The notes beneath the pieces were generated by a model. The model was given only the letters and a program-made list of their open reading frames with translations, did not search any database and had not been told where the DNA came from. This document shows, in pieces, positions 1-64,000 of a DNA stretch of 64,000 bases; position 1 is the first letter of the stretch, and every line of letters starts with the position of its first letter. The DNA is from Chryseobacterium joostei. GTDB lineage: Bacteria; Bacteroidota; Bacteroidia; Flavobacteriales; Weeksellaceae. The position numbers and the translations under genes are program-made. Location of the stretch: NCBI RefSeq assembly GCF_003815775.1, contig NZ_CP033926.1:3224001-3288000 (forward strand). The letters are read 5' to 3'.

Positions 1-2175
1 GTGTCGGGGAAAGTGACATTTAAAAATAAAGGAATACATGAGGTAAATGTCACATTAAAAGATACCTATGACGGAGCAACAACGGATGCACAAGGAAATT
101 TTTCCTTTGAAACCTCAGAGAAAGGAAGTCATGTTTTAACTTTTACCCACCCGAAATATGAAGAGATTAACAAAACTATTATTATTGATAATCAGGATAT
201 TTCATTAGGGAATATTGAAATTAAAGAACAGGTAAGTGAGATTGATGCTATAGTGGTTTCTGCAGGTTCCATTGAAGCGAGTGATAAGAAAAGAGCAAGC
301 GCTTTACTCACACCCACGGATATTTATACCATCGCAGGAGCCGATGCTCAGGTTTCCTCCGCATTAAACTATCTTCCCGGGGTCCAGAAAGTAGGAGGAA
401 CGGAGGGGGTTTTTATCAGAGGAGGTACTGGAACAGAAGCGAAAATATTCATGGATGGAATTTTAATCAACAATTATTTCTCCAATTCAGTAGCAGGAAT
501 AGCAGGAAGAGATCAGTTTAATACCTCTATTTTTAAAGGGAATGTATTTTCAAGTGGTGGTTATTCTGCTTTATACGGGCAGGCTCTTTCCGGAGCATTA
601 TTGTTGGAAAGTGTTGATTTACCGGACCAGACTTCCTATGATGTTTCAGTTTCACCAATTTTTCTTGGTGGCGGATTTCAAAAATTAACCAATGACAATA
701 GGCATTCTTATGGTGTTTCTTTGAATTATTCAGATTTAAACCTAATGCAGAAAGTATTCAATTATAATACAAACTTCGTAGACTCTCCCAAAGGACTGAA
801 TGGCAACTTTAATTTTAGAATTAAAACAAAATCAGGCGGATTCATAAAATACTACGGAATGTATACCGGTAATAATATGGGGGTGAAATCAGAAAGTCTG
901 GAACCCGGAAGTGATTTTTCTCTCGTAAGATTGAAAGGAAAAAGTACCTACCATAATTTGACCTTTAGACAGAAATTCGGAAAATACCTGCTGAATGTGG
1001 GAACTTCATATGCATTTAACAGATCAGACCTTAATTTTTCTACAGAAACCAACAATGTAGAATCAGAAAGAACCAGATTGCTTACAGATGGAAACTATAT
1101 CAACCTTAAGGCTGTTCTTGAAAGAAAAATCAATAGAATCAGCGCTATCAGAGGAGGTTTTGAGTTGAATAATGCCGATGAAAAATTGAACTTTGAAGAT
1201 GTTCGTAAGCATTATAGAGATCTAATTTCCTCAGCATTTGTAGAAACAGATCTTGGATTCAGCAATGCATTATCAGCAAAAATAGGCGTGAGGGCAGAGA
1301 ATTCATCTTATTTGGGAAAGAATAATTTTGCACCCCGATTTGCTCTGGCATACCGTTTAGCAAAGAACTGGACATCATCATTAGCTTATGGAATTTTCTA
1401 CCAAAACCCAGAAAGCAAATACATTAATGGGCCTGCTAATTTAGGATTTCAGAAATCGGAACACTATGTTCTTCAGGTGCAAAGAAGTTCTGAGGGAAGA
1501 TCACTACGTCTGGAGGCTTTCTACAAAAAATATGATCAGTTGATCAAAACCTATAACATCATTCCGGGGAAAGATCAGCAACAGCAGGTACAAACAGCCT
1601 TAAACAATGATGGTTACGGCTACGCAAAAGGAGTAGAAGTATTCTGGAGAGATAACAATAAAACCTTTAAAAATATTGATTATTGGATTACTTACTCTTA
1701 TCTGGATACCAAAAGGGATTTTCTTAATTATCCGGTAAGTATGAAGCCTAACTTTGCTGCAGAGCATACATTATCGGTAGTGGTTAAAAGATTTATTCCG
1801 GAATGGAAAGTGGGAGCCAACCTATCTTATTTGTACACAAAAGGACGACCTTACTACGACATTGCATCAAGATGGGAAGACGGAAAAGCAGTTAATTATA
1901 CTAGAAATGAGGGGCAATTAAAAGATTATAACAGTCTTAATCTCAGCTTTAATTACCTGCCCAATATCGGAAAGAAAGATGCAAAGGTGTTTCCCATATT
2001 TGTTTTGAGTGTTTCCAATATTTTAGGGTCAAAAAATGTGTATGGATATAATTTTTCAACAGATGGGTCCAGAAGTTCAGCTGTTTTACCCCCGGTAAAT
2101 ACCTTTGTATTTGTTGGTGCATTTTTCATCTTTGGAGTAGATAAAACAGAGGATGTAATCAACAGTAATTTATAA
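1..2175 (+). CDS. TonB-dependent receptor, 5' end cut by the window
   Basis: Outer-membrane TonB-dependent receptor that imports a ligand using energy from TonB-ExbB-ExbD. The visible part opens inside a carboxypeptidase-regulatory-like beta-sandwich (about residues 1-75), then a plug domain with the typical VFIRGGTGTEAKIFMDGI stretch near residue 137, then a long C-terminal barrel rich in alternating aromatic/polar strands. The GTG at base 1 is not a credible start, because the signal peptide and the first strand of the regulatory domain are missing; roughly 20-30 residues lie upstream. The next gene, 49 bp on, encodes a secreted protein and is probably co-transcribed. The ligand cannot be told from sequence. 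A domestic ExbB-ExbD-TonB set lies at 31.9-34.0 kb. Confidence 0.92.
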   Translation: MSGKVTFKNKGIHEVNVTLKDTYDGATTDAQGNFSFETSEKGSHVLTFTHPKYEEINKTIIIDNQDISLGNIEIKEQVSEIDAIVVSAGSIEASDKKRASALLTPTDIYTIAGADAQVSSALNYLPGVQKVGGTEGVFIRGGTGTEAKIFMDGILINNYFSNSVAGIAGRDQFNTSIFKGNVFSSGGYSALYGQALSGALLLESVDLPDQTSYDVSVSPIFLGGGFQKLTNDNRHSYGVSLNYSDLNLMQKVFNYNTNFVDSPKGLNGNFNFRIKTKSGGFIKYYGMYTGNNMGVKSESLEPGSDFSLVRLKGKSTYHNLTFRQKFGKYLLNVGTSYAFNRSDLNFSTETNNVESERTRLLTDGNYINLKAVLERKINRISAIRGGFELNNADEKLNFEDVRKHYRDLISSAFVETDLGFSNALSAKIGVRAENSSYLGKNNFAPRFALAYRLAKNWTSSLAYGIFYQNPESKYINGPANLGFQKSEHYVLQVQRSSEGRSLRLEAFYKKYDQLIKTYNIIPGKDQQQQVQTALNNDGYGYAKGVEVFWRDNNKTFKNIDYWITYSYLDTKRDFLNYPVSMKPNFAAEHTLSVVVKRFIPEWKVGANLSYLYTKGRPYYDIASRWEDGKAVNYTRNEGQLKDYNSLNLSFNYLPNIGKKDAKVFPIFVLSVSNILGSKNVYGYNFSTDGSRSSAVLPPVNTFVFVGAFFIFGVDKTEDVINSNL

Positions 2176-2224
2176 AAACATATCTTCGAAAAAACAATAC
2201 AACTAACTTTTTAAAATTAATATA

Positions 2225-2884
2225 ATGAAAAAATACATTTTAAGCTTTGCTTTAGTTTTGATGAGCTTAACGGCTTTTGCTCAGTCAGATTATGAAAAAA
2301 TTATGTCTGAAAAGATAGGGAAGATAGAAGCCTGTAAAACAACAGAGGAATTCCAGGCGCTGGCAAATGATTTTCAGAGAATAGGAAGTAAAGAAAGCGG
2401 ACAATGGCTTCCGTCATACTACGCTGCTTTTTCCTACATTCAAAAAGGACGAATCATGATGAGGGATGGTAATATGCAGGAGCTGGATGGCGTTGCAGCA
2501 CAGGCTGAAAAATATCTAGGGACAGCACAGAATCTTGCCGGAGCAGACAATGCAGAGATTCATTTGTTAAAAAAAATGGCTTATTCCCTAAGAATGATGG
2601 TTAATCCACAACAACGTTTTATGACAGATGGTGTAAGAGCATCTGAAGAGCTTAGCAGAGCAGAGAAACTGGATCCTACCAACCCAAGAATTGCTCTTAT
2701 TAAGGCAGAGGATACTTATTTTACGCCAGAACAGTTTGGAGGGAGTAAAACCAAGGGAATAGAAATGTTTAAGGAGGCAATTGCAAAATTTAATGCTTAC
2801 AAACCTAAAACCGCTTTAGATCCGAACTGGGGAAGAGGAGAAGCGGAGTATTTCATGAGTTTGTCTGCAGAAAAGGGTAGGTAA
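2225..2884 (+). CDS. secreted helical (TPR-like) protein, 219 aa
   Basis: A signal peptide ends near AFAQ (residue 20), so the product is exported, probably to the periplasm. The rest is alpha-helical with alternating Ala/Leu/Tyr spacing (for example around residues 60-110 and 145-190) that resembles tetratricopeptide repeats, though no repeat is a clean match. It follows the TonB-dependent receptor by 49 bp on the same strand, so it may serve the same uptake system. A strong terminator follows at 2951-2983. The role beyond this is unknown. Confidence 0.75.
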   Translation: MKKYILSFALVLMSLTAFAQSDYEKIMSEKIGKIEACKTTEEFQALANDFQRIGSKESGQWLPSYYAAFSYIQKGRIMMRDGNMQELDGVAAQAEKYLGTAQNLAGADNAEIHLLKKMAYSLRMMVNPQQRFMTDGVRASEELSRAEKLDPTNPRIALIKAEDTYFTPEQFGGSKTKGIEMFKEAIAKFNAYKPKTALDPNWGRGEAEYFMSLSAEKGR

Positions 2885-2950
2885 TGAATTGATTTTCATT
2901 TTTCTACAGGTTATAAATAGCAAATGACATCAGTTATTACAGATTAAAGT

Positions 2951-2983
2951 AAATCGGCTGCCTCAAAATGAGGCAGCCGATTT
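2951..2983. terminator. bidirectional intrinsic terminator
   Basis: A perfect 15-bp inverted repeat (arms 2951-2965 and 2969-2983, loop AAA) starts with AAAT and ends with ATTTT. It separates the convergent receptor operon and the small GG-leader peptide gene, and can serve both. Confidence 0.85.
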
Positions 2984-3005
2984 TATACTTTAAACTATTT
3001 GAATA

Positions 3006-3167
3006 TTAGCATGCAAAAACAGAGCATCTTCCAAATTGGTTTCTGCACATGTTCCATCCGCATCCATCATCTTCAAATGGATCTTTTATCATTAATCCTC
3101 CTCCGACTTTCTTTTGCTCGTCTCTGGTCAATTTTTTTAGTTCTTTTAACTTGGTTTGTTTTTTCAT
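3006..3167 (-). CDS. double-glycine-leader Cys-rich peptide, 53 aa
   Basis: This gene is too short for ordinary gene callers. The 53-residue product has a charged leader with KKLTRDEQKKVGGG ending at residue 24, the pattern L-T/S-x-x-E-x-x-x-(I/V)-x-G-G of class II bacteriocin/ComC-type leaders. The remaining peptide of about 29 residues carries four Cys (CGWNMC, GRC, FAC) and ends in Cys. It belongs to the same leader family as the four-peptide array at 46.96-47.72 kb, but its core differs: no terminal CC. A near-consensus promoter lies at 3233-3263. No maturation protease, ABC exporter or modifying enzyme is adjacent. It is divergent from a LytS-type kinase. Bacteriocin, signal and RiPP are all open possibilities. 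Confidence 0.75.
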   Translation of the reverse strand: MKKQTKLKELKKLTRDEQKKVGGGLMIKDPFEDDGCGWNMCRNQFGRCSVFAC

Positions 3168-3232
3168 TTTAGTTTGTTTTTTTGATGTTTCCTACTCTTT
3201 AAGCTTTTCGGATAACGCTAATTTGTATTTCC

Positions 3233-3263
3233 CTAAATTAGGATAAATATTGGAATAAACAAA
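3233..3263 (-). promoter_or_regulatory. Bacteroidetes-type promoter of the GG-leader peptide gene
   Basis: Read on the minus strand, TTTG (3263-3260) is followed by 19 bp and TAATTTAG (3240-3233). This is one mismatch from the TTTG-N19-TAnnTTTG consensus and predicts a leader of about 60 nt before the ATG at 3167. Confidence 0.55.
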
Positions 3264-3394
3264 ATTATTTTCATTAAAATGTTTATTTTTTAATGGATAA
3301 CATGGATAAATGGTTGATTTTTGTAATGAATTGTTAATTTTAATTATTGAAATAAACCTAGTATTTGAAAGTCTTTTTCGATCATGACTTCAAA

Positions 3395-3428
3395 TACCAT
3401 TCAGAAACGAAAAGCTACTATTCAGTAA
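3395..3428 (+). promoter_or_regulatory. LytTR-like direct-repeat operator upstream of the sensor kinase
   Basis: Two direct repeats, TACCATTCAGAA (3395-3406) and TACTATTCAGTAA (3416-3428), start exactly 21 bp apart, about two helical turns. The core ACCATTCRG is one base from the LytTR half-site consensus (A/T)(A/C)(C/A)GTTN(A/G)(G/T). A -7-like TACCTTTA follows at 3443-3450, but no -33 box is visible, as expected for an activated promoter. The same pair recurs at 5827-5860. The 3168-3483 gap (316 bp) otherwise holds only the divergent promoters. Confidence 0.65.
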
Positions 3429-3483
3429 GAAATAATTTTACATACCTTTAATAAAAGCTAATTTTGAACCAAGAAAATGAATC

Positions 3484-4815
3484 ATGAAACGCAAGGAAAT
3501 TATAACACTATTTTGGGTATCACTCATAGTCTCTATGTTTTTCTTTTTTGCCTTTACATCAGAGAAAAGTATAGAGAGCTTTGTACTTACCATACTTATT
3601 TCCCTGCTCTATACTGTGGCATTGGGAGGTGGAAATGGGTTCCTCAACAGTTTTCTCAATAAAAGATTTCCATGGTCTGAAGAAACAACCAAAAGAGCGG
3701 TAATAAGTATTATTTCCATTGTTATAGCTAACATTGTATTGGTTTATTTGTGTAACTATATCAATTTTGTGTTGATTCAGAAAGCAAGTACTACCGAGGA
3801 GTTTTTCTCAGGAAAATATAACCTTGCCAATTGGTTTACCATCAATATTGCATTGCTTATTTCAGCATTCCTGCATGCAAAGGGATTTATGGAAGAGCTG
3901 AAGAAAACTTCCAGAAAAGAAGTGGTAGAACAGAAGCTTATTGCCAAATCTGCAAACGCACAATTTGAAAGCCTTAAGAACCAATTGGATCCTCATTTCC
4001 TTTTTAATTCTTTAAATGTTTTAAGTTCCCTGATTGACGAAAATCCGCAGCAGGCACAAAAGTTTACAGCTTCAATGTCAAAGATTTATCGTTATGTACT
4101 TGAACAGAAAGATAAAGAACTGGTAACCGTAGAGGATGAAATAGAATTTGCAAAAACCTATTGTGATCTTTTAAAAACAAGATTTGAAGATAGTGTAGAT
4201 TTTAACTTTGATGTTAAAAAAGAAGACTACCGGAAATATGTAGTACCATTATCCTTACAGCTTCTGTTGGAAAACTGTATCAAGCATAATTTTGCGACTT
4301 CTTCAAAACCTTTGGTTATAAGAATATTTTCAGAGGGAGATATCCTTTGCATTGAGAATAATTTACAGGTAAGAGAACAAATTAAGGAGAGCTCAGGAAT
4401 TGGATTATCCAATATTGTACAGCGTTATTCACTGCTTACCAAGCGAAATGTTTTTATAGAAAAATCCGAGGATTATTTTAAAGTAAAGCTTCCAATGCTT
4501 GCGGATAAACCTAATATTGTCAGCACAAAACCCAATGATGATTATAAAGCTTACAAAAAAGCGCAAAAGAGAGTAAAGGAAATAAGAGGATTCTATAGCA
4601 ATTTGATCTCTTATTGCATCGTTATTCCCTTTTTGATTTTTATCAATCTTTTTACAGGAAGCCGAAGTCATTGGTTTTGGTTCCCGGTATTTGGTTGGGG
4701 AATTGGTTTGGCGTCCCATGCTTTTAAGGTATTTGGGGTAGGAGAATCCTGGCAGGAAAAAAAGATTCGTGAAATTATGGACAAACAAAAAAATAGAAAC
4801 GATGGAAACATTTGA
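3484..4815 (+). CDS. LytS-type sensor histidine kinase with C-terminal 2TM domain
   Basis: Membrane sensor kinase of 443 aa. About four hydrophobic segments occupy residues 5-135. A His_kinase (LytS/YehU type) H-box, DPHFLFNSLN, follows with H171 as the phosphoacceptor; the ATPase N-box LLLENCIKHN has N264 and the G-box GIGLSN lies at 305-310. Residues 350-435 form an extra 2TM domain, with the paired segments IVIPFLIFINLF and VFGWGIGLASHAF, homologous to the free proteins encoded at 4802, 5941 and 6252. The stop overlaps the next start by 14 bp. The likely partner is the LytTR regulator at 6585. LytTR-like sites precede the gene. The signal is unknown. Confidence 0.9.
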   Translation: MKRKEIITLFWVSLIVSMFFFFAFTSEKSIESFVLTILISLLYTVALGGGNGFLNSFLNKRFPWSEETTKRAVISIISIVIANIVLVYLCNYINFVLIQKASTTEEFFSGKYNLANWFTINIALLISAFLHAKGFMEELKKTSRKEVVEQKLIAKSANAQFESLKNQLDPHFLFNSLNVLSSLIDENPQQAQKFTASMSKIYRYVLEQKDKELVTVEDEIEFAKTYCDLLKTRFEDSVDFNFDVKKEDYRKYVVPLSLQLLLENCIKHNFATSSKPLVIRIFSEGDILCIENNLQVREQIKESSGIGLSNIVQRYSLLTKRNVFIEKSEDYFKVKLPMLADKPNIVSTKPNDDYKAYKKAQKRVKEIRGFYSNLISYCIVIPFLIFINLFTGSRSHWFWFPVFGWGIGLASHAFKVFGVGESWQEKKIREIMDKQKNRNDGNI

Positions 4816-5107
4816 CGAAGATGATATTCAATATCAGAAAGCAAAACGCCAGGTAGAACGGCTAAGAGGGTTTTATAGCCATCTTTTCATCTATATTATC
4901 ATCAATCTGGTGATCGTTTATTACAATTATACCCACTTAAAACCCGGAGAAAGCTATTTTCAGTTTAAAAACTTTTTTACAGCAACGTTTTGGGGTATTG
5001 GGATTTTAGCACATGCTGCAGTAGTTTTCGTTTCCAAAGCCAGTTATCTACAGAAATGGGAAGAGAGAAAGATCCGTGAGCTGATGGAAAAAGAGAAGAA
5101 GGAGTAA
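4802..5107 (+). CDS. 2TM domain protein, 101 aa
   Basis: Small integral membrane protein with two hydrophobic segments (about residues 25-45 and 60-80), preceded by an amphipathic YQKAKRQVERLRGFYSHL helix and followed by a charged EERKIRELMEKEKKE tail. The architecture matches the C-terminal domain of the kinase it overlaps. The ATG at 4802 is preferred over the ATG at 4769 because homologous domains start at this point. It is translationally coupled to the kinase, so a role as an accessory or competitor of kinase membrane contacts is plausible but unproven. Confidence 0.8.
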   Translation: METFDEDDIQYQKAKRQVERLRGFYSHLFIYIIINLVIVYYNYTHLKPGESYFQFKNFFTATFWGIGILAHAAVVFVSKASYLQKWEERKIRELMEKEKKE

Positions 5108-5142
5108 TAGAGCCTTAAATCGACAGAATCATAGATAAGCTT

Positions 5143-5164
5143 ATTGCTAAAAAGCAATCTTTTG
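5143..5164 (+). terminator. weak intrinsic terminator
   Basis: ATTGCT-AAAA-AGCAAT hairpin (5143-5158) followed by CTTTTG. It is short and of moderate quality, after the kinase/2TM pair. Confidence 0.4.
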
Positions 5165-5223
5165 TAAAAGTATGCTAGTAAGCCTTTCGGAATTTTACCT
5201 TTTTCACACTAAAAAATCACGAT

Positions 5224-5793
5224 ATGACTCCCTTACAAATACTGTTCTCTATTTCCATGGCTGTATGGTTCCTTAGTGAATTTCTTTACAAAAACATCTT
5301 GAAATCCAATAAAGAAGATAGAAAAGACAAGGATAAATCCACGCTTAATATCCTATGGCTGGCCATTCCGTTTTCTATTGCAGCCGCAATCACAATTTCT
5401 AATTTGTCTACACTGCCAATTACCAGGGAAAAATGGATTTTGTATGTAGGAGAAGCACTTATTCTCATCGGTATTATCCTCAGATTTATAATCATCAGGT
5501 CTTTAGGTAAATATTTTACTGTGGATGTTACTATCAGACAGGATCATAAGATAAAGAAAGAGGGTTTCTACAAATATCTGAGACATCCATCTTATGCCTT
5601 TTCTTTGCTTACTTCACTTGGCCTGGGATTATATTTAAATAACTGGTTGTCATTACTATTTGCTTTTGTTCCTCCGTTTTTAGCTTTTGCCTATAGAATT
5701 AAAATTGAAGAGCAAGCTCTATTAGAGCAGTTTGGGCAAGAATATATTGAATACCGAAAAACGACAAAAAAACTAATCCCTTTTATTTATTAA
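5224..5793 (+). CDS. ICMT/PEMT-family membrane methyltransferase, 189 aa
   Basis: Integral membrane protein with about four to five hydrophobic helices and the C-terminal signature of the isoprenylcysteine carboxyl methyltransferase / phospholipid methyltransferase family: YLRHPSYAF (near residue 120) followed by a second conserved block EEQALLEQFGQEYIEYRK near residue 162. Members use S-adenosylmethionine. Bacterial substrates are mostly unknown, so lipid, isoprenoid or small-molecule methylation are all possible. It sits inside the LytS/2TM/LytTR cluster on the same strand. Confidence 0.8.
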   Translation: MTPLQILFSISMAVWFLSEFLYKNILKSNKEDRKDKDKSTLNILWLAIPFSIAAAITISNLSTLPITREKWILYVGEALILIGIILRFIIIRSLGKYFTVDVTIRQDHKIKKEGFYKYLRHPSYAFSLLTSLGLGLYLNNWLSLLFAFVPPFLAFAYRIKIEEQALLEQFGQEYIEYRKTTKKLIPFIY

Positions 5794-5826
5794 AAACCGT
5801 GTCTGGCTCCGTTAATCTGATGTTTT

Positions 5827-5860
5827 TACCATTCGGGAAGCATAAACTACCATTCGGTAA
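5827..5860 (+). promoter_or_regulatory. second LytTR-like direct-repeat operator
   Basis: TACCATTCGGGAA (5827-5839) and TACCATTCGGTAA (5848-5860) are direct repeats starting exactly 21 bp apart, matching the pair before the kinase gene. The promoter boxes follow at 5867-5899. Confidence 0.7.
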
Positions 5861-5866
5861 TATAAA

Positions 5867-5899
5867 ATTGATTTGAGGCCCTTTTCCATCATACCTTTG
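5867..5899 (+). promoter_or_regulatory. promoter of the 2TM-2TM-LytTR operon
   Basis: ATTG (5867-5870), 21 bp, TACCTTTG (5892-5899), a perfect TAnnTTTG -7 box. It sits just downstream of the 21-bp direct repeats. Confidence 0.6.
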
Positions 5900-5940
5900 A
5901 TTCAAGAAAAAAACAAATTAACTCTTAAATCAAAAATAGT

Positions 5941-6231
5941 ATGGAAACTTTTAGCAAAGAAACAACCGCTTATGAAAGAGCCTCAAAAAGAGTAAAAGAA
6001 TTAAAAGAATTCTATGGAAATCTTACTTCTTTCTGTATCGTAATTCCCTTTCTAGCCTTATTGAATATTATCACAGCACCCGGATATTTATGGTTTTTAT
6101 GGCCAATGTTAGGCTGGGGAATAGGAATCGCTTTTCATGCAGTCAATATATTTGGAATTGGAAAAAACTGGGAAGAAAAGAAAATTAAGGAGCTGATGGA
6201 TCAGGAAAGAGGAAAAACAAAAACTTTATAA
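5941..6231 (+). CDS. 2TM domain protein, 96 aa
   Basis: Close paralogue of the kinase C-terminal domain: YERASKRVKELKEFYGNL amphipathic helix, first segment FCIVIPFLALLNIITAP, turn with LWFLWPMLGWG, second segment GIGIAFHAVNIFGIG, then a charged EEKKIKELMDQE tail. It is the first gene after the promoter at 5867-5899 and is followed by another 2TM gene 20 bp on. A function in the sensory membrane complex is inferred only from the fusion in the kinase. Confidence 0.8.
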   Translation: METFSKETTAYERASKRVKELKEFYGNLTSFCIVIPFLALLNIITAPGYLWFLWPMLGWGIGIAFHAVNIFGIGKNWEEKKIKELMDQERGKTKTL

Positions 6232-6251
6232 TAACTTTTAAAAACAATATC

Positions 6252-6524
6252 ATGGATTATAATAGAGCACACAACAGGGTTCAACAATTGAAAAAATTCT
6301 ATAAAAACCTTATGTGGTTTGGAATTATTGCAGCAATCATTATCGGGAATGATCTTATTAAGAACGGGATGCATTATAATATATTGAGCGGACATTTGAT
6401 ATTAACTATCTGGGCAATTTTTCTCACCATAAAAGCATTTTCTCTGTTTGTTTTTGATGACTCGTGGGAAAATGAAATCATGAATAAGGAGCTTAAAAAA
6501 GATAAAAAGCCAATAGATCTTTAA
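6252..6524 (+). CDS. 2TM domain protein, 90 aa
   Basis: Third free-standing 2TM protein and the most divergent. It has the YNRAHNRVQQLKKFYKNL helix, two hydrophobic segments (about 20-35 and 48-68), and a Lys-rich tail. It lies 20 bp after its paralogue and 60 bp before the LytTR regulator gene, so co-transcription with both is likely. Confidence 0.78.
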   Translation: MDYNRAHNRVQQLKKFYKNLMWFGIIAAIIIGNDLIKNGMHYNILSGHLILTIWAIFLTIKAFSLFVFDDSWENEIMNKELKKDKKPIDL

Positions 6525-6584
6525 AACCTCCTGTTTTTTATCTAATTTTATTTCCAAAATTCTAAAACTAAAACTGTAAACTCA

Positions 6585-7328
6585 ATGATCAAAACGGTTA
6601 TTATCGAAGACGAAAAACCAGCTTCAAGGAAATTAGAAAGAATGTTAAGTAACTTTCCTGAAATTGAAGTGGTTACTAAAATAGAATCAGTAGAGGAGGG
6701 AGTAGCCTGGTTTTCTGAGAACGAACATCCTCAGCTGATCTTTTCTGACATTGTTCTGGGAGACGGATTGTCATTCGATATCTTTGAAAAGGTACCTACC
6801 AAAGGGTTTATCATTTATACAACTGCATTTGATCAATACACGTTAAAGGCCTTTAAACTAAATAGTATAGACTATCTTCTGAAACCAATCCTTGAAGAAG
6901 ATCTTGCAGGCGCTGTAGAAAAATTTAAGTCATTTATTCCGGCAAACGATGTTATTGGTTCGCAGGATATCAAGCAGCTGATCAGGAAAGAAAAATCTAC
7001 CCTTTCCAGAGTTTTGGTGAAGATTGGGTATAATCTGAAAATTGTTCAGGCACAGGAAATAAGTTGTTTTTTCAGTGAAAATAAGATTGTCTATTTACAA
7101 ACAGAAGATCGTACCTATCCATCAGATTTTACGCTGGATGAATTGGAGGATCTTTTGGATGAGAAGAAATTCTTCCGTGTCAACAGACAGTTTATCATCA
7201 ATTCAGACTACATAAAAAATATTCATACATCGCCTTATTACAAAGTAGACCTTGAATTTCAGCCGCAGGAAGAAATTACGGTAAGCAGAGATCGTGTAAA
7301 GGATTTCAAAGACTGGCTTGTAAGCTAA
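6585..7328 (+). CDS. LytTR-family response regulator, 247 aa
   Basis: Two-component regulator. The receiver domain (residues 1-115) has the acidic pair E8/D9, phosphoacceptor D55 (LIFSDIVLGD), the switch Thr in YTTAFD and Lys in LLKPI. The C-terminal LytTR DNA-binding domain is at about 150-247. It is the probable partner of the LytS-type kinase at 3484, although 2TM and methyltransferase genes lie between them. LytTR-like 21-bp direct repeats upstream of the kinase and of its own operon suggest autoregulation. Confidence 0.92.
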   Translation: MIKTVIIEDEKPASRKLERMLSNFPEIEVVTKIESVEEGVAWFSENEHPQLIFSDIVLGDGLSFDIFEKVPTKGFIIYTTAFDQYTLKAFKLNSIDYLLKPILEEDLAGAVEKFKSFIPANDVIGSQDIKQLIRKEKSTLSRVLVKIGYNLKIVQAQEISCFFSENKIVYLQTEDRTYPSDFTLDELEDLLDEKKFFRVNRQFIINSDYIKNIHTSPYYKVDLEFQPQEEITVSRDRVKDFKDWLVS

Positions 7329-7361
7329 ACCATCAATACAATAACCTCAAAAAACAATACC

Positions 7362-7415
7362 ATGGACCTTTTACTACTACTTTTTAAGCTTTTTCTCTCT
7401 ATTTTTTACCCCTGA
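7362..7415 (+). CDS. possible 17-aa hydrophobic micro-ORF
   Basis: A 17-codon reading frame, 33 bp after the LytTR gene, encodes MDLLLLLFKLFLSIFYP. Its context AAAAACAATACCATGGA matches the start context of the 2TM gene at 6252 (AAAAACAATATCATGGA). It overlaps the left arm of the terminator at 7403-7434. It may be a genuine single-span membrane peptide of this operon, or chance. Confidence 0.3.
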   Translation: MDLLLLLFKLFLSIFYP

Positions 7416-7434
7416 TTATTATCGGGTGTAAAAA
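7403..7434. terminator. bidirectional intrinsic terminator
   Basis: A 14-bp inverted repeat with one mismatch (7403-7416 and 7421-7434), flanked by T5 and A5 runs, between the LytTR operon and the convergent gene at 7419. It overlaps that gene's stop codon. Confidence 0.65.
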
Positions 7435-8645
7435 TCACTGGCAGACTTCATCACTGTATGAAAGGCTTCAGTTACTTCCGTCTTGTGCTTATGAGCCAGA
7501 GGGAAAGGAACCATGTGCGAGTAATCAAAAGGGAAATCCTTTATTTCAACATCCACATTGATGTTTCGATAGCCTCCCTGCAGGGTATTTAAAGCCTCCA
7601 TTGGTGGAGCAACACTATCTTTTTCCAGTACAAAAGCCTTCACTTGAGATTGGATCTCAGAGATTCTTTCCTCTCTTTCCTTTTGAAAATAATTATATCG
7701 GAGCATTTTTTTGAACCAGCTTTCCTGGGGATGAAGGGTTTCATCCTGATAATGCTTCAGTCTGTTATCAAACTTAAAATCTGAACTTAATAACTCAGTG
7801 AAAACGGACTGCATTTTAATCGTGGCCTGAGAATCCATGATGTATTTTGAGATAGGAAACATCCTGTCAATGGTCATTCCTCCACAAAAACAGAACACCT
7901 TGGATTTGGTGAAGAATCCATATGGATCAGCCATTTTAATAATCATGGAAAGAAATGAACCTATAGAATATCCAAACAGGTCCAGACTCGCGTCCGGAGA
8001 TATGCTTTTGATCTTATTGGCTTTAATCTCCTTTACCACTTCAATAATATCAGAATAGGTCTGTAATCCCGACCAAAAGATTCTTTGCGGATGAGCTTCC
8101 AGTCTTGAGCTTATCGCAGCATTTACATAGGAAAAATGAGTGTTTTCCGGATACTTTTCCTTTCTGAACTTTACAATTTCCATCATGTGATGACGATCAC
8201 TCCAAATGGCTTCCGCGCGGTCCATATGAAAGGCTATGGGAAACAGAATAACAGCCTTATGCGTTTTTTGAGCCAGTTCATAAGCCCAGGGAAGATATTT
8301 ATCCCATTTTTTTTCATTCAGGCCATGAAAGAAAATAATGTATCCATTCGCAGTTTCTACATCGGCTCTTTTGAGAATATAATATTCAAATTTTTTATTA
8401 CATTCTATATCAAAATCCTTAATGTCTATGGAGGGTTGATGATACATTAAATAATCGCTTTCATTGATTTTAAGCGATTGATGGTGCTTTGGGCAGGCCA
8501 GATTTTCAGAGCCGTGAAGTAAATCCGATACCTTAGATTCAAAGGGGATAGATTCAATGGTTATATTTAAATCCTTGATCTCCACAATCTCTTTTTTGGA
8601 ATCAAAATGATCTTTCAAAACTTCATATAATTCATAATATTCCAT
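7419..8645 (-). CDS. alpha/beta-hydrolase-like protein, 408 aa (DUF6051-like)
   Basis: Predicted cytosolic hydrolase. After an N-terminal extension of about 90 residues, a core resembling alpha/beta hydrolases has a beta-strand/oxyanion region YIIFFHGLNEKKW and a nucleophile elbow LFGYSIGSFLSMI (G-x-S-x-G), with a late His in DYSHMVPF as candidate catalytic base. I recall a Bacteroidetes family of this type (DUF6051). The substrate is unknown. No signal peptide. It is a monocistron, convergent with the LytTR operon and ending in the shared terminator. Confidence 0.75.
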   Translation of the reverse strand: MEYYELYEVLKDHFDSKKEIVEIKDLNITIESIPFESKVSDLLHGSENLACPKHHQSLKINESDYLMYHQPSIDIKDFDIECNKKFEYYILKRADVETANGYIIFFHGLNEKKWDKYLPWAYELAQKTHKAVILFPIAFHMDRAEAIWSDRHHMMEIVKFRKEKYPENTHFSYVNAAISSRLEAHPQRIFWSGLQTYSDIIEVVKEIKANKIKSISPDASLDLFGYSIGSFLSMIIKMADPYGFFTKSKVFCFCGGMTIDRMFPISKYIMDSQATIKMQSVFTELLSSDFKFDNRLKHYQDETLHPQESWFKKMLRYNYFQKEREERISEIQSQVKAFVLEKDSVAPPMEALNTLQGGYRNINVDVEIKDFPFDYSHMVPFPLAHKHKTEVTEAFHTVMKSASDFYTR

Positions 8646-8758
8646 AACAAGATAATTGGGGGTTCATCATTAAAACAATTAAGGTAGGTAATTATTATGG
8701 TAAAGTGCTGATTTTAAAAGCTTAAAAGTATTCTAGACATAGGAGAAATAAAAAGAAA

Positions 8759-8780
8759 CCCGAAACAGAATTGTTTCGGG
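8759..8780 (-). terminator. intrinsic terminator of the small membrane gene
   Basis: CCCGAAACA-GAAT-TGTTTCGGG perfect hairpin (8759-8780). On the minus strand it is followed by TTTCTTTTTATTT. A related hairpin ends the paralogous unit at 11303-11325. Confidence 0.75.
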
Positions 8781-8807
8781 GTAGATATGGTGAATAGATA
8801 TTGATGT

Positions 8808-9014
8808 TTATTTCTTGTCTTTTTGCTCAGTTTTGGTGCCGTATTTTTTTACCAGTACCGAGGTAAGTGCTACCAAAGCAATACATAAGAGAAGGTTTGA
8901 TTTCTCAGGATGATAAATCTCCTGGTAAATATTATAGCCTAAAAGGATAGATACAATAATGATCAGAACATTGTTGGCTTCTGCATACTGGTTGTCTGGG
9001 GTTGAAGTTTTCAT
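8808..9014 (-). CDS. small two-span membrane protein, 68 aa (copy 1)
   Basis: 68 residues with two hydrophobic segments: ANNVLIIIVSILLGYNIY and SNLLLCIALVALTSVLV, the second followed by KKYG and a Lys-rich tail. It is paralogous over its whole length to the 68-aa gene at 11346. The upstream 40 bp (9024-9063) and the terminator are also conserved between the two, so this is one copy of a duplicated transcription unit. The function is unknown. Confidence 0.72.
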   Translation of the reverse strand: MKTSTPDNQYAEANNVLIIIVSILLGYNIYQEIYHPEKSNLLLCIALVALTSVLVKKYGTKTEQKDKK

Positions 9015-9023
9015 AATGATGTT

Positions 9024-9063
9024 TTATTTATTCAGTAAGTATGGCGATTTAAAATACGTTACA
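9024..9063 (-). promoter_or_regulatory. conserved upstream region of duplicated small gene (copy 1)
   Basis: On the minus strand it contains TGTAACGTAT and CATACTTACTG followed by ATAAATAA, shared with 11570-11608 and in the same position relative to the start. It is probably a promoter/operator or 5' UTR element. Confidence 0.5.
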
Positions 9064-9163
9064 GATAAATTTCAAAAAACTTTATCTCTTCTTTCAAAAG
9101 ATACATTCAGTAATACAAAATCAAAATGATAATGAGCTTACATCTGAAGAATTATACTCGCAA

Positions 9164-10060
9164 CTATCTGTAATCAATTCTGTTAGATTCAGTGTCTTCA
9201 AGTTGTTTGATAATAGATTCCGGGATCTCATCACTATCGATGGGAAGGCTGATGGAGTCGGAAATAAAGTTTTTTCTGTCTGCTTTCTGAAAGATTTCAA
9301 ATAAGGCAATAGGTTCCTGATTAAAACTGATACAAGTACTGATGAAGTGAAGCTCATGAAGCTTATAATCCGGATTCTTAAGTTTTTCTTTGATATCTTT
9401 TATTCTCGAGATAAAATGCCTCTGTCTGATAAATGTATTGCTATTCATGATAATAAAGACATAATCGGAATAGGCTGTTACTTTTCCAAAATATTTATGA
9501 TGGTCACCACCGCTTCTTTCAATAAAATACTCTCCTGTAGTTTCAGACTTATAGATTTCCATGGCAGAGCGCCACATCCTGTTCTCTTTAGCCTGTGTAG
9601 GGTTCTCAGGAAGATTTCTGTTGTAGGAATACCAACAACCTACTAAGCGATCCAATAACGTGGTATTCAGCTTCACATTATTCATATCAATCTTAAGATC
9701 ATTAAAATTGAATGCTTCGGTATTGGAATTAATAAAATCAATGTAATTCGAGTACCCCAAAACCCTGACAATCAGACTTAATTTTGCCAGATTTGGCCTG
9801 CTTAAGACTGCATTTTCATTTTGGTGGAACTTTTTTAATTTATTGATAATCAGGTGTTCATAAAGGTAATTTGAACCCAGAAGATCCGGATTCTTTTTTA
9901 TCCCTTTCTCAGCATGATCATTGGCAATAAGATCATTAAGCTCTGCACAGATGTAGGACCATTCTGTTTTGGTAACGTCTTCCCAATGGTTTTTCTTTAA
10001 AAATTGACGGCCTAAGAAGTTCATCAATTTCTCAAGGTGTAGAATATCTTCTTTTTTCAT
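9164..10060 (-). CDS. uncharacterised protein, 298 aa
   Basis: I do not recognise this family. The first 120 residues are helical and charged (KKEDILHLEKLMNFLGRQFL), with a short YSNYIDFIN motif near residue 105 that recalls N-terminal helical modules of Bacteroidetes regulators. The C-terminal half looks like an alpha/beta domain (YFIERSGGDHHKYFG, YVFIIMNSNTF). No signal peptide or membrane span. It is encoded alone, between the two copies of the small membrane gene. Confidence 0.65.
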   Translation of the reverse strand: MKKEDILHLEKLMNFLGRQFLKKNHWEDVTKTEWSYICAELNDLIANDHAEKGIKKNPDLLGSNYLYEHLIINKLKKFHQNENAVLSRPNLAKLSLIVRVLGYSNYIDFINSNTEAFNFNDLKIDMNNVKLNTTLLDRLVGCWYSYNRNLPENPTQAKENRMWRSAMEIYKSETTGEYFIERSGGDHHKYFGKVTAYSDYVFIIMNSNTFIRQRHFISRIKDIKEKLKNPDYKLHELHFISTCISFNQEPIALFEIFQKADRKNFISDSISLPIDSDEIPESIIKQLEDTESNRIDYR

Positions 10061-10179
10061 CTGTTATTATATTTTTACAAGACTAATTTAAGATTTTTAT
10101 CAGACTAAAGAATACTATAGAAAGACTTTTATATTGTAAAATCCATTGATATTTGAGTAGAAAAACAAAAGTTAGAACA

Positions 10180-10923
10180 ATGGAAACAAGAATGTTATTA
10201 AAAGATGAGTCCCTTTGGAACAGAATTCAGGGATTTTCACTGGACGCTCCGGATGCTGATTTTCCTTTTTCGAGAAAACTGGCAAAAGAAGAAAACTGGA
10301 GCCTTGATTTTGCCCGAAAAGCCATAGAAGAATATAAAAGATTTGTTTATCTCTGCTGTGTTCTTCCCAATGGTGCTTCACCAAGCAAAATAGTAGATAA
10401 GGTATGGCATATGCATCTGATCTATACCCAAAACTATTGGGAGGAATTTTGCCCGAATATTCTAAAAAAACCTTTGCATCACCATCCATCGAAGGGAGGA
10501 TTTAATGAAAACACTAAGCATCAGCATTGGTTTACAAGTACCTTAAAAAGTTACAAAGAGATTTTTCTCACAGAAGCACCTAAGGAAATCTGGCACGAAC
10601 AGGAAGGGGTTTATGGTAAGGATAACTGGTGGAGAAGAATACGGCTAATTCCATTTTTTGGACTTCTTTTAATGTTATCGTCCTGTATTGGTGAGATTAT
10701 AAGTACAATAACATCTATAGTTTTTACCTTGCTGGGAATTTTTGCTTTTGGAATTGTTATTTCTCTACTCCAGAATACAAGTGGTAAAAAGAATAAAGAT
10801 TCCGGATCAAGTTGTGGAGGAAGCAGTGACAGTGGAGGAGGTTGTAGCGGAGGAAGCAGTTGTGGCGGTGGGGGAAGCTGCGGAGGTGGATGTGGAGGTT
10901 GTGGAGGTGGCTGTGGTGGATAA
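10180..10923 (+). CDS. GRDP-like protein with membrane span and Gly/Cys-rich tail, 247 aa
   Basis: The N-terminal half carries the D-x-x-W-H-x-H-x-x-x-x-x-x-Y motif (DKVWHMHLIYTQNY) seen in glycine-rich-domain proteins (GRDP family), with further His clusters (LHHHPS, KHQHW). A hydrophobic stretch follows (about 155-200), with a possible lipobox-like SSC inside it. The last 40 residues are nearly pure Gly/Ser/Cys with seven Cys. The TTG at 10153 is an alternative start; the ATG at 10180 is preferred. A tail of this composition could bind metal or be anchored or crosslinked. The next membrane gene starts 12 bp on. Confidence 0.72.
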   Translation: METRMLLKDESLWNRIQGFSLDAPDADFPFSRKLAKEENWSLDFARKAIEEYKRFVYLCCVLPNGASPSKIVDKVWHMHLIYTQNYWEEFCPNILKKPLHHHPSKGGFNENTKHQHWFTSTLKSYKEIFLTEAPKEIWHEQEGVYGKDNWWRRIRLIPFFGLLLMLSSCIGEIISTITSIVFTLLGIFAFGIVISLLQNTSGKKNKDSGSSCGGSSDSGGGCSGGSSCGGGGSCGGGCGGCGGGCGG

Positions 10924-10935
10924 AAATGAATACCT

Positions 10936-11289
10936 ATGAAAAAGATAATCATTCACTCAGTTTCAGTAGTGATAAGTTTTATATGGCTTATCAAAACATG
11001 CCAGACTCTTAATCCGTTTACGCTGAAAGGGGCCGGATTTCTGAAGTTTTATTTACTCCTTTTACTTGGGTTTTATTTTTCAATTTTTATTTTGAAATTA
11101 TTAAAGGAAACCATTTCGAAAACCACTCTTTATTTTATGTTGCTCATCTTCGTGTGGGGAGTCATAAAATTAATAAGGGGAATACTATTAGGAAAACCTG
11201 TTGGGTTTTTGGTAATGATTTTAATTGTGGAATGTGTTGTAATGCTATTATTTATGTTATTCCATGTAAAGAATAAAATTAAGAATTAG
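10936..11289 (+). CDS. uncharacterised integral membrane protein, 117 aa
   Basis: Four hydrophobic segments (about residues 5-20, 30-53, 60-80, 90-112) with few charged residues between them. It starts 12 bp after the Gly/Cys-tailed protein gene and ends at the terminator 11303-11325, so it is probably the second gene of a two-gene operon. I recognise no family. Confidence 0.68.
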   Translation: MKKIIIHSVSVVISFIWLIKTCQTLNPFTLKGAGFLKFYLLLLLGFYFSIFILKLLKETISKTTLYFMLLIFVWGVIKLIRGILLGKPVGFLVMILIVECVVMLLFMLFHVKNKIKN

Positions 11290-11302
11290 CATCAAAAACA
11301 AA

Positions 11303-11325
11303 CCCGAAACAAAAACTGCTTCGGG
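11303..11325. terminator. intrinsic terminator between convergent genes
   Basis: CCCGAAACA (11303-11311) pairs with TGCTTCGGG (11317-11325) with one mismatch, followed by CTTTATA. It shares its CCCGAAACA arm with the terminator at 8759-8780. Confidence 0.65.
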
Positions 11326-11345
11326 CTTTATATAAATTGTTGAAA

Positions 11346-11552
11346 TTAATTATTTTCCTGATTATCCTTTACTTTTTTATGTCCATATTTTCGAACCATA
11401 ATAGAGGTTAGTACTACTAAAATAAGGCTTATTCCAATGTTTGAATTATCGGGATGAACAATTGCCTGATAAAGATTATAGCCAAAAACAGCGGATACTA
11501 AAGCGATCAGGATATTGTTGGCATAAGCATATTGGTTTGTTGAAGTTTTCAT
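11346..11552 (-). CDS. small two-span membrane protein, 68 aa (copy 2)
   Basis: Paralogue of the 68-aa protein at 8808: same MKTST start, the block YANNILIALVSAVFGYNLYQ, a second span SLILVVLTSIMVRKYG, and a charged tail. The two copies lie in the same orientation about 2.5 kb apart with conserved upstream and terminator sequences. The function is unknown. Confidence 0.72.
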   Translation of the reverse strand: MKTSTNQYAYANNILIALVSAVFGYNLYQAIVHPDNSNIGISLILVVLTSIMVRKYGHKKVKDNQENN

Positions 11553-11569
11553 AATGATATTTTTTATTG

Positions 11570-11608
11570 TTATTTATCCAGTAAGTATGACAATTCAACA
11601 TACGTTAC
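11570..11608 (-). promoter_or_regulatory. conserved upstream region of duplicated small gene (copy 2)
   Basis: Matches 9024-9063: minus-strand TGTAACGTAT, then CATACTTACTG and ATAAATAA. Conservation of this non-coding block suggests that both copies respond to the same control. Confidence 0.5.
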
Positions 11609-11657
11609 AAAAAAAATCAAAAATATCTTTAATTAAAAACAAACTTCAAAATAGGCT

Positions 11658-12845
11658 CTACGAAATCACTCCGCTTCCGATCAGTTCATCATCAATATAC
11701 CATGATGCAAACTGTCCCTCAGCAATGGCTGACTGTGGCTCTTCAAATTCAACGTAAAAACCATCTTCAAACTGATAGAGAGTGGCTTTCTGTAAAGACT
11801 GTCTGTATCTGAATCTTGCCAATACCTCCATAGACTCACCATTGTTCAGTTTCATGTCTTCACGAACCCAGTGCAATTCAGAATTGTCAATTTTTAAAGC
11901 TTTTTTATAAAGACCAGGGAATTGATTTCCTTCTCCTACAAAAATAATATTGTTTTCCATGTCTCTGGATACGATAAAGCAGCTTTCTTTATGTCCGCCA
12001 ATACCAAGTCCTCTACTTTGTCCGATGGTGAAAAACTGAGCACCTTGATGCTTTCCGATTACCTTTCCGTCGGTCTTTTTATAGTTGATTTTTCTTGAAA
12101 GAAATTCAAGTTCCTCTTTCTTTGAAGAGAATTCAGGTTTTTCTTCTGCAAATAATGGTGAATCTTTGAAAATCTCAACAATTTCACCTTCATTCGGCTT
12201 AAGCTGTTGTTGTAAGAACTGTGGAAGGCTTACTTTTCCAATGAAGCACAATCCCTGAGAATCCTTTTTATCTGCCGTTACCAGGCCTATTTCTTTCGCA
12301 ATCTCTCTTACCTGGGGCTTTGTAAGCTCTCCAATCGGGAATAGGGCTTTAGATAGCTGATCCTGGCTTAGCTGGCAAAGAAAATAAGATTGATCCTTAT
12401 TGTTATCTTTTCCGGCTAAAAGATGAAAGATTTCCTTTCCGTTTTCATCAATAGTGGAGTCTACTCTTGCATAATGTCCCGTAGCCACTTTATCAGCACC
12501 TAAAGACATTGCTGTTTTCATAAAGACATCGAATTTTACTTCTCTGTTACACAAAACATCAGGGTTGGGAGTTCTTCCTTTTTGATACTCATCGAACATG
12601 TAATCTACAATACGTTCTTTGTAAAGGTCACTCATATCTATAACCTGGAAAGGAATACCCAACTTCTGGGCAACCATCAGGGCATCATTACTGTCCTCAA
12701 TCCAAGGACACTCATCTTCTAATGTTACGGAAGCATCATTCCAGTTTCTCATAAACAGGGCAACTACTTCATGACCTTGTTGTTGTAACAAATATGCTGT
12801 AACACTTGAATCTACACCTCCGGAGAGGCCTACTACTACTTTCAT
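11658..12845 (-). CDS. mnmA: tRNA-specific 2-thiouridylase MnmA
   Basis: Cytosolic enzyme that thiolates U34 at C2 in tRNA-Lys, -Glu and -Gln using ATP and a relayed persulfide. The PP-loop ATP motif SGGVDSS is at residues 8-14, the first catalytic Cys at C99 (PDVLCNRE), and the second in GLCFIGKV (C200). 395 aa is the usual bacterial range (about 360-400). A -7-like TATTTTTG lies upstream on the minus strand at 12903-12896. It is encoded alone. Confidence 0.95.
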
Positions 12846-13057
12846 TTTATTTCAATTTTACGAAACTCTTAACGGGAGTTCTTAGTTTGACCCGGCAAAA
12901 ATACAACTAAAAAAATTCGTAAAAAAACCATAATTTTAAACATTGATAAAAACGATAGTAGTATAAAAGATACTGTTAATGAAGTTTTCAATGGAGAGAT
13001 GAGGGTGAAAATGATGATGATTTATAAATATCCTTAAACAAAATAAAATATTTACAT

Positions 13058-13585
13058 ATGAAAAAGTTTATTATTTCAATGGTGCTGATGATCTCAGGAT
13101 CAGTTTTTTCCCAGGTTTCTATAGGCGCTCCGGTGCAAGAAAACAGCAAATGGACTTTTGGAGGAGGAATAGGTTTGGGGTTTGGAAGTAATAGTTCGTT
13201 TTATCTGCAGGCTTCTCCAAGATTAGGATACCGCCTTACCGAAGATCTTGAAGCGGGAGCCGTGGGAAGTGTTTCATGGCAGACTTCAGACTATTATAGA
13301 TCCACGATGTTTGGAATAGGACCTTTTGTTAATTATTATATTGCACGCTCGTTTTATTTAAGTGCAAACTTCCAGCATTATTTCATCAATTATAATGATA
13401 AGTATTACGATTACAAGTACAACAGAGAAGAAAATGCATTATACCTTGGTGGAGGTTACATGCAGAGAATAGGGAATAACTCCTTTATGCAGATAGGATT
13501 AATGTATAATGTGCTTTGGAAAGAAAATTCAAGTGTATTTTCAAATGGCTTGGTTCCCAATATAGGTTTTGTTGTAGGGCTTTAA
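13058..13585 (+). CDS. outer-membrane beta-barrel protein, 175 aa
   Basis: A signal peptide ends at VFSQ (about residue 19). The rest alternates hydrophobic and polar residues in short Gly/aromatic strands (FGGGIGLGFGSNSSFYLQ, LGYRLTEDLEAGAVGSVSW), with a C-terminal strand ending in VVGL, the pattern of an eight-stranded small outer-membrane barrel. No ligand or enzymatic function is visible. It is monocistronic, followed by a strong terminator. Confidence 0.8.
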   Translation: MKKFIISMVLMISGSVFSQVSIGAPVQENSKWTFGGGIGLGFGSNSSFYLQASPRLGYRLTEDLEAGAVGSVSWQTSDYYRSTMFGIGPFVNYYIARSFYLSANFQHYFINYNDKYYDYKYNREENALYLGGGYMQRIGNNSFMQIGLMYNVLWKENSSVFSNGLVPNIGFVVGL

Positions 13586-13678
13586 TCATTAATCTACGGA
13601 AAAACCTTGCAGCTTAAATATAATCTCGCAGATTTTCCCAGATTATGAAGATACCTATTTAGAATACCATTAAAAATA

Positions 13679-13707
13679 AAAAGCACCGGAAACTTTCCGG
13701 TGCTTTT
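13679..13707. terminator. bidirectional intrinsic terminator
   Basis: AAAAGCACCGGAAA (13679-13692) pairs with TTTCCGGTGCTTTT (13694-13707), between the barrel gene and the convergent clpC. Confidence 0.85.
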
Positions 13708-13732
13708 CTATTGAAATTAAATTGTTTATTTA

Positions 13733-16273
13733 TTAAGGTTGAGATGACTTCTCAGCTGCGGATGATTTCTTTGGCTTTGAAGTTTTTCCCACCAATCCGT
13801 CTTTTGCTTCATTAAGCTCAAGAACTACGGTTTCTCCTTCGTTCAATTGTTTGTTTACCAGCATTTCTGCCAATAAATCTTCAATGTATTTCTGGATGGC
13901 TCTCTTCAGAGGTCTTGCACCAAAATCTTTATCCCATCCTTTTTCAGAAATAAAGTCTTTTGCTTCTTCAGTTAATTCTACTTTATAACCTAGTTTTTCA
14001 AGTCTGCTGTAAAGTTTGTTCAGTTCAATATCAATGATTTTCTTGATATCATCCTGTACAAGAGAGTTGAAGATCACAATATCATCAATTCTGTTTAAGA
14101 ATTCCGGAGCAAATGCTTTTTTAAGGGCATTTTCAATAGTGCTTCTTGCTCTTGAGTCTGACGTTGTCTTTTTAGCTGAAGTTCCGAATCCTACACCATC
14201 TCCGAAATCTTTAAGATCTCTTGTTCCAATGTTGGAAGTAAGAATGATAATTGTATTTCTAAAGTCTATTTTTCTACCTAAGCTATCTGTAACGTGCCCT
14301 TCATCAAGGATTTGTAACAGGATATTAAATACATCCGGGTGGGCTTTTTCAATCTCATCCAAAAGAACCACGGCATAAGGCTTTCTTCTTACAGCTTCGG
14401 TTAACTGACCACCTTCTTCGTATCCAACATATCCTGGAGGCGCTCCAACCAATCTTGAAACTGCAAATTTCTCCATGTATTCACTCATGTCGATTCGGAT
14501 CAGAGATTCATCAGATTCAAAAAGTTCTCTCGCCATTACTTTTGCAAGCTCGGTTTTACCTACCCCTGTTGTTCCAAGGAAGATAAATGTACCGATTGGG
14601 CGGTTAGGATCCTTAAGTCCGGCTCTGTTTCTTTGAATAGCCTTAACCACTTTTTTCACAGCATCTTCCTGACCGATAACCTTTCCGTTCAGTTTTTCAT
14701 CCATCTGAGCTAATTTATCAAGCTCGTTTTTGCCAACTTTCGTTACAGGCACTCCGCTCATCATAGAAACCACTTCTGCTACACTTTCTTCACTTACGGT
14801 TTCTTTTTTCTCCTTAACATCTTTATCCCATTTTTCCTGAGCAGCATTTAGTTCCATCTGAAGACGTTCTTCCTCATCCTTCAGCTTTCTTGCTTCAAGA
14901 TAATCCTGAGCTTTTACCGCTTTTTGCTTCAATTCCTTGATATCTTCAATTTTCTTTTCAAAATCAATGATCTCAGTAGGAACTTTCATGTTTTTAATAT
15001 AAACTCTGGAACCTGCTTCGTCCATGGCATCAATAGCCTTATCCGGTAGGAAACGGTCTGTAATATATCTTGATGTCAAATTGACACACGCATTAATTGC
15101 CTCAGGAGTATAAATTACATTGTGGTGTTCTTCATACTTATCCTTAATTTGGTTCAAAATCTGAATGGTCTCCTCAATAGAAGTAGGTTCCACCATTACT
15201 TTCTGGAATCTTCTTTCTAAAGCTCCGTCTTTTTCAATGTACTGGCGATATTCATCCAGAGTTGTAGCCCCGATGCATTGAATTTCACCTCTTGCCAAGG
15301 CTGGTTTGAACATGTTGGATGCATCCAGACTTCCTGTAGAACTTCCTGCACCTACAATGGTGTGAAGCTCATCAATGAATAAGATGACATCTCTGTTTTT
15401 CTCCAACTCAGTCATGATGGCCTTCATTCTTTCCTCAAACTGACCACGGTATTTAGTTCCTGCTACTAAACTAGCAAGGTCTAATGTGATAACACGCTTT
15501 CCGTAAAGAACTCTTGAAACTTTCTTCTGTTGGATTCTCAATGCTAATCCTTCTGCAATCGCAGATTTACCAACTCCCGGCTCCCCGATAAGAAGCGGAT
15601 TGTTCTTTTTTCTACGTGATAGGATCTGAGAAACTCTCTCAATTTCTTTTTCACGACCAATTACAGGGTCCAATTTTCCATCTCTAGCCAGGGAAGTTAA
15701 GTCTCTACCAAAGTTATCCAAAGTTGGAGTTTTGCTTTTTGCAGAGCCTAGATTTCCTGTAGGCTTTCTCATTTGCTCAAAATCTTCTCTTTCATCATCA
15801 TCATCATAAGCACTCATTTGTGGTGATTGCCCGGAATTTTTAAGCATAGTTTGGTACTCTTTTGAAACACCCTCATAGTCGATGTCATAAGCTCCCAAAA
15901 TATTTGAAGTAGGGTCCTCATATTTATAAAGAATACCTAAAAGCAGGTGAACGGTATTAATTTCATTGCTTTTGTACTGGCGGCATTCTAGCTCTGCACG
16001 TTTAATAGCATGATCTGCCATTTTGGTGAAAGAAATATTGGTAACCTCCTCAGAAATAGGATTAAGACTTGCTGTATTTAGAGTTTCAATTTTTCTTCTG
16101 ATTTGTGTTAAATCCGCATTAAGGTTTTGAAGGATTTCTTTTGCAGAGTTTTCCGTTTTTATAATACCTAAAAGTAGATGTTCTGTATTGAGAAATTCAC
16201 TTTTCAGCCTTTTAGCTTCGCTTTTGCTTTGTTTGAACACTTGGCTCAAACCTTGTGAAAACTTATAATCCAT
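13733..16273 (-). CDS. clpC: ATP-dependent Clp protease ATPase subunit ClpC
   Basis: AAA+ unfoldase that feeds substrates to ClpP. Two N-terminal Clp repeats (about 1-145), first nucleotide-binding domain with Walker A GEPGVGKS (about 230-237), a UVR-like coiled middle region ([12 protein letters not shown]), second domain with Walker A GTTGVGKT (about 566-573), and the C-terminal ClpB_D2 domain. The Lys/Ser-rich tail [14 protein letters not shown] is a lineage extension. The ATG at 16273 (MDYKFSQGL) is preferred over the one at 16285. It is encoded alone; ClpP is not in the window. Confidence 0.95.
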
Positions 16274-16424
16274 AATATATCTCATTAGAATAAAGGCAAC
16301 ATTACCATTTATTCATTATCTAAATTACAAATATTTTACCAAAAATCAATTAATGACTTTATGGCAGAAAAAATTTTATTATCTTATTGAAAATGATTAA
16401 GTTTGTTATTCTTAAAATTTCCCC

Positions 16425-16649
16425 ATGAATCCTGAATTAACTACTTACATCGGATACTCAGCCTCAGTTTTTATCGTACTGAGTTTCATATTGAAAGATG
16501 TAAGAAAAATCAGAATTGTTAATATGATCGGCTGTATTTGCTTTGTCATTTATGGTTTCTTTAGCGGACCTTTATGGCCGGTTATCATTCCAAACGGACT
16601 TATTTGCTTTATTCAGGTGTATCATTTACTGCTTGGAAAGAAGGAGTAA
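16425..16649 (+). CDS. three-span membrane protein, YgjV/SemiSWEET-like, 74 aa
   Basis: Three short hydrophobic helices in 74 residues: YIGYSASVFIVLSFIL, IVNMIGCICFVIYGFF and PVIIPNGLICFIQVYHLLL. The Pro-Asn pair in the third helix and the overall length resemble half-SWEET (MtN3-like) transporters and YgjV-type inner-membrane proteins. The substrate is unknown. Its stop overlaps the start of the glycosyltransferase gene in TAATG, so the two are translationally coupled. Confidence 0.7.
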   Translation: MNPELTTYIGYSASVFIVLSFILKDVRKIRIVNMIGCICFVIYGFFSGPLWPVIIPNGLICFIQVYHLLLGKKE

Positions 16650-17743
16650 TGAAGAAAAAAATAATAACATCTGCTTTCAGTAATTTGTATACAGACCAGC
16701 GTATTGAAAAGGTTTGTCAGACTTTGCATGAAAATGGATATACTATTGAACTAATTGGAAATGACTGGAAAGGAGCTGAAAAAATGCAGCGTCCTTATTC
16801 TTTTTCAAGGATCCACATCATTTCAAAAAGCTTAAAAACAGCCTATTTTGAATTTAACTGGAAATTATATCATGAATTAAAAAGAAAGGCAGACAAGAAT
16901 ACTATTCTTCATGCCAATGATATCGATGCTCTGTTACCAAATTATCTTATTGCTAAAAAGCTGAATATTCCTCTTGTTTTTGACAGTCATGAAATTTTTT
17001 CAGAAATGCCTGCAGTTCAGGGCAAAATGTCACAAAAATTATGGCGGTATGTCGAAAGAACAGTCATTCCAAAACTTACATGGATGATTACTGCGAGTGG
17101 AAGCTATGCAAAATGGTTTCAAAAAACATATGGAATTCATGCGGTTGTGGTTCAAAACGCACCAAGAAAAATGAATTTTGACTTCGAAATTCCTGAAAAT
17201 AATCCTAAAATACTTTTATACCAGGGAGCTATCAATCCTTTTAGAGGTATTGATAAAGTGATTATGGCAATGCATCATTTAAATAATGTAGTGCTAAAAA
17301 TAGCAGGAGACGGCCCAAGAAAAGAAGAGTATGAAAATTTAGTGATTCAAGAAAAACTTCAGGATAAAGTTCAGTTTTTGGGAAAATTAATGCCCGAGGA
17401 TTTGAGAAAGGTTACAATAACTGCTGATTGTGGGATGAGCATTGAGGAAAACGGAGGAGACAGCTATCTCTATTCATTACCAAATAAGGTTTTAGATTGT
17501 ATTCAGGCACGCGTTCCTTTGATCCTGTCAAATATTCCTGAATTGCAAAATATTAAAAATCAGTTTGATGTAGGGGAAATAATCCCTGATCATCGGCCAA
17601 AAAATATTGCCGCTGCGGTTGAAAAAGTCTTAAATAAAGGACGAAAGAACTATCTGGAAGAACTTGAAAAAGCTTCAAAAGCTCTTTGCTGGGATAATGA
17701 GGAAATAAAATTACTGGAAGTTTTTAATAAAGCGTCCCAATAA
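16649..17743 (+). CDS. glycosyltransferase, GT4-like, 364 aa
   Basis: GT-B fold transferase. The N-terminal domain carries the acceptor-side segments HANDIDALLPNYL and FDSHEIFSEMP, and the C-terminal nucleotide-sugar domain contains LLYQGAINPFRGIDKVI and KIAGDGPRKEEYE, typical of family GT4. The acidic pair usual in GT4 appears as MSIEENGGDSY. The start at 16649 overlaps the previous stop; the longer frame from 16574 runs through that gene and is rejected. It probably acts in surface polysaccharide or glycan assembly, with the GT9 and GT4-like genes nearby. Confidence 0.87.
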   Translation: MKKKIITSAFSNLYTDQRIEKVCQTLHENGYTIELIGNDWKGAEKMQRPYSFSRIHIISKSLKTAYFEFNWKLYHELKRKADKNTILHANDIDALLPNYLIAKKLNIPLVFDSHEIFSEMPAVQGKMSQKLWRYVERTVIPKLTWMITASGSYAKWFQKTYGIHAVVVQNAPRKMNFDFEIPENNPKILLYQGAINPFRGIDKVIMAMHHLNNVVLKIAGDGPRKEEYENLVIQEKLQDKVQFLGKLMPEDLRKVTITADCGMSIEENGGDSYLYSLPNKVLDCIQARVPLILSNIPELQNIKNQFDVGEIIPDHRPKNIAAAVEKVLNKGRKNYLEELEKASKALCWDNEEIKLLEVFNKASQ

Positions 17744-17844
17744 AATAAATTCAATCAGGAGGTCCTGGTTATGGTACATAGATGATTTTTTTATATTCTA
17801 TAGACTAATCTTTTATCTTAAAATCTTAAAAGTCTAAAATTAAT

Positions 17845-17852
17845 TATCTTTG
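17845..17852 (+). promoter_or_regulatory. -7 box upstream of sufE-like gene
   Basis: TATCTTTG matches TAnnTTTG and lies 20 bp before the ATG at 17873; no clear -33 box. Confidence 0.45.
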
Positions 17853-17872
17853 CACAAAGAAATTTGTGAAAA

Positions 17873-18292
17873 ATGACCATTAAAGAAAAACAGCAGGAAA
17901 TAATCGACGAATTTGCGTTTCTTGACGACTGGGAGCAGAAATATGAATATATTATTGATCTTGGAAAGGAATTAAAAGGGCTTTCGGAGGAGAAGAAAAT
18001 AGATGAAAACCTGATTAAAGGCTGCCAAAGTAAAGTATGGATTGATGCTGAATTTAAAGAAGGAAAGCTTTTCTTTAATGCAGATTCTGATGGAATTTTG
18101 CCAAAAGGCATTGTTTCACTTTTAGTGAGCATTTATAGTGGGCATTCTACTCAGGAGATCTTGGATTCTGATTTTGAATTTATTTCAGAGATCGGATTAC
18201 AGGAATTTCTTTCGCCATCCAGAGCAAATGGGCTGATGGCAATGACAAAACAAATTAAATTTTATGCAGTTGCCTACCAACTGAAATCATAA
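17873..18292 (+). CDS. sufE: SufE-family sulfur acceptor protein, 139 aa
   Basis: Cytosolic partner of the cysteine desulfurase SufS: it accepts persulfide sulfur and passes it to the Fe-S scaffold. The reactive Cys lies in LIKGCQSKVWID (about residue 51), the family hallmark, and the C-terminal half has the GLQEFLSPSRANGL segment. 139 aa is the normal size. No other suf gene is adjacent. The glycosyltransferase-9 gene follows with a 2-bp gap. Confidence 0.92.
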   Translation: MTIKEKQQEIIDEFAFLDDWEQKYEYIIDLGKELKGLSEEKKIDENLIKGCQSKVWIDAEFKEGKLFFNADSDGILPKGIVSLLVSIYSGHSTQEILDSDFEFISEIGLQEFLSPSRANGLMAMTKQIKFYAVAYQLKS

Positions 18293-18294
18293 CC

Positions 18295-19266
18295 GTGACC
18301 AGAATTTTAGCATATCGTTTCTCTGCATTTGGAGATGTTGCAATGACTGTTCCTGTTTTCAGGGAGTTTTTGGAGCAAAATCCTGATGTGGAAATTATTA
18401 TGGTCTCCAGAAAAAATTTTGAAGCCTTATTTTCTGGTATTCCCAATGTTACATTTAAAGGAATTGATCTTGATGATTATAAAGGATTCTTTGGATTAAG
18501 AAAATTGAGTAATGAATTGGTTAAGGAATTTAATCCAGACTGTGTTGCCAATCTTCATGATGTGATCAGAACTAAAATTCTGGACAGGATTTACAGAAGA
18601 AAAGGATTAAAGGTTTTTAAAATCAATAAGGGAAAGGAAGAAAAAGAACATCTTACGGATGTCTGGAATTTGGATAAAGTTCAATTGAAAAAAACGGTTG
18701 AACGGTATGCTGATGTTTTCAGGGAAATGGGATTTAAAGTAGAACTTTCTCATCAACTTAGACCTCTTCCGGGGCCTAAATCAGGAATTGGCTTTGCTCC
18801 TTTTGCTCAGCACAAAGGAAAAATGCTTCCCCTGGAAAAATCTTTTGAACTGGCTAGAATCCTGGCTCAAAAACATACAGTGTATTTTTTTGGAGGAGGA
18901 AAAAAGGAAACCGAAACCCTTGAGGAATGGGAGCGTCAAATCCCAAATACCAAAAGTCTTTCCGGAAGATTAAGCCTCATGGAAGAGCTTAATAAAATTT
19001 CTGAACTGGAAATAATGATTTCAATGGATTCTGCTAATATGCATCTGGCAAGTCTTGTAGGGACAAGGTGTATCTCAATATGGGGAGCAACACATCCTTA
19101 TGCTGGATTTTTAGGATTCGGACAGAGTGAAGATGATGTCATTCAGGTGAAGGATCTAAGCTGCAGGCCATGCTCTGTTTTCGGTGATAAAGAATGCTAT
19201 AGAGGAGATTGGGCGTGTCTGGAGGAGTTTAATATTCAGAAAGTAGTACAGGCTGTTAATCTTTAA
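18295..19266 (+). CDS. glycosyltransferase family 9 (heptosyltransferase-like), 323 aa
   Basis: Starts with GTG two bases after the sufE stop. The GT9 pattern is clear: N-terminal RILAYRFSAFGDVAMTVPVF, C-terminal ELEIMISMDSANMHLASLVG (the conserved D-S-x-x-x-H-x-A block) and ISIWGATHPYAGFLGFG. Such enzymes usually extend the LPS inner core; with no ADP-heptose genes here the sugar cannot be named. Its 3' end overlaps the convergent glycosyltransferase gene by 11 bp. Confidence 0.9.
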   Translation: MTRILAYRFSAFGDVAMTVPVFREFLEQNPDVEIIMVSRKNFEALFSGIPNVTFKGIDLDDYKGFFGLRKLSNELVKEFNPDCVANLHDVIRTKILDRIYRRKGLKVFKINKGKEEKEHLTDVWNLDKVQLKKTVERYADVFREMGFKVELSHQLRPLPGPKSGIGFAPFAQHKGKMLPLEKSFELARILAQKHTVYFFGGGKKETETLEEWERQIPNTKSLSGRLSLMEELNKISELEIMISMDSANMHLASLVGTRCISIWGATHPYAGFLGFGQSEDDVIQVKDLSCRPCSVFGDKECYRGDWACLEEFNIQKVVQAVNL

Positions 19267-20377
19267 AAATAACCTTTATCATCTCTTGTGCTTTAGATTC
19301 GTCAGAATGGGTTTGTTCCAAAACTTTTTTTCTACGTTCACTTCCGGTATAATTCTTTTCTGCAATATCAATAATATGTTGTCGGATTTCCTGTATGCTA
19401 GCGCCATAGAGACACAAATCTTTTAGTGATTTGTCATCCGTAATGTTTTGATTGATAATAACAAATCGGCTGTTATAGAGTGAGTTAAAAAGCTTTACCT
19501 TGGTCCCGGAATTCTGAAAAGACAGTAAAATATTGGCATGGGCATCTTCTAGAAGATGATATAGATTTTCATTGGTTTCAATAGGAACCAGATCTATATT
19601 TTCAACAGCATTGATTTTCTTTTTAAGGTCATCTGAGGCTCGATCTGAGGCTACAACTAGCTTGTATTCAGAAAGACCCTTGAACAGCTCAATTACTTCA
19701 TCTAATGCCTTTTTATTGTCCGAAATACTCAGGTCTCCATGAAAAAGGAAATAAGCGCCTTTCTTGTCAAGATTCTTTACCGTCTGATTTCCATGAAAAA
19801 TATGAATGAGCTTTGCGTTTCCTGAATAATTTTCTGTCTCTCGATATTCCTTTTCAGAAAGACAAAATACAGACTCGAACTCTTGTAAATACTTTTTTTG
19901 ATAGCTTTTATATTTGATAGCTTCAATCTTATAAATGATCTTTTTAAAAATATTCTTTTCCGAAAATGAGATTCCTTTGTAATATTCGGCTTCATTGTTG
20001 TGAAGTCTCAGATACAGGGGATGTTCCTTGCTTTTTAATTGAGTAAGGAGGCTGGTGGTTTGTAAGCCTTCAAAAAGAATAGGGGCTTTAATTTTCGCAA
20101 GATTATTAATCAGAATGTCAGAATTCCTTATTGCGGCAGCAAATGGCATAAATGAGAGATAAAGAAACGGATTTTTTTTCTTTTGATAAAAGAATACATT
20201 TTCTGTAATATCTGTAATCTCCGGATCTGTTTTTTCAGGGATTTGGTTCACAAAACAGTGCAGATGAATCTTTACTCCAAGATCTGATAAAGCCTTGATT
20301 TTGTAATAAACATCTATAACGCCACCATATGAAGGAGGGTAGGGGTAATTAAATGATATGACATGAAGAGCTTTCAA
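19256..20377 (-). CDS. glycosyltransferase, GT4-like, 373 aa
   Basis: The N-terminus MKALHVISFNYPYPPSYGGV is the typical GT4 opening with a glycine-rich PSYGG loop. The middle reads AYFLFHGDLSISDNKKALDE (start of the donor domain) and YKLVVASDRASDDLKKKI. The C-terminal acidic motif is less canonical (LEDAHANILLSFQNSGTKVKLFNS). It is convergent with the GT9 gene and overlaps its end. A -7-like TACCTTTG lies upstream on the minus strand at 20413-20406. It is probably part of the same glycan-building locus. Confidence 0.83.
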   Translation of the reverse strand: MKALHVISFNYPYPPSYGGVIDVYYKIKALSDLGVKIHLHCFVNQIPEKTDPEITDITENVFFYQKKKNPFLYLSFMPFAAAIRNSDILINNLAKIKAPILFEGLQTTSLLTQLKSKEHPLYLRLHNNEAEYYKGISFSEKNIFKKIIYKIEAIKYKSYQKKYLQEFESVFCLSEKEYRETENYSGNAKLIHIFHGNQTVKNLDKKGAYFLFHGDLSISDNKKALDEVIELFKGLSEYKLVVASDRASDDLKKKINAVENIDLVPIETNENLYHLLEDAHANILLSFQNSGTKVKLFNSLYNSRFVIINQNITDDKSLKDLCLYGASIQEIRQHIIDIAEKNYTGSERRKKVLEQTHSDESKAQEMIKVIFKD

Positions 20378-20509
20378 TGGTATTAACTATTAATCTATAG
20401 GGAGGCAAAGGTAAAGAAATCCCATGGAATCTTTTCCTAATTTAAAGTAAGGTTAATATGTAGATAGGTTTGAGAAATATATAAATAAAAAGCAGGTATT
20501 ATAATTGGG

Positions 20510-21133
20510 TTATTTATTAAACCATTTGTTAAGCCTTCTTTTCGTTCGGTCAAAAGCAACTTGTTCCCAAATTACCTCAAACCCATTCCAAAATACTCTA
20601 ATTTGATTGCCATTTTCTCTATAGAATACAAATTTTAAATCTTTATGTTGTACAAATACATTATTTACATTAGATGACTCAGACAGGTACTTAGAATTAT
20701 TTTCTCTCACTTTTTCTAGTCTTTCTAAGACGTTTTTTGCTTCTTCTAAAGGTAAGTATCTAAAGGCGTAGGCATTTCCAAAATATCCGTTTTCATCTCG
20801 GTTTTCTCCAAAGAATGCCAATAAAAGACCTCTTTCATTAATTTCATCACAATTGAAAGCTATGGAAATAAGACCTCCACTATCGTCCGAGGCTAAACTT
20901 TCTGTTTCAAATTTTATTTCTTTATTACCTGCGTCTCCAATTATTTTATTAATAATAAACTCTTTGGATCTAAATTGAGAAATAGTTTTTGCGGTTTCCT
21001 TTTTAGCGGCATTTGCAGCTATAAAAGTAAGTGTGGTTGCGGCGGCTACTCCTACAGCTAAAGCAGCATTGTTTTTTTGCGCATTTGTTGTAACTCCATA
21101 ACAGATAAGTAATGGAAGTAATAGTTTTTTCAT
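20510..21133 (-). CDS. uncharacterised exported or membrane-anchored protein, 207 aa
   Basis: The ATG at 21133 is chosen because it begins a clean signal sequence, MKKLLLPLLICYGVTTNAQ; an upstream in-frame ATG at 21184 only adds an odd hydrophobic extension. A second hydrophobic stretch, ALAVGVAAATTLTFIAANAA, follows immediately, so the protein may stay anchored. The C-terminal half is soluble, with EVIWEQVAFDRTKRRLNKWF at the end. I recognise no family. It lies between the glycosyltransferase gene and the tRNA pair. Confidence 0.65.
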   Translation of the reverse strand: MKKLLLPLLICYGVTTNAQKNNAALAVGVAAATTLTFIAANAAKKETAKTISQFRSKEFIINKIIGDAGNKEIKFETESLASDDSGGLISIAFNCDEINERGLLLAFFGENRDENGYFGNAYAFRYLPLEEAKNVLERLEKVRENNSKYLSESSNVNNVFVQHKDLKFVFYRENGNQIRVFWNGFEVIWEQVAFDRTKRRLNKWFNK

Positions 21134-21221
21134 GGTTTTAATTTTTAGTTTTATAAAACTAAAAATTAAAAAGGATTTATACAAAATAAAAGTAAAGACT
21201 AAGGAATATATCTAAAACAAA

Positions 21222-21249
21222 AAAATCTCCCAGTTTCCTGAGAGATTTT
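21222..21249 (-). terminator. terminator of the tRNA-Val pair
   Basis: Minus strand: AAAATCTC (21249-21242) pairs with GAGATTTT (21229-21222), followed by a T-rich run. It lies directly downstream of the two tRNA genes. Confidence 0.7.
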
Positions 21250-21251
21250 GT

Positions 21252-21325
21252 GGGCCCTGAGGGATTCGAACCCCCGACCCTCTGGGTGTAAACCAGATGC
21301 TCTGAACCAACTGAGCTAAGAGCCC
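21252..21325 (-). tRNA. tRNA-Val (anticodon TAC), copy 2 of the pair
   Basis: 74 nt cloverleaf on the minus strand: acceptor GGGCTCT/AGGGCCC (with one G-T pair), D-arm AGCTCAGTTGGTTCAGAGC, anticodon stem TCTGG/CCAGA with loop TTTACAC giving anticodon TAC, and T-arm loop GTTCGAATC. The 3' CCA is not encoded. It is downstream of an almost identical gene by 34 bp. Confidence 0.95.
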
Positions 21326-21359
21326 GATATTTTTTTTAAAGGTTTCGTTTCCTTTCTGT

Positions 21360-21433
21360 GGGTCCTGAGGGATTCGAACCCCCGACCCTCTGGGTGTAAA
21401 CCAGATGCTCTGAACCAACTGAGCTAAGAACCC
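21360..21433 (-). tRNA. tRNA-Val (anticodon TAC), copy 1 of the pair
   Basis: 74 nt, identical to its neighbour except at two acceptor-stem positions: GGGTTCT/AGGACCC here. Loop TTTACAC gives anticodon TAC. Both differences preserve pairing (C-G replaced by T-A at position 4). It is transcribed first of the two. Confidence 0.95.
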
Positions 21434-21475
21434 TCTAGACTTGTTCTCTTGTTTAGAGTGGTGCAAATATACGAC

Positions 21476-22720
21476 TTATTTAGATATCTCCAAATTTTTT
21501 TCTAAAAAATCTCCCACAACAAAGTTACTTCCGCCAATAAAAATCATTTCTTCTTTTGTACATTGTTCTTTTGCAGATAGATACGCTTCCTGTACAGAAT
21601 CAAAAATTTTATAAAAAATTTTTGATTCTTGGAGTAGGTTTTCATAATCTTCGGGGTGTCTTCCCCTGTTGATGGATGGTTTAGCAAAATAAAACTCAGA
21701 ATTTTTAGGAAGCAATCCCATCACTTCATCTATATTTTTGTCATTTACAAACCCTAAAATAACATGCTTATGCTTATCAATAGAATTTAATTGTGAAAAA
21801 ACATACTCAAGGCCTGCCTGATTGTGTCCCGTATCACAAATGGTAAGAGGATCTTTTGAAAATTCAAACCAGCGACCAATGAATCCCGTATTTTTATGAA
21901 CATTCAGTAAACCATTTTCCAAATCCTTGTCTGTAATGTTTACATGTAGTTTTCTTAATTCTTGAACAATTGCAAGGACGACACGGATGTTTTTTCGCTG
22001 ATAATTTCCTTTCAAATCAGAACTAAGATCTGTATTAAGTAGAGTAGCATCTATAAAATGTGCCTGTTCAGCAGTAGCTTTTTTCCTGATGATATCTTTT
22101 ACAACCTCAGTTTCATCTCCTGAAATAATGGGGGTATTATGTTTAATGATACCCGCTTTCTCTGCTGCAATTTCCTCAATGGTATCTCCCAATATGTTTT
22201 GATGATCAAGCTGAACGTTCGTTATTGCAGAAATCAAGGGGGTTATGATGTTTGTTGAGTCCAGTCTTCCGCCTAGGCCAACCTCAATAATGGCAAAATC
22301 CACTTGTTGCTGATAAAAATACTCAAAAGCCATGATGGTTGTAAATTCAAAAAAAGAAGGACGGATCTCTTCCGGAATGTTTTTAAGCTTTTGAACAAAG
22401 TCAAAGACAAATTCCTTATTGCAGTTTTTTCCATTCACTTTAATTCGCTCAGTAAAATCTATAAGGTGAGGAGAATTATACAAACCTACTTTATAGCCCG
22501 CTTCCTGAAGAACTGAAGCCAGCATATTACTTGAAGACCCCTTTCCGTTGGTTCCACCTACATGAATACACTTGATTTTCTCCTGAGGATTTCCAAAGAA
22601 AGCACAAAGCTTGGTAATATTATCTAGTCCTGGTTTGTAGGCTTTTTGTCCATCTATCTGATAGTTGGGCATCTGTACAAAAAGCCAATCAATAGCTGCT
22701 TGGTATTGTTCATTTGTCAT
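21476..22720 (-). CDS. folC: folylpolyglutamate synthase / dihydrofolate synthase
   Basis: Mur-ligase-type enzyme that adds glutamate to dihydropteroate and to folates. P-loop VGGTNGKGSSS at about residues 54-64, a second conserved IIEVGLGGRLDSTNI at about 140, LDHQNILGDTIEEIAAEKAGI (metal/ATP region), and C-terminal ICDTGHNQAGLEY. 414 aa is normal for FolC. It is encoded alone, with the tRNA pair downstream. Confidence 0.95.
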   Translation of the reverse strand: MTNEQYQAAIDWLFVQMPNYQIDGQKAYKPGLDNITKLCAFFGNPQEKIKCIHVGGTNGKGSSSNMLASVLQEAGYKVGLYNSPHLIDFTERIKVNGKNCNKEFVFDFVQKLKNIPEEIRPSFFEFTTIMAFEYFYQQQVDFAIIEVGLGGRLDSTNIITPLISAITNVQLDHQNILGDTIEEIAAEKAGIIKHNTPIISGDETEVVKDIIRKKATAEQAHFIDATLLNTDLSSDLKGNYQRKNIRVVLAIVQELRKLHVNITDKDLENGLLNVHKNTGFIGRWFEFSKDPLTICDTGHNQAGLEYVFSQLNSIDKHKHVILGFVNDKNIDEVMGLLPKNSEFYFAKPSINRGRHPEDYENLLQESKIFYKIFDSVQEAYLSAKEQCTKEEMIFIGGSNFVVGDFLEKNLEISK

Positions 22721-22806
22721 GCTACAAAATTCTCAAAAGTTTTATGAAAATGAAACAATTTTTTTCAATCTGTAACTTTTTTATATTTACTTCGTCTAAT
22801 AGGGAA

Positions 22807-22889
22807 AAATCTTAGTATGAAATCGCTGTGATTTGTAAGGATAATTACCGATAAAAATAATACGATTCCATACGACCATTAAAAACAAA
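22807..22889 (+). promoter_or_regulatory. conserved hairpin leader element (copy before tolC-like gene)
   Basis: AAATCTT-N2-TATGAAATCGCT-G-TGA (from 22808) is followed about 45 bp later by ACGATTCCAT-AC-GACC-A-TTAAAAA (from 22862). ATGAAATCG can pair with CGATTCCAT to close a hairpin. The same two blocks with the same spacing lie before exbD at 32595-32680. It ends about 20-30 bp before the ATG at 22906. It could be a structured 5' UTR or a palindromic repeat. Confidence 0.5.
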
Positions 22890-22905
22890 TAAACATCTAC
22901 ATAAT

Positions 22906-24228
22906 ATGAAAAAAGTTTGGATTATCGTTTTTGGACTAAGTTGTCTGGGGCTAAGTGCTCAGAAGAAATGGTCCTTAAAAGAATGCGTAAGCTATGCAGT
23001 GGAGCATAATCTTCAGGTTATCCAAAATCAATATACCAAGCAAAACCAAGAATACAACCTTAAAGCAGCTAAAAAAGATTATTTGCCTTCTGTATCGGGG
23101 AGTATGATGAATGGTGTGAGCTTTGGACAAGGATCATTAGGAGCAGGAAGTTATAGAAACGATAGATTCAATAACAGTGTTGGGGTAAGTGCTGATGTTT
23201 TGGTTTACAATAATGGAAGATTAGAGAAGAATGTAAGAAAGCTCCAGTTTGATGTAGAGGCAAGCCAATACGATATTGAAGCAATCAAAAATGATATTTC
23301 TGTACAAATTGCCCAGCAATATTTAACTGCTTTATTAAACAAAGAAATTGTTAAGATTTCTCAAAGTGCTGTAGAAAATGCTAAAAAGCAATATGACAGA
23401 GCAAAAATAACAACCCAGGTTGGAACTACTGCTCAGACGGTGCTGGCAGAATCTGAAGCAGCATTAGCCAGAGAAAAACAAAATCTTAAAACGGCAGAAG
23501 TTAACGTAGGAAGAGCTTTGTTCGCTATTGCTCAACTTTTACAGCTTGAAGACTATAAGGATTTTGATGTGGAAAATGTAGATGTTTCTGACGTATTAGA
23601 GTCACAGCTGGTAACCGTTGACGAGGTTCTTACAAAAGCTTATGATTTGCAGCCACAAATAAAAGCAGCCGAAAGCAGAATAAGATCTGCCGAAGCACAA
23701 ACCGAGATAAGTAAAACGGCATTTTGGCCTACATTAACTGCTAGTGCTGGTCTTAATACATTCTACAATAAATCATTTAATGTTCCACCAGGTATTGTGC
23801 AGGGAACTTTTTTTGAGCAATATAATGATCAGTTTGGGCAAAGTGTAGCGCTGTCACTTAATATTCCTATCTTCAATAAAGGAAAGACAAAATTACAGGT
23901 TGAGCAGTCTAAGTTAAATGAAAGCGTTAGTAAAATTGCCCTTGAACAGCAGAAACAAACGGTAAGACAAAACATACAGAAAGCTCAGTTTGATGCTGAT
24001 GCCAATTATGAAACATATCTTGCTGCAGTAGAAGCAGAAAAGAGCTCTAGGCTGGCTCTAGATTTTGCTGATAAAAGCTATGCTGCAGGAAAAACAACCA
24101 TTTACGATGTTAACGTTGCAAGAAATAATTATGCAAATGCACAGGGATCAGTAGCCCAGGCCAAATATAATTATCTTTTCAGTCTTAAATTATTGAATTT
24201 CTATGCGGGAATTCCATTAAGTTTGTAA
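22906..24228 (+). CDS. TolC-family outer-membrane efflux protein, 440 aa
   Basis: Outer-membrane channel component of a tripartite efflux or secretion system. Signal peptide to about residue 18 (GLSAQ), then WSLKECVSYAVEHNLQVIQNQ, the standard TolC start. Two long helical repeats follow (about 40-210 and 245-430) with heptad-like Ala/Gln patterns. No membrane-fusion or RND/ABC gene is adjacent, so the partner is elsewhere. A conserved leader element lies upstream. The SprT-like gene begins one base after its stop. Confidence 0.9.
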   Translation: MKKVWIIVFGLSCLGLSAQKKWSLKECVSYAVEHNLQVIQNQYTKQNQEYNLKAAKKDYLPSVSGSMMNGVSFGQGSLGAGSYRNDRFNNSVGVSADVLVYNNGRLEKNVRKLQFDVEASQYDIEAIKNDISVQIAQQYLTALLNKEIVKISQSAVENAKKQYDRAKITTQVGTTAQTVLAESEAALAREKQNLKTAEVNVGRALFAIAQLLQLEDYKDFDVENVDVSDVLESQLVTVDEVLTKAYDLQPQIKAAESRIRSAEAQTEISKTAFWPTLTASAGLNTFYNKSFNVPPGIVQGTFFEQYNDQFGQSVALSLNIPIFNKGKTKLQVEQSKLNESVSKIALEQQKQTVRQNIQKAQFDADANYETYLAAVEAEKSSRLALDFADKSYAAGKTTIYDVNVARNNYANAQGSVAQAKYNYLFSLKLLNFYAGIPLSL

Positions 24229-24229
24229 A

Positions 24230-24820
24230 ATGCCTATTCAATCATTAGAAAAATATTTACCACAAAATACACTTAAATATTTAAGAATTTGGTTTTCAGA
24301 CTACTATATTCATATAAAGGTCACTAGGAACAGAAATTCTAAACTGGGAGATTATAGAAAACTTCCAGATAATTCTCATGAAATTACGGTAAACTCAACG
24401 CTTACCCCACCACTTTTTTTCTTTGTGCTTACCCATGAGCTGGCCCATTTAATTGCTTTTGAAAAGTATGGAAGAAGAATTTCTCCCCATGGTAATGAGT
24501 GGAAAGAAACTTTTAGAAATATGCTTATTGAAAGCCTGGAAGTTTATGAGGAAGATCTGAGGCCCATTATCGTAAAGTTTTCAAAATCACCAAAGGCGAA
24601 TTTTATGGCTAGCCCTGATCTGGTAAGATATTTTCATACTGAAAAACAAGATGATAGCCTACGTTTTATTGAAGAGCTTCAGAAAGGTGAATTTTTTATA
24701 TATCGCAACGAAAAGTATTTATTAGAAGGTCTGATTAAAAAAAACTATCTTTGTAAGAACCTGGCTACTGGAAGAAAGTATTCTTTTAAGCCGTTAGCAA
24801 GGGTAGAAAAATGTAGCTAA
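24230..24820 (+). CDS. SprT-like zinc metalloprotease domain protein, 196 aa
   Basis: The zinc-binding HELAH motif is at residues 69-73, with a downstream SPHGNEWK (H87) that supplies the third ligand, the hallmark of SprT/Spartan-like domains. The C-terminal part YLCKNLATGRKYSFKPLARVEKCS resembles the small zinc-ribbon end of SprT but has only two Cys. Related proteins act on DNA-protein crosslinks; the bacterial role is unclear. It is tightly packed between tolC-like and manC genes. Confidence 0.85.
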   Translation: MPIQSLEKYLPQNTLKYLRIWFSDYYIHIKVTRNRNSKLGDYRKLPDNSHEITVNSTLTPPLFFFVLTHELAHLIAFEKYGRRISPHGNEWKETFRNMLIESLEVYEEDLRPIIVKFSKSPKANFMASPDLVRYFHTEKQDDSLRFIEELQKGEFFIYRNEKYLLEGLIKKNYLCKNLATGRKYSFKPLARVEKCS

Positions 24821-24822
24821 GA

Positions 24823-25905
24823 ATGTTAAAATCAGATAGATACTGTGTGATAATGGCAGGAGGGATCGGTAGCCGATTCTGGCCGATGAGTACGCAGAAA
24901 TTCCCCAAACAGTTTCAGGATATTCTAGGTACCGGACGTACGATGATTCAGCAGACGTATGACAGAATCAGTAAGGTAATTCCTAAGGAGCAGATATTCG
25001 TGATTACGAATAAAGAATACGTAGCGCTTTCTCACCAACAGCTTCCGGAACTTCCGGAGGAGAATATTGTGGGGGAACCTTTGATGAAAAATACGGCAGC
25101 CTGTAATCTTTACATGGCTAATAAGATTGCTGAAATTAACCCTAATGCCACGATGATTGTTCTTCCGGCAGACCACCTGATCCTGAAAGAAGACGTTTTT
25201 CTGGAAAAAGTGGAGCTGGCGTTTGATCTGGCTTCTAAACATGATTACCTGGTTACACTCGGAATTACCCCTACAAGACCCGATACAGGCTATGGATATA
25301 TTCAATTTGTAGAAAAGAAAAACTCAGAATATTTTAAGGTAAAAACATTTACAGAAAAGCCTATTCTTGAGCTGGCTCAAAGTTTTCTCGAAAGTGGAGA
25401 TTTTCTTTGGAATGCAGGTATATTTATCTGGAATATGAAAAGTATTCACCATGCATTTGAAACGTATCTTCCCGAAATGACACAGCACTTTATGGCTTGT
25501 GAGTATAACTCGGAAAAGGAAAATAACTGCATAGAAACAATTTATCCTAAAGTTCAAAAAATTTCTATTGATAATGGGATTCTGGAAAAAGCTAAAAATG
25601 TATATGTAATTCCGTCAGATTTAGGATGGAGCGATCTGGGAACCTGGACCTCTGTGTATGAAAATACAGAAAAAGATAAGGATGGTAATGCTGTGAAATT
25701 AAGGCACTTACTTACTTATAACTCAAAGGGGAATATTATCCGTTTAAGAAACAATAACAAGGCTGTTATTATTGACGGGCTTGAAAATTATATTGTAGTT
25801 GATACAGACAAGGCGCTTCTGATTTGTCCAAGAGATAACGATCAGCTGATCAAAGACTACGTTCTTGATTTAAAGAACTTCAAGAAAGGCGATAAGTTTA
25901 TGTAA
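24823..25905 (+). CDS. manC: mannose-1-phosphate guanylyltransferase, 360 aa
   Basis: Makes GDP-mannose from mannose-1-phosphate and GTP for glycan synthesis. The nucleotide-binding signature GGIGSRFWPMS is at residues 13-23, followed by KFPKQF. Further family blocks are VLPADHLI and FLWNAGIFIWN. It is the short form without the C-terminal phosphomannose isomerase domain. Two bases separate it from the SprT-like gene. It fits the nearby glycosyltransferases in supplying activated sugar. Confidence 0.93.
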   Translation: MLKSDRYCVIMAGGIGSRFWPMSTQKFPKQFQDILGTGRTMIQQTYDRISKVIPKEQIFVITNKEYVALSHQQLPELPEENIVGEPLMKNTAACNLYMANKIAEINPNATMIVLPADHLILKEDVFLEKVELAFDLASKHDYLVTLGITPTRPDTGYGYIQFVEKKNSEYFKVKTFTEKPILELAQSFLESGDFLWNAGIFIWNMKSIHHAFETYLPEMTQHFMACEYNSEKENNCIETIYPKVQKISIDNGILEKAKNVYVIPSDLGWSDLGTWTSVYENTEKDKDGNAVKLRHLLTYNSKGNIIRLRNNNKAVIIDGLENYIVVDTDKALLICPRDNDQLIKDYVLDLKNFKKGDKFM

Positions 25906-25937
25906 TATTTGGTATCTTTTATGCTGATTTTTAAGCT

Positions 25938-26603
25938 ATGATTAAAATTGCATTCCGATTAACGACTTTTATATGTATGTTTTGGGCAATTCTGGGATAT
26001 TCTCAGGAGAAGAAGAAATTTTCAAGTATTCCAAATATTCTACAGAGAATAAGTCCCGATGATAAGGTAGATTCTTGGACATTAGTTTACAATAGCTATG
26101 GGAAAGGTGAGGAAATAAAGATTTCCGGAGGAAAAATGAGCTATATCCCTCAATTCTCAGGGTTTAATCTGTTTCCCAGTGAAGACAGCTTTTATTATAT
26201 AGCCTATTCTTTAGGAGGAAAGATAAATTACGTTCTTGATGTAGAAGCTTTAAAGAAGTTTGTCGGAAAAATTGATACCCCCCAGGAAGCCGCTATTTTA
26301 TTGGCTTCAGACGGTTATATCGTTGACGAAGAATTTAAGGATCTTGCAGGAAACTACCACGAGGATCAATCCAATTATTATCTGGATCTTGGAAAAGTGA
26401 CCTCAAGGGAATGTCCTTACCAGAAAACACATTATACTTTAACAGTAAATAAGGCTACGGGGCTTGTTTCCAATGTAAAGGACAACGGTACCTATATTGA
26501 GCTTTACAATAAAAAATGTGCTAATAATCCGAGACTTTTAAAAATCGAAAAAAAGGAAGAACCAAAGAAAGATGAGCCTAAAAAAACAACCAAACGCAGA
26601 TAA
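25938..26603 (+). CDS. uncharacterised secreted protein, 221 aa
   Basis: A signal peptide ends near LGYSQ (residue 23). The mature protein has no recognised domain: YIPQFSGFNLFPSEDSFYYIAYSLGG, two Cys (ECPYQ, KKCANN) and a Lys/Glu/Pro-rich tail KKEEPKKDEPKKTTKRR. The tail coding sequence overlaps the following acetyltransferase gene by 32 bp in another frame, suggesting translational coupling. The role is unknown. Confidence 0.68.
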   Translation: MIKIAFRLTTFICMFWAILGYSQEKKKFSSIPNILQRISPDDKVDSWTLVYNSYGKGEEIKISGGKMSYIPQFSGFNLFPSEDSFYYIAYSLGGKINYVLDVEALKKFVGKIDTPQEAAILLASDGYIVDEEFKDLAGNYHEDQSNYYLDLGKVTSRECPYQKTHYTLTVNKATGLVSNVKDNGTYIELYNKKCANNPRLLKIEKKEEPKKDEPKKTTKRR

Positions 26604-27105
26604 GATTTACGAAACTGAACGTTTAATTCTTCGTCCTATGTCACCAGAAGACAGGGATTTCGTTTTTGAACTTTACAACGCACCAAAATTTATCCAATAT
26701 ATTGGTGATCGTAATATTAAAACAATTGAAGATGCAGAAAACTATATCAGAAACAGGTTTATGCCACAGATCGAAAGATTGGGGTATGGAAATTATCTTT
26801 TGATTACCAAAGAGGAAAATAAGAAAATAGGAGCAGTTGGTATCTTTGAAAGAGAAGGTCTGGATATTGTAGATATAGGATATTCTCTTTTGGAAGAATT
26901 TGAAGGAAAAGGATACGCCTATGAAGCCGCCCAAAAGGTTAAATCTATTGGTATGGATGACTTTGAGCTGCCAAAGATATCAGCAATCATTTCAAAGGAT
27001 AACGTTTCTTCCCAGAAGCTGATTGAAAAATTAGGTCTGAAGTTTCAGAAACACGTTACACTTCCCGGAGAGAGGGAAGAACTGAATTATTACGAAACAG
27101 AGTAA
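26572..27105 (+). CDS. GNAT-family N-acetyltransferase (RimJ/RimL-like), 177 aa
   Basis: Acetyl-CoA-dependent N-acetyltransferase. The RimJ/RimL opening YETERLILRPMSPEDRDFVF is followed by IGDRNIKTIEDAENYI, IGYSLLEEFEGKGYAYEAAQ (acetyl-CoA pyrophosphate loop region) and ISKDNVSSQKLIEKLGLKF. It might modify a ribosomal protein or a small molecule; the substrate is unknown. The gene begins inside the 3' end of the secreted-protein gene. Confidence 0.87.
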   Translation: MSLKKQPNADKIYETERLILRPMSPEDRDFVFELYNAPKFIQYIGDRNIKTIEDAENYIRNRFMPQIERLGYGNYLLITKEENKKIGAVGIFEREGLDIVDIGYSLLEEFEGKGYAYEAAQKVKSIGMDDFELPKISAIISKDNVSSQKLIEKLGLKFQKHVTLPGEREELNYYETE

Positions 27106-27123
27106 AAATAAGCTTACAATATA

Positions 27124-27166
27124 AATAAATCCACAAATAGCACGATTGTCTGTTTGTGGATTTATT
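27124..27166. terminator. bidirectional intrinsic terminator
   Basis: AATAAATCCACAAA (27124-27137) pairs with TTTGTGGATTTATT (27153-27166), followed by CTTTTTATT, between the acetyltransferase and the convergent peroxiredoxin. Confidence 0.75.
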
Positions 27167-27187
27167 CTTTTTATTCGTGTTAAGAAA

Positions 27188-27637
27188 CTACCCTTCTAAA
27201 ATTTGCTCAGCGGCTGTTTTTGAAGTTACTTTTTCAATAACCCTTGTGCAAATTCCCTTTTCATCAAAAATAAAAGTAGTTCTTACAATTCCCATATAGG
27301 TCTTACCAAATGTCTTTTTCTCTTTCCAAACACCAAATTTCTCAATAATATCACGGTTTTCATCAGCGATAAGATCATAAGGAAAAGCAAATTTGCTGTG
27401 AAAGTTTTTTTGCTTCTTGATAGAATCTCCGCTCACCCCCAATAGCTGGAATCCTGCTTTTTCAAGCATAGAATAATTATCACTTAGATTGCAGGCCTCT
27501 ACAGTACATGTTGGAGTACTGGCTTGCGGATAAAAGAATACAACAAGTTTTTTTCCGATGAGTTTGGACGAAGCTATTGCCTCTCCATCCTGATTTATTC
27601 CTTCAAATTCAGGTAATTTGTCTCCAACTTTCAGCAT
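27188..27637 (-). CDS. bcp: thioredoxin-dependent thiol peroxidase, BCP-type peroxiredoxin
   Basis: Reduces hydrogen peroxide and organic peroxides using thioredoxin. Peroxidatic C44 and resolving C49 are in ASTPTCTVEACN, the C-x4-C spacing of the BCP/PrxQ group. Conserved R is in GIVRTTFIFD. 149 aa is normal. Cytosolic. It is divergent from the endonuclease III gene, 33 bp apart (ATG at 27637, ATG at 27671). Confidence 0.95.
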   Translation of the reverse strand: MLKVGDKLPEFEGINQDGEAIASSKLIGKKLVVFFYPQASTPTCTVEACNLSDNYSMLEKAGFQLLGVSGDSIKKQKNFHSKFAFPYDLIADENRDIIEKFGVWKEKKTFGKTYMGIVRTTFIFDEKGICTRVIEKVTSKTAAEQILEG

Positions 27638-27670
27638 AATGATTTAATTTTGTTCAAATTTAAGGGTAAA

Positions 27671-28291
27671 ATGACAAAAAAGCAAAGGGCTGAACTCGTT
27701 CAGATAGAACTGGATAAATTATATCCTACCACACCTATTCCGTTGGATCATACCGACGAGTATACATTGATGGTTGCTGTAGCACTTTCTGCACAAACCA
27801 CAGATAAAAAGGTGAATGAGGTTACCCCAAATCTTTTCGAGGTGGCCGGAACTCCACAGAGAATGGCCAGACTGGAGGAGTTTCAAATCAAAGAATTAAT
27901 TAAAGAAATAGGATTATCCAATACAAAAGCCAAGAACCTAAAGAGAATGGCTGAACTTTTATTGGAAAGACATAATGGTATCGTTCCGCAGACTTACGAA
28001 GAATTAGAGGCGCTTCCGGGGGTGGGACACAAAACGGCTTCAGTAGTAATGAGCCAGGGTTTTGGATTTCCCGCATTTCCGGTGGATACCCACATTCATC
28101 GTCTGATGACACAATGGAAGCTTACTTCCGGTAAAAATGTTGTGGAAACCGAGCGTGATGCAAAAAAACTCTTCCCAGAGGAGGTATGGAATAAGCTTCA
28201 TCTTCAGATTATTTTCTACGGTAGAGAATATTCTCCTGCAAGAGGTAAGGGTGATAAGGACTTTATTACCAAAATGATGTTTGAGAAGTAA
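27671..28291 (+). CDS. nth: endonuclease III family DNA glycosylase lacking the Fe-S cluster, 206 aa
   Basis: Base-excision repair glycosylase/AP lyase for oxidised pyrimidines. HhH motif LPGVGHKTASVV has the catalytic Lys (K121), and VDTHIHR has the catalytic Asp (D139). The usual C-terminal C-x6-C-x2-C-x5-C cluster loop is absent: the protein ends ARGKGDKDFITKMMFEK and contains no cysteine at all. The start at ATG 27671 is preferred to a TTG at 27650. Otherwise it is full-length, so activity without the cluster is likely. Confidence 0.9.
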   Translation: MTKKQRAELVQIELDKLYPTTPIPLDHTDEYTLMVAVALSAQTTDKKVNEVTPNLFEVAGTPQRMARLEEFQIKELIKEIGLSNTKAKNLKRMAELLLERHNGIVPQTYEELEALPGVGHKTASVVMSQGFGFPAFPVDTHIHRLMTQWKLTSGKNVVETERDAKKLFPEEVWNKLHLQIIFYGREYSPARGKGDKDFITKMMFEK

Positions 28292-28297
28292 AGAGAT

Positions 28298-28654
28298 CTA
28301 CTTTCTAGCCTTATTTACAAAGTCTATGTTGCGAATCTGTATAGATAACTGTTGATATAAAACGGATGCCAGTTCAATACTGACATCCTTATTTTTATCT
28401 TCATAGGTGAGAGTATATGATTCGTAGCCATTGATCATGATACAGATTTTACAGATGTTTTCTATTAAAAAAGCTTCATAATTTATATGATACTCTTCAC
28501 ATATACTTAAAAAAGATTGATATACATTCTGTGTATTAATTTTTGCATGAATAGTATTGACGACCATGGTATTACAACCTTCATTATTTTGAAATCGGAG
28601 AACCTTGTTTTCAAAATTTATTTTATTGATATTAGGGGTAAATGGATTATTCAT
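28298..28654 (-). CDS. uncharacterised protein, 118 aa
   Basis: A soluble protein with two Cys in a VENICKICIMIN-like hydrophobic strand (ICKICIMINGYES) and otherwise mixed alpha/beta composition. I do not recognise it. It overlaps the downstream end of the DinB gene (start 28654, DinB stop 28647), so the two are co-transcribed with DinB first. Confidence 0.6.
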   Translation of the reverse strand: MNNPFTPNINKINFENKVLRFQNNEGCNTMVVNTIHAKINTQNVYQSFLSICEEYHINYEAFLIENICKICIMINGYESYTLTYEDKNKDVSIELASVLYQQLSIQIRNIDFVNKARK

Positions 28655-29102
28655 GATGCAAATCTAATAACCTCCTATGATAATTAATCTGACCCAAATG
28701 ATAATCCAGATGAGCAATAAGGTGAATCAGGAAGAAATCGGTTGTCATTTTATCTTCAAAAACAACCAGTGGATACTCTTCTTTTAGAGCTTCTTCAGGA
28801 AGCTGACTTAATACTGAATCAACGATTATTGTTGTTGCCTCAATTTTTTCAATAAGCTCGGCTTTTGGAATATCCTTTAATGAAAATTCCAGCTCACGAT
28901 GCCTTACATAGCCCGTGTTTCCCAGCTGTGCTCCTATAAAATGGCTGAGGTTCCCAACTAAATGGAGACAAAGATTTCCTGCAGAATTGGAGATGTTTTT
29001 ATCTGTTTTCCAAAGGTTTTCTTCATGTTGATAAGCCTCAATTTCAGCTTTTAGCTTGTTTAAATCTCTGTTGTAAAGAGAACGTAAAGATTCTATGATC
29101 AT
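28647..29102 (-). CDS. DinB-family protein, 151 aa
   Basis: Four-helix metal-binding fold of the DinB/YfiT superfamily, usually thiol transferases or detoxification proteins. Candidate metal ligands are His in NLSHFIGAQLG (helix 2) and the paired His in FFLIHLIAHLDYHLGQIN near residue 130, the family signature H-x3-H with a later H. Cytosolic. Its small-protein neighbour starts in an 8-bp overlap. Confidence 0.82.
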   Translation of the reverse strand: MIIESLRSLYNRDLNKLKAEIEAYQHEENLWKTDKNISNSAGNLCLHLVGNLSHFIGAQLGNTGYVRHRELEFSLKDIPKAELIEKIEATTIIVDSVLSQLPEEALKEEYPLVVFEDKMTTDFFLIHLIAHLDYHLGQINYHRRLLDLHHE

Positions 29103-29243
29103 GGTAACTGAATTTTCAATTAATTATATGGGTTATTATATGATTGGATATGACGAATTTTTATCTTTCTTACGAAGAAATTAATCTTGTTAAAATTATA
29201 AAAATTAGGTAACCATTTACATGGTTTTAGAAATAAAAAATGA

Positions 29244-29261
29244 GGCAACTATTCAATTGCC
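29244..29261 (-). terminator. intrinsic terminator of the DUF885 gene
   Basis: Minus strand GGCAA...TTGCC hairpin (29261-29244) followed by TCATTTTTTATTTC. Confidence 0.6.
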
Positions 29262-29286
29262 CCACTTACATTTTAATTGATATTAA

Positions 29287-31083
29287 TTATTTCTGTTTTT
29301 TAGCCCAAAGTTCCATCTTTCTGTTTAAAACTTCCAGCGGAAGGCATCCCTGGCTTAGAACTTCATCATGGAAGCTGGCAAGATTAAATTTCTTTCCAAG
29401 CTCTTTCTGATACTTCTCTCTTAGTTCACGGATTCTTAAAGACCCTATTTTATATCCTAAAGCCTGTCCAGGCATTGCCATATATCTTTCTACTTCAGCC
29501 ACTGCAGCACCCTCATCATAAGAAATATTGCTTAGGAAATACTTAATGGCTTCTTCTCTGCTCATTTTTCCTGTGTGCAAACCTGTATCCACAACTAATC
29601 TTACTGCTCTCAGCATCTGATCGCTTAGATATCCCATTTTTTGGTAAGGATCTGTGTACAGTCCAAACTCAGGCCCTAAAGTCTCACAGTAATGCGCCCA
29701 TCCTTCACCATAAGCTCCAAACCATCCGAATCTCATGAATTTAGGAAGTTTTGTATTCTCTTGTTGTAGAGAAACCTGATAATGATGTCCAGGGATAGCC
29801 TCATGTAAGAAAAGAGATTCCATTCCGGAAGTTACATTGAATTTGGCAGGATCAGGAATCGGAACATAGAAAATACCTGGTCTTTTTCCATCAGGAGTTC
29901 CAGGGATATATTCTGCACTTGCACTGGCTTCTCTGAACTTCTCTGTCTGTCTGATCTCAAACTTTGTTTTAGGTGTTACATTAAACATCGTTTTCAGCTT
30001 TGGAGTAATTTTAGTAAGGATACTGTTGAATCCATCTAAAACTTCCTTGGAAGTCTTATAAGCCATCGCTTTTTGATCCGTTTTCACAAAAGTGATAAAT
30101 TCCTCAAGCGTTCCGGAAAAACCTACTTGTTGTTTCACTTTTTCCATTTCTGCACGAAGCATAGCGACTTGTTGAAGTCCGATCTTATTGATTTCCTCAG
30201 GGGATTTCTTCGTTGTAGTCCAGCTTTTTACATAATAGCTGTAAATTTCATTTCCATTAGGAAGACTATTGTATCCATCAGTATCTCGTCCCTTTGGTAA
30301 ATATTCTTTTTCCAAAAATGTTCCCATTTTGGTATAGGCAGGAATGATTTTTTTTGTGATGGCATCTTTGTAAAGAGCAGAAAATTTATCTTTCTGAGCC
30401 TGAGTAAAGTCTTTTGGAAAATTCTTAACAGGTCCATAGAAAATGTTCTTATCCATATCGGAAGATGTGATTTCCTCAGATTTCATTTGAGGAATCATTT
30501 TGATAATCAGTTTCTTAGGAAGAATTACCTTGTTGTTAATCCCCTCACGGAAATTATCTGTAGCAGCATCCATCCATTCCGGGAATTTTTCCATTCTTTT
30601 TAACCAGTCACTGTAGTCTTTTTCAGTTTTAAAAGGCTGACTTCCCTGTCCACTTCCAAATAAAGGAAAGCTTAAAGGAAGACCACCAAACTGTGTGAAA
30701 GGAATATATTCAGGATGATAGGCATGAGCCTCAATTTTATCTTTTAAAGTATAATCCAAAACATCATATACCACCTTGTCATCATCAGAAAGAGCTTTAT
30801 AGTCTACACTTTCCAGTTGTTTCTGTACTGAGTTGTAGAAAGCAATCTCTCCCGAGATAAAATCCTTGTCGATATTGATGGGAAGTTGATCATTGTATCT
30901 CAGGTCTCCCTGAGAAGTAGCATCTAATGGGTATAGTTTAAGATACTGTTCATAATAGTTGGATGCAATAGAATCCAGATTGGTAGGAGTCACCTTGGTA
31001 AGGGGAGAATCGGTTTTTTTGCACGAGGCAAGACCAATCAACAATCCTAGTCCCAGAATACTTTTAGATAAAATATTTTTCAT
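29287..31083 (-). CDS. DUF885 lipoprotein, putative metallopeptidase, 598 aa
   Basis: Lipoprotein signal with lipobox LIGLASC (Cys at about residue 21). The DUF885 domain fills the rest. A zinc-protease-like HEAIPGHHYQ motif lies at about residue 426, with a downstream GWAHYCETLGPEFG that supplies a third ligand, as in thermolysin-like H-E-x-x-x-H-type enzymes. It probably acts on peptides in the periplasm or on the outer membrane. 598 aa matches the family. Divergent from the 31254 gene, with a -7-like TATTTTTG on the minus strand upstream. Confidence 0.88.
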   Translation of the reverse strand: MKNILSKSILGLGLLIGLASCKKTDSPLTKVTPTNLDSIASNYYEQYLKLYPLDATSQGDLRYNDQLPINIDKDFISGEIAFYNSVQKQLESVDYKALSDDDKVVYDVLDYTLKDKIEAHAYHPEYIPFTQFGGLPLSFPLFGSGQGSQPFKTEKDYSDWLKRMEKFPEWMDAATDNFREGINNKVILPKKLIIKMIPQMKSEEITSSDMDKNIFYGPVKNFPKDFTQAQKDKFSALYKDAITKKIIPAYTKMGTFLEKEYLPKGRDTDGYNSLPNGNEIYSYYVKSWTTTKKSPEEINKIGLQQVAMLRAEMEKVKQQVGFSGTLEEFITFVKTDQKAMAYKTSKEVLDGFNSILTKITPKLKTMFNVTPKTKFEIRQTEKFREASASAEYIPGTPDGKRPGIFYVPIPDPAKFNVTSGMESLFLHEAIPGHHYQVSLQQENTKLPKFMRFGWFGAYGEGWAHYCETLGPEFGLYTDPYQKMGYLSDQMLRAVRLVVDTGLHTGKMSREEAIKYFLSNISYDEGAAVAEVERYMAMPGQALGYKIGSLRIRELREKYQKELGKKFNLASFHDEVLSQGCLPLEVLNRKMELWAKKQK

Positions 31084-31196
31084 TTTCAGAATCTTTATGA
31101 AACAAAAATAAGTATTATTGGGTGATTCCTATCATTGTACCGATCGATTTTAAAAAAAATATTTTTCAAAATCCTTTTCACTTTAAATCAATTTTT

Positions 31197-31204
31197 TATC
31201 TTTG
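31197..31204 (+). promoter_or_regulatory. -7 box upstream of acidic protein gene
   Basis: TATCTTTG matches TAnnTTTG, about 50 bp before the ATG at 31254; no clear -33 box. Confidence 0.4.
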
Positions 31205-31253
31205 TTGAAAACGTTTAACAATCATATTATTACAGTTCTTTTTTTAAGAAATA

Positions 31254-31715
31254 ATGAAAGGGATTTTAAAAATTTACCATCCGGAAGAAACGCTAAAGTA
31301 CAATATCAGAAACACTTATTGTAAAGCGGTTTACAGCAACCAACAACATTTTTTAGAGGTTGAAATTATAACGGATGACGGGTTGGATCATGTAGATGAT
31401 GATTCATTACAGTACAATTTTCCTCAGCTTTCACTTGAGGTCTTCGATTTTCCTATTGACTCTGGAGAGATAGAAGGAAAAACTATTACAATCAATGACT
31501 CTGACGACGAAACCTATACGGAAGTAGACCTGTTCGACGATGAAGATGCGTATATCTATGATAATGAGCTTATTTTTGAGAAGAACGAGGAAGGAGAACT
31601 TCAGGTAATCTGGAAAGGTACCATTGATGATTTCTATACCGGATCAGATACACCGATTCCTTTTAGATTAAAATGTGAATTCGGACAAGACGATATTGAG
31701 GTAGACGAAGACTAA
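31254..31715 (+). CDS. uncharacterised acidic protein, 153 aa
   Basis: A cytosolic, highly acidic beta-rich protein with clusters such as DDGLDHVDDDS and DLFDDEDAYIYDNE and an acidic C-terminus DDIEVDED. No domain is recognised. It stands alone, ahead of exbB. The acidity suggests metal or basic-partner binding, but nothing in the context shows which. Confidence 0.65.
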   Translation: MKGILKIYHPEETLKYNIRNTYCKAVYSNQQHFLEVEIITDDGLDHVDDDSLQYNFPQLSLEVFDFPIDSGEIEGKTITINDSDDETYTEVDLFDDEDAYIYDNELIFEKNEEGELQVIWKGTIDDFYTGSDTPIPFRLKCEFGQDDIEVDED

Positions 31716-31743
31716 GAACGGTCTCAATCTTTTTAATAAAATC

Positions 31744-31779
31744 AAATTTCTTTTCAAAATCTCTTTTGGAAAGAAATTT
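31744..31779 (+). terminator. weak hairpin after the acidic protein gene
   Basis: AAATTTCTTT (31744-31753) pairs with AAAGAAATTT (31770-31779). AT-rich and of moderate quality. Confidence 0.35.
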
Positions 31780-31852
31780 GCTGTTTACCAATTCTAACAA
31801 AATTTAAGTTGTTTTTAAGCAATTTTTAAGATATCAATTCATAATATTCCAC

Positions 31853-31860
31853 TACATTTG
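31853..31860 (+). promoter_or_regulatory. -7 box of the exbB operon
   Basis: TACATTTG matches TAnnTTTG, 30 bp before the ATG at 31891; no clear -33 box. Confidence 0.45.
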
Positions 31861-31890
31861 TCGTTGAAACTTTAATAAAATTCACATTTA

Positions 31891-32595
31891 ATGCTGTTAA
31901 CGGAACTTTCTCAGATTTTATTTGCACAGATTGCTACACCCGCTGTTGCCACAGACAATTTAGAATTTTCATTTTGGAAAATCATGTTCCATGGAGGAGC
32001 TTTCGCTAAAATAGTGATGGGGACTGTATTGGTGCTTGGAGTGTTTTCCTTATACCTGTTTTTTGAAAGATTCTTCTTTATCAAGAGATTAACTTCAAAG
32101 ACCGATTCTAATTTCATGAATAATATTGAAGATTTTATCAAAGAAGGAAAGATAGAAGCAGCAGCAGATTATTGTAAAACACAGAATTCTCCTGAGGGTA
32201 GAATCCTTGAAAAAGGAATCTCAAGATTAGGGCGCCCTGTTTCTGATATTGTAAGTGCTATGGAATCCCAGGCTCAGGTAGAAGTTGCCAATATGGAAAA
32301 AAACCTGAACCTTTTGGCTGTAGTACCAAGTATTGCTCCGATGTTAGGGCTTTTAGGAACTGTAATCGGGATGATTATTGCTTTCTTTAATTTATCTCAT
32401 GCAACGGGATCTTTCTCGCCAAAAACACTTTCGGAAGGTATTTATACTGCGTTAGGACAAACGGCGGTGGGTCTTGCGGTGGCAATTCCTGCAAATTTCT
32501 GTTATAATATTCTTTTAACAAAAATTGACAAGTTTGTATTAAAGGCTCAGAATATGTCAGGTGAATTTTTAGACCTTATCAACAAACCTTTATAA
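31891..32595 (+). CDS. exbB: ExbB/TolQ/MotA-family proton channel subunit, 234 aa
   Basis: Inner-membrane subunit that with ExbD converts proton-motive force into TonB movement. Three hydrophobic segments: VMGTVLVLGVFSLYLF (about 45-60), IAPMLGLLGTVIGMIIAFF (about 148-168) and TALGQTAVGLAVAIPANF (about 188-205), the conserved ExbB helices. It begins the exbB-exbD-tonB run at 31.9-34.0 kb, which can energise receptors such as the one at the window start. Confidence 0.92.
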   Translation: MLLTELSQILFAQIATPAVATDNLEFSFWKIMFHGGAFAKIVMGTVLVLGVFSLYLFFERFFFIKRLTSKTDSNFMNNIEDFIKEGKIEAAADYCKTQNSPEGRILEKGISRLGRPVSDIVSAMESQAQVEVANMEKNLNLLAVVPSIAPMLGLLGTVIGMIIAFFNLSHATGSFSPKTLSEGIYTALGQTAVGLAVAIPANFCYNILLTKIDKFVLKAQNMSGEFLDLINKPL

Positions 32596-32680
32596 ATCTT
32601 TCTTATGAAATCGCTCTGAGAAAAGTTCTTTTAGGGAATTATTAATGAAGCGATTCCATCTGACCCTTAAAAATATTAGA
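32595..32680 (+). promoter_or_regulatory. conserved hairpin leader element (copy before exbD)
   Basis: AAATCTT-N3-TATGAAATCGCT-C-TGA (from 32594), then AGCGATTCCAT-CT-GACC-C-TTAAAAA (from 32649). ATGAAATCGCT (32605-32615) pairs with AGCGATTCCAT (32649-32659) except for one position. It is the same element as at 22807-22889, in the same position relative to a start codon. It lies in the exbB-exbD gap and could tune exbD level. Confidence 0.5.
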
Positions 32681-32688
32681 ATAAACAG

Positions 32689-33087
32689 ATGAAAATTCAG
32701 AGAAGAAATAAAGCGAACCCGGAGTTCAGTTTAGCAGCGATGACAGATGTTATCCTGTTGATGCTGATCTTCTTTATGATTACATCATCTGCGGCCAATC
32801 AGAGCGCAATAGATGTGAATCTTCCGAAAGCCGGAGCCGTTGATGATAATATTCCGAATCCTTTGACGGTGAGCATTAAGCCGGATGGTTCATATTTTGT
32901 AGATGATAACCCGGTGAATAAAGGAGAATTGGAACAGATTATTGTTGATAAGCTAACCAGTCAGACAAATAAGTCTTTCACGATCAGAGCAGACGAAAAT
33001 ACCATGCATAAAGATGTAGTGTTTGCTATGGAAATCGCTGAAAAACATAAATTTAACATTGCGATTGCAACGGTTAAGGATAAATAA
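32689..33087 (+). CDS. exbD: ExbD/TolR-family protein, 132 aa
   Basis: Single-span partner of ExbB. The N-terminal helix AAMTDVILLMLIFFMIT carries the essential Asp (D25) of ExbD, and a periplasmic domain of about 90 residues follows, with SIKPDGSYFVDDNPV. 132 aa is normal. Only one ExbD gene is present here, whereas many Bacteroidetes loci carry two. Confidence 0.93.
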   Translation: MKIQRRNKANPEFSLAAMTDVILLMLIFFMITSSAANQSAIDVNLPKAGAVDDNIPNPLTVSIKPDGSYFVDDNPVNKGELEQIIVDKLTSQTNKSFTIRADENTMHKDVVFAMEIAEKHKFNIAIATVKDK

Positions 33088-33111
33088 TAAATAGTAAGAA
33101 TCATTTTTTAG

Positions 33112-34002
33112 ATGAGAAGCTATACAGCAAACAAAAACGAGGAAAACCGCGACAGGATAAAGAGTGCAATACTCTCTATTCTTATTTGGTGTGCCATTTT
33201 GCTTTTTGTTTTTTTATATAAATTAAAACCTGAACTGGATAAAGATCCGGAAGTTATTACTACCATGTTGGTGAACTTCGGAGACAACAGGAACGGAAAA
33301 GGTATTGAAGAACCTGCTGAGCAACCCGGAAGTTTAGCCGCTGCGACAGAAGAGGTGACACCAGAGCCTGTAGAAACTCCAGTTACAGAAACAAAGACAG
33401 TGGTAAAGCCAGAACCCGTCCCTGTACCTGAGCCAAAGAAAATTGAGGCAAAGGAAAAGGTAATCACTGGAAATAATTTAAAAAATACAGTTCCTAAAAA
33501 GGAGGAAGCCAAAAAGACGGAAAAAAAGGAAGCAACCAGTACAGCAGCTTCTAAGAATACTAAAAAAGCAGGAGCAACCACTGCCAATTCTAAAACAGGA
33601 AATGGTGACGGAAAAGGGAATGCGGCTATTGGAAATTTGATTAAAGGAAGAGGAACAAAAGCTGGAAGCCAAGGAACAGGAGATGGAATTGGTAATGCAG
33701 GAGATCCCCTGGGTGGTGACGGAAATGGAGATAGTAAGGTAGGAATTGACAGAAAGCTTGTTGGATATATTCCGGGGACGATGGGACGAGGAGGATCACA
33801 GCCCTCTCACAGCTGTACAGCAAGTGGATCCATTACAATTGCATACACCGTAGATAAAGCCGGAAATGTGGTTTCAGCAAGAAGATCAGGCGGAGTTTCG
33901 GATCCTTGCGTATCATCTACATCCGTATCCTGGGTTAAGAAGTATGTAAAAGCAGAAAAAGCCAATACATCTTCCACCGGATCTTATAAAATTACATTCT
34001 AA
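33112..34002 (+). CDS. TonB-like energy transducer, 296 aa
   Basis: N-terminal membrane anchor (about residues 18-40, ILSILIWCAILLFVFLYKL), then a long Pro/Glu/Lys-rich spacer (about 65-160) and a Gly/Asn/Asp-rich linker (DGKGNAAIGN, GDGIGNAGDPLGGDGNGD), ending in a C-terminal domain ITIAYTVDKAGNVVSARRSG. The C-terminal domain is like TonB_C but carries extra Cys (SHSCTASG, DPCVSS). It spans the periplasm and contacts TonB boxes of receptors. Its 3' end is at a shared terminator. Confidence 0.85.
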   Translation: MRSYTANKNEENRDRIKSAILSILIWCAILLFVFLYKLKPELDKDPEVITTMLVNFGDNRNGKGIEEPAEQPGSLAAATEEVTPEPVETPVTETKTVVKPEPVPVPEPKKIEAKEKVITGNNLKNTVPKKEEAKKTEKKEATSTAASKNTKKAGATTANSKTGNGDGKGNAAIGNLIKGRGTKAGSQGTGDGIGNAGDPLGGDGNGDSKVGIDRKLVGYIPGTMGRGGSQPSHSCTASGSITIAYTVDKAGNVVSARRSGGVSDPCVSSTSVSWVKKYVKAEKANTSSTGSYKITF

Positions 34003-34008
34003 AAATAT

Positions 34009-34033
34009 AAAAGCACTTTATTCAAGTGCTTTT
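34009..34033. terminator. bidirectional intrinsic terminator
   Basis: AAAAGCACTT (34009-34018) pairs with AAGTGCTTTT (34024-34033), followed by T-run, between tonB-like and the convergent gene whose last codons it overlaps. Confidence 0.8.
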
Positions 34034-34410
34034 TTTAATTCGTTAATTCTATTGATAATGGGAAGAGCAAAGATTCCACTGGTTTGCAGATATTGCTCAT
34101 AGAACGTTTTTGCTTTATCCTGAAAGTCTTTATTTTGATCTTCTCTGCTCTTAAAGTAGAATAGATTCCCCAACATTTCATAATAGTCTTTATGATCTCT
34201 TTCCTGCCTTTCGTTGACAATGGCAATTATTTCTTCCTTAGTCTTGGAGGAAATCTCTGTAAAGCTCATCTTGAAAATATCTCTCATTAAGGTATCAAAA
34301 TCCAGCTCTTTCTGCATTAAGCTTTCTTCAGGTTTATCCAGAATAAGCTTTTCTAATGCTTGAGTCAATTGGCGGATAAGCCTTAGTGTGAATTCTTTAT
34401 CTGTAATCAT
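34018..34410 (-). CDS. uncharacterised helical protein, 130 aa
   Basis: All-alpha cytosolic protein with a repeated pattern of charged helices; NLFYFKSREDQNKDFQDKAK and TFYEQYLQTSGIFALPIINR in the C-terminal half could form a helical hairpin. It resembles small DUF6483-like proteins, but I am not sure. Its upstream flank is the heptamer array of the four-helix-bundle cassette. Confidence 0.6.
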   Translation of the reverse strand: MITDKEFTLRLIRQLTQALEKLILDKPEESLMQKELDFDTLMRDIFKMSFTEISSKTKEEIIAIVNERQERDHKDYYEMLGNLFYFKSREDQNKDFQDKAKTFYEQYLQTSGIFALPIINRINELKKALE

Positions 34411-34425
34411 AGTGGGGTAATTTTG

Positions 34426-34467
34426 TTGCTAGTTGCTAGTTGCTAGTTGCTAGTTGCTAGTTGCTAG
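34426..34467. repeat. perfect heptamer tandem array (6 x TTGCTAG)
   Basis: Six exact copies of TTGCTAG, immediately downstream (6 bp) of the four-helix-bundle gene stop. It is one arm of an inverted heptamer pair with 34868-34889. Confidence 0.95.
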
Positions 34468-34473
34468 TTTGGG

Positions 34474-34839
34474 TTATGTGTGCCAGCTTAATTGAACGTA
34501 TTTTATAAAGTTATTGATTTTTCCTCCTAAGAGTTTATATTGCTCTGTTTTTTCTTTGAAGTTTAAATTTAATTCAGGATAAAGCCTGTTGATTTTTGAC
34601 AAGTGGCATATCGTTTCATCACAGCTTGCTTGAGAATAAGTGAGAAATCTTATAAAATCACCTTTGTAATTGTTTCTTCCATAGCCTTCTGCAATGTTTG
34701 TGACAACGGAGTCGGCAGATCGTCTTAATTGGCTGCCTAACTCATACAATTCATAGTGGGGTAGCTTGAGTGATAACGAATGTGTTTCAATAAACAACTC
34801 AAAAGCAATATTATAAATATCAAGTTTCTCGTAGCTCAT
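34474..34839 (-). CDS. four-helix-bundle protein, S23/23S-rRNA-IVS type, 121 aa
   Basis: Short all-helical protein with the family pattern: [59 protein letters not shown]. Relatives include the S23 protein encoded in the intervening sequence of Leptospira 23S rRNA and the Avd proteins of diversity-generating elements; both are basic RNA-binding bundles. It is flanked by inverted heptamer repeats (34426-34467 and 34868-34889), so it looks like a cassette inserted between two housekeeping genes. No reverse transcriptase or variable gene is nearby. Confidence 0.87.
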
Positions 34840-34867
34840 TAATATCTTTTTTAACGATTAAAAAAAC

Positions 34868-34889
34868 CAGCAACTGCCAACTTGCAACT
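34868..34889. repeat. degenerate inverted heptamer array
   Basis: Reverse complement reads AGTTGCA AGTTGGC AGTTGCT: three degenerate copies of the left array's unit (AGTTGCT) in opposite orientation. It ends 8 bp from the SpmAB-like stop. Confidence 0.65.
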
Positions 34890-34897
34890 TTTTATTA

Positions 34898-36301
34898 TTA
34901 AGCAAAAAATAAATAAGCCAACGCTATTGCAGTAATAACACCCACCAAATCGGCTAGTAGCATAGCGATTACCGTATATCGGGTGTTCTTTATGGCAACG
35001 GCCCCAAAGTATACTGCGATCACATAAAACGTGGTGTCTGAGCTTCCCTGAAGAACTGCGGCTAATTTTCCCTGGAAACTATCTGCTCCGAAAGTTGCCA
35101 TCGTATCAACCATCATTCCTCTTGCTCCGGAACCGGATAAAGGTTTGATTAAGGCTGTTGGAAGTCCGTCTACAAATCTTGGATCCAGGTGAGCTGCATT
35201 GGCAACCCATTTCATTCCATCAATAATAACATCAAAAACACCGGAAGTTCTTAAAAGTGAAATAGCGATCAGCATTCCAACTAAATAAGGAATAATCTTT
35301 ACACAGGTAGTAAACCCCTCTTTAGCCCCCTCAATAAAGGCGTCAAAAACGTTGATCTTCTTATAAACGGCTCCAAGTATGATGGCAAGGAAAATAAAAA
35401 GAATAAGACCGTTGCTTAATATCTTGCTGAAATCATCAAGTTCATCCTTGCTCAATTGTACCAAATACACCACCAATAATCCGATAATTGCTGAGATTCC
35501 ACCTACATAGGCAATAACCACAGGACGGAGAAGATTAATCTTTTGATATAAAGAAACAATAATCATTGCGGCTAGGGTCGCCGCAAAAGTAGCGATCATA
35601 CACGGCAGGAAAATATCAGTAGGAGTTTTTGAACCCATAGAAGCCCTGATGGCAATGATAGATACAGGAATCAACGTCATTCCGCCTGCGTGGAGACAAA
35701 GAAACATAATCTGTGAGTTGCTGGCTGTATCTTTGTTAGGGTTAAGGGTCTGGAGGCTTTCCATAGCCTTTAATCCAAATGGTGTTGCCGCATTATCCAG
35801 TCCAAGAAGATTGGCGCTGAAGTTCATCAGCATATGGCCAAATGCCGGGTGATTTTTAGGAATATCCGGAAATAATTTGGAGAAAAAAGGTTGAATAAAC
35901 CTGCTTAAAAGATTAATTCCTCCTGCTTTTTCAGCAATACTCATGAAACCCATGAAGAGTGTCATGATTCCAATTAATCCAATACAGATTTTTACAGCTG
36001 TTTCTGAGGTTCCGATAACACCATCTGCTTCCTGAACTCGATAAACGCTTACATTCTGCTTTAGTGAATCTGTTTTATAATGAATTCTGCTGTCTGCAAA
36101 ATCATTCTTTTTCATCAGGCTGTCCTTTACAATAGGAGAGAGGGTGGTCATGGGTTGTGATGCAATTTTCACCGTATCACCGCCTTTTCCTACCACCATA
36201 TCATTGAAAATGGTTTTGTAATGGCTTGACGAAATGTATTTTATACTGGCAATGGTAATGGCGATAATAATAAAAGCCGACCAAATTCTGCTGAGAACCA
36301 T
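34898..36301 (-). CDS. SpmA-SpmB fused membrane protein, 467 aa (nucleoside recognition domains)
   Basis: The two parts of spore maturation proteins SpmA and SpmB are joined in one polypeptide. N-terminal half: Gate-like domain with MTLFMGFMSIAEKAGGINLL and AFGHMLMNFSANLLGLDNAA. C-terminal half: DAFIEGAKEGFTTCVKIIPY and SGSGARGMMVDTMATFGAD. About ten or more hydrophobic segments in total. The organism type does not sporulate, so the role is something else, perhaps transport. The fusion is widespread in non-sporulating Bacteroidetes. Confidence 0.87.
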   Translation of the reverse strand: MVLSRIWSAFIIIAITIASIKYISSSHYKTIFNDMVVGKGGDTVKIASQPMTTLSPIVKDSLMKKNDFADSRIHYKTDSLKQNVSVYRVQEADGVIGTSETAVKICIGLIGIMTLFMGFMSIAEKAGGINLLSRFIQPFFSKLFPDIPKNHPAFGHMLMNFSANLLGLDNAATPFGLKAMESLQTLNPNKDTASNSQIMFLCLHAGGMTLIPVSIIAIRASMGSKTPTDIFLPCMIATFAATLAAMIIVSLYQKINLLRPVVIAYVGGISAIIGLLVVYLVQLSKDELDDFSKILSNGLILFIFLAIILGAVYKKINVFDAFIEGAKEGFTTCVKIIPYLVGMLIAISLLRTSGVFDVIIDGMKWVANAAHLDPRFVDGLPTALIKPLSGSGARGMMVDTMATFGADSFQGKLAAVLQGSSDTTFYVIAVYFGAVAIKNTRYTVIAMLLADLVGVITAIALAYLFFA

Positions 36302-36494
36302 TCGATTGATTTAATTGTTTAAACTTATCAAAAATACTTTAAACTGCAAAAGGCACAAAAAAATAAAACACTTAAGCTTTTGAAAATATTTAATTTTCAT
36401 CCAGTGTGTGCTTTTTATGAAGTGTAATATTAATCTTATTTTAGTGTTCTAAAGTCTTATTTTGAATAGCATTTTGTAGTTGAAATAAACGCAT

Positions 36495-37004
36495 TTACTC
36501 TTCCAGATAAACGAGATGTCCCTCAAAATCATCATCCAGATTTTTCAAGACTTTGGCATCATCCATTTTTTTGATTAATCCATCCACAAAGAAGCTTTTT
36601 TCAAAAAACTGACGGTGAATTCCTGGCAGAAGTTCCATAAAGTAATCCATTCCAACTTTATTGTTATGAAGATCCATTTTGGTTTCTAAAGGCTGATTGG
36701 GAAATAACTCTTCATGCATATCCGTTATTTTCTTACAGAAATCCAATGCTTTTTTAGGGGATGAAACCTTGCTGCAATACATAATAATAAAACAGCACCA
36801 AAGTGCGTGCCTGAAAGCGTTTCCTATCCCATTATTGGATGCTGTTGCAGGAAATCTTTTCTGTGCTATTGTGAATGCTTTTACGGTGGCATGAAAGCTG
36901 AGGATTGCGAAAAGAGGATGTGGAAGAATAAGCGATAAAAGACGGATAATCTTTTTAAAGCTCATGCTTCGGATGGTATTGAAAAATATCTTGAAAGTCC
37001 TCAT
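36495..37004 (-). CDS. uncharacterised protein with RHA..DLHNN motif, 169 aa (DUF6973-like)
   Basis: A basic, hydrophobic N-terminal stretch (about 20-45) is followed by NAFRHALWCCF and MDLHNNKVGMDYF, a paired His/Asn pattern I associate with DUF6973-like proteins and with metal-dependent phosphohydrolase-like folds. The function is not known. Its promoter side faces accD; a terminator at 37012-37037 separates the two. Confidence in the family name is low. Confidence 0.62.
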   Translation of the reverse strand: MRTFKIFFNTIRSMSFKKIIRLLSLILPHPLFAILSFHATVKAFTIAQKRFPATASNNGIGNAFRHALWCCFIIMYCSKVSSPKKALDFCKKITDMHEELFPNQPLETKMDLHNNKVGMDYFMELLPGIHRQFFEKSFFVDGLIKKMDDAKVLKNLDDDFEGHLVYLEE

Positions 37005-37011
37005 AAATAAA

Positions 37012-37037
37012 AATCTCTCCCCAATTAGAGAGAGATT
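37012..37037 (-). terminator. intrinsic terminator of accD
   Basis: Minus strand AATCTCTC (37037-37030) pairs with GAGAGATT (37019-37012), followed by TTTATTTATG. It lies 21 bp after the accD stop. Confidence 0.65.
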
Positions 37038-37058
37038 GTAATGTTTTTGTTACAGAAA

Positions 37059-37913
37059 TTATGCTTTTACAGCTAATAAATTAACTGTTTTTGCAACAAC
37101 ATCCTGAATTTCAGTTCTTTTTACGATGAAGTCTACAAATCCTTTTTCCTGTAGGAATTCAGATGTCTGGAATCCTTCCGGTAAATCTCTACCGATAGTT
37201 TCACGAATTACTCTTGGTCCTGCAAAACCGATCAAGGCTTTTGGTTCAGCCATGATGATATCAGCTGTCATAGCAAAAGAAGCTGTGATTCCACCAAAAG
37301 TAGGGTCACAAAGGTAAGCGATATACAAAAGTCCCGCTTCTGAAAGCTGAGCAAGTTTAGCCTGTACTTTAGCTAACTGCATTAGGGAATAAGTTGCTTC
37401 CTGCATTCTAGCTCCTCCAGACTGGCAAATGATCATGTACGGAAGTTTGTGTTTGATACAGTAATCCACCGCTCTTCTGATCTTTTCTCCCATTACAGAG
37501 CCTAAAGAACCTCCAATAAAAGCAAAATCCATACAAGAAACCACCATTTCAGTTCCTTTTACAGTTCCTACAGCATTTCTGATAGAGTCTGTAAGCTTTG
37601 TCTTTGCCTTTACCTCTTTTAAACGGTCTTTATAGGCCTTTGTATCCTTAAAGTTTAAGATATCAATACTTTCAACATGGGCATCCAGTTCAGTAAATTT
37701 ACCGCCGTCGAAAAGGATATCAAAAAATTCCGCACTTCCTATTCTCACATGAAATCCATCTTCAGGAGAAACATAGTTATTTCTCTTTAATTCATCGTGT
37801 TCCACAACTTTTCCAGAAGGAGTCTGATGCCAAAGGCCTTTAGGAACATCCTTTTTTTCATCAGTAGAGGTGGTAATGTTTTTTGCTTTTCTTTTAAACC
37901 AGTCGAATGCCAT
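37059..37913 (-). CDS. accD: acetyl-CoA carboxylase carboxyltransferase beta subunit, zinc-ribbon Cys lost
   Basis: Beta subunit of the carboxyltransferase that makes malonyl-CoA for fatty acid synthesis. The crotonase-like core is intact: [67 protein letters not shown]. The N-terminal C4 zinc ribbon of E. coli AccD is degenerate: its two Cys pairs are replaced (TPSGKV and SPEDGFH), leaving no Cys there. The start at 37913 (MAFDWFKRK) is preferred over 37970. AccA is not in the window. Confidence 0.92.
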
Positions 37914-37928
37914 TTTGTATTGTATTAA

Positions 37929-38003
37929 TGTACAGTGTATAATGTAAAATGTATAAAAAACAAAGACCAATTACTTTGCGCTTTATACATTTTACTTTTT
38001 ACA
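37929..38003. repeat. inverted heptamer arrays forming a large hairpin between fbaA and accD
   Basis: TGTACAG TGTATAA TGTAAAA TGTATAA (37929-37956) faces TTATACA TTTTACT TTTTACA (37983-38003). GTAAAATGTATAAA (37944-37957) is a perfect 14-bp match to TTTATACATTTTAC (37982-37995), and CAAAG/CTTTG lies inside. It abuts the fbaA stop (5 bp). Confidence 0.75.
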
Positions 38004-38007
38004 AATT

Positions 38008-39078
38008 TTATTTTAAAGTATCTATATTATTTAAATCTTCAAATGCTTTCACCAATCTTGTAGAGAATGTTTCCTCACCTTTTCTTACCCAAACTCTTGG
38101 GTCATAGAATTTTTTGTTAGGTTTTTCTTCTCCTTCAGGGTTTCCGATTTGAGCTCTTAAATAATCAATATTGTTTACCATATAATCTCTCACTCCTTCT
38201 GTGTATGCAAACTGAAGGTCAGTATCGATATTCATTTTGATTACTCCGTAGTCAATTGCTTCTCTGATCTCTTCCAAAGTAGATCCTGAACCTCCGTGGA
38301 ATACAAAGTTTACCGGCTTAGCGGCCGTTCCGAATTTCTCCTGAACATATTTCTGAGAATTGTCAAGGATTTTTGGAGTAAGAACCACATTTCCTGGCTT
38401 GTAAACTCCGTGTACGTTACCGAATGCAGCAGCAATTGTAAAGTTGTCAGAAATAGCTCTTAATTTTTCATAAGTATAAGCTACATCCTCTGGTTGAGTA
38501 TATAATTTAGAGTTATCAACGTCTGAGTTGTCCACACCATCTTCTTCACCACCAGTTACCCCGATTTCTACTTCAAGAGTCATCTGAAGTTTAGCCATTC
38601 TTTCAAAATATTTAGCTGAAACCTCGATGTTTTCCTCTAAAGGCTCTTCAGAAAGATCTAGCATGTGAGAAGAGTAAAGAGATTTGCCTGTCTGCTTGAA
38701 GAATTCTTCGTTAGCATCCATTAATCCGTCGATCCAAGGAAGTAATTTCTTTGCACAGTGATCCGTGTGTAGAATTACTGTTGCTCCGTAAGCTTCAGCA
38801 AGAGTGTGAATATGTTTTGCCCCCGCAATAGCTCCTAAGATTGCAGACTTTTGTCCGTCGTTGCTTAATCCTTTTCCTGCATTGAAAGCAGCTCCACCAT
38901 TTGAAAACTGGATAATTACAGGAGAGTTTAATTTCGCTGCAGTTTCCATCACAGCGTTTACATTGCTTGATCCAATTACGTTTACTGCAGGTAGTGCAAA
39001 CTTGTTTTCTTTAGCATACTGAAAAATATCAGTAACTAACTGACCTGTGGCAACTCCTGCCGGAAAAATTCTGCTCAT
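38008..39078 (-). CDS. fbaA: class II fructose-bisphosphate aldolase
   Basis: Zinc-dependent aldolase of glycolysis and gluconeogenesis. Motifs: VILHTDHCAKK (zinc His/Asp), EVEIGVTGGEEDGVD, FGNVHGVYKPG (zinc His) and FHGGSGST (phosphate binding), all at expected spacing. 356 aa matches the class IIA type. It is probably transcribed with accD, with the heptamer hairpin between them. A TACCTTTA -7-like box lies upstream on the minus strand at 39129-39122. Confidence 0.96.
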   Translation of the reverse strand: MSRIFPAGVATGQLVTDIFQYAKENKFALPAVNVIGSSNVNAVMETAAKLNSPVIIQFSNGGAAFNAGKGLSNDGQKSAILGAIAGAKHIHTLAEAYGATVILHTDHCAKKLLPWIDGLMDANEEFFKQTGKSLYSSHMLDLSEEPLEENIEVSAKYFERMAKLQMTLEVEIGVTGGEEDGVDNSDVDNSKLYTQPEDVAYTYEKLRAISDNFTIAAAFGNVHGVYKPGNVVLTPKILDNSQKYVQEKFGTAAKPVNFVFHGGSGSTLEEIREAIDYGVIKMNIDTDLQFAYTEGVRDYMVNNIDYLRAQIGNPEGEEKPNKKFYDPRVWVRKGEETFSTRLVKAFEDLNNIDTLK

Positions 39079-39147
39079 GTTTTACTTTTTATTATAAATT
39101 TATTAGGTGTTTAATTTCGTGTAAAGGTAATCATTTTTAAGAAATCA

Positions 39148-40014
39148 TTAATTTCTTTTGTCTCGTCCCCAAAGTAGCTTCTGACGGATGGTTTCGTAGA
39201 AACTCAAATTGTTGGGCTGCACCAAAAGAAGCTGAAAATCGGCTTTCTTGATGATGATTTCCTTATCTGTTTCAATGTGTATCAATCTAGAGTCTAAGGA
39301 AAGAGAGTATTGTGGTACCCGGCTTTCAACTCTGAATTTTATTTCTACCTTGTCATTTACCACTAAAGGCCTTACGTTCAGATTGTGAGGAGCAATAGGA
39401 GTGATGACGAAGTTTTCGTTATTGGGTGAAATGATAGGTCCTCCACAACTTAAAGAGTAGGCAGTAGAACCTGTTGGTGTTGAAATAATTACTCCGTCTC
39501 CCCAGAATACATTTAAAAATTCATTATTAATGTAAGAATCTACCGTGATCATGGAGGTTGTTTCCTTTCTAGACACAGTTACATCATTCAATGCATAAGG
39601 GAAAAATCCTTCCAGATTTGGAGAAACCACTTCAATTACAGAGCGGCGGCTTGTTTTTACATCTCCTTTTAGGATAGAATCCAACTCTTTAAAGGCTTCT
39701 TCTTTAGTGAAAAAGGCAAGAAATCCTAATCTTCCGGTATTTACACCTACTACTGGGATTTCAAGATCTTCAATAAACGTTAAGGAGTTTACAATGGTCC
39801 CATCTCCACCAAAAGTAAAGAAAAGGTCTACCTCCTTGTCTACAAGATCCTGTTTACTGTTGAATGTTTCGAAGATTTTCGAAAATTGAAGAGCTTCAGC
39901 CATTTCATCATACAGAACAGATTTTACACCTCTGGTTTCAAGTTCAGAGATAAACTTGCTTAGATATAAAAAAGTATCAAGATCTTTTTTCTGAGAATAT
40001 ATAGCTGCCTTCAT
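39148..40014 (-). CDS. nadK: NAD kinase
   Basis: Phosphorylates NAD to NADP with ATP. GGDG motif at residues 69-72 (FTFGGDGTIVNSL), then VNTGRLGFL, the C-terminal SPTGSTAYSLSCGGPII block and PHNLNVRPLV. 288 aa is the usual bacterial length. It is downstream of a CBS-domain protein gene with one base between them, so the two form an operon. Confidence 0.95.
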   Translation of the reverse strand: MKAAIYSQKKDLDTFLYLSKFISELETRGVKSVLYDEMAEALQFSKIFETFNSKQDLVDKEVDLFFTFGGDGTIVNSLTFIEDLEIPVVGVNTGRLGFLAFFTKEEAFKELDSILKGDVKTSRRSVIEVVSPNLEGFFPYALNDVTVSRKETTSMITVDSYINNEFLNVFWGDGVIISTPTGSTAYSLSCGGPIISPNNENFVITPIAPHNLNVRPLVVNDKVEIKFRVESRVPQYSLSLDSRLIHIETDKEIIIKKADFQLLLVQPNNLSFYETIRQKLLWGRDKRN

Positions 40015-40015
40015 G

Positions 40016-40669
40016 TTATATTTCTATGAATTTTTGGAAAAAACCAAATCGGTCCTTAAAAAGGTCGGTTTTCTCATCAGAATAATATTTTTCAACAATT
40101 CTGTAGTCATACCGGTCAAACGTTGCGTCTATCGAGGCCAGGTTTTCATTGCTGATCTTTATGGTCACGTGAATTACCTCTTCAGACATAAAGCTGATGA
40201 AGCCTCCATAAAATTTCGAGTTATTACTCTCCACAATATTGGCAATCTCCGTCATTGAATATTTTCTGGCAGGAACTTCCACAGTAAGAATGGCTCCTGA
40301 TTCTGAAAATAAAGGATAACGGGAAAGGTCCTGGAAAATATCCTCACAGGTAATATAGCCCAGATACTTTTCATTCTTGTTGATCACCGGGATCACATTA
40401 GAATTGAATGTATAAAAAAGGCGTATACTATCCATGATGTTATTATCCTCCAGAATGGCAAACCGCTCAATCTGATGATCAAGATCTTTCAAGGTTCCTC
40501 CGTCTTCTTCATATAAAAAGTCCTTGGCAAGGGCTCCATAGAAGTGATGAGATTTCTTGATGAATACATGAGAATATCCGAAATCTTCCAATGTATTTCT
40601 GGCCGACTCGATGGAGTCCGACAGGTTAAAACATGGGAAATCTTTTGAGATATAGTCCTTGATAAACAT
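40016..40669 (-). CDS. CBS-domain protein, 217 aa
   Basis: Two N-terminal CBS units (about 1-60 and 75-130; FNLSDSIESARNTLEDFGYS and VIPVINKNEKYLGYITCEDIF) followed by a C-terminal domain with SMTEIANIVESNNSKFYGG, an ACT-like alpha/beta pattern. Such proteins sense adenine nucleotides or act with partner enzymes; here the neighbour is nadK, 1 bp away, so a regulatory link with NADP synthesis is possible but unproven. Confidence 0.85.
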   Translation of the reverse strand: MFIKDYISKDFPCFNLSDSIESARNTLEDFGYSHVFIKKSHHFYGALAKDFLYEEDGGTLKDLDHQIERFAILEDNNIMDSIRLFYTFNSNVIPVINKNEKYLGYITCEDIFQDLSRYPLFSESGAILTVEVPARKYSMTEIANIVESNNSKFYGGFISFMSEEVIHVTIKISNENLASIDATFDRYDYRIVEKYYSDEKTDLFKDRFGFFQKFIEI

Positions 40670-40753
40670 TGTGCTAATTTATAAAAAATTAAATGAAACT
40701 TTTTCTGAAAACATGATTTTTTTTAAGATCTAACAAAAAAAATGACGCCAAAA

Positions 40754-40784
40754 TTTGTTTGTAAGGAAAAAAAAAGTACCTTTG
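40754..40784 (+). promoter_or_regulatory. consensus orphan promoter of a predicted small RNA
   Basis: TTTG (40754-40757), exactly 19 bp, TACCTTTG (40777-40784): a perfect Bacteroidetes promoter. No plus-strand gene follows before 42797. Confidence 0.65.
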
Positions 40785-40789
40785 TCGCC

Positions 40790-40860
40790 TTTCATTTTTA
40801 CTTTTTATTAGATTTATTTCAAACTGCACTGTCTACTAATGACATATGCAGTTTTTTTAT
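40790..40860 (+). ncRNA. candidate small RNA of about 70 nt
   Basis: The predicted transcript starts near 40790 and ends in a hairpin: AAACTGCA (40821-40828), C, TGTC (40830-40833), loop TACTAAT, GACA (40841-40844), TA, TGCAGTTT (40847-40854), then T7. It is intergenic between two minus-strand genes and contains no ORF; its end overlaps the 3' end of the SPOUT methyltransferase gene. It could act in trans or as an antisense RNA to that mRNA end. Confidence 0.5.
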
Positions 40861-41387
40861 TTTAGGGCCTTTGCAAACTCCCACATCACAATTCCACCAC
40901 ATACACTTACGTTAAGAGAATGTTTGGTTCCAAGCTGCGGAATTTCTAAGAATACATCAATATTAGGCAGTACTTCATCACTTATTCCTTCTACTTCATT
41001 TCCTAAGACTAGGGCATATTTTTTCGATTTATCAATCGTGAAGTCTGTGATCATTTGGCTGCTTGTCGTTTGCTCAATACCGATCACTTCATAGCCTTTG
41101 CTTTTCAGATCAGAGATGGCATTATTTGTGTCCTCTTCATGAGACCAGTCTACACTTTCTGTTGCGCCCAGTGCAGCCTTGTGAATTTCACGATGAGGAG
41201 GTTGCGGAGTAATTCCACAAAGGATTATTTTTTCAATTAAAAAGGCATCTGCCGTTCTGAAAGCTGCACCTACATTGTGCATACTTCGGATATTGTCTAA
41301 AATGATGACCAACGGAATTTTTTCAACTTTCTTAAATGTTTCAACATCTATTCTGTTAAGTTCTTCCAATTTTAGTTTCTGTACCAA
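40857..41387 (-). CDS. SpoU/TrmH-family RNA 2'-O-methyltransferase, 176 aa
   Basis: SPOUT-fold methyltransferase using S-adenosylmethionine. The three family motifs are visible: LDNIRSMHNVGAAFRTADAF (motif 1), ALVLGNEVEGISDEVL (motif 2), and LGTKHSLNVSVCGGIVMWEF (motif 3, trefoil knot). The RNA target (tRNA or rRNA) cannot be set. The start is a TTG at 41387, and no in-frame ATG is near, so TTG or another non-ATG start is likely. Its upstream region is a degraded gene remnant. Confidence 0.88.
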   Translation of the reverse strand: MVQKLKLEELNRIDVETFKKVEKIPLVIILDNIRSMHNVGAAFRTADAFLIEKIILCGITPQPPHREIHKAALGATESVDWSHEEDTNNAISDLKSKGYEVIGIEQTTSSQMITDFTIDKSKKYALVLGNEVEGISDEVLPNIDVFLEIPQLGTKHSLNVSVCGGIVMWEFAKALK

Positions 41388-41391
41388 TGTA

Positions 41392-41570
41392 TTATTTTGT
41401 TGAGATTAATTTTCCGTCTTTATAGACCTCTGTTTTTTCAATGCTTCCGTTTTCACAGTAGTAGATTATAGTGCCGCTGTGGTTACCGTTGGCTAATTCT
41501 ATTTTCCGATGACAAGAGCATTTTCATAATTGTCAATCTGGTTTCTCCATGAAGCTTTGCAAAATTCCAT
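41392..41570 (-). pseudogene. frameshifted remnant, YwqK/MORN-repeat-like antitoxin relative
   Basis: Two open pieces in different frames: first MEFCKASWRNQIDNYENALV, then a stop, then in another frame ELANGNHSGTIIYYCENGSI with EKTEVYKDGKLISTK* following. The second piece has the G-x-I-x-x-Y-x-E/D-N-G-x-I-x-x-x-x-x-Y-K-D-G-x-L pattern of YwqK-family/MORN-like repeats. A frameshift lies near position 41505. The gap 41388-41716 (329 bp) otherwise holds only a palindrome at 41603-41625. Confidence 0.45.
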
Positions 41571-41602
41571 TAAAGCTATTGTCGTGGATATTTTTATTTC
41601 AA

Positions 41603-41625
41603 AAATAGTAAAATACTTACTATTT
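41603..41625 (-). repeat. 9-bp palindrome with 5-bp spacer
   Basis: AAATAGTAA-AATAC-TTACTATTT, perfect arms. It lies downstream of the bestrophin gene; with the following TTTTTG on the minus strand it may be its terminator. Confidence 0.45.
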
Positions 41626-41716
41626 ACAAACCTATTTTAAGAGGCTTTATGCATGAGCAAAAAAGCATAAAACTGGCAATAAACTAAAAGAAAAGGATCT
41701 TTAAAAGCCTTCTTTA

Positions 41717-42595
41717 TTATTTTTTACCCATAATCTGATGAACATTTTTCTCAATATTCTGAGCGATTGTTTCCATTGGAATATCATTTTCATCATTATT
41801 GAAAGGGTCTTCAATTTCTTCAGCAATAAGTTCCAGACTCATCAGAACGTAATATACAAAAACGGTAAGAGGTATCATGAAAAGCCCGATGGTAATAACG
41901 TAGGCAATGGGCAACGCAAATACATACAGAATAATAAACTTTTTAATAAATGAAGAATATGAATAGGGAATAGGAGTGTTCTTAATTCTTTCACAACCTC
42001 CGCATACCTCCAGAAAACCAGAAAGCTGACTGTCTAAATATAACATTTCAACCTCAGTGATTTTTCCTTCTTTCTTTAATTGGTTAAGTTTATGGGTTAA
42101 AAGAATAATAATTTCACTGGGACCGTGGTTCTTTAATGTTTTCTCAATTTCAGAATAATCTTCGTCCAGTGCCAAACGGGTAGATTCTTTAGAAAGATGC
42201 TTGGCTAAAAAATGAGGGAAATACTTTAAATATCTTGCAATTTGTTCTGCATCCTGACGATGATCTCCAAGAATAGCATTGATCTTTATGGCAAAATTTC
42301 GGGTATCATTAACTAATTTTCCCCAAAGCTTCCTTCCTTCCCACCATCTGTCATAGGCCGTATTGGTCCGGAAAACCAATAAAAGGGAAAGCACAAAACC
42401 CAGCAGAGAGTGAATCATTCCCACATTACTGATCCCGGATTTTGAAGTAAGATGAAGATATTCTACTTCCAAATATTCAATTCCCCAAGAGTATAGTCCT
42501 ACAAGGATCATGCTTGGAAAAAGAATTTTTAAAGTATCGCTTTTGTGTAAGCTGAAAAGGATCTTAAGGAAATGCTTAGTATTGTAGACTCTCAT
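41717..42595 (-). CDS. bestrophin-family ion channel, 292 aa
   Basis: Integral membrane anion/cation channel of the bestrophin/RFP-TM family. LKILFPSMILVGLYSWGIEY (first helix), IHSLLGFVLSLLLVFRTNTAYDRWWEGRKLWG (conserved R-T-N-x-A-Y-x-R-W-W-E-G signature), and the late IPLTVFVYYVLMSLELIAEEIEDPFNND, the acidic C-terminal gate region. The ATG at 42595 (MRVYNTKHFL) is preferred to 42703. 292 aa is normal for bacterial members. Confidence 0.92.
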   Translation of the reverse strand: MRVYNTKHFLKILFSLHKSDTLKILFPSMILVGLYSWGIEYLEVEYLHLTSKSGISNVGMIHSLLGFVLSLLLVFRTNTAYDRWWEGRKLWGKLVNDTRNFAIKINAILGDHRQDAEQIARYLKYFPHFLAKHLSKESTRLALDEDYSEIEKTLKNHGPSEIIILLTHKLNQLKKEGKITEVEMLYLDSQLSGFLEVCGGCERIKNTPIPYSYSSFIKKFIILYVFALPIAYVITIGLFMIPLTVFVYYVLMSLELIAEEIEDPFNNDENDIPMETIAQNIEKNVHQIMGKK

Positions 42596-42796
42596 AAATT
42601 CGCTTAATAACACAAATATAAATTTTTCATTTGAGCTCTGCTTTATAGAAAGCCTTAAAATTATTTTAAAATCTGGGTGACATAAAATTTTTATTTCATG
42701 CAAGAATTTGTAAGAAAGGGGTTTTACTCTCCTCTCTTAAAGTTTCTGCAGTTTTCAAAAAAACACTATTTTTATTTCGCCTAAAATACAAAATAC

Positions 42797-43675
42797 ATGA
42801 TCCTCGAAAACGTAGATGTTGTAAATGATATCAGTAAAGAAGATTTTCAGAAAAATTATTTCAAGAAGCATAAGCCTCTTTTAATTAAGAACTTTGCTAG
42901 CCGCTGGGATGCTTTTAACAAATGGAATCTGGCTTACATCCGAGAGAAAGCGGGTGATCAGGATGTTCCGTTATATGACAATAAGCCCGCAGATGCAGCC
43001 AAAAGTACTGATGCTCCGGTAGCCAATATGAAGATGAAGGATTATATTGATACAATAAAGAGTAAGCCATCAGATCTTCGTATTTTTTTCTACATTATTA
43101 CAGACAGGCTTCCTGAGTTGCTGAAAAATTTCACCTATCCGGATCTGGGAATGAAGTTCTTCAAAAGACTTCCTACTTTATTCTTTGGAGGAAGTGAAGC
43201 TCATGTTCTGATGCATTATGATGTGGATCTAGGGGATTTTATGCATATTCATTTTGAGGGTAAAAAGAGGATTCTTTTATTTGATCAGGAGCAGTCACCA
43301 TTTCTGTATAAAGTTCCCTTATCCGTTCATACCATTTATGATCTGGATTATGAAAATCCTGATTATGAAAAATTTCCGGCGCTCAAATACGCAAAAGGAT
43401 ATGAAATTTTTATGGAGCATGGGGATGCACTTTTTATTCCGGGAGCATTCTGGCATTTCAACAGATATATAGAGCCTGGTTTTTCACTGTCATTAAGAGC
43501 GCTTCCGAATAAGCCGGCTGTTTTTGCCAATATGTTGTATCATGTTTTTATCATGAGGTATACAGATAAGATTATGCGTAAGCTTTTTAAGGCTAAATGG
43601 GTGAAATATAAGCAAGAATGGGCCTATAAAAAAAGCTCAGAAGCATTAGCTCAGCATTTGAAATCTGAGAAATAA
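42797..43675 (+). CDS. cupin-like (JmjC-type) domain protein, 292 aa
   Basis: Cytosolic protein with a JmjC/cupin_8 fold. Iron ligand candidates are H and D in LMHYDVDLGDFMHIHFEG (H-x-D) and a later H in IPGAFWHFNRYI, the H-x-D...H facial triad of Fe(II)/2-oxoglutarate dioxygenases. The N-terminal part LLIKNFASRWDAFNKWNL matches the family opening. The substrate is unknown; related enzymes hydroxylate ribosomal proteins or peptides. It ends 4 bp before a convergent acetyltransferase gene. Confidence 0.85.
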   Translation: MILENVDVVNDISKEDFQKNYFKKHKPLLIKNFASRWDAFNKWNLAYIREKAGDQDVPLYDNKPADAAKSTDAPVANMKMKDYIDTIKSKPSDLRIFFYIITDRLPELLKNFTYPDLGMKFFKRLPTLFFGGSEAHVLMHYDVDLGDFMHIHFEGKKRILLFDQEQSPFLYKVPLSVHTIYDLDYENPDYEKFPALKYAKGYEIFMEHGDALFIPGAFWHFNRYIEPGFSLSLRALPNKPAVFANMLYHVFIMRYTDKIMRKLFKAKWVKYKQEWAYKKSSEALAQHLKSEK

Positions 43676-43679
43676 CGTC

Positions 43680-44210
43680 TTATTTATTAATCAGTCCAAA
43701 GAGTTTAGCATCCACAAATTTTCCTTTTTCAAAAAAGTAATCTCTCATGGTTCCTTCTTCCTGAAAGTTGAGAGATGAGAGTAGTTTTTCTGAGGAGATA
43801 TTTGCCGGATCAATAAATGCATCTACACGGTGTAGCCTCATACTTTCGAAGCCAAATGTGAGAATAGGAAGTATGGCTTCTTTCATAAAAGATTTTTGCC
43901 AGTATAAAGGATTAAGTTCATATCCAATCTCTGCTTTGAAATGCTCATGATACCAGTTGTGATAGCCACAGGTACCAATTACTTTCTTTTCAGATTTCAG
44001 TTCCAGAGCCCATCGAAAGCCTTTTCCTTTCTCAAATTCACTGTTGAAATGTTGAATGATGTTTTCCGCATCCTCCAGAGTTTTGAAGGTTTCAAGGTCA
44101 TAATATTCCATAACTTTATCCTGAGAAAAATACTCAAAAACATCCTTTGAGTCATTCAGGGTAAGCTGTCGCAAAATAAGTCTTTCAGTTTCTAGAACAG
44201 GAAATTCCAT
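43680..44210 (-). CDS. GNAT-family N-acetyltransferase (RimJ/RimL-like), 176 aa
   Basis: RimJ/RimL-type start LETERLILRQLTLNDSKDVF, a core with IGTCGYHNWYHEHFKAEIGY, and FINAnt-type end HRVDAFIDPANISSEKLL with LLSSLNFQEEGTMRDY, all typical of ribosomal-protein or small-molecule acetyltransferases. The ATG at 44210 (MEFPVLETERL) is chosen over 44237. It is a second, diverged relative of the enzyme at 26572. Confidence 0.87.
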   Translation of the reverse strand: MEFPVLETERLILRQLTLNDSKDVFEYFSQDKVMEYYDLETFKTLEDAENIIQHFNSEFEKGKGFRWALELKSEKKVIGTCGYHNWYHEHFKAEIGYELNPLYWQKSFMKEAILPILTFGFESMRLHRVDAFIDPANISSEKLLSSLNFQEEGTMRDYFFEKGKFVDAKLFGLINK

Positions 44211-44310
44211 GGATTTGATTTTATGGTGAAAATACAATTAATTCCTGATAGGGAAAAGTGTATTCAATGATAAACCATCAAACAATTCTGTAACCCTGAA
44301 TTTATTTTTC

Positions 44311-44318
44311 TAAATTTG
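44311..44318 (+). promoter_or_regulatory. -7 box of mutS
   Basis: TAAATTTG matches TAnnTTTG, 16 bp before the ATG at 44335; no clear -33 box. Confidence 0.45.
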
Positions 44319-44334
44319 GGGTTCATTTTTTACT

Positions 44335-46926
44335 ATGGCAAAATCGAAGAAGGAAACTCCACTAATGACCCAGTATAATACCATCAAGGGTAAATATCCT
44401 GATGCACTTTTACTTTTCAGAGTAGGGGACTTTTATGAAACTTTTGGGCAGGATGCCGTGAGAACATCTCAGATTTTAGGAATTGTTCTTACCAAAAGAG
44501 CAAACGGAGACGGACACATCGAGTTGGCCGGATTTCCACATCATTCTGTAGATTCTTACTTGCCAAAATTGGTAAGAGCAGGCATGAGAGTGGCTATCTG
44601 CGATCAGCTGGAAGACCCGAAAATGGTGAAAGGGATTGTGAAAAGAGGGGTTACGGAATTGGTAACTCCGGGGGTAACGTTCAATGATCAGGTCCTAAAT
44701 TCTAAAAAGAACAACTTCCTGCTTTCTTTGCATAAGGAAAAAGAGAAATATGGGATTGCATTAGTAGATGTCTCTACCGGTGAGTTCCTGGTGAGTGAGG
44801 GAAATCTCGAAAAACTGCTGCATATTGTCAATACCTTTGATCCAAGTGAGATTATTTTCCAGAGAAGTGTACAGATTCCTGAACAGATTAAGAATAAAAA
44901 TGCCTTTAAGCTTGAAGACTGGGCTTTTCAATACAATTTTGCCTACGAAAAGTTAACAAGCCATTTCAAAACTAATTCTTTAAAGGGGTTTGGAATTGAA
45001 AATTTACCATTGGCGATTACTGCGGCCGGTGCTATTTTCGCGTATCTCGTGGAAGATACCCATCATAATCTTCTTGCCCATATTACCAAGCTTCAGGTTA
45101 TTCCTCAGGAAGACTACCTGATGATGGATAATTTTACATTAAGAAACCTGGAAATCGTTTACCCAAGCAATCCGCAAGGGAAATCACTTCTGGATATCAT
45201 TGATAAGACCTCTACTCCAATGGGAGGGAGGCTATTGAGAAGAAGAATTATTCTTCCTCTGAAATCTGTGGATGAAATTGCAAGAAGGCTTTCACTGATT
45301 GATTTTTTGAATGAAAAAGATGCTCTTAAATATGAAATAGCACAGCTGTTAAGATCAATTTCTGATCTTGACCGATTGATGGGAAAACTGGCAGCAGAAA
45401 AAATTTCACCAAAAGAATTGGGATATTTGCGCCAAAGTTTAATTAACATCCATAAAATCAAGGCTTTATTGCATCCTCATGCTGATGTGATGGCATGGCT
45501 TGAACCATTATTTGATCTTGAAGAGCTTATCAAATTCCTGCAAAATCATCTTAATGAAGAACTTCCGGTAAATATTGCCAAGGGTAATGTCATCAAGAAT
45601 GATGTTTCTGAAGAACTGGACAGATTGAGAAATCTCCAGAGCAAAGGCCGTGGATTTCTGGATGAAATGTGTCAAAGAGAAATCGAAAGAACAGGAATTT
45701 CAAGTCTTAAAATAGATTTTAACAACGTTTTTGGATATTATATTGAAGTTCGAAACACTCACAAAGATAAAGTTCCGAGTGATTGGCTAAGAAAGCAGAC
45801 CCTTGTGAATGCTGAACGATATATTACAGAGGAGCTAAAAGAATATGAAAGCCAGATTCTAGGCGCCGAAGAAAAAATTGGTGTTCTGGAAAGTAAGCTG
45901 TACAGAGATGTATGTGCTGAAACAATGGTTTATATAGATCAAATTCAAGGGAACTCTAATATCATAGCACAATTGGATGTAGCTGCTGGATTATCCGAAC
46001 TAGCTGTTTCAGAGAGTTATACAAAACCTATTTTGAATGATGGATATGCCATTGATCTAAAGGAAGCAAGACACCCGATCATTGAAAATGCTCTTCCATT
46101 GGGAGAAAAATATATCCCGAATGATATCTTTTTAGATAAAGATTCTCAGCAGATCATTATGGTTACAGGACCAAACATGGCCGGTAAGTCGGCAATTCTG
46201 CGTCAGACGGCTATTGTGTGCCTTTTGGCTCAGATTGGTAGCTTTGTGCCTGCGAAACATGCAGAGATCGGATTATTGGATAAGATATTTACAAGAGTGG
46301 GAGCCACAGATAATATTTCAGCAGGTGAATCCACATTCATGGTGGAAATGAACGAGGCGGCTAACATTCTGAATAATATTTCTGAACGAAGCCTTATCCT
46401 TCTGGATGAGATTGGCCGTGGAACGTCTACTTATGACGGAGTTTCCATTGCATGGGCCATTGCAGAATATCTTCACCAGCATCCTACACAGGCGAAAACC
46501 TTATTTGCCACTCATTATCATGAGTTAAATGAAATGACTGTGAATTTTGAGCGAGTGAAGAACTTTCACGTATCCATTCAGGAAAACAAAGGGAATATTA
46601 TTTTCTTAAGAAAGTTGGTTCCCGGGGGTAGTGAGCATAGTTTCGGTATTCATGTTGCAAAACTGGCGGGTATGCCTGCGAAAGTGGTGAACAGAGCAAA
46701 CGAAATCCTTAAAACCCTTGAAGCCAGCAGAACGCAGGGAAATAATGGGACATCTGAAAGTATTAAAAGGGTAACTGAAGAAAATATGCAGCTTTCTTTC
46801 TTCCAGCTGGATGACCCCGTTTTGGAGAATATCCGTGAAGAACTTACGAAGATTGACATTAATACCTTAACACCTATAGAAGCTTTAATGAAGCTGAATG
46901 CCATAAAAAAAATGATTGGAAAATAA
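44335..46926 (+). CDS. mutS: DNA mismatch repair protein MutS
   Basis: Recognises mispairs and starts repair with MutL. N-terminal mismatch domain has the F-x-E pair (VGDFYETFGQDA, F-Y-E), then connector, core and clamp regions, and the ATPase: Walker A GPNMAGKSAILRQ near residue 613, ERSLILLDEIGRGTST (Walker B/signature) and FATHYHELNEM. 863 aa is typical. A strong bidirectional terminator ends it. It is not part of an operon. Confidence 0.96.
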   Translation: MAKSKKETPLMTQYNTIKGKYPDALLLFRVGDFYETFGQDAVRTSQILGIVLTKRANGDGHIELAGFPHHSVDSYLPKLVRAGMRVAICDQLEDPKMVKGIVKRGVTELVTPGVTFNDQVLNSKKNNFLLSLHKEKEKYGIALVDVSTGEFLVSEGNLEKLLHIVNTFDPSEIIFQRSVQIPEQIKNKNAFKLEDWAFQYNFAYEKLTSHFKTNSLKGFGIENLPLAITAAGAIFAYLVEDTHHNLLAHITKLQVIPQEDYLMMDNFTLRNLEIVYPSNPQGKSLLDIIDKTSTPMGGRLLRRRIILPLKSVDEIARRLSLIDFLNEKDALKYEIAQLLRSISDLDRLMGKLAAEKISPKELGYLRQSLINIHKIKALLHPHADVMAWLEPLFDLEELIKFLQNHLNEELPVNIAKGNVIKNDVSEELDRLRNLQSKGRGFLDEMCQREIERTGISSLKIDFNNVFGYYIEVRNTHKDKVPSDWLRKQTLVNAERYITEELKEYESQILGAEEKIGVLESKLYRDVCAETMVYIDQIQGNSNIIAQLDVAAGLSELAVSESYTKPILNDGYAIDLKEARHPIIENALPLGEKYIPNDIFLDKDSQQIIMVTGPNMAGKSAILRQTAIVCLLAQIGSFVPAKHAEIGLLDKIFTRVGATDNISAGESTFMVEMNEAANILNNISERSLILLDEIGRGTSTYDGVSIAWAIAEYLHQHPTQAKTLFATHYHELNEMTVNFERVKNFHVSIQENKGNIIFLRKLVPGGSEHSFGIHVAKLAGMPAKVVNRANEILKTLEASRTQGNNGTSESIKRVTEENMQLSFFQLDDPVLENIREELTKIDINTLTPIEALMKLNAIKKMIGK

Positions 46927-46939
46927 TCCAATCATTTTT
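46908..46939. terminator. bidirectional terminator of mutS and the peptide array
   Basis: AAAAATGATTGGA (46908-46920), loop, TCCAATCATTTTT (46927-46939). The T-runs on both sides make it work for mutS and, on the minus strand, for the last peptide gene. Confidence 0.85.
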
Positions 46940-46962
46940 CTTTTAATAAGGTTGAAAAATAG

Positions 46963-47121
46963 CTAGCAACAGTATCCGTTTTTTCCAACAGGACCTATAA
47001 TAAGGAAATGGCCTACTCCTCGAAGTTTACATAAACCTTCTGCACAGTTGGCAGCACCTCCATTAATTTCTTTCAGCTCGCTTTTGGTAAGTTTGCGTTT
47101 CTGACTACTTAACTTTTTCAT
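46963..47121 (-). CDS. GG-leader Cys-rich peptide, 52 aa (array member 4)
   Basis: Leader of 22 aa ends in KLTKSELKEINGG. The 30-aa core has four Cys: NCAEGLC near the start and a terminal YCC. The motif C-x4-C...GYCC is shared with members 1 and 2. The ATG at 47121 is chosen because all array members begin MKK and have a 22-aa leader. Last gene of the four-gene operon; its stop is TAG. No exporter is nearby. Confidence 0.8.
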   Translation of the reverse strand: MKKLSSQKRKLTKSELKEINGGAANCAEGLCKLRGVGHFLIIGPVGKNGYCC

Positions 47122-47150
47122 ATGATTTTGAATTTGGTTACAGATGTCTT

Positions 47151-47315
47151 TTAGCAACAAGGCCCATCCTGAATACCCGGAACTCCTGATTTTTCTATTC
47201 CGGTCTTCATATCTGTACAGCTTATTACTCGAGGGCAGACAGGTCTAAGACCGCCGCTGATCTCTTTTAATTCCTTTTTGGAAAGCTTTCTTTGTGGTAG
47301 AGTTGACTTTTTCAT
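47151..47315 (-). CDS. GG-leader Cys-rich peptide, 54 aa (array member 3)
   Basis: Leader MKKSTLPQRKLSKKELKEISGG, 22 aa. The core of 32 aa begins LRPVCPRVISC and ends DGPCC, keeping two Cys near the start (C-x5-C) and the terminal CC pair, but the middle (TDMKTGIEKSG) differs from its neighbours. 29 bp before the next gene. The leader is well conserved, the core is variable, the pattern expected for secreted peptides under diversification. Confidence 0.8.
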   Translation of the reverse strand: MKKSTLPQRKLSKKELKEISGGLRPVCPRVISCTDMKTGIEKSGVPGIQDGPCC

Positions 47316-47362
47316 AGTAGTTTTAATTTTCTGATTGTCAGATATTAATAAATTATTGTCTA

Positions 47363-47524
47363 TTAGCAGCAATAGCCATTTCTGTCCATAAGGCCTAGTT
47401 GTACCTCATTAGACCCTCTTTCCATACAGAATCCGTCCATACAGATATCTGGTCCGCCACCTCCGCTAATTTTTTTTAATGCTTTTTTTGACAGTTTCTT
47501 TTGTTGAATGTTTAATTTTTTCAT
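47363..47524 (-). CDS. GG-leader Cys-rich peptide, 53 aa (array member 2)
   Basis: Read directly from the sequence: this short gene is easily missed. Leader MKKLNIQQKKLSKKALKKISGG (the E of E-L is replaced by A), then core GGPDICMDGFCMERGSNE... ending RNGYCC: two Cys at C-x4-C and terminal CC. It has its own stop and 32-47 bp spacers on both sides. It is the closest relative of member 1 (shared C-x4-FC-M-x2-GS-N/D-E pattern). Confidence 0.8.
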   Translation of the reverse strand: MKKLNIQQKKLSKKALKKISGGGGPDICMDGFCMERGSNEVQLGLMDRNGYCC

Positions 47525-47556
47525 GGTATCTTTTGTTTTGGTTGATTTTAATTAGA

Positions 47557-47715
47557 TTAACAGCAGTATCCATCTTCTCCTATAAGACCTCGTACCAGTT
47601 CATCAGATCCGGGAACCATACAGAATCCCCTTAGGCAGAATACTCTGTTTCCGCCATTAATTTCCTTTAATTCTTGTTTTGTTAATTTTCTTTGTTGAAT
47701 GTTTGATTTTTTCAT
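47557..47715 (-). CDS. GG-leader Cys-rich peptide, 52 aa (array member 1)
   Basis: First gene of the operon. Leader MKKSNIQQRKLTKQELKEINGG, then core NRVFCLRGFCMVPGSDE... ending EDGYCC. Two Cys at C-x4-C and terminal vicinal CC. The ATG at 47715 is preferred to the distant ATG at 47793. Divergent, about 150 bp apart, from the TlpA-like thioredoxin gene at 47866. Confidence 0.82.
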   Translation of the reverse strand: MKKSNIQQRKLTKQELKEINGGNRVFCLRGFCMVPGSDELVRGLIGEDGYCC

Positions 47716-47865
47716 GATAATTTTAGTTTGGTTGTAAGCTAATTTACATATTATTTTGAATAATTCAATAGGTGGTGAATGAAAATTATACAATAATTAA
47801 ACATTATTAACAAACTTTAACATATTGATAATCATAGAGAAAGAATGCATTTGGTAAATTTGAGT

Positions 47866-48354
47866 ATGAAGAATTTAATAAGAATATTGACCATCTTTTT
47901 GTTCTGCACGGTTTATAAAGCGCAGCAGACTGAGGTTTCTGTCGTCAAATATGAAGACCTTGAAAAAAGGATTCAACAGGAAAAGGATAAATTTCTGGTC
48001 GTTAATTTCTGGGCAACAACCTGCGCTCCGTGTGTGAAAGAATTACCACACTTTATGGAAGTCAATAATAAATTTGCCGGAAACCCTAAGTTTAAGATGA
48101 TTCTGATTTCATTGGACAGATTGGTAGATAAGGAGAGGGTTTTAAAATTTATAAAGAATAAAAATCTGACGGCTGAGGTTCTTCTGCTGGATGATATCAA
48201 AAGAATGAACACCTGGATTCCAAGGTTTGAAAAGGATTGGGATGGAAATATTCCGGTAACCCTCTTCTATAAGAATGGAGAAAAAGTATTTTTCAATGAC
48301 GGAGAAATGAGCAAGGAAGACCTTGATAAAACAATTAGTGAAAATTTACAATAA
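47866..48354 (+). CDS. TlpA-like periplasmic thioredoxin, 162 aa
   Basis: Signal peptide ends near VYKAQ (residue 20). Thioredoxin fold with active site WATTCAPC (C53, C56) and a LLDDIKRMNTWIPRFEKDW segment. Exported thiol-disulfide oxidoreductase of the TlpA/ResA type. The ATG at 47866 is preferred to 47845 since it starts the signal sequence; a TAAATTTG -7-like box lies at 47854-47861, which would give a nearly leaderless mRNA. It is divergent from the Cys-rich peptide array. Confidence 0.85.
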   Translation: MKNLIRILTIFLFCTVYKAQQTEVSVVKYEDLEKRIQQEKDKFLVVNFWATTCAPCVKELPHFMEVNNKFAGNPKFKMILISLDRLVDKERVLKFIKNKNLTAEVLLLDDIKRMNTWIPRFEKDWDGNIPVTLFYKNGEKVFFNDGEMSKEDLDKTISENLQ

Positions 48355-48362
48355 ATAATATT

Positions 48363-49019
48363 ATGAAAAATCTGAAAATTTTAATGTCGGCATTTATCGT
48401 TGGTTTGGGCTTGTTGAGCTTTACAACAACAGATCATGATAAAAATAAACCTCAAAAAGAAAAGACGGCCGCTGTAAAAGGCTATGAAGTGGGGGATGAG
48501 GCTGCTGATTTTAAGCTTAAAAATATTGATGGAAAGATGGTTTCCCTAAGTGATTTTAAGACGGCAAAAGGGTTTATCATTATCTTTACATGCAACCATT
48601 GCCCTTATGCAAAAAAGTATGAAGACCGAATTGTAGAGCTTGATAAAAAATATAAAGACCAAGGGTACCCAGTTATTGCTATCAACCCAAATGATCCAAA
48701 TGTACAGCCTGAAGACGGTTATAAACAGATGATTGACAGAGCGAAACAGAAAGGGTTTACTTTCCCGTACTTAGTGGATGAGGGACAAAAAATTTATCCT
48801 CAATACGGAGCAACAAAAACACCTCATGTCTTTGTATTGCAAAAGGAAAACGGAAAAAATATCGTAAAATATATAGGAGCTATTGACAATAACTACGATA
48901 ACCCAAATGACATATCTGAATATTATGCTCAGGATGCGGTAAATGCGTTGATAAAAGGAGAGCCTGTAAAAATGACAAAAACTGTTGCCATAGGGTGTAC
49001 AATAAAGGTAAAGAAATAA
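48363..49019 (+). CDS. redoxin/thioredoxin-family protein, exported, 218 aa
   Basis: Signal-like N-terminus (MKNLKILMSAFIVGLGLLSF), then an AhpC/TSA-type thioredoxin fold with the active-site CNHCPYAKK (C77, C80), a VIAINPNDPN segment and the C-terminal CTIK. It is a peroxiredoxin-like disulfide protein with two vicinal-type Cys. Eight bases separate it from the TlpA-like gene, so both are in one operon next to the Cys-rich peptides. Confidence 0.85.
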   Translation: MKNLKILMSAFIVGLGLLSFTTTDHDKNKPQKEKTAAVKGYEVGDEAADFKLKNIDGKMVSLSDFKTAKGFIIIFTCNHCPYAKKYEDRIVELDKKYKDQGYPVIAINPNDPNVQPEDGYKQMIDRAKQKGFTFPYLVDEGQKIYPQYGATKTPHVFVLQKENGKNIVKYIGAIDNNYDNPNDISEYYAQDAVNALIKGEPVKMTKTVAIGCTIKVKK

Positions 49020-49037
49020 TATATTTGCTAAAATAAT

Positions 49038-49067
49038 AATCGGTGTTTTTCTAAATGCCGATTTTTT
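49038..49067 (+). terminator. intrinsic terminator of the thioredoxin operon
   Basis: AATCGG (49038-49043) pairs with CCGATT (49058-49063), followed by T5. Confidence 0.65.
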
Positions 49068-49097
49068 ATGCCTTAATTTTTAAGATCAAAAACAATA

Positions 49098-49496
49098 ATG
49101 ATGAAATTACAATTTAGCCTGAAATACTTCCTGATATCGATCTTCATTTTTCTTATAGAAGTTTTAATTGCCACCAAGCTGAAGGATGTTTCCTTTGTGC
49201 GGGCCTATCTTGGCGATGTCATTGTCGTTATTCTTCTTTATACCTTGGTGAAAAGTTTTTTCAGGGTAGATAACCAAAAGCTTATTGGGGGGATTCTAAT
49301 TTTTTCCTGTATGGTGGAGTTTGCACAATACTTCAATATTGCAGAAAAATTAGGCTTCCGAGAGGGAAGCCTAATGTATATCGTTATCGGAAATTCTTTT
49401 TCCTGGATAGATATTCTGTGTTATGCAGCAGGGTGTCTGTTAATCTACATTTTCGTAAAGATGACAGAAAATAAAACTACACCTGCCAATTCCTGA
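49098..49496 (+). CDS. DUF2809 membrane protein, 132 aa
   Basis: Four hydrophobic helices and the DUF2809 pattern: VRAYLGDVIVVILLYTLVKSFF, VEFAQYFNIAEKLG, and a late WIDILCYAAGCLLIYI. A family of small integral membrane proteins of unknown role, common in Bacteroidetes. The ATG at 49098 or the one three bases on is the start. A heptamer array sits immediately after the stop. Confidence 0.87.
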   Translation: MMKLQFSLKYFLISIFIFLIEVLIATKLKDVSFVRAYLGDVIVVILLYTLVKSFFRVDNQKLIGGILIFSCMVEFAQYFNIAEKLGFREGSLMYIVIGNSFSWIDILCYAAGCLLIYIFVKMTENKTTPANS

Positions 49497-49502
49497 TTTC
49501 TG

Positions 49503-49530
49503 CAACCTACAACCCATAACCCATAACCTA
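49503..49530. repeat. heptamer tandem array (CAACCTA CAACCCA TAACCCA TAACCTA)
   Basis: Four degenerate 7-bp units between the convergent DUF2809 and YARHG genes, 6 bp and 4 bp from their stops. No inverted partner is visible. Confidence 0.75.
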
Positions 49531-49534
49531 ACAC

Positions 49535-50452
49535 TTATCTTCCAAAACTATCATATTTATCCTCTGCATACTTGATAAAACGGTTCAGTAAAGCTACATT
49601 TTCCTTTTCCATGGGAGAAAGTTCATTGTCAACATTTCCTGAAACAGGAATATACCAATCCGTCTGTTCAAAGAAATTTCTGTAGGTTTCCTTTTTAAAG
49701 GAATAACCATGTCTTGCAAATACAGAATTTTTGATGATCTCAAGATCCAGTTTTCTTAGATTTTTAATCTCCTTTTCATTCAGTTTTTGCTTGGATGCAT
49801 TAAGCTTGAATACCGCATCGGAAGCCACCCTGTTTTTGGATGTAGTATAACTCTCTGTTTTTCCTTCACTATCGGTATATTTCTCTACAAAATCCTTAGG
49901 ATTTGTCCAGTCTACCAGATTAGAATCCGGATCCAGCATGAAATTAGGATTGTAAACAAACTCTTTTTTGGTAAGCTTAAGGGTTTTCAAAGGAGACTTT
50001 ACCGCGGTCTTATTAAATGCATTCCACTTTCCGGTTAAGCTGTCACCATTCAATTTTACCTCAAATCTTCCATCTGTTTTATCATTTCCCGGCTCATCCA
50101 GCACAAAGGATTTTGAAGATTCGTTGAAGATTCCTCTGATAGGACGCTGATTTCCATTCACAATACTTTGTCCGTAAACACTGTCCTTTGTAATTCTGTT
50201 GATTTTCAGCGAGATTCTTTTGTAGACGCTTCCCTCATATTCTGAACCATCAGATTCATCAATCATTTTTTCCATACCGGCAAAATCGCCAGTGTAGATT
50301 CCGTAGTATTCTTGATGAACTTCCGGAATGATAACAGAATCTTTTTTTGCAGTTAGGGAATCATTTCCTGATCCGTTGGTTTTCCCATCTTTTTTACAGC
50401 CTACCAACGAAAGAGTAAGCAGGGAAATAAGAGTGTAATTTAAAATTTTCAT
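49535..50452 (-). CDS. YARHG-domain lipoprotein, 305 aa
   Basis: Lipobox LSLVGC with Cys19. The C-terminal part has the YARHG motif (FARHGYSFKKETYRNFFEQT), a domain of exported Bacteroidetes and other proteins of unknown function. The middle is beta-rich (SLTGKWNAFNKTA). It overlaps the upstream DUF2306 gene by 4 bp and is the last gene of an operon with it and a TonB_C protein. Confidence 0.85.
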   Translation of the reverse strand: MKILNYTLISLLTLSLVGCKKDGKTNGSGNDSLTAKKDSVIIPEVHQEYYGIYTGDFAGMEKMIDESDGSEYEGSVYKRISLKINRITKDSVYGQSIVNGNQRPIRGIFNESSKSFVLDEPGNDKTDGRFEVKLNGDSLTGKWNAFNKTAVKSPLKTLKLTKKEFVYNPNFMLDPDSNLVDWTNPKDFVEKYTDSEGKTESYTTSKNRVASDAVFKLNASKQKLNEKEIKNLRKLDLEIIKNSVFARHGYSFKKETYRNFFEQTDWYIPVSGNVDNELSPMEKENVALLNRFIKYAEDKYDSFGR

Positions 50453-51087
50453 ATATGTTTTTTTGTAATTAAGTATTCAATTAAAAGGAGATTAGGAATC
50501 CAGCCCAGCCATGCTATGATTTGGTAGACATCCATGGGATTGGGATGAAATAAATATACAATAATAACTTTCCACATCCTTAATGTGATGGCAGATAAAG
50601 TAAGCGCAAAGCTTCTCCACATCCATTGTTTATGCTCTGTAAACCTTTTTTGCCTGGCCAATTGATAAGCCTTATAAGTGGAAAACCACCATAAAAAGCC
50701 TAAAATAACGAAGGAAACCTTTGAAAAGATTCCTCCATTAGCAAAGAATCCCATGTAAATTCCGGATGGAGCAGAAAAAATAAGGACGAGGAAGATATAC
50801 ATCTTTCCCATGTTTCTGTGAAGATTTTTTAAACAAAAATCTTTCCTTATAATGGCGATAAACCCCGAAAGCAATACAAAAATACTTGTATAAACATGGG
50901 TATAAAAGAAACCAAGGTATTCTGGTCTATGCTGAACCTCTGTCTGTTTAATCATCAGAAAGCTAACATTAGGATCCAGCGGAATATATTCGAGGGTTAT
51001 TGTAAGCATCAGCCAAAAGAAATACCCAAATCCTATGATAAGTAGGATTTTTAAAAAGGTCAATGTATTTCTTTTGACAGAAAGCAT
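50449..51087 (-). CDS. DUF2306 membrane protein, 212 aa
   Basis: Five to six hydrophobic helices. Conserved DUF2306 residues: HVYTSIFVLLSGFIAI, LHRNMGKMYIFLVLIFSAPSG, FTEHKQWMWRSFALTLSAIT (H and R pairs). Relatives are cytochrome-b561-like membrane proteins; His pairs may coordinate heme, which is not tested here. It is in an operon, 6 bp after the TonB_C gene and overlapping the lipoprotein gene. Confidence 0.85.
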   Translation of the reverse strand: MLSVKRNTLTFLKILLIIGFGYFFWLMLTITLEYIPLDPNVSFLMIKQTEVQHRPEYLGFFYTHVYTSIFVLLSGFIAIIRKDFCLKNLHRNMGKMYIFLVLIFSAPSGIYMGFFANGGIFSKVSFVILGFLWWFSTYKAYQLARQKRFTEHKQWMWRSFALTLSAITLRMWKVIIVYLFHPNPMDVYQIIAWLGWIPNLLLIEYLITKKHI

Positions 51088-51093
51088 TGTCTG

Positions 51094-51504
51094 TTAATCA
51101 AAGGTTATAGTAAGAGGAAAACTATAATAGCTGCGGACAATACGATCCTTGGATTCTGCTGGTTTCCATTGGGCTTTCAAAGATTTTATCGCTCTTTCTG
51201 TCTCTTTATTGAAATCGGCATTATCTCCAGTTACTATGATGTCTTCTATTTTGCCTTTGATATTAACTATAAACTTTGCTTTCGCAGTGATTATTCCTTG
51301 CCCTTTTATTTTTTTCATCCTTATTTTATCAGCAATATCTTTTCGAAGTGCCATCCATCCTCCGGGATATTCTGCAGATTTTGTGTCTTTCGAGAAAACA
51401 GGCTCTTCATGCTGATCTTTGACCGGTAGAATTTCAGTTTCCTTTACCTGAGAAAACGCGAGCCCAAATCCAAGAAATAAAATGAATGCTAGTGTTTTTT
51501 TCAT
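51094..51504 (-). CDS. secreted TonB C-terminal-domain-like protein, 136 aa
   Basis: Signal peptide to about residue 19 (AFSQ). The rest is a TonB_C-type domain: AKAKFIVNIKGKIEDIIVTGDN and LKAQWKPAESKDRIVRSYYSFPLTITF. It lacks the N-terminal membrane anchor and the proline-rich spacer of TonB, so it cannot transduce energy alone. Its first-gene position with DUF2306 and YARHG proteins gives no clear role. A homologue lies at 60976. Confidence 0.82.
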   Translation of the reverse strand: MKKTLAFILFLGFGLAFSQVKETEILPVKDQHEEPVFSKDTKSAEYPGGWMALRKDIADKIRMKKIKGQGIITAKAKFIVNIKGKIEDIIVTGDNADFNKETERAIKSLKAQWKPAESKDRIVRSYYSFPLTITFD

Positions 51505-51534
51505 GTTTTAGTTTTTATTAAAAGTAGTGTTTTT

Positions 51535-52737
51535 TTATAAATTGTTGAGATCCTGGGCAATCAGCCACCCCTCACTCCAGCAAGCCTGAAAATTAAAACC
51601 TCCCGTTACCGCATCAATATTCAAAACCTCTCCGGCAACATAAAAATTAGGAAGTAATTTTGAAGACATATTTTTAAAGTTAATTTCCTTTAAATCAACA
51701 CCTCCAGCCGTTACAAATTCATCCTTAAATGTTGATTTTCCGGTTACCTGAAACTTTTTCGCACAAAGGTTTTCCAGAATTTTCTGCATTTCCTTTCCTG
51801 AAATATTGGCAACCTGCTTGTTGAGGTCAACCTTTGAAATCTCCAGAATTTTCTGCCAGAATCTGTTTGTGATATCAAATATCTTGGATTGCCCGACAGT
51901 CTTTTTAGGATTGTTTTGTTTGAATTTCTGAAAGGTTTCTTCTGCCTCATCCACATCTATTGAAATAAAGTTAACCTCAATTTCAAAATTGTATTTAACC
52001 TTGGCAAGGCTTATCGCTTCCCATGCAGAAATTTTCAAGACAGCCGGCCCGGAAAGTCCCCAGTGGGTAATCAGCAAAGGACCGCTTTCTTCTGTCTTCA
52101 GTTTAGGAATTGAAATACCTGCGTTTTCAAAACTTGTTCCCGGAAGATCTTTTAGCAAATCATCCTTGATATTAAAAGTAAAAAGAGAAGGAACAAGGTC
52201 TATGATCTTATGTCCCAGATTTTCAATCATTTTTAAAGATTTGGGAGAGCTTCCGGTTGTATACACAATATAATCTGCTTCAAAGTCCCCGGAATTAGTT
52301 CTTACGATGTACTTTTCATCCAGTTTTTCAATCTCCTTTACGGCACATTTTGTTTTTACGGTAACATTTTTCTTTTGAGTTTCATTCAAAAAAGTATTGA
52401 TGATAGTTTGTGAAGAATTGCTTTCAGGGAAAGTTCTGTTGTCATTTTCTATTTTCAACGGAACATTACGCTGATCAAACCATTCCATCGTATCTCCCGG
52501 CTGGAATTTGGTGAAAACACTTAATAATTCCTTGTTTCCACGCGGGTAAAACTGAACAAGTTCCCTTGGATCAAAGCATGCGTGGGTAACATTGCAGCGT
52601 CCGCCTCCGGAAATCTTTACTTTCTGAAGAACATCAGAGTTCTGTTCTAAAATCGTAATTGTATATTTCTTTTCGTCAAGGTTCGATGCGCAGAAAAAGC
52701 CTGCAGCCCCGCCTCCGATTATGATGATCTGTTTCAT
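51535..52737 (-). CDS. HI0933-family flavoprotein (NAD(P)/FAD-dependent oxidoreductase), 400 aa
   Basis: FAD-binding Rossmann signature GGGAAG at 8-13, GGGRCNVTHACFDP (the HI0933/YhiN marker) near 45, and C-terminal VAGEVLNIDAVTGGFNFQAC. These conserved blocks define the HI0933-like (aminoacetone/ YhiN) family. The true substrate is unknown. A TACTTTTG -7 box lies upstream on the minus strand at 52778-52771. Encoded alone. Confidence 0.9.
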   Translation of the reverse strand: MKQIIIIGGGAAGFFCASNLDEKKYTITILEQNSDVLQKVKISGGGRCNVTHACFDPRELVQFYPRGNKELLSVFTKFQPGDTMEWFDQRNVPLKIENDNRTFPESNSSQTIINTFLNETQKKNVTVKTKCAVKEIEKLDEKYIVRTNSGDFEADYIVYTTGSSPKSLKMIENLGHKIIDLVPSLFTFNIKDDLLKDLPGTSFENAGISIPKLKTEESGPLLITHWGLSGPAVLKISAWEAISLAKVKYNFEIEVNFISIDVDEAEETFQKFKQNNPKKTVGQSKIFDITNRFWQKILEISKVDLNKQVANISGKEMQKILENLCAKKFQVTGKSTFKDEFVTAGGVDLKEINFKNMSSKLLPNFYVAGEVLNIDAVTGGFNFQACWSEGWLIAQDLNNL

Positions 52738-52851
52738 GTATATGTAATCCTATGCTGAAGATTATTTTTTCAAAAGTACAATTTTTATAAACCATCTTAT
52801 TTGAGTATTTTTGAAGATTATAATTTTAATTATACCAAAAACGATTTTCAT

Positions 52852-53346
52852 ATGATTTTCTACCATAAATTTGAAGTGAGATGGAGTGATCTTGATGCCA
52901 ATAAGCATTTGGCTAATTCATCCTATGTACAGTATTGTGCACAAGCCAGAATGGCTTTCATGACCAAAGAGAAAATGGGGGTTACCCAATTGAGCAGATG
53001 GGGAATTGGTCCGGTAATTCTGCATGAGAGATATTCTTTCTTCAAGGAGATCTATGCAGATCAGATCGTAATTGTAAGTGTAGAAATAGACGGTTGTTCA
53101 GAAGATTCTTCTATCTATCGTTTCGTACACAAATTCTATACACCGGATGGCATACACTGTGCTACAGCAGAAGCTACAGGGGTATGGATCGATATGATGC
53201 TTAGAAAAATGACGACTCCACCAGACGATGTAGTGGAGGCAATGAATAAATATAAAAGCCCGGAAACGGTGGTGCTTTCAAAAGAGGATTTTAAAAAGCT
53301 TCCTTTCCACCCACAAAATATTGATCCGGCAGAATTGACAAATTAA
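52852..53346 (+). CDS. acyl-CoA thioesterase, hot-dog fold, 164 aa
   Basis: Hot-dog fold: FEVRWSDLDANKHLANSSYV has the active-site Asp typical of the 4-hydroxybenzoyl-CoA/YbgC-like thioesterases, followed by the FYTPDGIHCATAEATGVWI strand block. Cytosolic; hydrolyses acyl-CoA. The ATG at 52852 is preferred to a TTG at 52801. A heptamer array directly follows its stop, between it and thiL. Confidence 0.88.
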   Translation: MIFYHKFEVRWSDLDANKHLANSSYVQYCAQARMAFMTKEKMGVTQLSRWGIGPVILHERYSFFKEIYADQIVIVSVEIDGCSEDSSIYRFVHKFYTPDGIHCATAEATGVWIDMMLRKMTTPPDDVVEAMNKYKSPETVVLSKEDFKKLPFHPQNIDPAELTN

Positions 53347-53422
53347 TTCAAAATTTAAAGTTCAGGGTTCAATGTTATGAAAGACCTTTGGGTTATTAAT
53401 GCATTTTACATTGGACATTGTA
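53347..53422. repeat. inverted heptamer arrays after the thioesterase stop
   Basis: TTCAAAA TTTAAAG TTCAGGG TTCAATG (53347-53374) faces CATTTTA CATTGGA CATTGTA (53402-53422), both with a 7-bp period and opposite orientation (TTCAATG is close to the complement of CATTGGA). The first unit begins at the base after the TAA stop. The spacer contains AAAGACC, as in the 37929 element. Confidence 0.7.
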
Positions 53423-53437
53423 CAAAAAAGAAATTTT

Positions 53438-54490
53438 ATGTTTGAAGATAAATCACAGGAGCTTACGCCCATTTCAAAACTAGGAGAATTCGGTCTTATT
53501 AAGCATTTGACGGAGCATTTTCCATTATCCAATGAGTCTTCGGAGCTTGGAGTAGGAGATGATGCGGCAGTTGTTAATCCTGGCAATAAAAAAGTGGTTC
53601 TTACGACAGATGTTTTGGCGGAGGGTGTGCATTTTAACCTTGGTTACGTTCCATTAAAACATCTTGGTTACAAGGCGGTGGTAGTAAACCTTAGTGATAT
53701 TGCTGCAATGAATGCCGTTCCTACACAGATTTTAGTTTCTCTGGCTGTTTCCAATCGTTTTCCAGTTGAAGCTTTAGAAGAAATTTATTCAGGAATTCAG
53801 GCAGCATGTGCAAGATACAAAGTTGACCTTATTGGAGGGGATACAACGAGTTCTAACGCAGGGTTGGTGATGAGTATTACTGCTGTAGGAATTGAAACTG
53901 ACGAAAATATTGTCAAAAGAAGCGGAGCAAAGCCAAATGATCTTCTTGTAGTTACAGGAGATCTTGGAGGAGCCTATATGGGACTTCAGATTCTGGAAAG
54001 AGAGCATGCAGTTTATCTTGCAGATCCAAATATGCAGCCGGAAATGGAAGGCTATGACTATATCCTTGAGAGACAATTGAAGCCTGAAGCAAGAACAGAT
54101 GTTAAAAATATTTTAGAAGAGTTGGATATTAGACCAACTTCTATGATTGATATTTCAGACGGCTTAGCTTCCGAGATTCTTCACCTTTCCGATCAGTCAA
54201 AAGTAGGATTTAGATTGTATGAAGAGAAAATTCCTTTAGATAATCTAACGATCTCTACAGCAGATGAAATGAACTTAAATCCTGTAATGACTGCATTAAG
54301 CGGAGGAGAAGATTATGAATTATTATTCACTATTTCACCCAATGACTTTGATAAAATTAAAAATCATCCGGACTTTACCATTATAGGACATGCCGTTGAA
54401 AAAGAAGATGGAAACTTTATGGTAGCAAGAGGATCAAACCAGCTGGTAGCGCTAACCGCTCAGGGATGGGATGCTTTTTTAAATCAATAA
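53438..54490 (+). CDS. thiL: thiamine-phosphate kinase
   Basis: Phosphorylates thiamine monophosphate to thiamine diphosphate with ATP. PurM-like N-terminal GVGDDAAVVN, VVVNLSDIAAMNAVPTQILV, LIGGDTTSS and the C-terminal SGGEDYELLFT block. 350 aa is the normal size. The ATG at 53438 (MFEDKSQEL) is preferred to 53399, which lies in a repeat. Followed by a terminator. Confidence 0.94.
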   Translation: MFEDKSQELTPISKLGEFGLIKHLTEHFPLSNESSELGVGDDAAVVNPGNKKVVLTTDVLAEGVHFNLGYVPLKHLGYKAVVVNLSDIAAMNAVPTQILVSLAVSNRFPVEALEEIYSGIQAACARYKVDLIGGDTTSSNAGLVMSITAVGIETDENIVKRSGAKPNDLLVVTGDLGGAYMGLQILEREHAVYLADPNMQPEMEGYDYILERQLKPEARTDVKNILEELDIRPTSMIDISDGLASEILHLSDQSKVGFRLYEEKIPLDNLTISTADEMNLNPVMTALSGGEDYELLFTISPNDFDKIKNHPDFTIIGHAVEKEDGNFMVARGSNQLVALTAQGWDAFLNQ

Positions 54491-54525
54491 AATAAAAATT
54501 ATATTTAATTTTAAATATTGTAAGA

Positions 54526-54558
54526 AAACCGCAGCACTTTTTTTGCTGTGGTTTTTGT
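54526..54558 (+). terminator. intrinsic terminator of thiL
   Basis: AAACCGCAGCA (54526-54536) pairs with TGCTGTGGTTT (54544-54554), one G-T pair, then TTG-TTT. Confidence 0.75.
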
Positions 54559-54579
54559 TTATAGCTAAATAATTTAGTA

Positions 54580-55401
54580 ATGATTACGCCAGAAAAAGAG
54601 ATTCCGGTTCATCACCTGACTTCTGAAGAATTTCAGATGAGTACTCTGACTGATGCAGGTCCAGAGAACTTTCATGATGTTCACCGACATAATTTTTTTG
54701 AAATCATCTGGTTTATGGAAGTGTATGAAAACAGCCGATTAGAATTGGATTTTGAAAGGTATAAACTCGAGAACAATCAAATCTGTATCATTGCGCCGGG
54801 GCAGGCATTCAACATGAAATTAGAAGGAGAGAAGGGGTATGCCATGGCAATAAGTAGGGAAATTTTCAACGAAGCCTGTACCATAGAATCGGTGCTTACG
54901 GGAGGAGAGCTGCCCTTTTTTTTAAATCCCCAAAATGAAAAAACCTGCAGAACAATTATAGCATTGATGGAGCAGGAATATAAAACAACCGCAAGAACAG
55001 AACTCTTAAAGGCTTATCTGAAAGCGTTTTGTATCATCATCGGAGAACAAATTATTCCTCAGGAACCTTTATTGAATGACCGTCAGCGTATTCAGCAACT
55101 GGTAAAACTAATTGAGGAAAATTATATTACCCAAAAAAACACATCCTTTTATGCTGAACATTTAAAAATCAGTACCCATCACCTTAATGATATTGTTCGT
55201 TTGTTAAGAGCAACAACTGTGAAGAAAATGATTGCCCAAAGACTTATTCTCGAAGCCAAAAGAGAACTTAGTTTTGGAGCTTTATCCATTAAAGAGGTTG
55301 CTTTCAAGCTTGGTTTTAACGATACTTCATATTTTTCCCGATTTTTCAAGAAACATACCGGTCAAAACCCCGATTATTTTAAAAATAAAGAAAAAGAGTA
55401 A
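54580..55401 (+). CDS. AraC-family transcriptional regulator, 273 aa
   Basis: N-terminal cupin-like sensor domain (VHRHNFFEIIWFMEVYENSR) and C-terminal AraC helix-turn-helix pair (about 175-270; LKISTHHLNDIVRLLRATTV and FKLGFNDTSYFSRFFKKHTG). It is followed by a Bcr/CflA-type exporter gene on the same strand. 21-bp-spaced direct repeats at 55465-55502 in the gap look like its operator, so it probably controls the exporter. Confidence 0.9.
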   Translation: MITPEKEIPVHHLTSEEFQMSTLTDAGPENFHDVHRHNFFEIIWFMEVYENSRLELDFERYKLENNQICIIAPGQAFNMKLEGEKGYAMAISREIFNEACTIESVLTGGELPFFLNPQNEKTCRTIIALMEQEYKTTARTELLKAYLKAFCIIIGEQIIPQEPLLNDRQRIQQLVKLIEENYITQKNTSFYAEHLKISTHHLNDIVRLLRATTVKKMIAQRLILEAKRELSFGALSIKEVAFKLGFNDTSYFSRFFKKHTGQNPDYFKNKEKE

Positions 55402-55464
55402 TCTTCAATATGTACAATAATATTGATTTGAATTAATGGTTTTTGTTTATTTTTTATTTTAAAA

Positions 55465-55503
55465 TCTTCAGTTTGTCCTGTTATTTCTTCAGTTCTGTTA
55501 TTG
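55465..55503 (+). promoter_or_regulatory. direct-repeat operator of the AraC-type regulator
   Basis: TCTTCAGTT at 55465-55473 and at 55486-55494 (21 bp apart), each followed by CTGTTATT (55478-55485 and 55495-55502). The second repeat lies just upstream of ATTG (55500-55503), then 20 bp and GACCTTTG (55524-55531), a likely promoter of the MFS gene. Two further CCCCATGA direct repeats lie at 55534 and 55545. Confidence 0.6.
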
Positions 55504-55580
55504 AAACGCCTGCTTTTTTGGAGGACCTTTGCACCCCATGAAAACCCCATGAGTAGATTGTTTAATAATTAATACTATTT

Positions 55581-56777
55581 ATGAAAAACCTAGGTGTCGT
55601 TATTTTTATTTTAGCCTTGCTTAATACGTTGGAATCGTTGAGTATAGACCTATATTTACCAGCATTCCCAAGTATGGCTCAAATTTTTCAGACGGATATC
55701 GGGCACATACAAATCTCCATCTCTGTATTTTTTGCAGGATTTGCCATTGGACAGCTTTTATGGGGGCCTTTATCAGATCATAAAGGAAGAAAACCGATGC
55801 TGTATTGTGGGCTGCTATTGTTTATTGTAGGAGCAATAGGAATCTATTTTACAAAAAATATCTATATGCTATGGGCCATGCGATTTCTACAGGCATTTGG
55901 AGGAAGTGCCGGAATTGTGATAGGAAGAGCCATCATTATAGATCTGTATGATAAACAAAAATCCGTAGCTATATTTTCCCAACAATCCCAGATCAGCGGA
56001 GTAGCACCTATTGTGGCACCTTTGCTGGGGAGTGTATTCCTTAAATTTTGGGGATGGAACAGTTCTTTTGCTTTCCTGGTAATATTGGGTTTTATAACAT
56101 TGATTCTAGTATATAAATGTGTTCCTGAAACCAATGCGAGACTTCTATCCAAAGACAATGATGTTGTGGAGGAAAAAATAAACCTCATGGAACAGCTTAA
56201 AACAATTCTTGCGAACAGAGACTTTGTGAACAATACGATGATTGGAAGCATTGCTTTTGCTTCCCTGATTATTTATATTTCCAATGCTCCGTTTCTGTTT
56301 ATGGAACTGCATGGTTTTTCCAGTGAAGTCTTCGGGTTTATATTCGCTTTCAATTCTGTGGCTTTAATCTTGGCGGCTTACATTACTCCAAGGCTGATCA
56401 AGAGGTTTGAAGAAACCAGAATTAAGTTCTGGGCCACTGTTGTTTTATTATCTTCCTGCTGTCTTCATATCCTGGTTTCAATGTATCAGCTGTCTGTTGG
56501 GTTGGAAATTGTATTGTTGCATATCTCGCTATTAGCCATAGGAATTTTATTCCCGATTACCTCTGCTCATGCCTTGTCACCATTTAAGGAGGGACGTGGC
56601 ACAGCAGCAGCATTAATGGGTTTTATGCAACTAATGGTAACCTTTGTAATCTCAGGAATTGTAGGATTAATGGAAGCAGATTCAATCATCCCGATGGTGG
56701 TTACAAGAGCCTTAATAGGATTAATTGCCGTATGGTTTGGCTATCGTTCATTGAAACGAATCAAAGCATTTGCATAA
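55581..56777 (+). CDS. Bcr/CflA-family multidrug MFS exporter, 398 aa
   Basis: Inner-membrane drug/proton antiporter with about twelve hydrophobic helices. Signature region DLYLPAFPSMAQ in helix 1-2 and GQLLWGPLSDHKGRKPML (MFS loop 2-3 motif G-x-x-x-D-x-x-G-R-K/R). Conserved family block RFLQAFGGSAGIVIGRAIII. The substrate is not clear. The upstream AraC regulator and operator repeats suggest inducible expression. Confidence 0.93.
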   Translation: MKNLGVVIFILALLNTLESLSIDLYLPAFPSMAQIFQTDIGHIQISISVFFAGFAIGQLLWGPLSDHKGRKPMLYCGLLLFIVGAIGIYFTKNIYMLWAMRFLQAFGGSAGIVIGRAIIIDLYDKQKSVAIFSQQSQISGVAPIVAPLLGSVFLKFWGWNSSFAFLVILGFITLILVYKCVPETNARLLSKDNDVVEEKINLMEQLKTILANRDFVNNTMIGSIAFASLIIYISNAPFLFMELHGFSSEVFGFIFAFNSVALILAAYITPRLIKRFEETRIKFWATVVLLSSCCLHILVSMYQLSVGLEIVLLHISLLAIGILFPITSAHALSPFKEGRGTAAALMGFMQLMVTFVISGIVGLMEADSIIPMVVTRALIGLIAVWFGYRSLKRIKAFA

Positions 56778-56868
56778 GAAAAAGCAGGGTATATTAAGGT
56801 AGTTTTCAAAATAAGATCCTGTTACTATTCCTGTTGGTCATCATAGACCTACACTTAATCAAGTAATT

Positions 56869-56899
56869 TTTGAAAAAAATAGCCAAAAGGTTCTCTTTG
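56869..56899 (+). promoter_or_regulatory. promoter of the DUF6268-like gene
   Basis: TTTG (56869-56872), 19 bp, TCTCTTTG (56892-56899): one mismatch to the consensus. It lies 15 bp before the ATG at 56915. Confidence 0.6.
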
Positions 56900-56914
56900 C
56901 ATAAAATTTAGAAT

Positions 56915-57823
56915 ATGAAAAGAAACCTTTTGACGGCTTTTTGCTGCCTATTGCCGTTAGGATATTTGATCAATGCACAGACGGGAATATCTGCAGAATT
57001 GAAGACAGAATACACACCCTTCTCCAACTATATTCGTCCGGAAGATAGTGTTAAAACCAACTCTAAGAGTGATTTTAAAAGAGTAAACCTGAATTTGAGT
57101 ATTCCATTGTCTATCAAAAAGGACAATAATGGAAAGGTTAAAGCATGGTCTATGCTTCTCAGCGGATCCTATGCAAGGATATCACATAAAAACTACGAAA
57201 CCCCGTTATTTCCGAGTGAAATGTTGAATGCTCAGGTTGGGCTGCAACACATAAGACCCTTAGGAAAGAAATGGAGTATGATGATGATGGCTTCAGTAGG
57301 ATTGTATACCGATCTGGAAAGAATCAGTTCAGATGATATATTGGGACAAGGAGGAGTGTTGTTTATCAGACATTTTAATCCAAACCTTGCCTTAGGAGGA
57401 GGGCCAGTGCTTACAACAGCCTTTGGAACGCCAATGGTTTTGCCATGGATTTATTTTGATTGGAAAACCAACGGAAAGGTCAAGTTCAAGATTAACTTCC
57501 CTGAAGGAGCAGAGGCAGGATATCAATTTTCAGATGCCCTTACCCTAAAGGCAGTAGTGAACCTCAGTGGAATGTCAGTAGAAAGAAATAAGGACGGAAA
57601 ATCTATGATGTTTGGTTATCAGCAGATTACGGCAGGTCTAAGACCGGAAATAAAGATCAATGATAAATTGAGCCTCGGTATTACAGGTGGATCAACTTTA
57701 CTGAGAAACTTCAGTGAGAGTGAGCGAAAAATCTCAAGCATTTTTAAAGACAAAAAAATAGCAGATCCCAAGTTTACCAGTACATTCTATGCTGCCCTTG
57801 CAATACGCTGGAATTTACCTTAA
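56915..57823 (+). CDS. outer-membrane beta-barrel protein, DUF6268-like, 302 aa
   Basis: Signal peptide ends at INAQ (about residue 22). A barrel-like series of amphipathic strands follows, with frequent Gly and aromatic residues, ending in a C-terminal strand FYAALAIRWNLP (terminal aromatic region). It resembles DUF6268-type outer-membrane proteins. A strong promoter precedes it and a terminator shared with the convergent LytTR gene follows. No ligand is known. Confidence 0.78.
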   Translation: MKRNLLTAFCCLLPLGYLINAQTGISAELKTEYTPFSNYIRPEDSVKTNSKSDFKRVNLNLSIPLSIKKDNNGKVKAWSMLLSGSYARISHKNYETPLFPSEMLNAQVGLQHIRPLGKKWSMMMMASVGLYTDLERISSDDILGQGGVLFIRHFNPNLALGGGPVLTTAFGTPMVLPWIYFDWKTNGKVKFKINFPEGAEAGYQFSDALTLKAVVNLSGMSVERNKDGKSMMFGYQQITAGLRPEIKINDKLSLGITGGSTLLRNFSESERKISSIFKDKKIADPKFTSTFYAALAIRWNLP

Positions 57824-57829
57824 TAAAAA

Positions 57830-57895
57830 GGCTGGAGGAAAGAAGTGTGTGATCTTCAGATTACTACAATTTCTCTCTTCCAGCCCTTATTTTTT
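57830..57895. terminator. bidirectional intrinsic terminator
   Basis: GGCTGGAGGAAAGA (57830-57843) pairs with most of TTTCTCTCTTCCAGCC (57870-57885), followed by CTTATTTTTT, between the DUF6268-like gene and the convergent LytTR gene. Confidence 0.65.
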
Positions 57896-57898
57896 CCT

Positions 57899-58633
57899 TT
57901 ATTTACTAATCAACTTCTTATACACTACCTGATTGAGCAATTCTTCTTTTCGGGTGCGGGAGATAGGAAGCTCTATCTTATTAATGAATAAACGCCCTCC
58001 GGAAATCATGTCAATATGGGTGATGTTGATTAAAAATGACTTATGAATCCTGAAGAAATGATCGGTGGGCAAGGATTCTTCAATAGCCTTCATGGTTTGA
58101 TGGATGACCAGGAATTTATCCTTAAAATGAAGCTTGGTATAGTTCTGCATGCTTTCAACAAATAAAATATCTACCCAGGAAATCTTGATGAACGTATCAG
58201 ATTGTCTTACATACAGAAAAGGATCATCCAAAGGCGTATTCTTTCTTAATTTTTCATTGATAATAAACTGTTGCTGAGCTTTATTCACTGCCTGATAAAA
58301 ACGATTAAAGGCAATAGGCTTTAAAAGATAGTCGGCTACCTGTAGCCGAAATCCCTCCAATGCATATTCTGAATAAGCTGTTGTAAGGATACATAAAGGT
58401 GGATTTTCAAGCTGTTCCAAAAACTCAAGACCACTAAGGTAAGGCATATTGATATCCAGAAAAAGAAGATCTATTTCACTTTCCTTTACCTTGGTATCTG
58501 CCTCCAGTGCGGTGGCACACACTCCCTCCACGGATAAAAAATCAATCTGATCTGCCAATTCCTTAAGATGGAACCTTGCCAGTGGCTCATCATCTACAAT
58601 CAGACATTTCATTTTAGGAATCATATTACTCAT
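57899..58633 (-). CDS. LytTR-family response regulator, 244 aa
   Basis: Receiver domain with phosphoacceptor D60 (LLFLDINMPYLSG; D53 if the start is at 58612) and acidic pair in IVDDEP; C-terminal LytTR domain (about 145-240) with DHFFRIHKSFLINI and GRLFINKIELPISRTRK. The ATG at 58633 overlaps the kinase stop by 8 bp; ATGs at 58624 and 58612 are alternatives. Partner of the LytS-type kinase upstream on the same strand. A second, separate system from the one at 3.5-7.3 kb; here no 2TM genes. Confidence 0.92.
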   Translation of the reverse strand: MSNMIPKMKCLIVDDEPLARFHLKELADQIDFLSVEGVCATALEADTKVKESEIDLLFLDINMPYLSGLEFLEQLENPPLCILTTAYSEYALEGFRLQVADYLLKPIAFNRFYQAVNKAQQQFIINEKLRKNTPLDDPFLYVRQSDTFIKISWVDILFVESMQNYTKLHFKDKFLVIHQTMKAIEESLPTDHFFRIHKSFLINITHIDMISGGRLFINKIELPISRTRKEELLNQVVYKKLISK

Positions 58634-59684
58634 TTTTTTCAGAGAGTTTTAAGGTTAAAGTTACTTTATAAACAAGACCATCAGATTCAATTTTCAGGTC
58701 ATGAGAATCCGGATATTGTAGTTTTAATCGTTTTTTTACATTTTGAAGACCAATTCCGCCGGCTCCGTCTTTCTTTTTGTACATGGCCACGTCAGAATAA
58801 GAATTTTCTACATAAAAAGAGAGATTTCCGGCTTCCTCCTTATAATTGATTTTAATGTAGCCTTTATGTCCCGGAAGCCTGCAAACATATTTAAAGGCGT
58901 TTTCAATAAAAGGAACCAAAAGTAAGGGAGCAATAAAAGCCTTTTTGCTTCCGATTTCCCAGGTTGACTTTACATCCAGCTCATTTCCCCACCTTAGCTT
59001 TTCCACCTCAACAAGATTTTGAAGATATTCAATTTCCTTATCCAGCGGAACCAGATTTTGATTGCAATGATACAGCTGATACCGCAGAATATCTGAAAAC
59101 TTCATCAGTAAAAAATCGGCAAGCTCCGTATCGCGTTTCATCAGGATATGAATATGATTAAGGATATTGAATACCACATGCGGATTGATCTGATCCTGAA
59201 GAAGCTTAAGCTGATTTTCAAGATGGGCCTGCTGAAGGAGGATATGATCTCGCTCTATTCTTCCGTGTTCCTTATAGAATTTGATGCCACAGGCAGAGCC
59301 ATTGATCAAAAAAGAGGCGGGTAAAGACATGTAAAAGCCCTTCCATAAAAAGGGAATGTGATCCCAAAATTTTGAAGGGAGCTGTCTTTTTGGAGAAACC
59401 TCGAGATATGTGAAAATAACAGAAAAAATGATACTCAAAAGAAAAATAACCATTACTGTCTGGATCAGAAACCTTTTCATTTTTTTTGCCCGTAAAGCTT
59501 TTGGGAGAAGTTTATTGGTTAAAAAATGGGTAAACATAAAAGAACTGATAGCAATGATAACAGCTTGAATGCTTGCGAGGTATTTGTCTGTGTCGGTTTG
59601 GAAATTGCACCATAATACAATCGTAAAAACAAGCCAGAAAATAAAGGTGAATATGTGTTCTCTTAAAACAAATGATTTTGTCAT
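58626..59684 (-). CDS. LytS-type sensor histidine kinase, 352 aa
   Basis: Four hydrophobic segments (about 10-28, 38-58, 73-93, 112-130) followed by a His_kinase core: H-box INPHVVFNILNHIHIL with H169, N-box LLLVPFIENAFKYV, and G-box GGIGLQNVKKRL. The H-box reads PHVVFN where PHFLFN is common. No extra domain follows. It starts the kinase-regulator operon, and the regulator overlaps its stop. The signal is unknown. Confidence 0.9.
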   Translation of the reverse strand: MTKSFVLREHIFTFIFWLVFTIVLWCNFQTDTDKYLASIQAVIIAISSFMFTHFLTNKLLPKALRAKKMKRFLIQTVMVIFLLSIIFSVIFTYLEVSPKRQLPSKFWDHIPFLWKGFYMSLPASFLINGSACGIKFYKEHGRIERDHILLQQAHLENQLKLLQDQINPHVVFNILNHIHILMKRDTELADFLLMKFSDILRYQLYHCNQNLVPLDKEIEYLQNLVEVEKLRWGNELDVKSTWEIGSKKAFIAPLLLVPFIENAFKYVCRLPGHKGYIKINYKEEAGNLSFYVENSYSDVAMYKKKDGAGGIGLQNVKKRLKLQYPDSHDLKIESDGLVYKVTLTLKLSEKNE

Positions 59685-59713
59685 AGAAGCTTAAAATAAT
59701 TTAATAAAAAAAT

Positions 59714-59737
59714 AGAAACTGCAGAGCCGCAGTTTCT
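59714..59737 (-). terminator. intrinsic terminator of the barrel protein gene
   Basis: AGAAACTGC (59714-59722) pairs with GCAGTTTCT (59729-59737). On the minus strand a TATTTTTTT run follows. It ends the gene at 59762. Confidence 0.8.
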
Positions 59738-59761
59738 AATGAGTAAAGATAATTTAAGTTT

Positions 59762-60358
59762 TTAGAATAGAAAATAACCTATCCCAAGACTAAAACTATG
59801 TGGCTTGGATTTAAATTCCTTGCTGATGTTTGAAAGCCCGGTTTCATATCTCAGATCTACCGTAAAGTTCTTATAATCTACACCCACACCTCCTGTGACA
59901 CCAATATTGGATTTATCAAAATTTTTAAAACCCTCCTGAAAAGCCTGTGAGCTGGATACTTTATTATTAAATGCATAGCTGTAGACTCCGCCGGCAAATA
60001 CTCTTACATTAAAATCATCTGTATTTACCAGTTTATAACCAATGACCACTGGGATATCAATGGCATTCCAAGTAAGTTTTGCAGAACCACCGTCTTTTGT
60101 ATCGTAGGATGTTTTTCTTTTGTTGAATAGAGCCTCTCCTTGTACATACAGGCTTCCAATGTCTAATCTTGTCATTACCCCTGCCTGATAACCGAAACCG
60201 TATTTCCCTTCCAAGGAAGAAGATTCCGTTGAGGTTTTTGTAAAATTTGCACCTCCCTTTACTCCAATATGAAAAGCAGGTGTTTGTTGTGCATGCGTTT
60301 CAATGGAGCAGGTAATACATAAAAATAATGAGCTGAGTGCCAAAAATTGTTGTTTCAT
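59762..60358 (-). CDS. outer-membrane beta-barrel protein, PorT-like, 198 aa
   Basis: Signal peptide ends near IETHAQ (about residue 24). Barrel of about eight strands, with FHIGVKGGANFTKT (strand 1), GYKLVNTDDFNVRVFAGGVY and a C-terminal FSLGIGYFLF ending in Phe, the typical outer-membrane terminus. It matches the outer-membrane beta-barrel/PorT-like family. The ATG at 60358 is preferred to 60412. Upstream of the kinase pair, with its own terminator, so a separate unit. Confidence 0.86.
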   Translation of the reverse strand: MKQQFLALSSLFLCITCSIETHAQQTPAFHIGVKGGANFTKTSTESSSLEGKYGFGYQAGVMTRLDIGSLYVQGEALFNKRKTSYDTKDGGSAKLTWNAIDIPVVIGYKLVNTDDFNVRVFAGGVYSYAFNNKVSSSQAFQEGFKNFDKSNIGVTGGVGVDYKNFTVDLRYETGLSNISKEFKSKPHSFSLGIGYFLF

Positions 60359-60592
60359 AAATTGATTACTATTAAAAATTTGATGCAAAACAACGACTCT
60401 GGCAAGGATCATAAAATTTTATTTGACGAATGGCAATGGGATATTGATGAGTTGTAGATATGGAAAGAAAGGAAATTAAAGGTTTTTGTATTCATCCATA
60501 AGAATGAATAACCATGGAGAAATAATTGTAAATAATCACTAAATTCGAAGTATCTTGTCCTTATTAGGACAGGAGTTTATTCCAAAATTGAT

Positions 60593-60940
60593 ATGGCGAA
60601 AAAGAAAAATTATCTAAGCACTATTATGGTAATTGGGCTAATCATTTTAGGCTATTTAGGACTGAAGATTGCCCAAAAGTATAGTTTCAATAAGGAATAT
60701 GAAAGTACATATAATGGAATTATCCTAACTCAAAAGCCCGGGTCCAGAGGTTTTGATGATTTATATTTATCAACAGGAAGCATCATGCACTTAGCTTTTT
60801 ATGAAGGATGGGTGAAGGAAGTTTCATTGGTTGGAGATTCTTTGAGTAAGGATAAAAACTCCAGGGAAACAAGGATATATAAGAAAGATGAAAACAAGAA
60901 ATACCAATATTATAAGTCCTTGGATATGATTTCCGATTAA
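60593..60940 (+). CDS. uncharacterised single-span membrane protein, 115 aa
   Basis: Short N-terminal basic segment (AKKKNYLS), one transmembrane helix (about 9-28, TIMVIGLIILGYLGLKIAQ) and a soluble periplasmic part that is mostly polar. I know no family. A GTCC-TTATTA-GGAC hairpin is in the upstream region near 60557. Alone, with a terminator behind. Confidence 0.6.
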   Translation: MAKKKNYLSTIMVIGLIILGYLGLKIAQKYSFNKEYESTYNGIILTQKPGSRGFDDLYLSTGSIMHLAFYEGWVKEVSLVGDSLSKDKNSRETRIYKKDENKKYQYYKSLDMISD

Positions 60941-60943
60941 AAG

Positions 60944-60972
60944 AAAACCCCAGTAGGGTGTACTGGGGTTTT
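60944..60972. terminator. bidirectional intrinsic terminator
   Basis: AAAACCCCAGTA (60944-60955) pairs with TACTGGGGTTTT (60961-60972), between the convergent 60593 and 60976 genes. Confidence 0.85.
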
Positions 60973-60975
60973 TTC

Positions 60976-61542
60976 TTATTTTTTGAATGTTAAAACCAAA
61001 GGAATCGAAATCATGGATGATACAGGTTTTCCATTGCTTTCTGCAGGTTTCCACTTGCCATTCTCTCTGATACGGTAGAAAGCAGCTTCAATAAATGCAT
61101 TTACATCGTCATTATTTCCCTTTACCTGAGCATTAAGCGCATTTCCCTTTGAATCTACTACAAAGCTTAAGGTTGCTTTATAAGAATCTGAAGTATAGTT
61201 TAAGAAAGTAAGATCTACAGCCTCATACAATGACTTTTGAAAAGCTGCTTTTCCGCCCTCGTATTCAGCTTCCTTGCTCACCTTTGTTTTAATAGGCGGG
61301 TCATTGGCTAATGCTTTCTTTTCGTCTTCAGAAATTTTCTCAAGGGCATTTTTATAGGATGTTATTTTATCTTCAGTAAGAAGCCACTCTAGCTTAGTTC
61401 TTAAATCATTAGGCTTAGGATATTTGTTATACAGGGCCTTTTTCTTTCTTTCATATTTAGAGTCTGCTTTCTCAAATCCCGAAACCTGGGCACTTCCGAA
61501 AGCAAACGAAAATATAAATGCTAATGCTAGGAGTTTATTCAT
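60976..61542 (-). CDS. secreted protein with TonB_C-like domain, 188 aa
   Basis: Signal peptide to GSAQ (about residue 19), a helical charged segment (about 25-100), and a C-terminal TonB_C-like domain with YKATLSFVVDSKGNALNAQV and GKWKPAESNGKPVSSMISIP. Similar in its end to the 136-aa protein at 51094 (shared K-W-K-P-A-E-S). No membrane anchor, so it is not a classic TonB. It lies 5 bp downstream of the pepT stop; likely co-transcribed with it. Confidence 0.8.
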   Translation of the reverse strand: MNKLLALAFIFSFAFGSAQVSGFEKADSKYERKKKALYNKYPKPNDLRTKLEWLLTEDKITSYKNALEKISEDEKKALANDPPIKTKVSKEAEYEGGKAAFQKSLYEAVDLTFLNYTSDSYKATLSFVVDSKGNALNAQVKGNNDDVNAFIEAAFYRIRENGKWKPAESNGKPVSSMISIPLVLTFKK

Positions 61543-61547
61543 CTCAA

Positions 61548-62795
61548 TTAGGCTTTTACAATATTAATAATTACTCCGGTTGCCTTTTCCATACTTTCCA
61601 GGGCTACATATTCGTAAGGTCCGTGGAAGTTAATTCCTCCGGCAAAGATATTCGGGCAAGGAAGACCCATATAAGAAAGCTGTGCGCCATCTGTACCTCC
61701 TCTGATGGCCTTAATCTTAGGCTCAATACCAGCTTCAGTCATTGCCTTGGCAGCAAGATCTACAATGTGCATTTTGCCCTCGAATTGCTGCTTCATATTT
61801 CTGTACTGCTCCTTGATTTCTACCTCAGCAGTTCCTTCACCATGTTTTTGGTTAAATTCGGCAACCTTTTCCTCCAAGAATTTCTTTCTTGCCTCATATT
61901 TATCAGCGTCATGGTCACGAATGATATATTGAAGTTTAGCCTCTGAAATATCAGCGGTAACATCCATTAAGTGATAGAAACCATCAAACCCTTTTGTGGT
62001 AGTCGGCGTTTCGTTGGCAGGAAGCATCTGGATAAACTCAGCAGCTAATAATGCAGCATTTACCATTTTACCGTAAGCATAACCTGGGTGTACGCTTAAT
62101 CCGTGGATTTTTACCACAGCTCCCGCAGCATTGAAGTTCTCATATTCCAATTCTCCAACTTCTCCACCGTCCATAGTATAGGCCCATTCAGCACCAAATT
62201 TAGCTACATCAAACTTGTGTGCACCTCTTCCGATTTCTTCATCAGGAGTAAATCCTACAGCAATTCTTCCATGCTTAATCTCAGGGTGTGCAATCAGATA
62301 TTCGGCAGCCGTTACAATTTCTGCACAACCAGCCTTGTCATCAGCACCAAGAAGAGTAGTCCCGTCTGTTGTGATTAACGTCTGACCAATATATTTTTTT
62401 AGACTTTCAAATTTTGAAGAAGATAATGTGAATCCGGTAGTCTGGTTCAGTAGAAGATCATTTCCGTCATAATTTTCCCAAACCTGAGGTTTTACATTTT
62501 CTCCGTTGAAGTCCGGTGATGTATCATAGTGTGAAATGAACCCAATTGTAGGTCTGTTATCATTTTCCAGGTTAGATGGAACATAGCCCATAATATACCC
62601 GTTTTCATCAATTGAAACATCTTCCAGACCGATCGTTTTCAGCTCTTCTGTAATGTAATTGGCAATATCCCACTGGCGAGGAGTAGAAGGAGTAGCCTCA
62701 CTTTCTGCATCACTGGTTGAATATATTTTTACATAGCTAAGAAAACGGTTCAGTAATTTCTCTTTCCATAATGGATTGAATTCTATTGTACTCAT
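61548..62795 (-). CDS. pepT: peptidase T (tripeptide aminopeptidase)
   Basis: M20-family zinc peptidase that cleaves tripeptides. Metal/active motifs: IGFISHYDTSPDF (H and D), GADDKAGCAEIVTAAEYL (D), FTPDEEIGRGAHKFD (catalytic E), and RGGTDGAQLSYMGLPCPN. 415 aa is normal. The ATG at 62795 (MSTIEFNPL) is chosen over 62828. Cytosolic. A -7-like TAACTTTG is on the minus strand at 62824-62817. Confidence 0.95.
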   Translation of the reverse strand: MSTIEFNPLWKEKLLNRFLSYVKIYSTSDAESEATPSTPRQWDIANYITEELKTIGLEDVSIDENGYIMGYVPSNLENDNRPTIGFISHYDTSPDFNGENVKPQVWENYDGNDLLLNQTTGFTLSSSKFESLKKYIGQTLITTDGTTLLGADDKAGCAEIVTAAEYLIAHPEIKHGRIAVGFTPDEEIGRGAHKFDVAKFGAEWAYTMDGGEVGELEYENFNAAGAVVKIHGLSVHPGYAYGKMVNAALLAAEFIQMLPANETPTTTKGFDGFYHLMDVTADISEAKLQYIIRDHDADKYEARKKFLEEKVAEFNQKHGEGTAEVEIKEQYRNMKQQFEGKMHIVDLAAKAMTEAGIEPKIKAIRGGTDGAQLSYMGLPCPNIFAGGINFHGPYEYVALESMEKATGVIINIVKA

Positions 62796-62816
62796 CAGAT
62801 TGATCATAAATTTTAA

Positions 62817-62824
62817 CAAAGTTA
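62817..62824 (-). promoter_or_regulatory. -7 box of pepT
   Basis: Minus-strand TAACTTTG matches TAnnTTTG, 21 bp before the ATG at 62795; no clear -33 box. Confidence 0.4.
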
Positions 62825-62957
62825 GCAAATTTGGCGCTCAGAATACGTTATTTGCGACTGAATATCAATTATTGAAATTATAAATCAGATATAAATATTT
62901 GAAAATCAAAATAGTGTTAGATTTGTATGTACAGTATACGAACTAGTTTAGTTTTAT

Positions 62958-62965
62958 TATATTTG
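62958..62965 (+). promoter_or_regulatory. -7 box of the HMG-CoA-lyase gene
   Basis: TATATTTG matches TAnnTTTG, 19 bp before the ATG at 62985; no clear -33 box. Confidence 0.45.
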
Positions 62966-62984
62966 AGAAAATCAAAAAGTAAAA

Positions 62985-63833
62985 ATGTTTCTTACCGAAT
63001 GTCCTAGAGATGCCATGCAGGGATGGGGAGAGTTTATCCCTACCAGTAAAAAAATAGATTATATCAACTCCTTAATGGATGTTGGCTTTGATGTATTGGA
63101 TTGTCTGAGCTTTGTATCTCCAAAAGCAATTCCACAGATGGCTGACTCTGATGAGGTGGCTGAAAATATTGATAAATCCCGTTCCAAGACAAAAGTTTCT
63201 GCCATTATTGGAAACTATAGAGGAGCTGAAAAAGCGTTGAAACATGAGTCGGTGGATATTCTTGGATTTCCATTCTCTATTTCTGAAACCTTTCAGCATA
63301 GAAATACCAATAAAAGTCAGGAAGAGGCTTTTGATGAAATCATTAAAATGCTGGAATTGGTAAAAAGTGAAGGAAAACAACTAAATATTTACTTCTCCAT
63401 GGCTTTTGGAAACCCTTATGGTGAAATGTGGAAGTGGGAAGATGTAGACCAATGGGCACAAAGATTTTCGGACATTGGTGTAAAAGATATTCTGCTTTCT
63501 GACACAACAGGAGTGGCAACACCGGAAACAATTGCTCTTTTATTTGAAAAAATCCCATCAAAATACCCTGAGATTAACTTCGGAGGACACTTTCATAATC
63601 GTTATGAGGAATCTTATTCAAAATTAAAAGCGGCCTACGACAAAGGTTGCAGAAGATTTGACAGTGCAATCAAGGGTATTGGAGGATGTCCCATGGCCAA
63701 GGATGATCTTGTAGGAAATATGCCTACGGAACAGGTGATTAATTTTATGAGTGTTGAAAAAGCAGACCATAAACTGAATCTGCTGAATTTTGAAAGCTCT
63801 TATAACAAGGCTAAGGATATTTTTCATTTTTAA
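62985..63833 (+). CDS. hydroxymethylglutaryl-CoA lyase, 282 aa
   Basis: Splits HMG-CoA into acetyl-CoA and acetoacetate in leucine and ketone metabolism. TIM-barrel family with opening TECPRDAMQGWGEFIPT (D in position, R variant), LSDTTGVATPETI and GGHFHNRYEESYSKLKAA (metal His), plus FDSAIKGIGGCPMA with the catalytic Cys in GGCPMA. 282 aa is a little short of the 300-aa norm but complete. A REP-like palindrome pair follows. Confidence 0.9.
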   Translation: MFLTECPRDAMQGWGEFIPTSKKIDYINSLMDVGFDVLDCLSFVSPKAIPQMADSDEVAENIDKSRSKTKVSAIIGNYRGAEKALKHESVDILGFPFSISETFQHRNTNKSQEEAFDEIIKMLELVKSEGKQLNIYFSMAFGNPYGEMWKWEDVDQWAQRFSDIGVKDILLSDTTGVATPETIALLFEKIPSKYPEINFGGHFHNRYEESYSKLKAAYDKGCRRFDSAIKGIGGCPMAKDDLVGNMPTEQVINFMSVEKADHKLNLLNFESSYNKAKDIFHF

Positions 63834-63863
63834 ATAGTTATAAAAAATAAAAAAATCAATAGG

Positions 63864-63881
63864 AGCGGGCTTTAGCCCGCT
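63864..63881. repeat. palindrome with GGGCTTTAGCCC core
   Basis: AGCGGGCT-TT-AGCCCGCT. Shares the GGCTTTAGCC core with the next palindrome. May serve as the terminator of the lyase gene. Confidence 0.65.
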
Positions 63882-63901
63882 TTACTATATTAATATACAC
63901 A

Positions 63902-63913
63902 TGGCTTTAGCCA
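63902..63913. repeat. second palindrome, TGGCTTTAGCCA
   Basis: Short palindrome 38 bp after the first, sharing the GGCTTTAGCC core, followed by AAAATTTAATT. Confidence 0.6.
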
Positions 63914-63947
63914 AAATTTAATTAAAATCAAACCAAAAATTAATACA

Positions 63948-64000
63948 ATGTCTCCAATAATTTCATCATCCGAGTTAAAGAAAAATTTTTCAGAAAACCT
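63948..64000 (+). CDS. start of an unidentified CDS cut by the window (possibly rhodanese-like)
   Basis: ATG at 63948 opens a frame of 17 codons, MSPIISSSELKKNFSENL, reaching the window end. The opening looks like the N-terminus of rhodanese/sulfurtransferase proteins (I-I-S-x-x-E-L), but it is too short to be sure. Confidence 0.4.
   Translation, partial: MSPIISSSELKKNFSEN

Follow-up and report, generated by a model that had tools for sequence, protein, structure and literature searches.

A group of four short open reading frames (ORFs) in the genome of Chryseobacterium joostei, each encoding a cysteine-rich peptide behind a leader of the GG type, raises the question of what these peptides are and which proteins export and fold them. 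The ORFs lie in a 64,000-nucleotide stretch of DNA, the whole of which was analysed here and is referred to as the window. Two genes for thioredoxin-fold proteins are located beside them.

The array and its leaders

The features of the window that are relevant to this question are as follows (coordinates, strand, description).

3006..3167, minus strand, further GG-leader peptide (the fifth in the window) of 53 aa, containing 4 Cys; outside the array and part of the genome-wide set
44335..46926, plus strand, mutS, conserved left neighbour of the array, present at 40 of 40 loci; a functional link is not implied
46963..47121, minus strand, array peptide 1 (type A), 52 aa, 22-aa GG leader and 30-aa core with C-x4-C...CC
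47151..47315, minus strand, array peptide 2 (type B), 54 aa, core with C-x5-C...CC
47363..47524, minus strand, array peptide 3 (unclassified by the script), 53 aa, core with C-x4-C...CC
47557..47715, minus strand, array peptide 4 (type C), 52 aa, core with C-x4-C...CC
47845..48354 (start at 47845 or 47866), plus strand, exported TlpA-like thioredoxin, divergent neighbour of the array
48363..49019, plus strand, exported AhpC/TSA thioredoxin-fold protein, divergent neighbour of the array

The gaps between the array ORFs are 29, 47, and 32 bp. All four leaders are 22 aa long and end in I-(N/S)-GG, and the cores of 30–32 aa contain a Cys pair that is spaced C-x4-C in three peptides and C-x5-C in one, together with a terminal CC in every case. 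The layout described in the original prediction (four ORFs in the same orientation with gaps of 29–47 bp, GG leaders, an early Cys pair, and a terminal CC, with two thioredoxin-fold genes divergent from them) was confirmed in all of these points, the two neighbours being TlpA-like and of the AhpC/TSA type. The leaders had also been called near-identical, but this wording was too strong, as their pairwise identity is only 59–77%. Four GG-leader Cys-rich ORFs were counted in the real window versus none in any of 50 versions of it that had been shuffled in blocks of 2 bases. When PDB sequences were searched with the profile of the array, nothing credible was returned (tau, E 0.24; histone H3, E 0.84).

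Among 31 leader-peptide sequences, L11 and G21 are invariant and L16 and I19 occur in at least 90%, which is the pattern of a GG-type leader. The NCBIfam profile NF047798 (leader_Chryseo, 'bacteriocin-like protein') represents the same leader type as the array. It aligns to the array leaders only from profile position 5 onward, and all four fall under its cut-off of 23.5 bits (19.3, 18.6, 15.2, and 20.7). With the NCBIfam profile TIGR01847 (bacteriocin_sig, cut-off 15.7 bits), two of the array leaders score above the cut-off (17.2 and 17.4) and two below it (14.7 and 14.4).

Conservation of the array and the role of its neighbours

A TlpA-like orthologue is present in 105 of 148 same-genus genomes, and 40 of these 105 loci were selected for the analysis of the array. 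At 34 of the 40 loci, one to five array peptides are located between mutS and tlpA, amounting to 94 peptides (96 ORFs passed the leader pattern, and two that were on the opposite strand or had no terminal CC were removed). The array pattern was found in only two of 20 further loci, mostly from distant relatives, and thus occurs at 36 of 60 same-genus loci overall. Outside the genus, the array family was not found among 296 genomes of the order at E 1e-6 (15 genomes matched, all of one genus). The leaders of the 94 ORFs contain no Cys; 85 of the ORFs have four Cys and nine have six. Apart from three unclassified ORFs, they sort into six types, A–F (91 of 94), with type A present in 25, type B in 29, and type C in 11 of the 40 loci.

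Within types A–F (91 ORFs), pN/pS calculated for each type by the Nei–Gojobori method ranges from 0.11 to 0.37 for the leaders and from 0.14 to 0.32 for the cores, although these ratios are rough because pS (0.45–0.80) is near saturation. The core value is below the leader value in types A, B, and E and above it in types C, D, and F. Type A cores, for example, show a mean identity of 84% across 25 genomes and a pN/pS of 0.14. Given these within-type ratios, the array ORFs are real protein genes, and each core is conserved. The 'diversifying core' of the original prediction must therefore be revised: within each type, purifying selection acts on the cores about as strongly as on the leaders, and the variable look of the array reflects old paralogues, each type of which is conserved.

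The genomic neighbourhood had suggested that the two thioredoxins, TlpA-like and AhpC/TSA-like, are dedicated to the array and serve in folding its peptides or in protection. The array does adjoin tlpA at the 36 of 60 loci mentioned above, but these loci were chosen by tlpA. Strong array matches, i.e. those reaching E 1e-15, occur in 68 of the 105 genomes with tlpA versus 7 of the 43 without it (148 genomes; p 7e-8, with kinship ignored), an association that linked neighbours would also show. Genomes with such matches number 75 of the 93 that have an array-profile match at E 1e-4, the remaining 18 having weak matches only, which are possibly other leader peptides. Arrays nevertheless persist in 7 of the 75 strong-array genomes from which a tlpA orthologue is absent at E 1e-20, and 37 of the 105 tlpA genomes are without a strong array match. 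Moreover, both thioredoxin genes are missing from loci L197 (genome G136) and L216 (G118), where six and five array peptides are present, respectively; the TlpA-like thioredoxins are therefore not required for the array. The other leader peptides of the genome are also encoded elsewhere. A dedicated partnership between the array and these two neighbours is thus very improbable.

A single C39 exporter and a C39-like–VKOR–DsbA fusion protein

A search of the whole genome for a C39-peptidase exporter, proposed in the original prediction as its own test, identified one. The genome contains a single C39 domain (127 bits versus a Pfam cut-off of 22), which belongs to an ABC exporter located ~620 kb from the array. 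The exporter cluster consists of this C39 ABC exporter, HlyD, and a 502-aa membrane protein that is a fusion of three domains (hereafter, the fusion); both the exporter and the fusion are outside the window. The presence of a C39 exporter supports the view that the array encodes exported, GG-processed peptides of the disulfide type, with cleavage and secretion being predicted from the sequence.

The domain order of the fusion is a cysteine-free C39-like domain, a VKOR domain, and a DsbA-like domain, and its VKOR and Thioredoxin_4 domains score above the Pfam cut-offs. In all 44 fusions compared, C175 and C187 (the VKOR loop pair), C254 and C257 (the VKOR CxxC), and C366 and C369 (the CxxC of the thioredoxin domain) are kept, and no Cys is present within the first 110 residues. 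Being without cysteine, the C39-like domain cannot be a C39 peptidase. In the AlphaFold model, this N-terminal domain adopts the C39 peptidase fold, and its best match is a GG protease solved with its leader. Sequence tests of this relationship were weak, with Pfam C39 matches in 9 of the 44 N-termini (best E 0.029) and a non-significant hhalign result (0.3% probability, obtained with shallow profiles of 18 and 4 sequences), so that the C39-like assignment rests on the fold.

The model of the full fusion is of moderate quality (mean pLDDT 71, pTM 0.43). Its six helices, for which the hydropathy support varies from helix to helix, place the C39-like and DsbA domains on the same side. The C39-like domain may dock a leader, although a leader cut in the cytosol would be absent from the DsbA side. 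If both ends of the fusion are periplasmic, the domain may hold the peptide or contact the exporter there, rather than bind the cytosolic leader. With its VKOR and DsbA domains, the fusion is a likelier oxidase for the array than the neighbouring thioredoxins, even at a distance of ~620 kb.

The fusion is 95% identical to its homologue in C. aurantiacum. Of the 296 genomes of the phylum that were searched with its profile, 31 gave a match at E 1e-15, in many cases across part of the length only. A second, distant paralogue of the fusion, with ~32–35% identity over nearly the full length, is present in several same-genus genomes (among them G013, G018, and G121). At the exporter locus of the source genome (L002), the SPASM and ATP-grasp genes of a grasp-with-spasm pair adjoin the exporter (12992-15152, minus strand). 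Inspection by eye also revealed three near-identical tandem intergenic copies between the SPASM gene and the fusion gene (~12500-12970).

The genome-wide set of leader peptides

A search of the genome with NF047798 yielded 43 places at E 10, 23 of which are above the cut-off. After removal of one match that is part of a 438-aa frame and of one gene broken by a stop within the leader, 41 intact leader peptides were kept. Their cores contain four Cys in 16 cases, six in 21, eight in two, two in one, and five in one (the Cys of the peptide at 3391572 were counted by eye); the number is even in 40 of the 41. A GG-leader peptide gene whose leader is interrupted by a stop was observed at C1:3036025-3036072 (minus strand, L012), adjoined by an intact paralogue.

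The same parity is seen in relatives. The 80 fusion loci examined in named relatives contain 128 distinct regex-selected cores, of which 124 have an even number of Cys (42 of 45 after look-alikes were collapsed), versus 132 of 279 other ORFs with at least three Cys in the same loci. This contrast is a lower bound, because the control ORFs still include missed leader peptides, many of them with six Cys. An earlier control that admitted ORFs with two Cys (391 of 539 even) was set aside, since a cut at two favours even counts. The two additional Cys of array type F occur together, which matches the expectation for disulfides, although this may represent one single event. The type with five Cys (L018, C1:3062077), an exception to the parity, is kept in relatives (L143 and L146) and perhaps forms a dimer or carries a free thiol.

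Five leader peptides of the genome fit the pattern C..C..CC..C..C, which presumably resembles that of knottins. Three adjacent GG-leader peptides with this pattern are located at C1:4552710-4553246 (minus strand, L020/L026).

The Cys residues could, alternatively, be substrates of modifying enzymes, the cores being RiPPs of the lanthipeptide, MNIO, or radical-SAM classes or graspetides made via the grasp-with-spasm pair. The genome contains an MNIO-family protein, 15 radical-SAM domains, and a grasp-with-spasm pair. However, no match to PF05147 (LanC) was found in the genome at E 0.001, which argues against lanthipeptides, and the sole MNIO-family (PF05114) gene, at C1:268047, is at least 1.9 Mb from the array. 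The grasp pair is present in the 6-kb flanks of only 11–12 of the 80 fusion loci, although leader peptides were found in every fusion genome tested. The even Cys parity and the paired extra Cys of type F also fit disulfides better than modification. We therefore regard enzymatic modification of the cores as unlikely, and disulfide bonding is the reading adopted in the following sections.

Co-occurrence of the leaders, the array, and the fusion

The fusion was matched at E 1e-20 in 139 of the 148 same-genus genomes, including one genome (G052) with only a weak match (9.5e-33), which was taken as the paralogue, and two (G066 and G087) with matches at 48% identity. All 93 genomes with array-profile matches are fusion-bearing, and none of the nine fusion-less genomes has such a match, although the statistic for this association ignores kinship. 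Leader counts show the same tendency: 5–42 leaders were found in 18 fusion-bearing genomes versus none (once, one) in the nine fusion-less genomes (p 1e-5), in a sample of 27 of the 148 genomes that comprised all nine fusion-less genomes and 18 selected fusion-bearing ones. More weight attaches to the co-occurrence of the fusion with the leaders as a whole than to its co-occurrence with the array, because the array was found in one genus only and lies mostly on one side of the mutS tree.

In this tree, which is a quick one and includes only the three of the nine fusion-less genomes that have tlpA, two fusion-less genomes (G010 and G056) form a pair (support 95), and the third (G140) falls into a separate group (98) with four fusion-bearing genomes. 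The supported branches force at least two changes in the presence of the fusion (three if G052 is counted as fusion-less). As the fusion-less genomes stand apart from each other among fusion-bearing relatives, the leaders and the fusion have most likely been lost together at least twice.

The C39 domain is absent from three of the nine fusion-less genomes. The other six contain lower-scoring C39 domains, with best E values of 2e-28 to 4e-32 versus ~1e-36 in most fusion-bearing genomes. As a point against this link, arrays are present in the assemblies of G037 and G062 although the reading frame of the fusion is broken there. These broken frames are likely to be sequencing errors; the G062 assembly is only 75% complete.

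A proposed pathway of export and oxidation

Our joint reading of these results, which we consider probable, is that the array encodes secreted disulfide peptides that are cut and exported by one common C39 exporter and oxidised by the fusion. The link between the array and the exporter is drawn from the leader type, from the exporter being the sole one in the genome, and from the co-occurrence. The leaders, the even Cys numbers, the single exporter, the domain make-up and redox Cys of the fusion, and the joint loss of leaders and fusion are computed features of these genomes. To these, we add cleavage, export, disulfide formation, and docking as the steps that we infer.

According to this pathway, the array would yield four small secreted disulfide-bonded peptides. 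The GG leader of each precursor would be recognised by the sole C39-peptidase ABC exporter (with HlyD), ~620 kb off, which would remove the leader by cutting behind GG, GS, or GA and transport the core outward. The Cys would then be paired by the fusion at the outer face of the inner membrane, where the DsbA-like domain would accept electrons from the peptide and the VKOR domain would hand them to quinone; the C39-like domain probably tethers the peptide, or its leader, close to the oxidase. The same exporter and fusion would serve the ~40 GG-leader, mostly even-Cys peptides of the genome.

Comparison with known systems

GG leaders, the leader family, C39 exporters, VKOR–thioredoxin oxidases, and oxidase-linked peptide toxins are already known. 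Within the PMC literature, we found no description of the present array or fusion, nor of a distant conserved array combined with ~40 substrates, one exporter, and a three-domain oxidase.

Bacteroidetocins (class IIf, Bacteroidota) are reported, with experimental backing, as peptides that kill Bacteroidales, each encoded as one peptide in its own four-gene region, with a leader of 15–16 aa and a mature peptide of ~42 aa (PMC6671954). The membrane protein, thiol oxidoreductase, and C39 exporter lie in the same region as the peptide in that system, whereas the array described here is ~620 kb away from its exporter cluster. The parts of this cluster are comparable to those of the bacteroidetocin region, but ~40 peptides would share one exporter, with a single three-domain fusion as its oxidase.

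The C39 exporter is similar to PCAT1 and its kin, and the N-terminus of the fusion has the same fold in the predicted model; the fusion differs from them in that it carries an extra C39-like copy without any Cys, joined to VKOR and DsbA. It also resembles the VKOR–thioredoxin oxidases of the PDB 4nv2 group in its VKOR and Thioredoxin_4 domains and in its loop and CxxC Cys, although the match to 4nv2 was weak (E 0.024). The N-terminal C39-like domain, the DsbA/ScsC-like partner, and the peptide exporter beside it are additions relative to that group. TMcin, a staphylococcal membrane peptide, is reported to have one disulfide, which is needed for activity and is made by a DsbA-family oxidase dedicated to its RiPP cluster (PMC13252029); its likeness to the present system lies in this oxidase as described.

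Possible functions of the array peptides

The likeness to bacteroidetocins raises the possibility that the array peptides are bacteriocins of this type that kill related bacteria. The two systems are of the same architecture class, sharing a GG leader, four Cys, a C39 exporter, a thiol oxidoreductase, and a membrane protein (PMC6671954). However, the lengths differ (a 22-aa leader and a 30–32-aa core here versus 15–16 and 42 aa in the same source), and the array has no operon link to the exporter. Furthermore, its cores are conserved, and most of them are neutral or acidic, with a mean net charge of −2.3 to +1.6 depending on the type, in which they differ from typical cationic or fast-evolving toxins. 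We hold the bacteriocin reading only tentatively.

The array peptides may instead be intercellular signals or other conserved exported factors that are not toxins. The 84% identity of type A cores over 25 genomes and the persistence of several types side by side in the genus are in line with such a role. On the other hand, nothing next to the array in the ORF list of the window was recognisable as a gene for a receptor or regulator, and up to ~40 peptides per genome would be many for signals. This reading is slightly more doubtful still. The conservation of the cores and the neutral or acidic charge of most of them point to a stable function, such as signalling or antagonism of narrow range, and less to an arms race.

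Conclusion

At its broadest, and with confidence that is evenly balanced, our reading is that Chryseobacterium possesses a centralised export-and-fold pathway, in which a venom-like repertoire of disulfide miniproteins, numbering up to ~40 per genome and in part with a knottin-like Cys pattern, depends on one C39 exporter and on one fusion that couples substrate holding to quinone-driven oxidation, all of it being lost with the fusion. Such a system would be an apparently larger and more centralised version of the known bacterial peptide-toxin systems, and the C39-like–VKOR–DsbA fusion hints at a way of coupling peptide capture to oxidation. If this is true, one Gram-negative genus makes and folds dozens of disulfide peptides via one exporter and one oxidase, the scattered 'bacteriocin-like protein' entries would become a defined secretome, and the single fusion gene would provide a genetic handle with which to turn off the whole peptide set.
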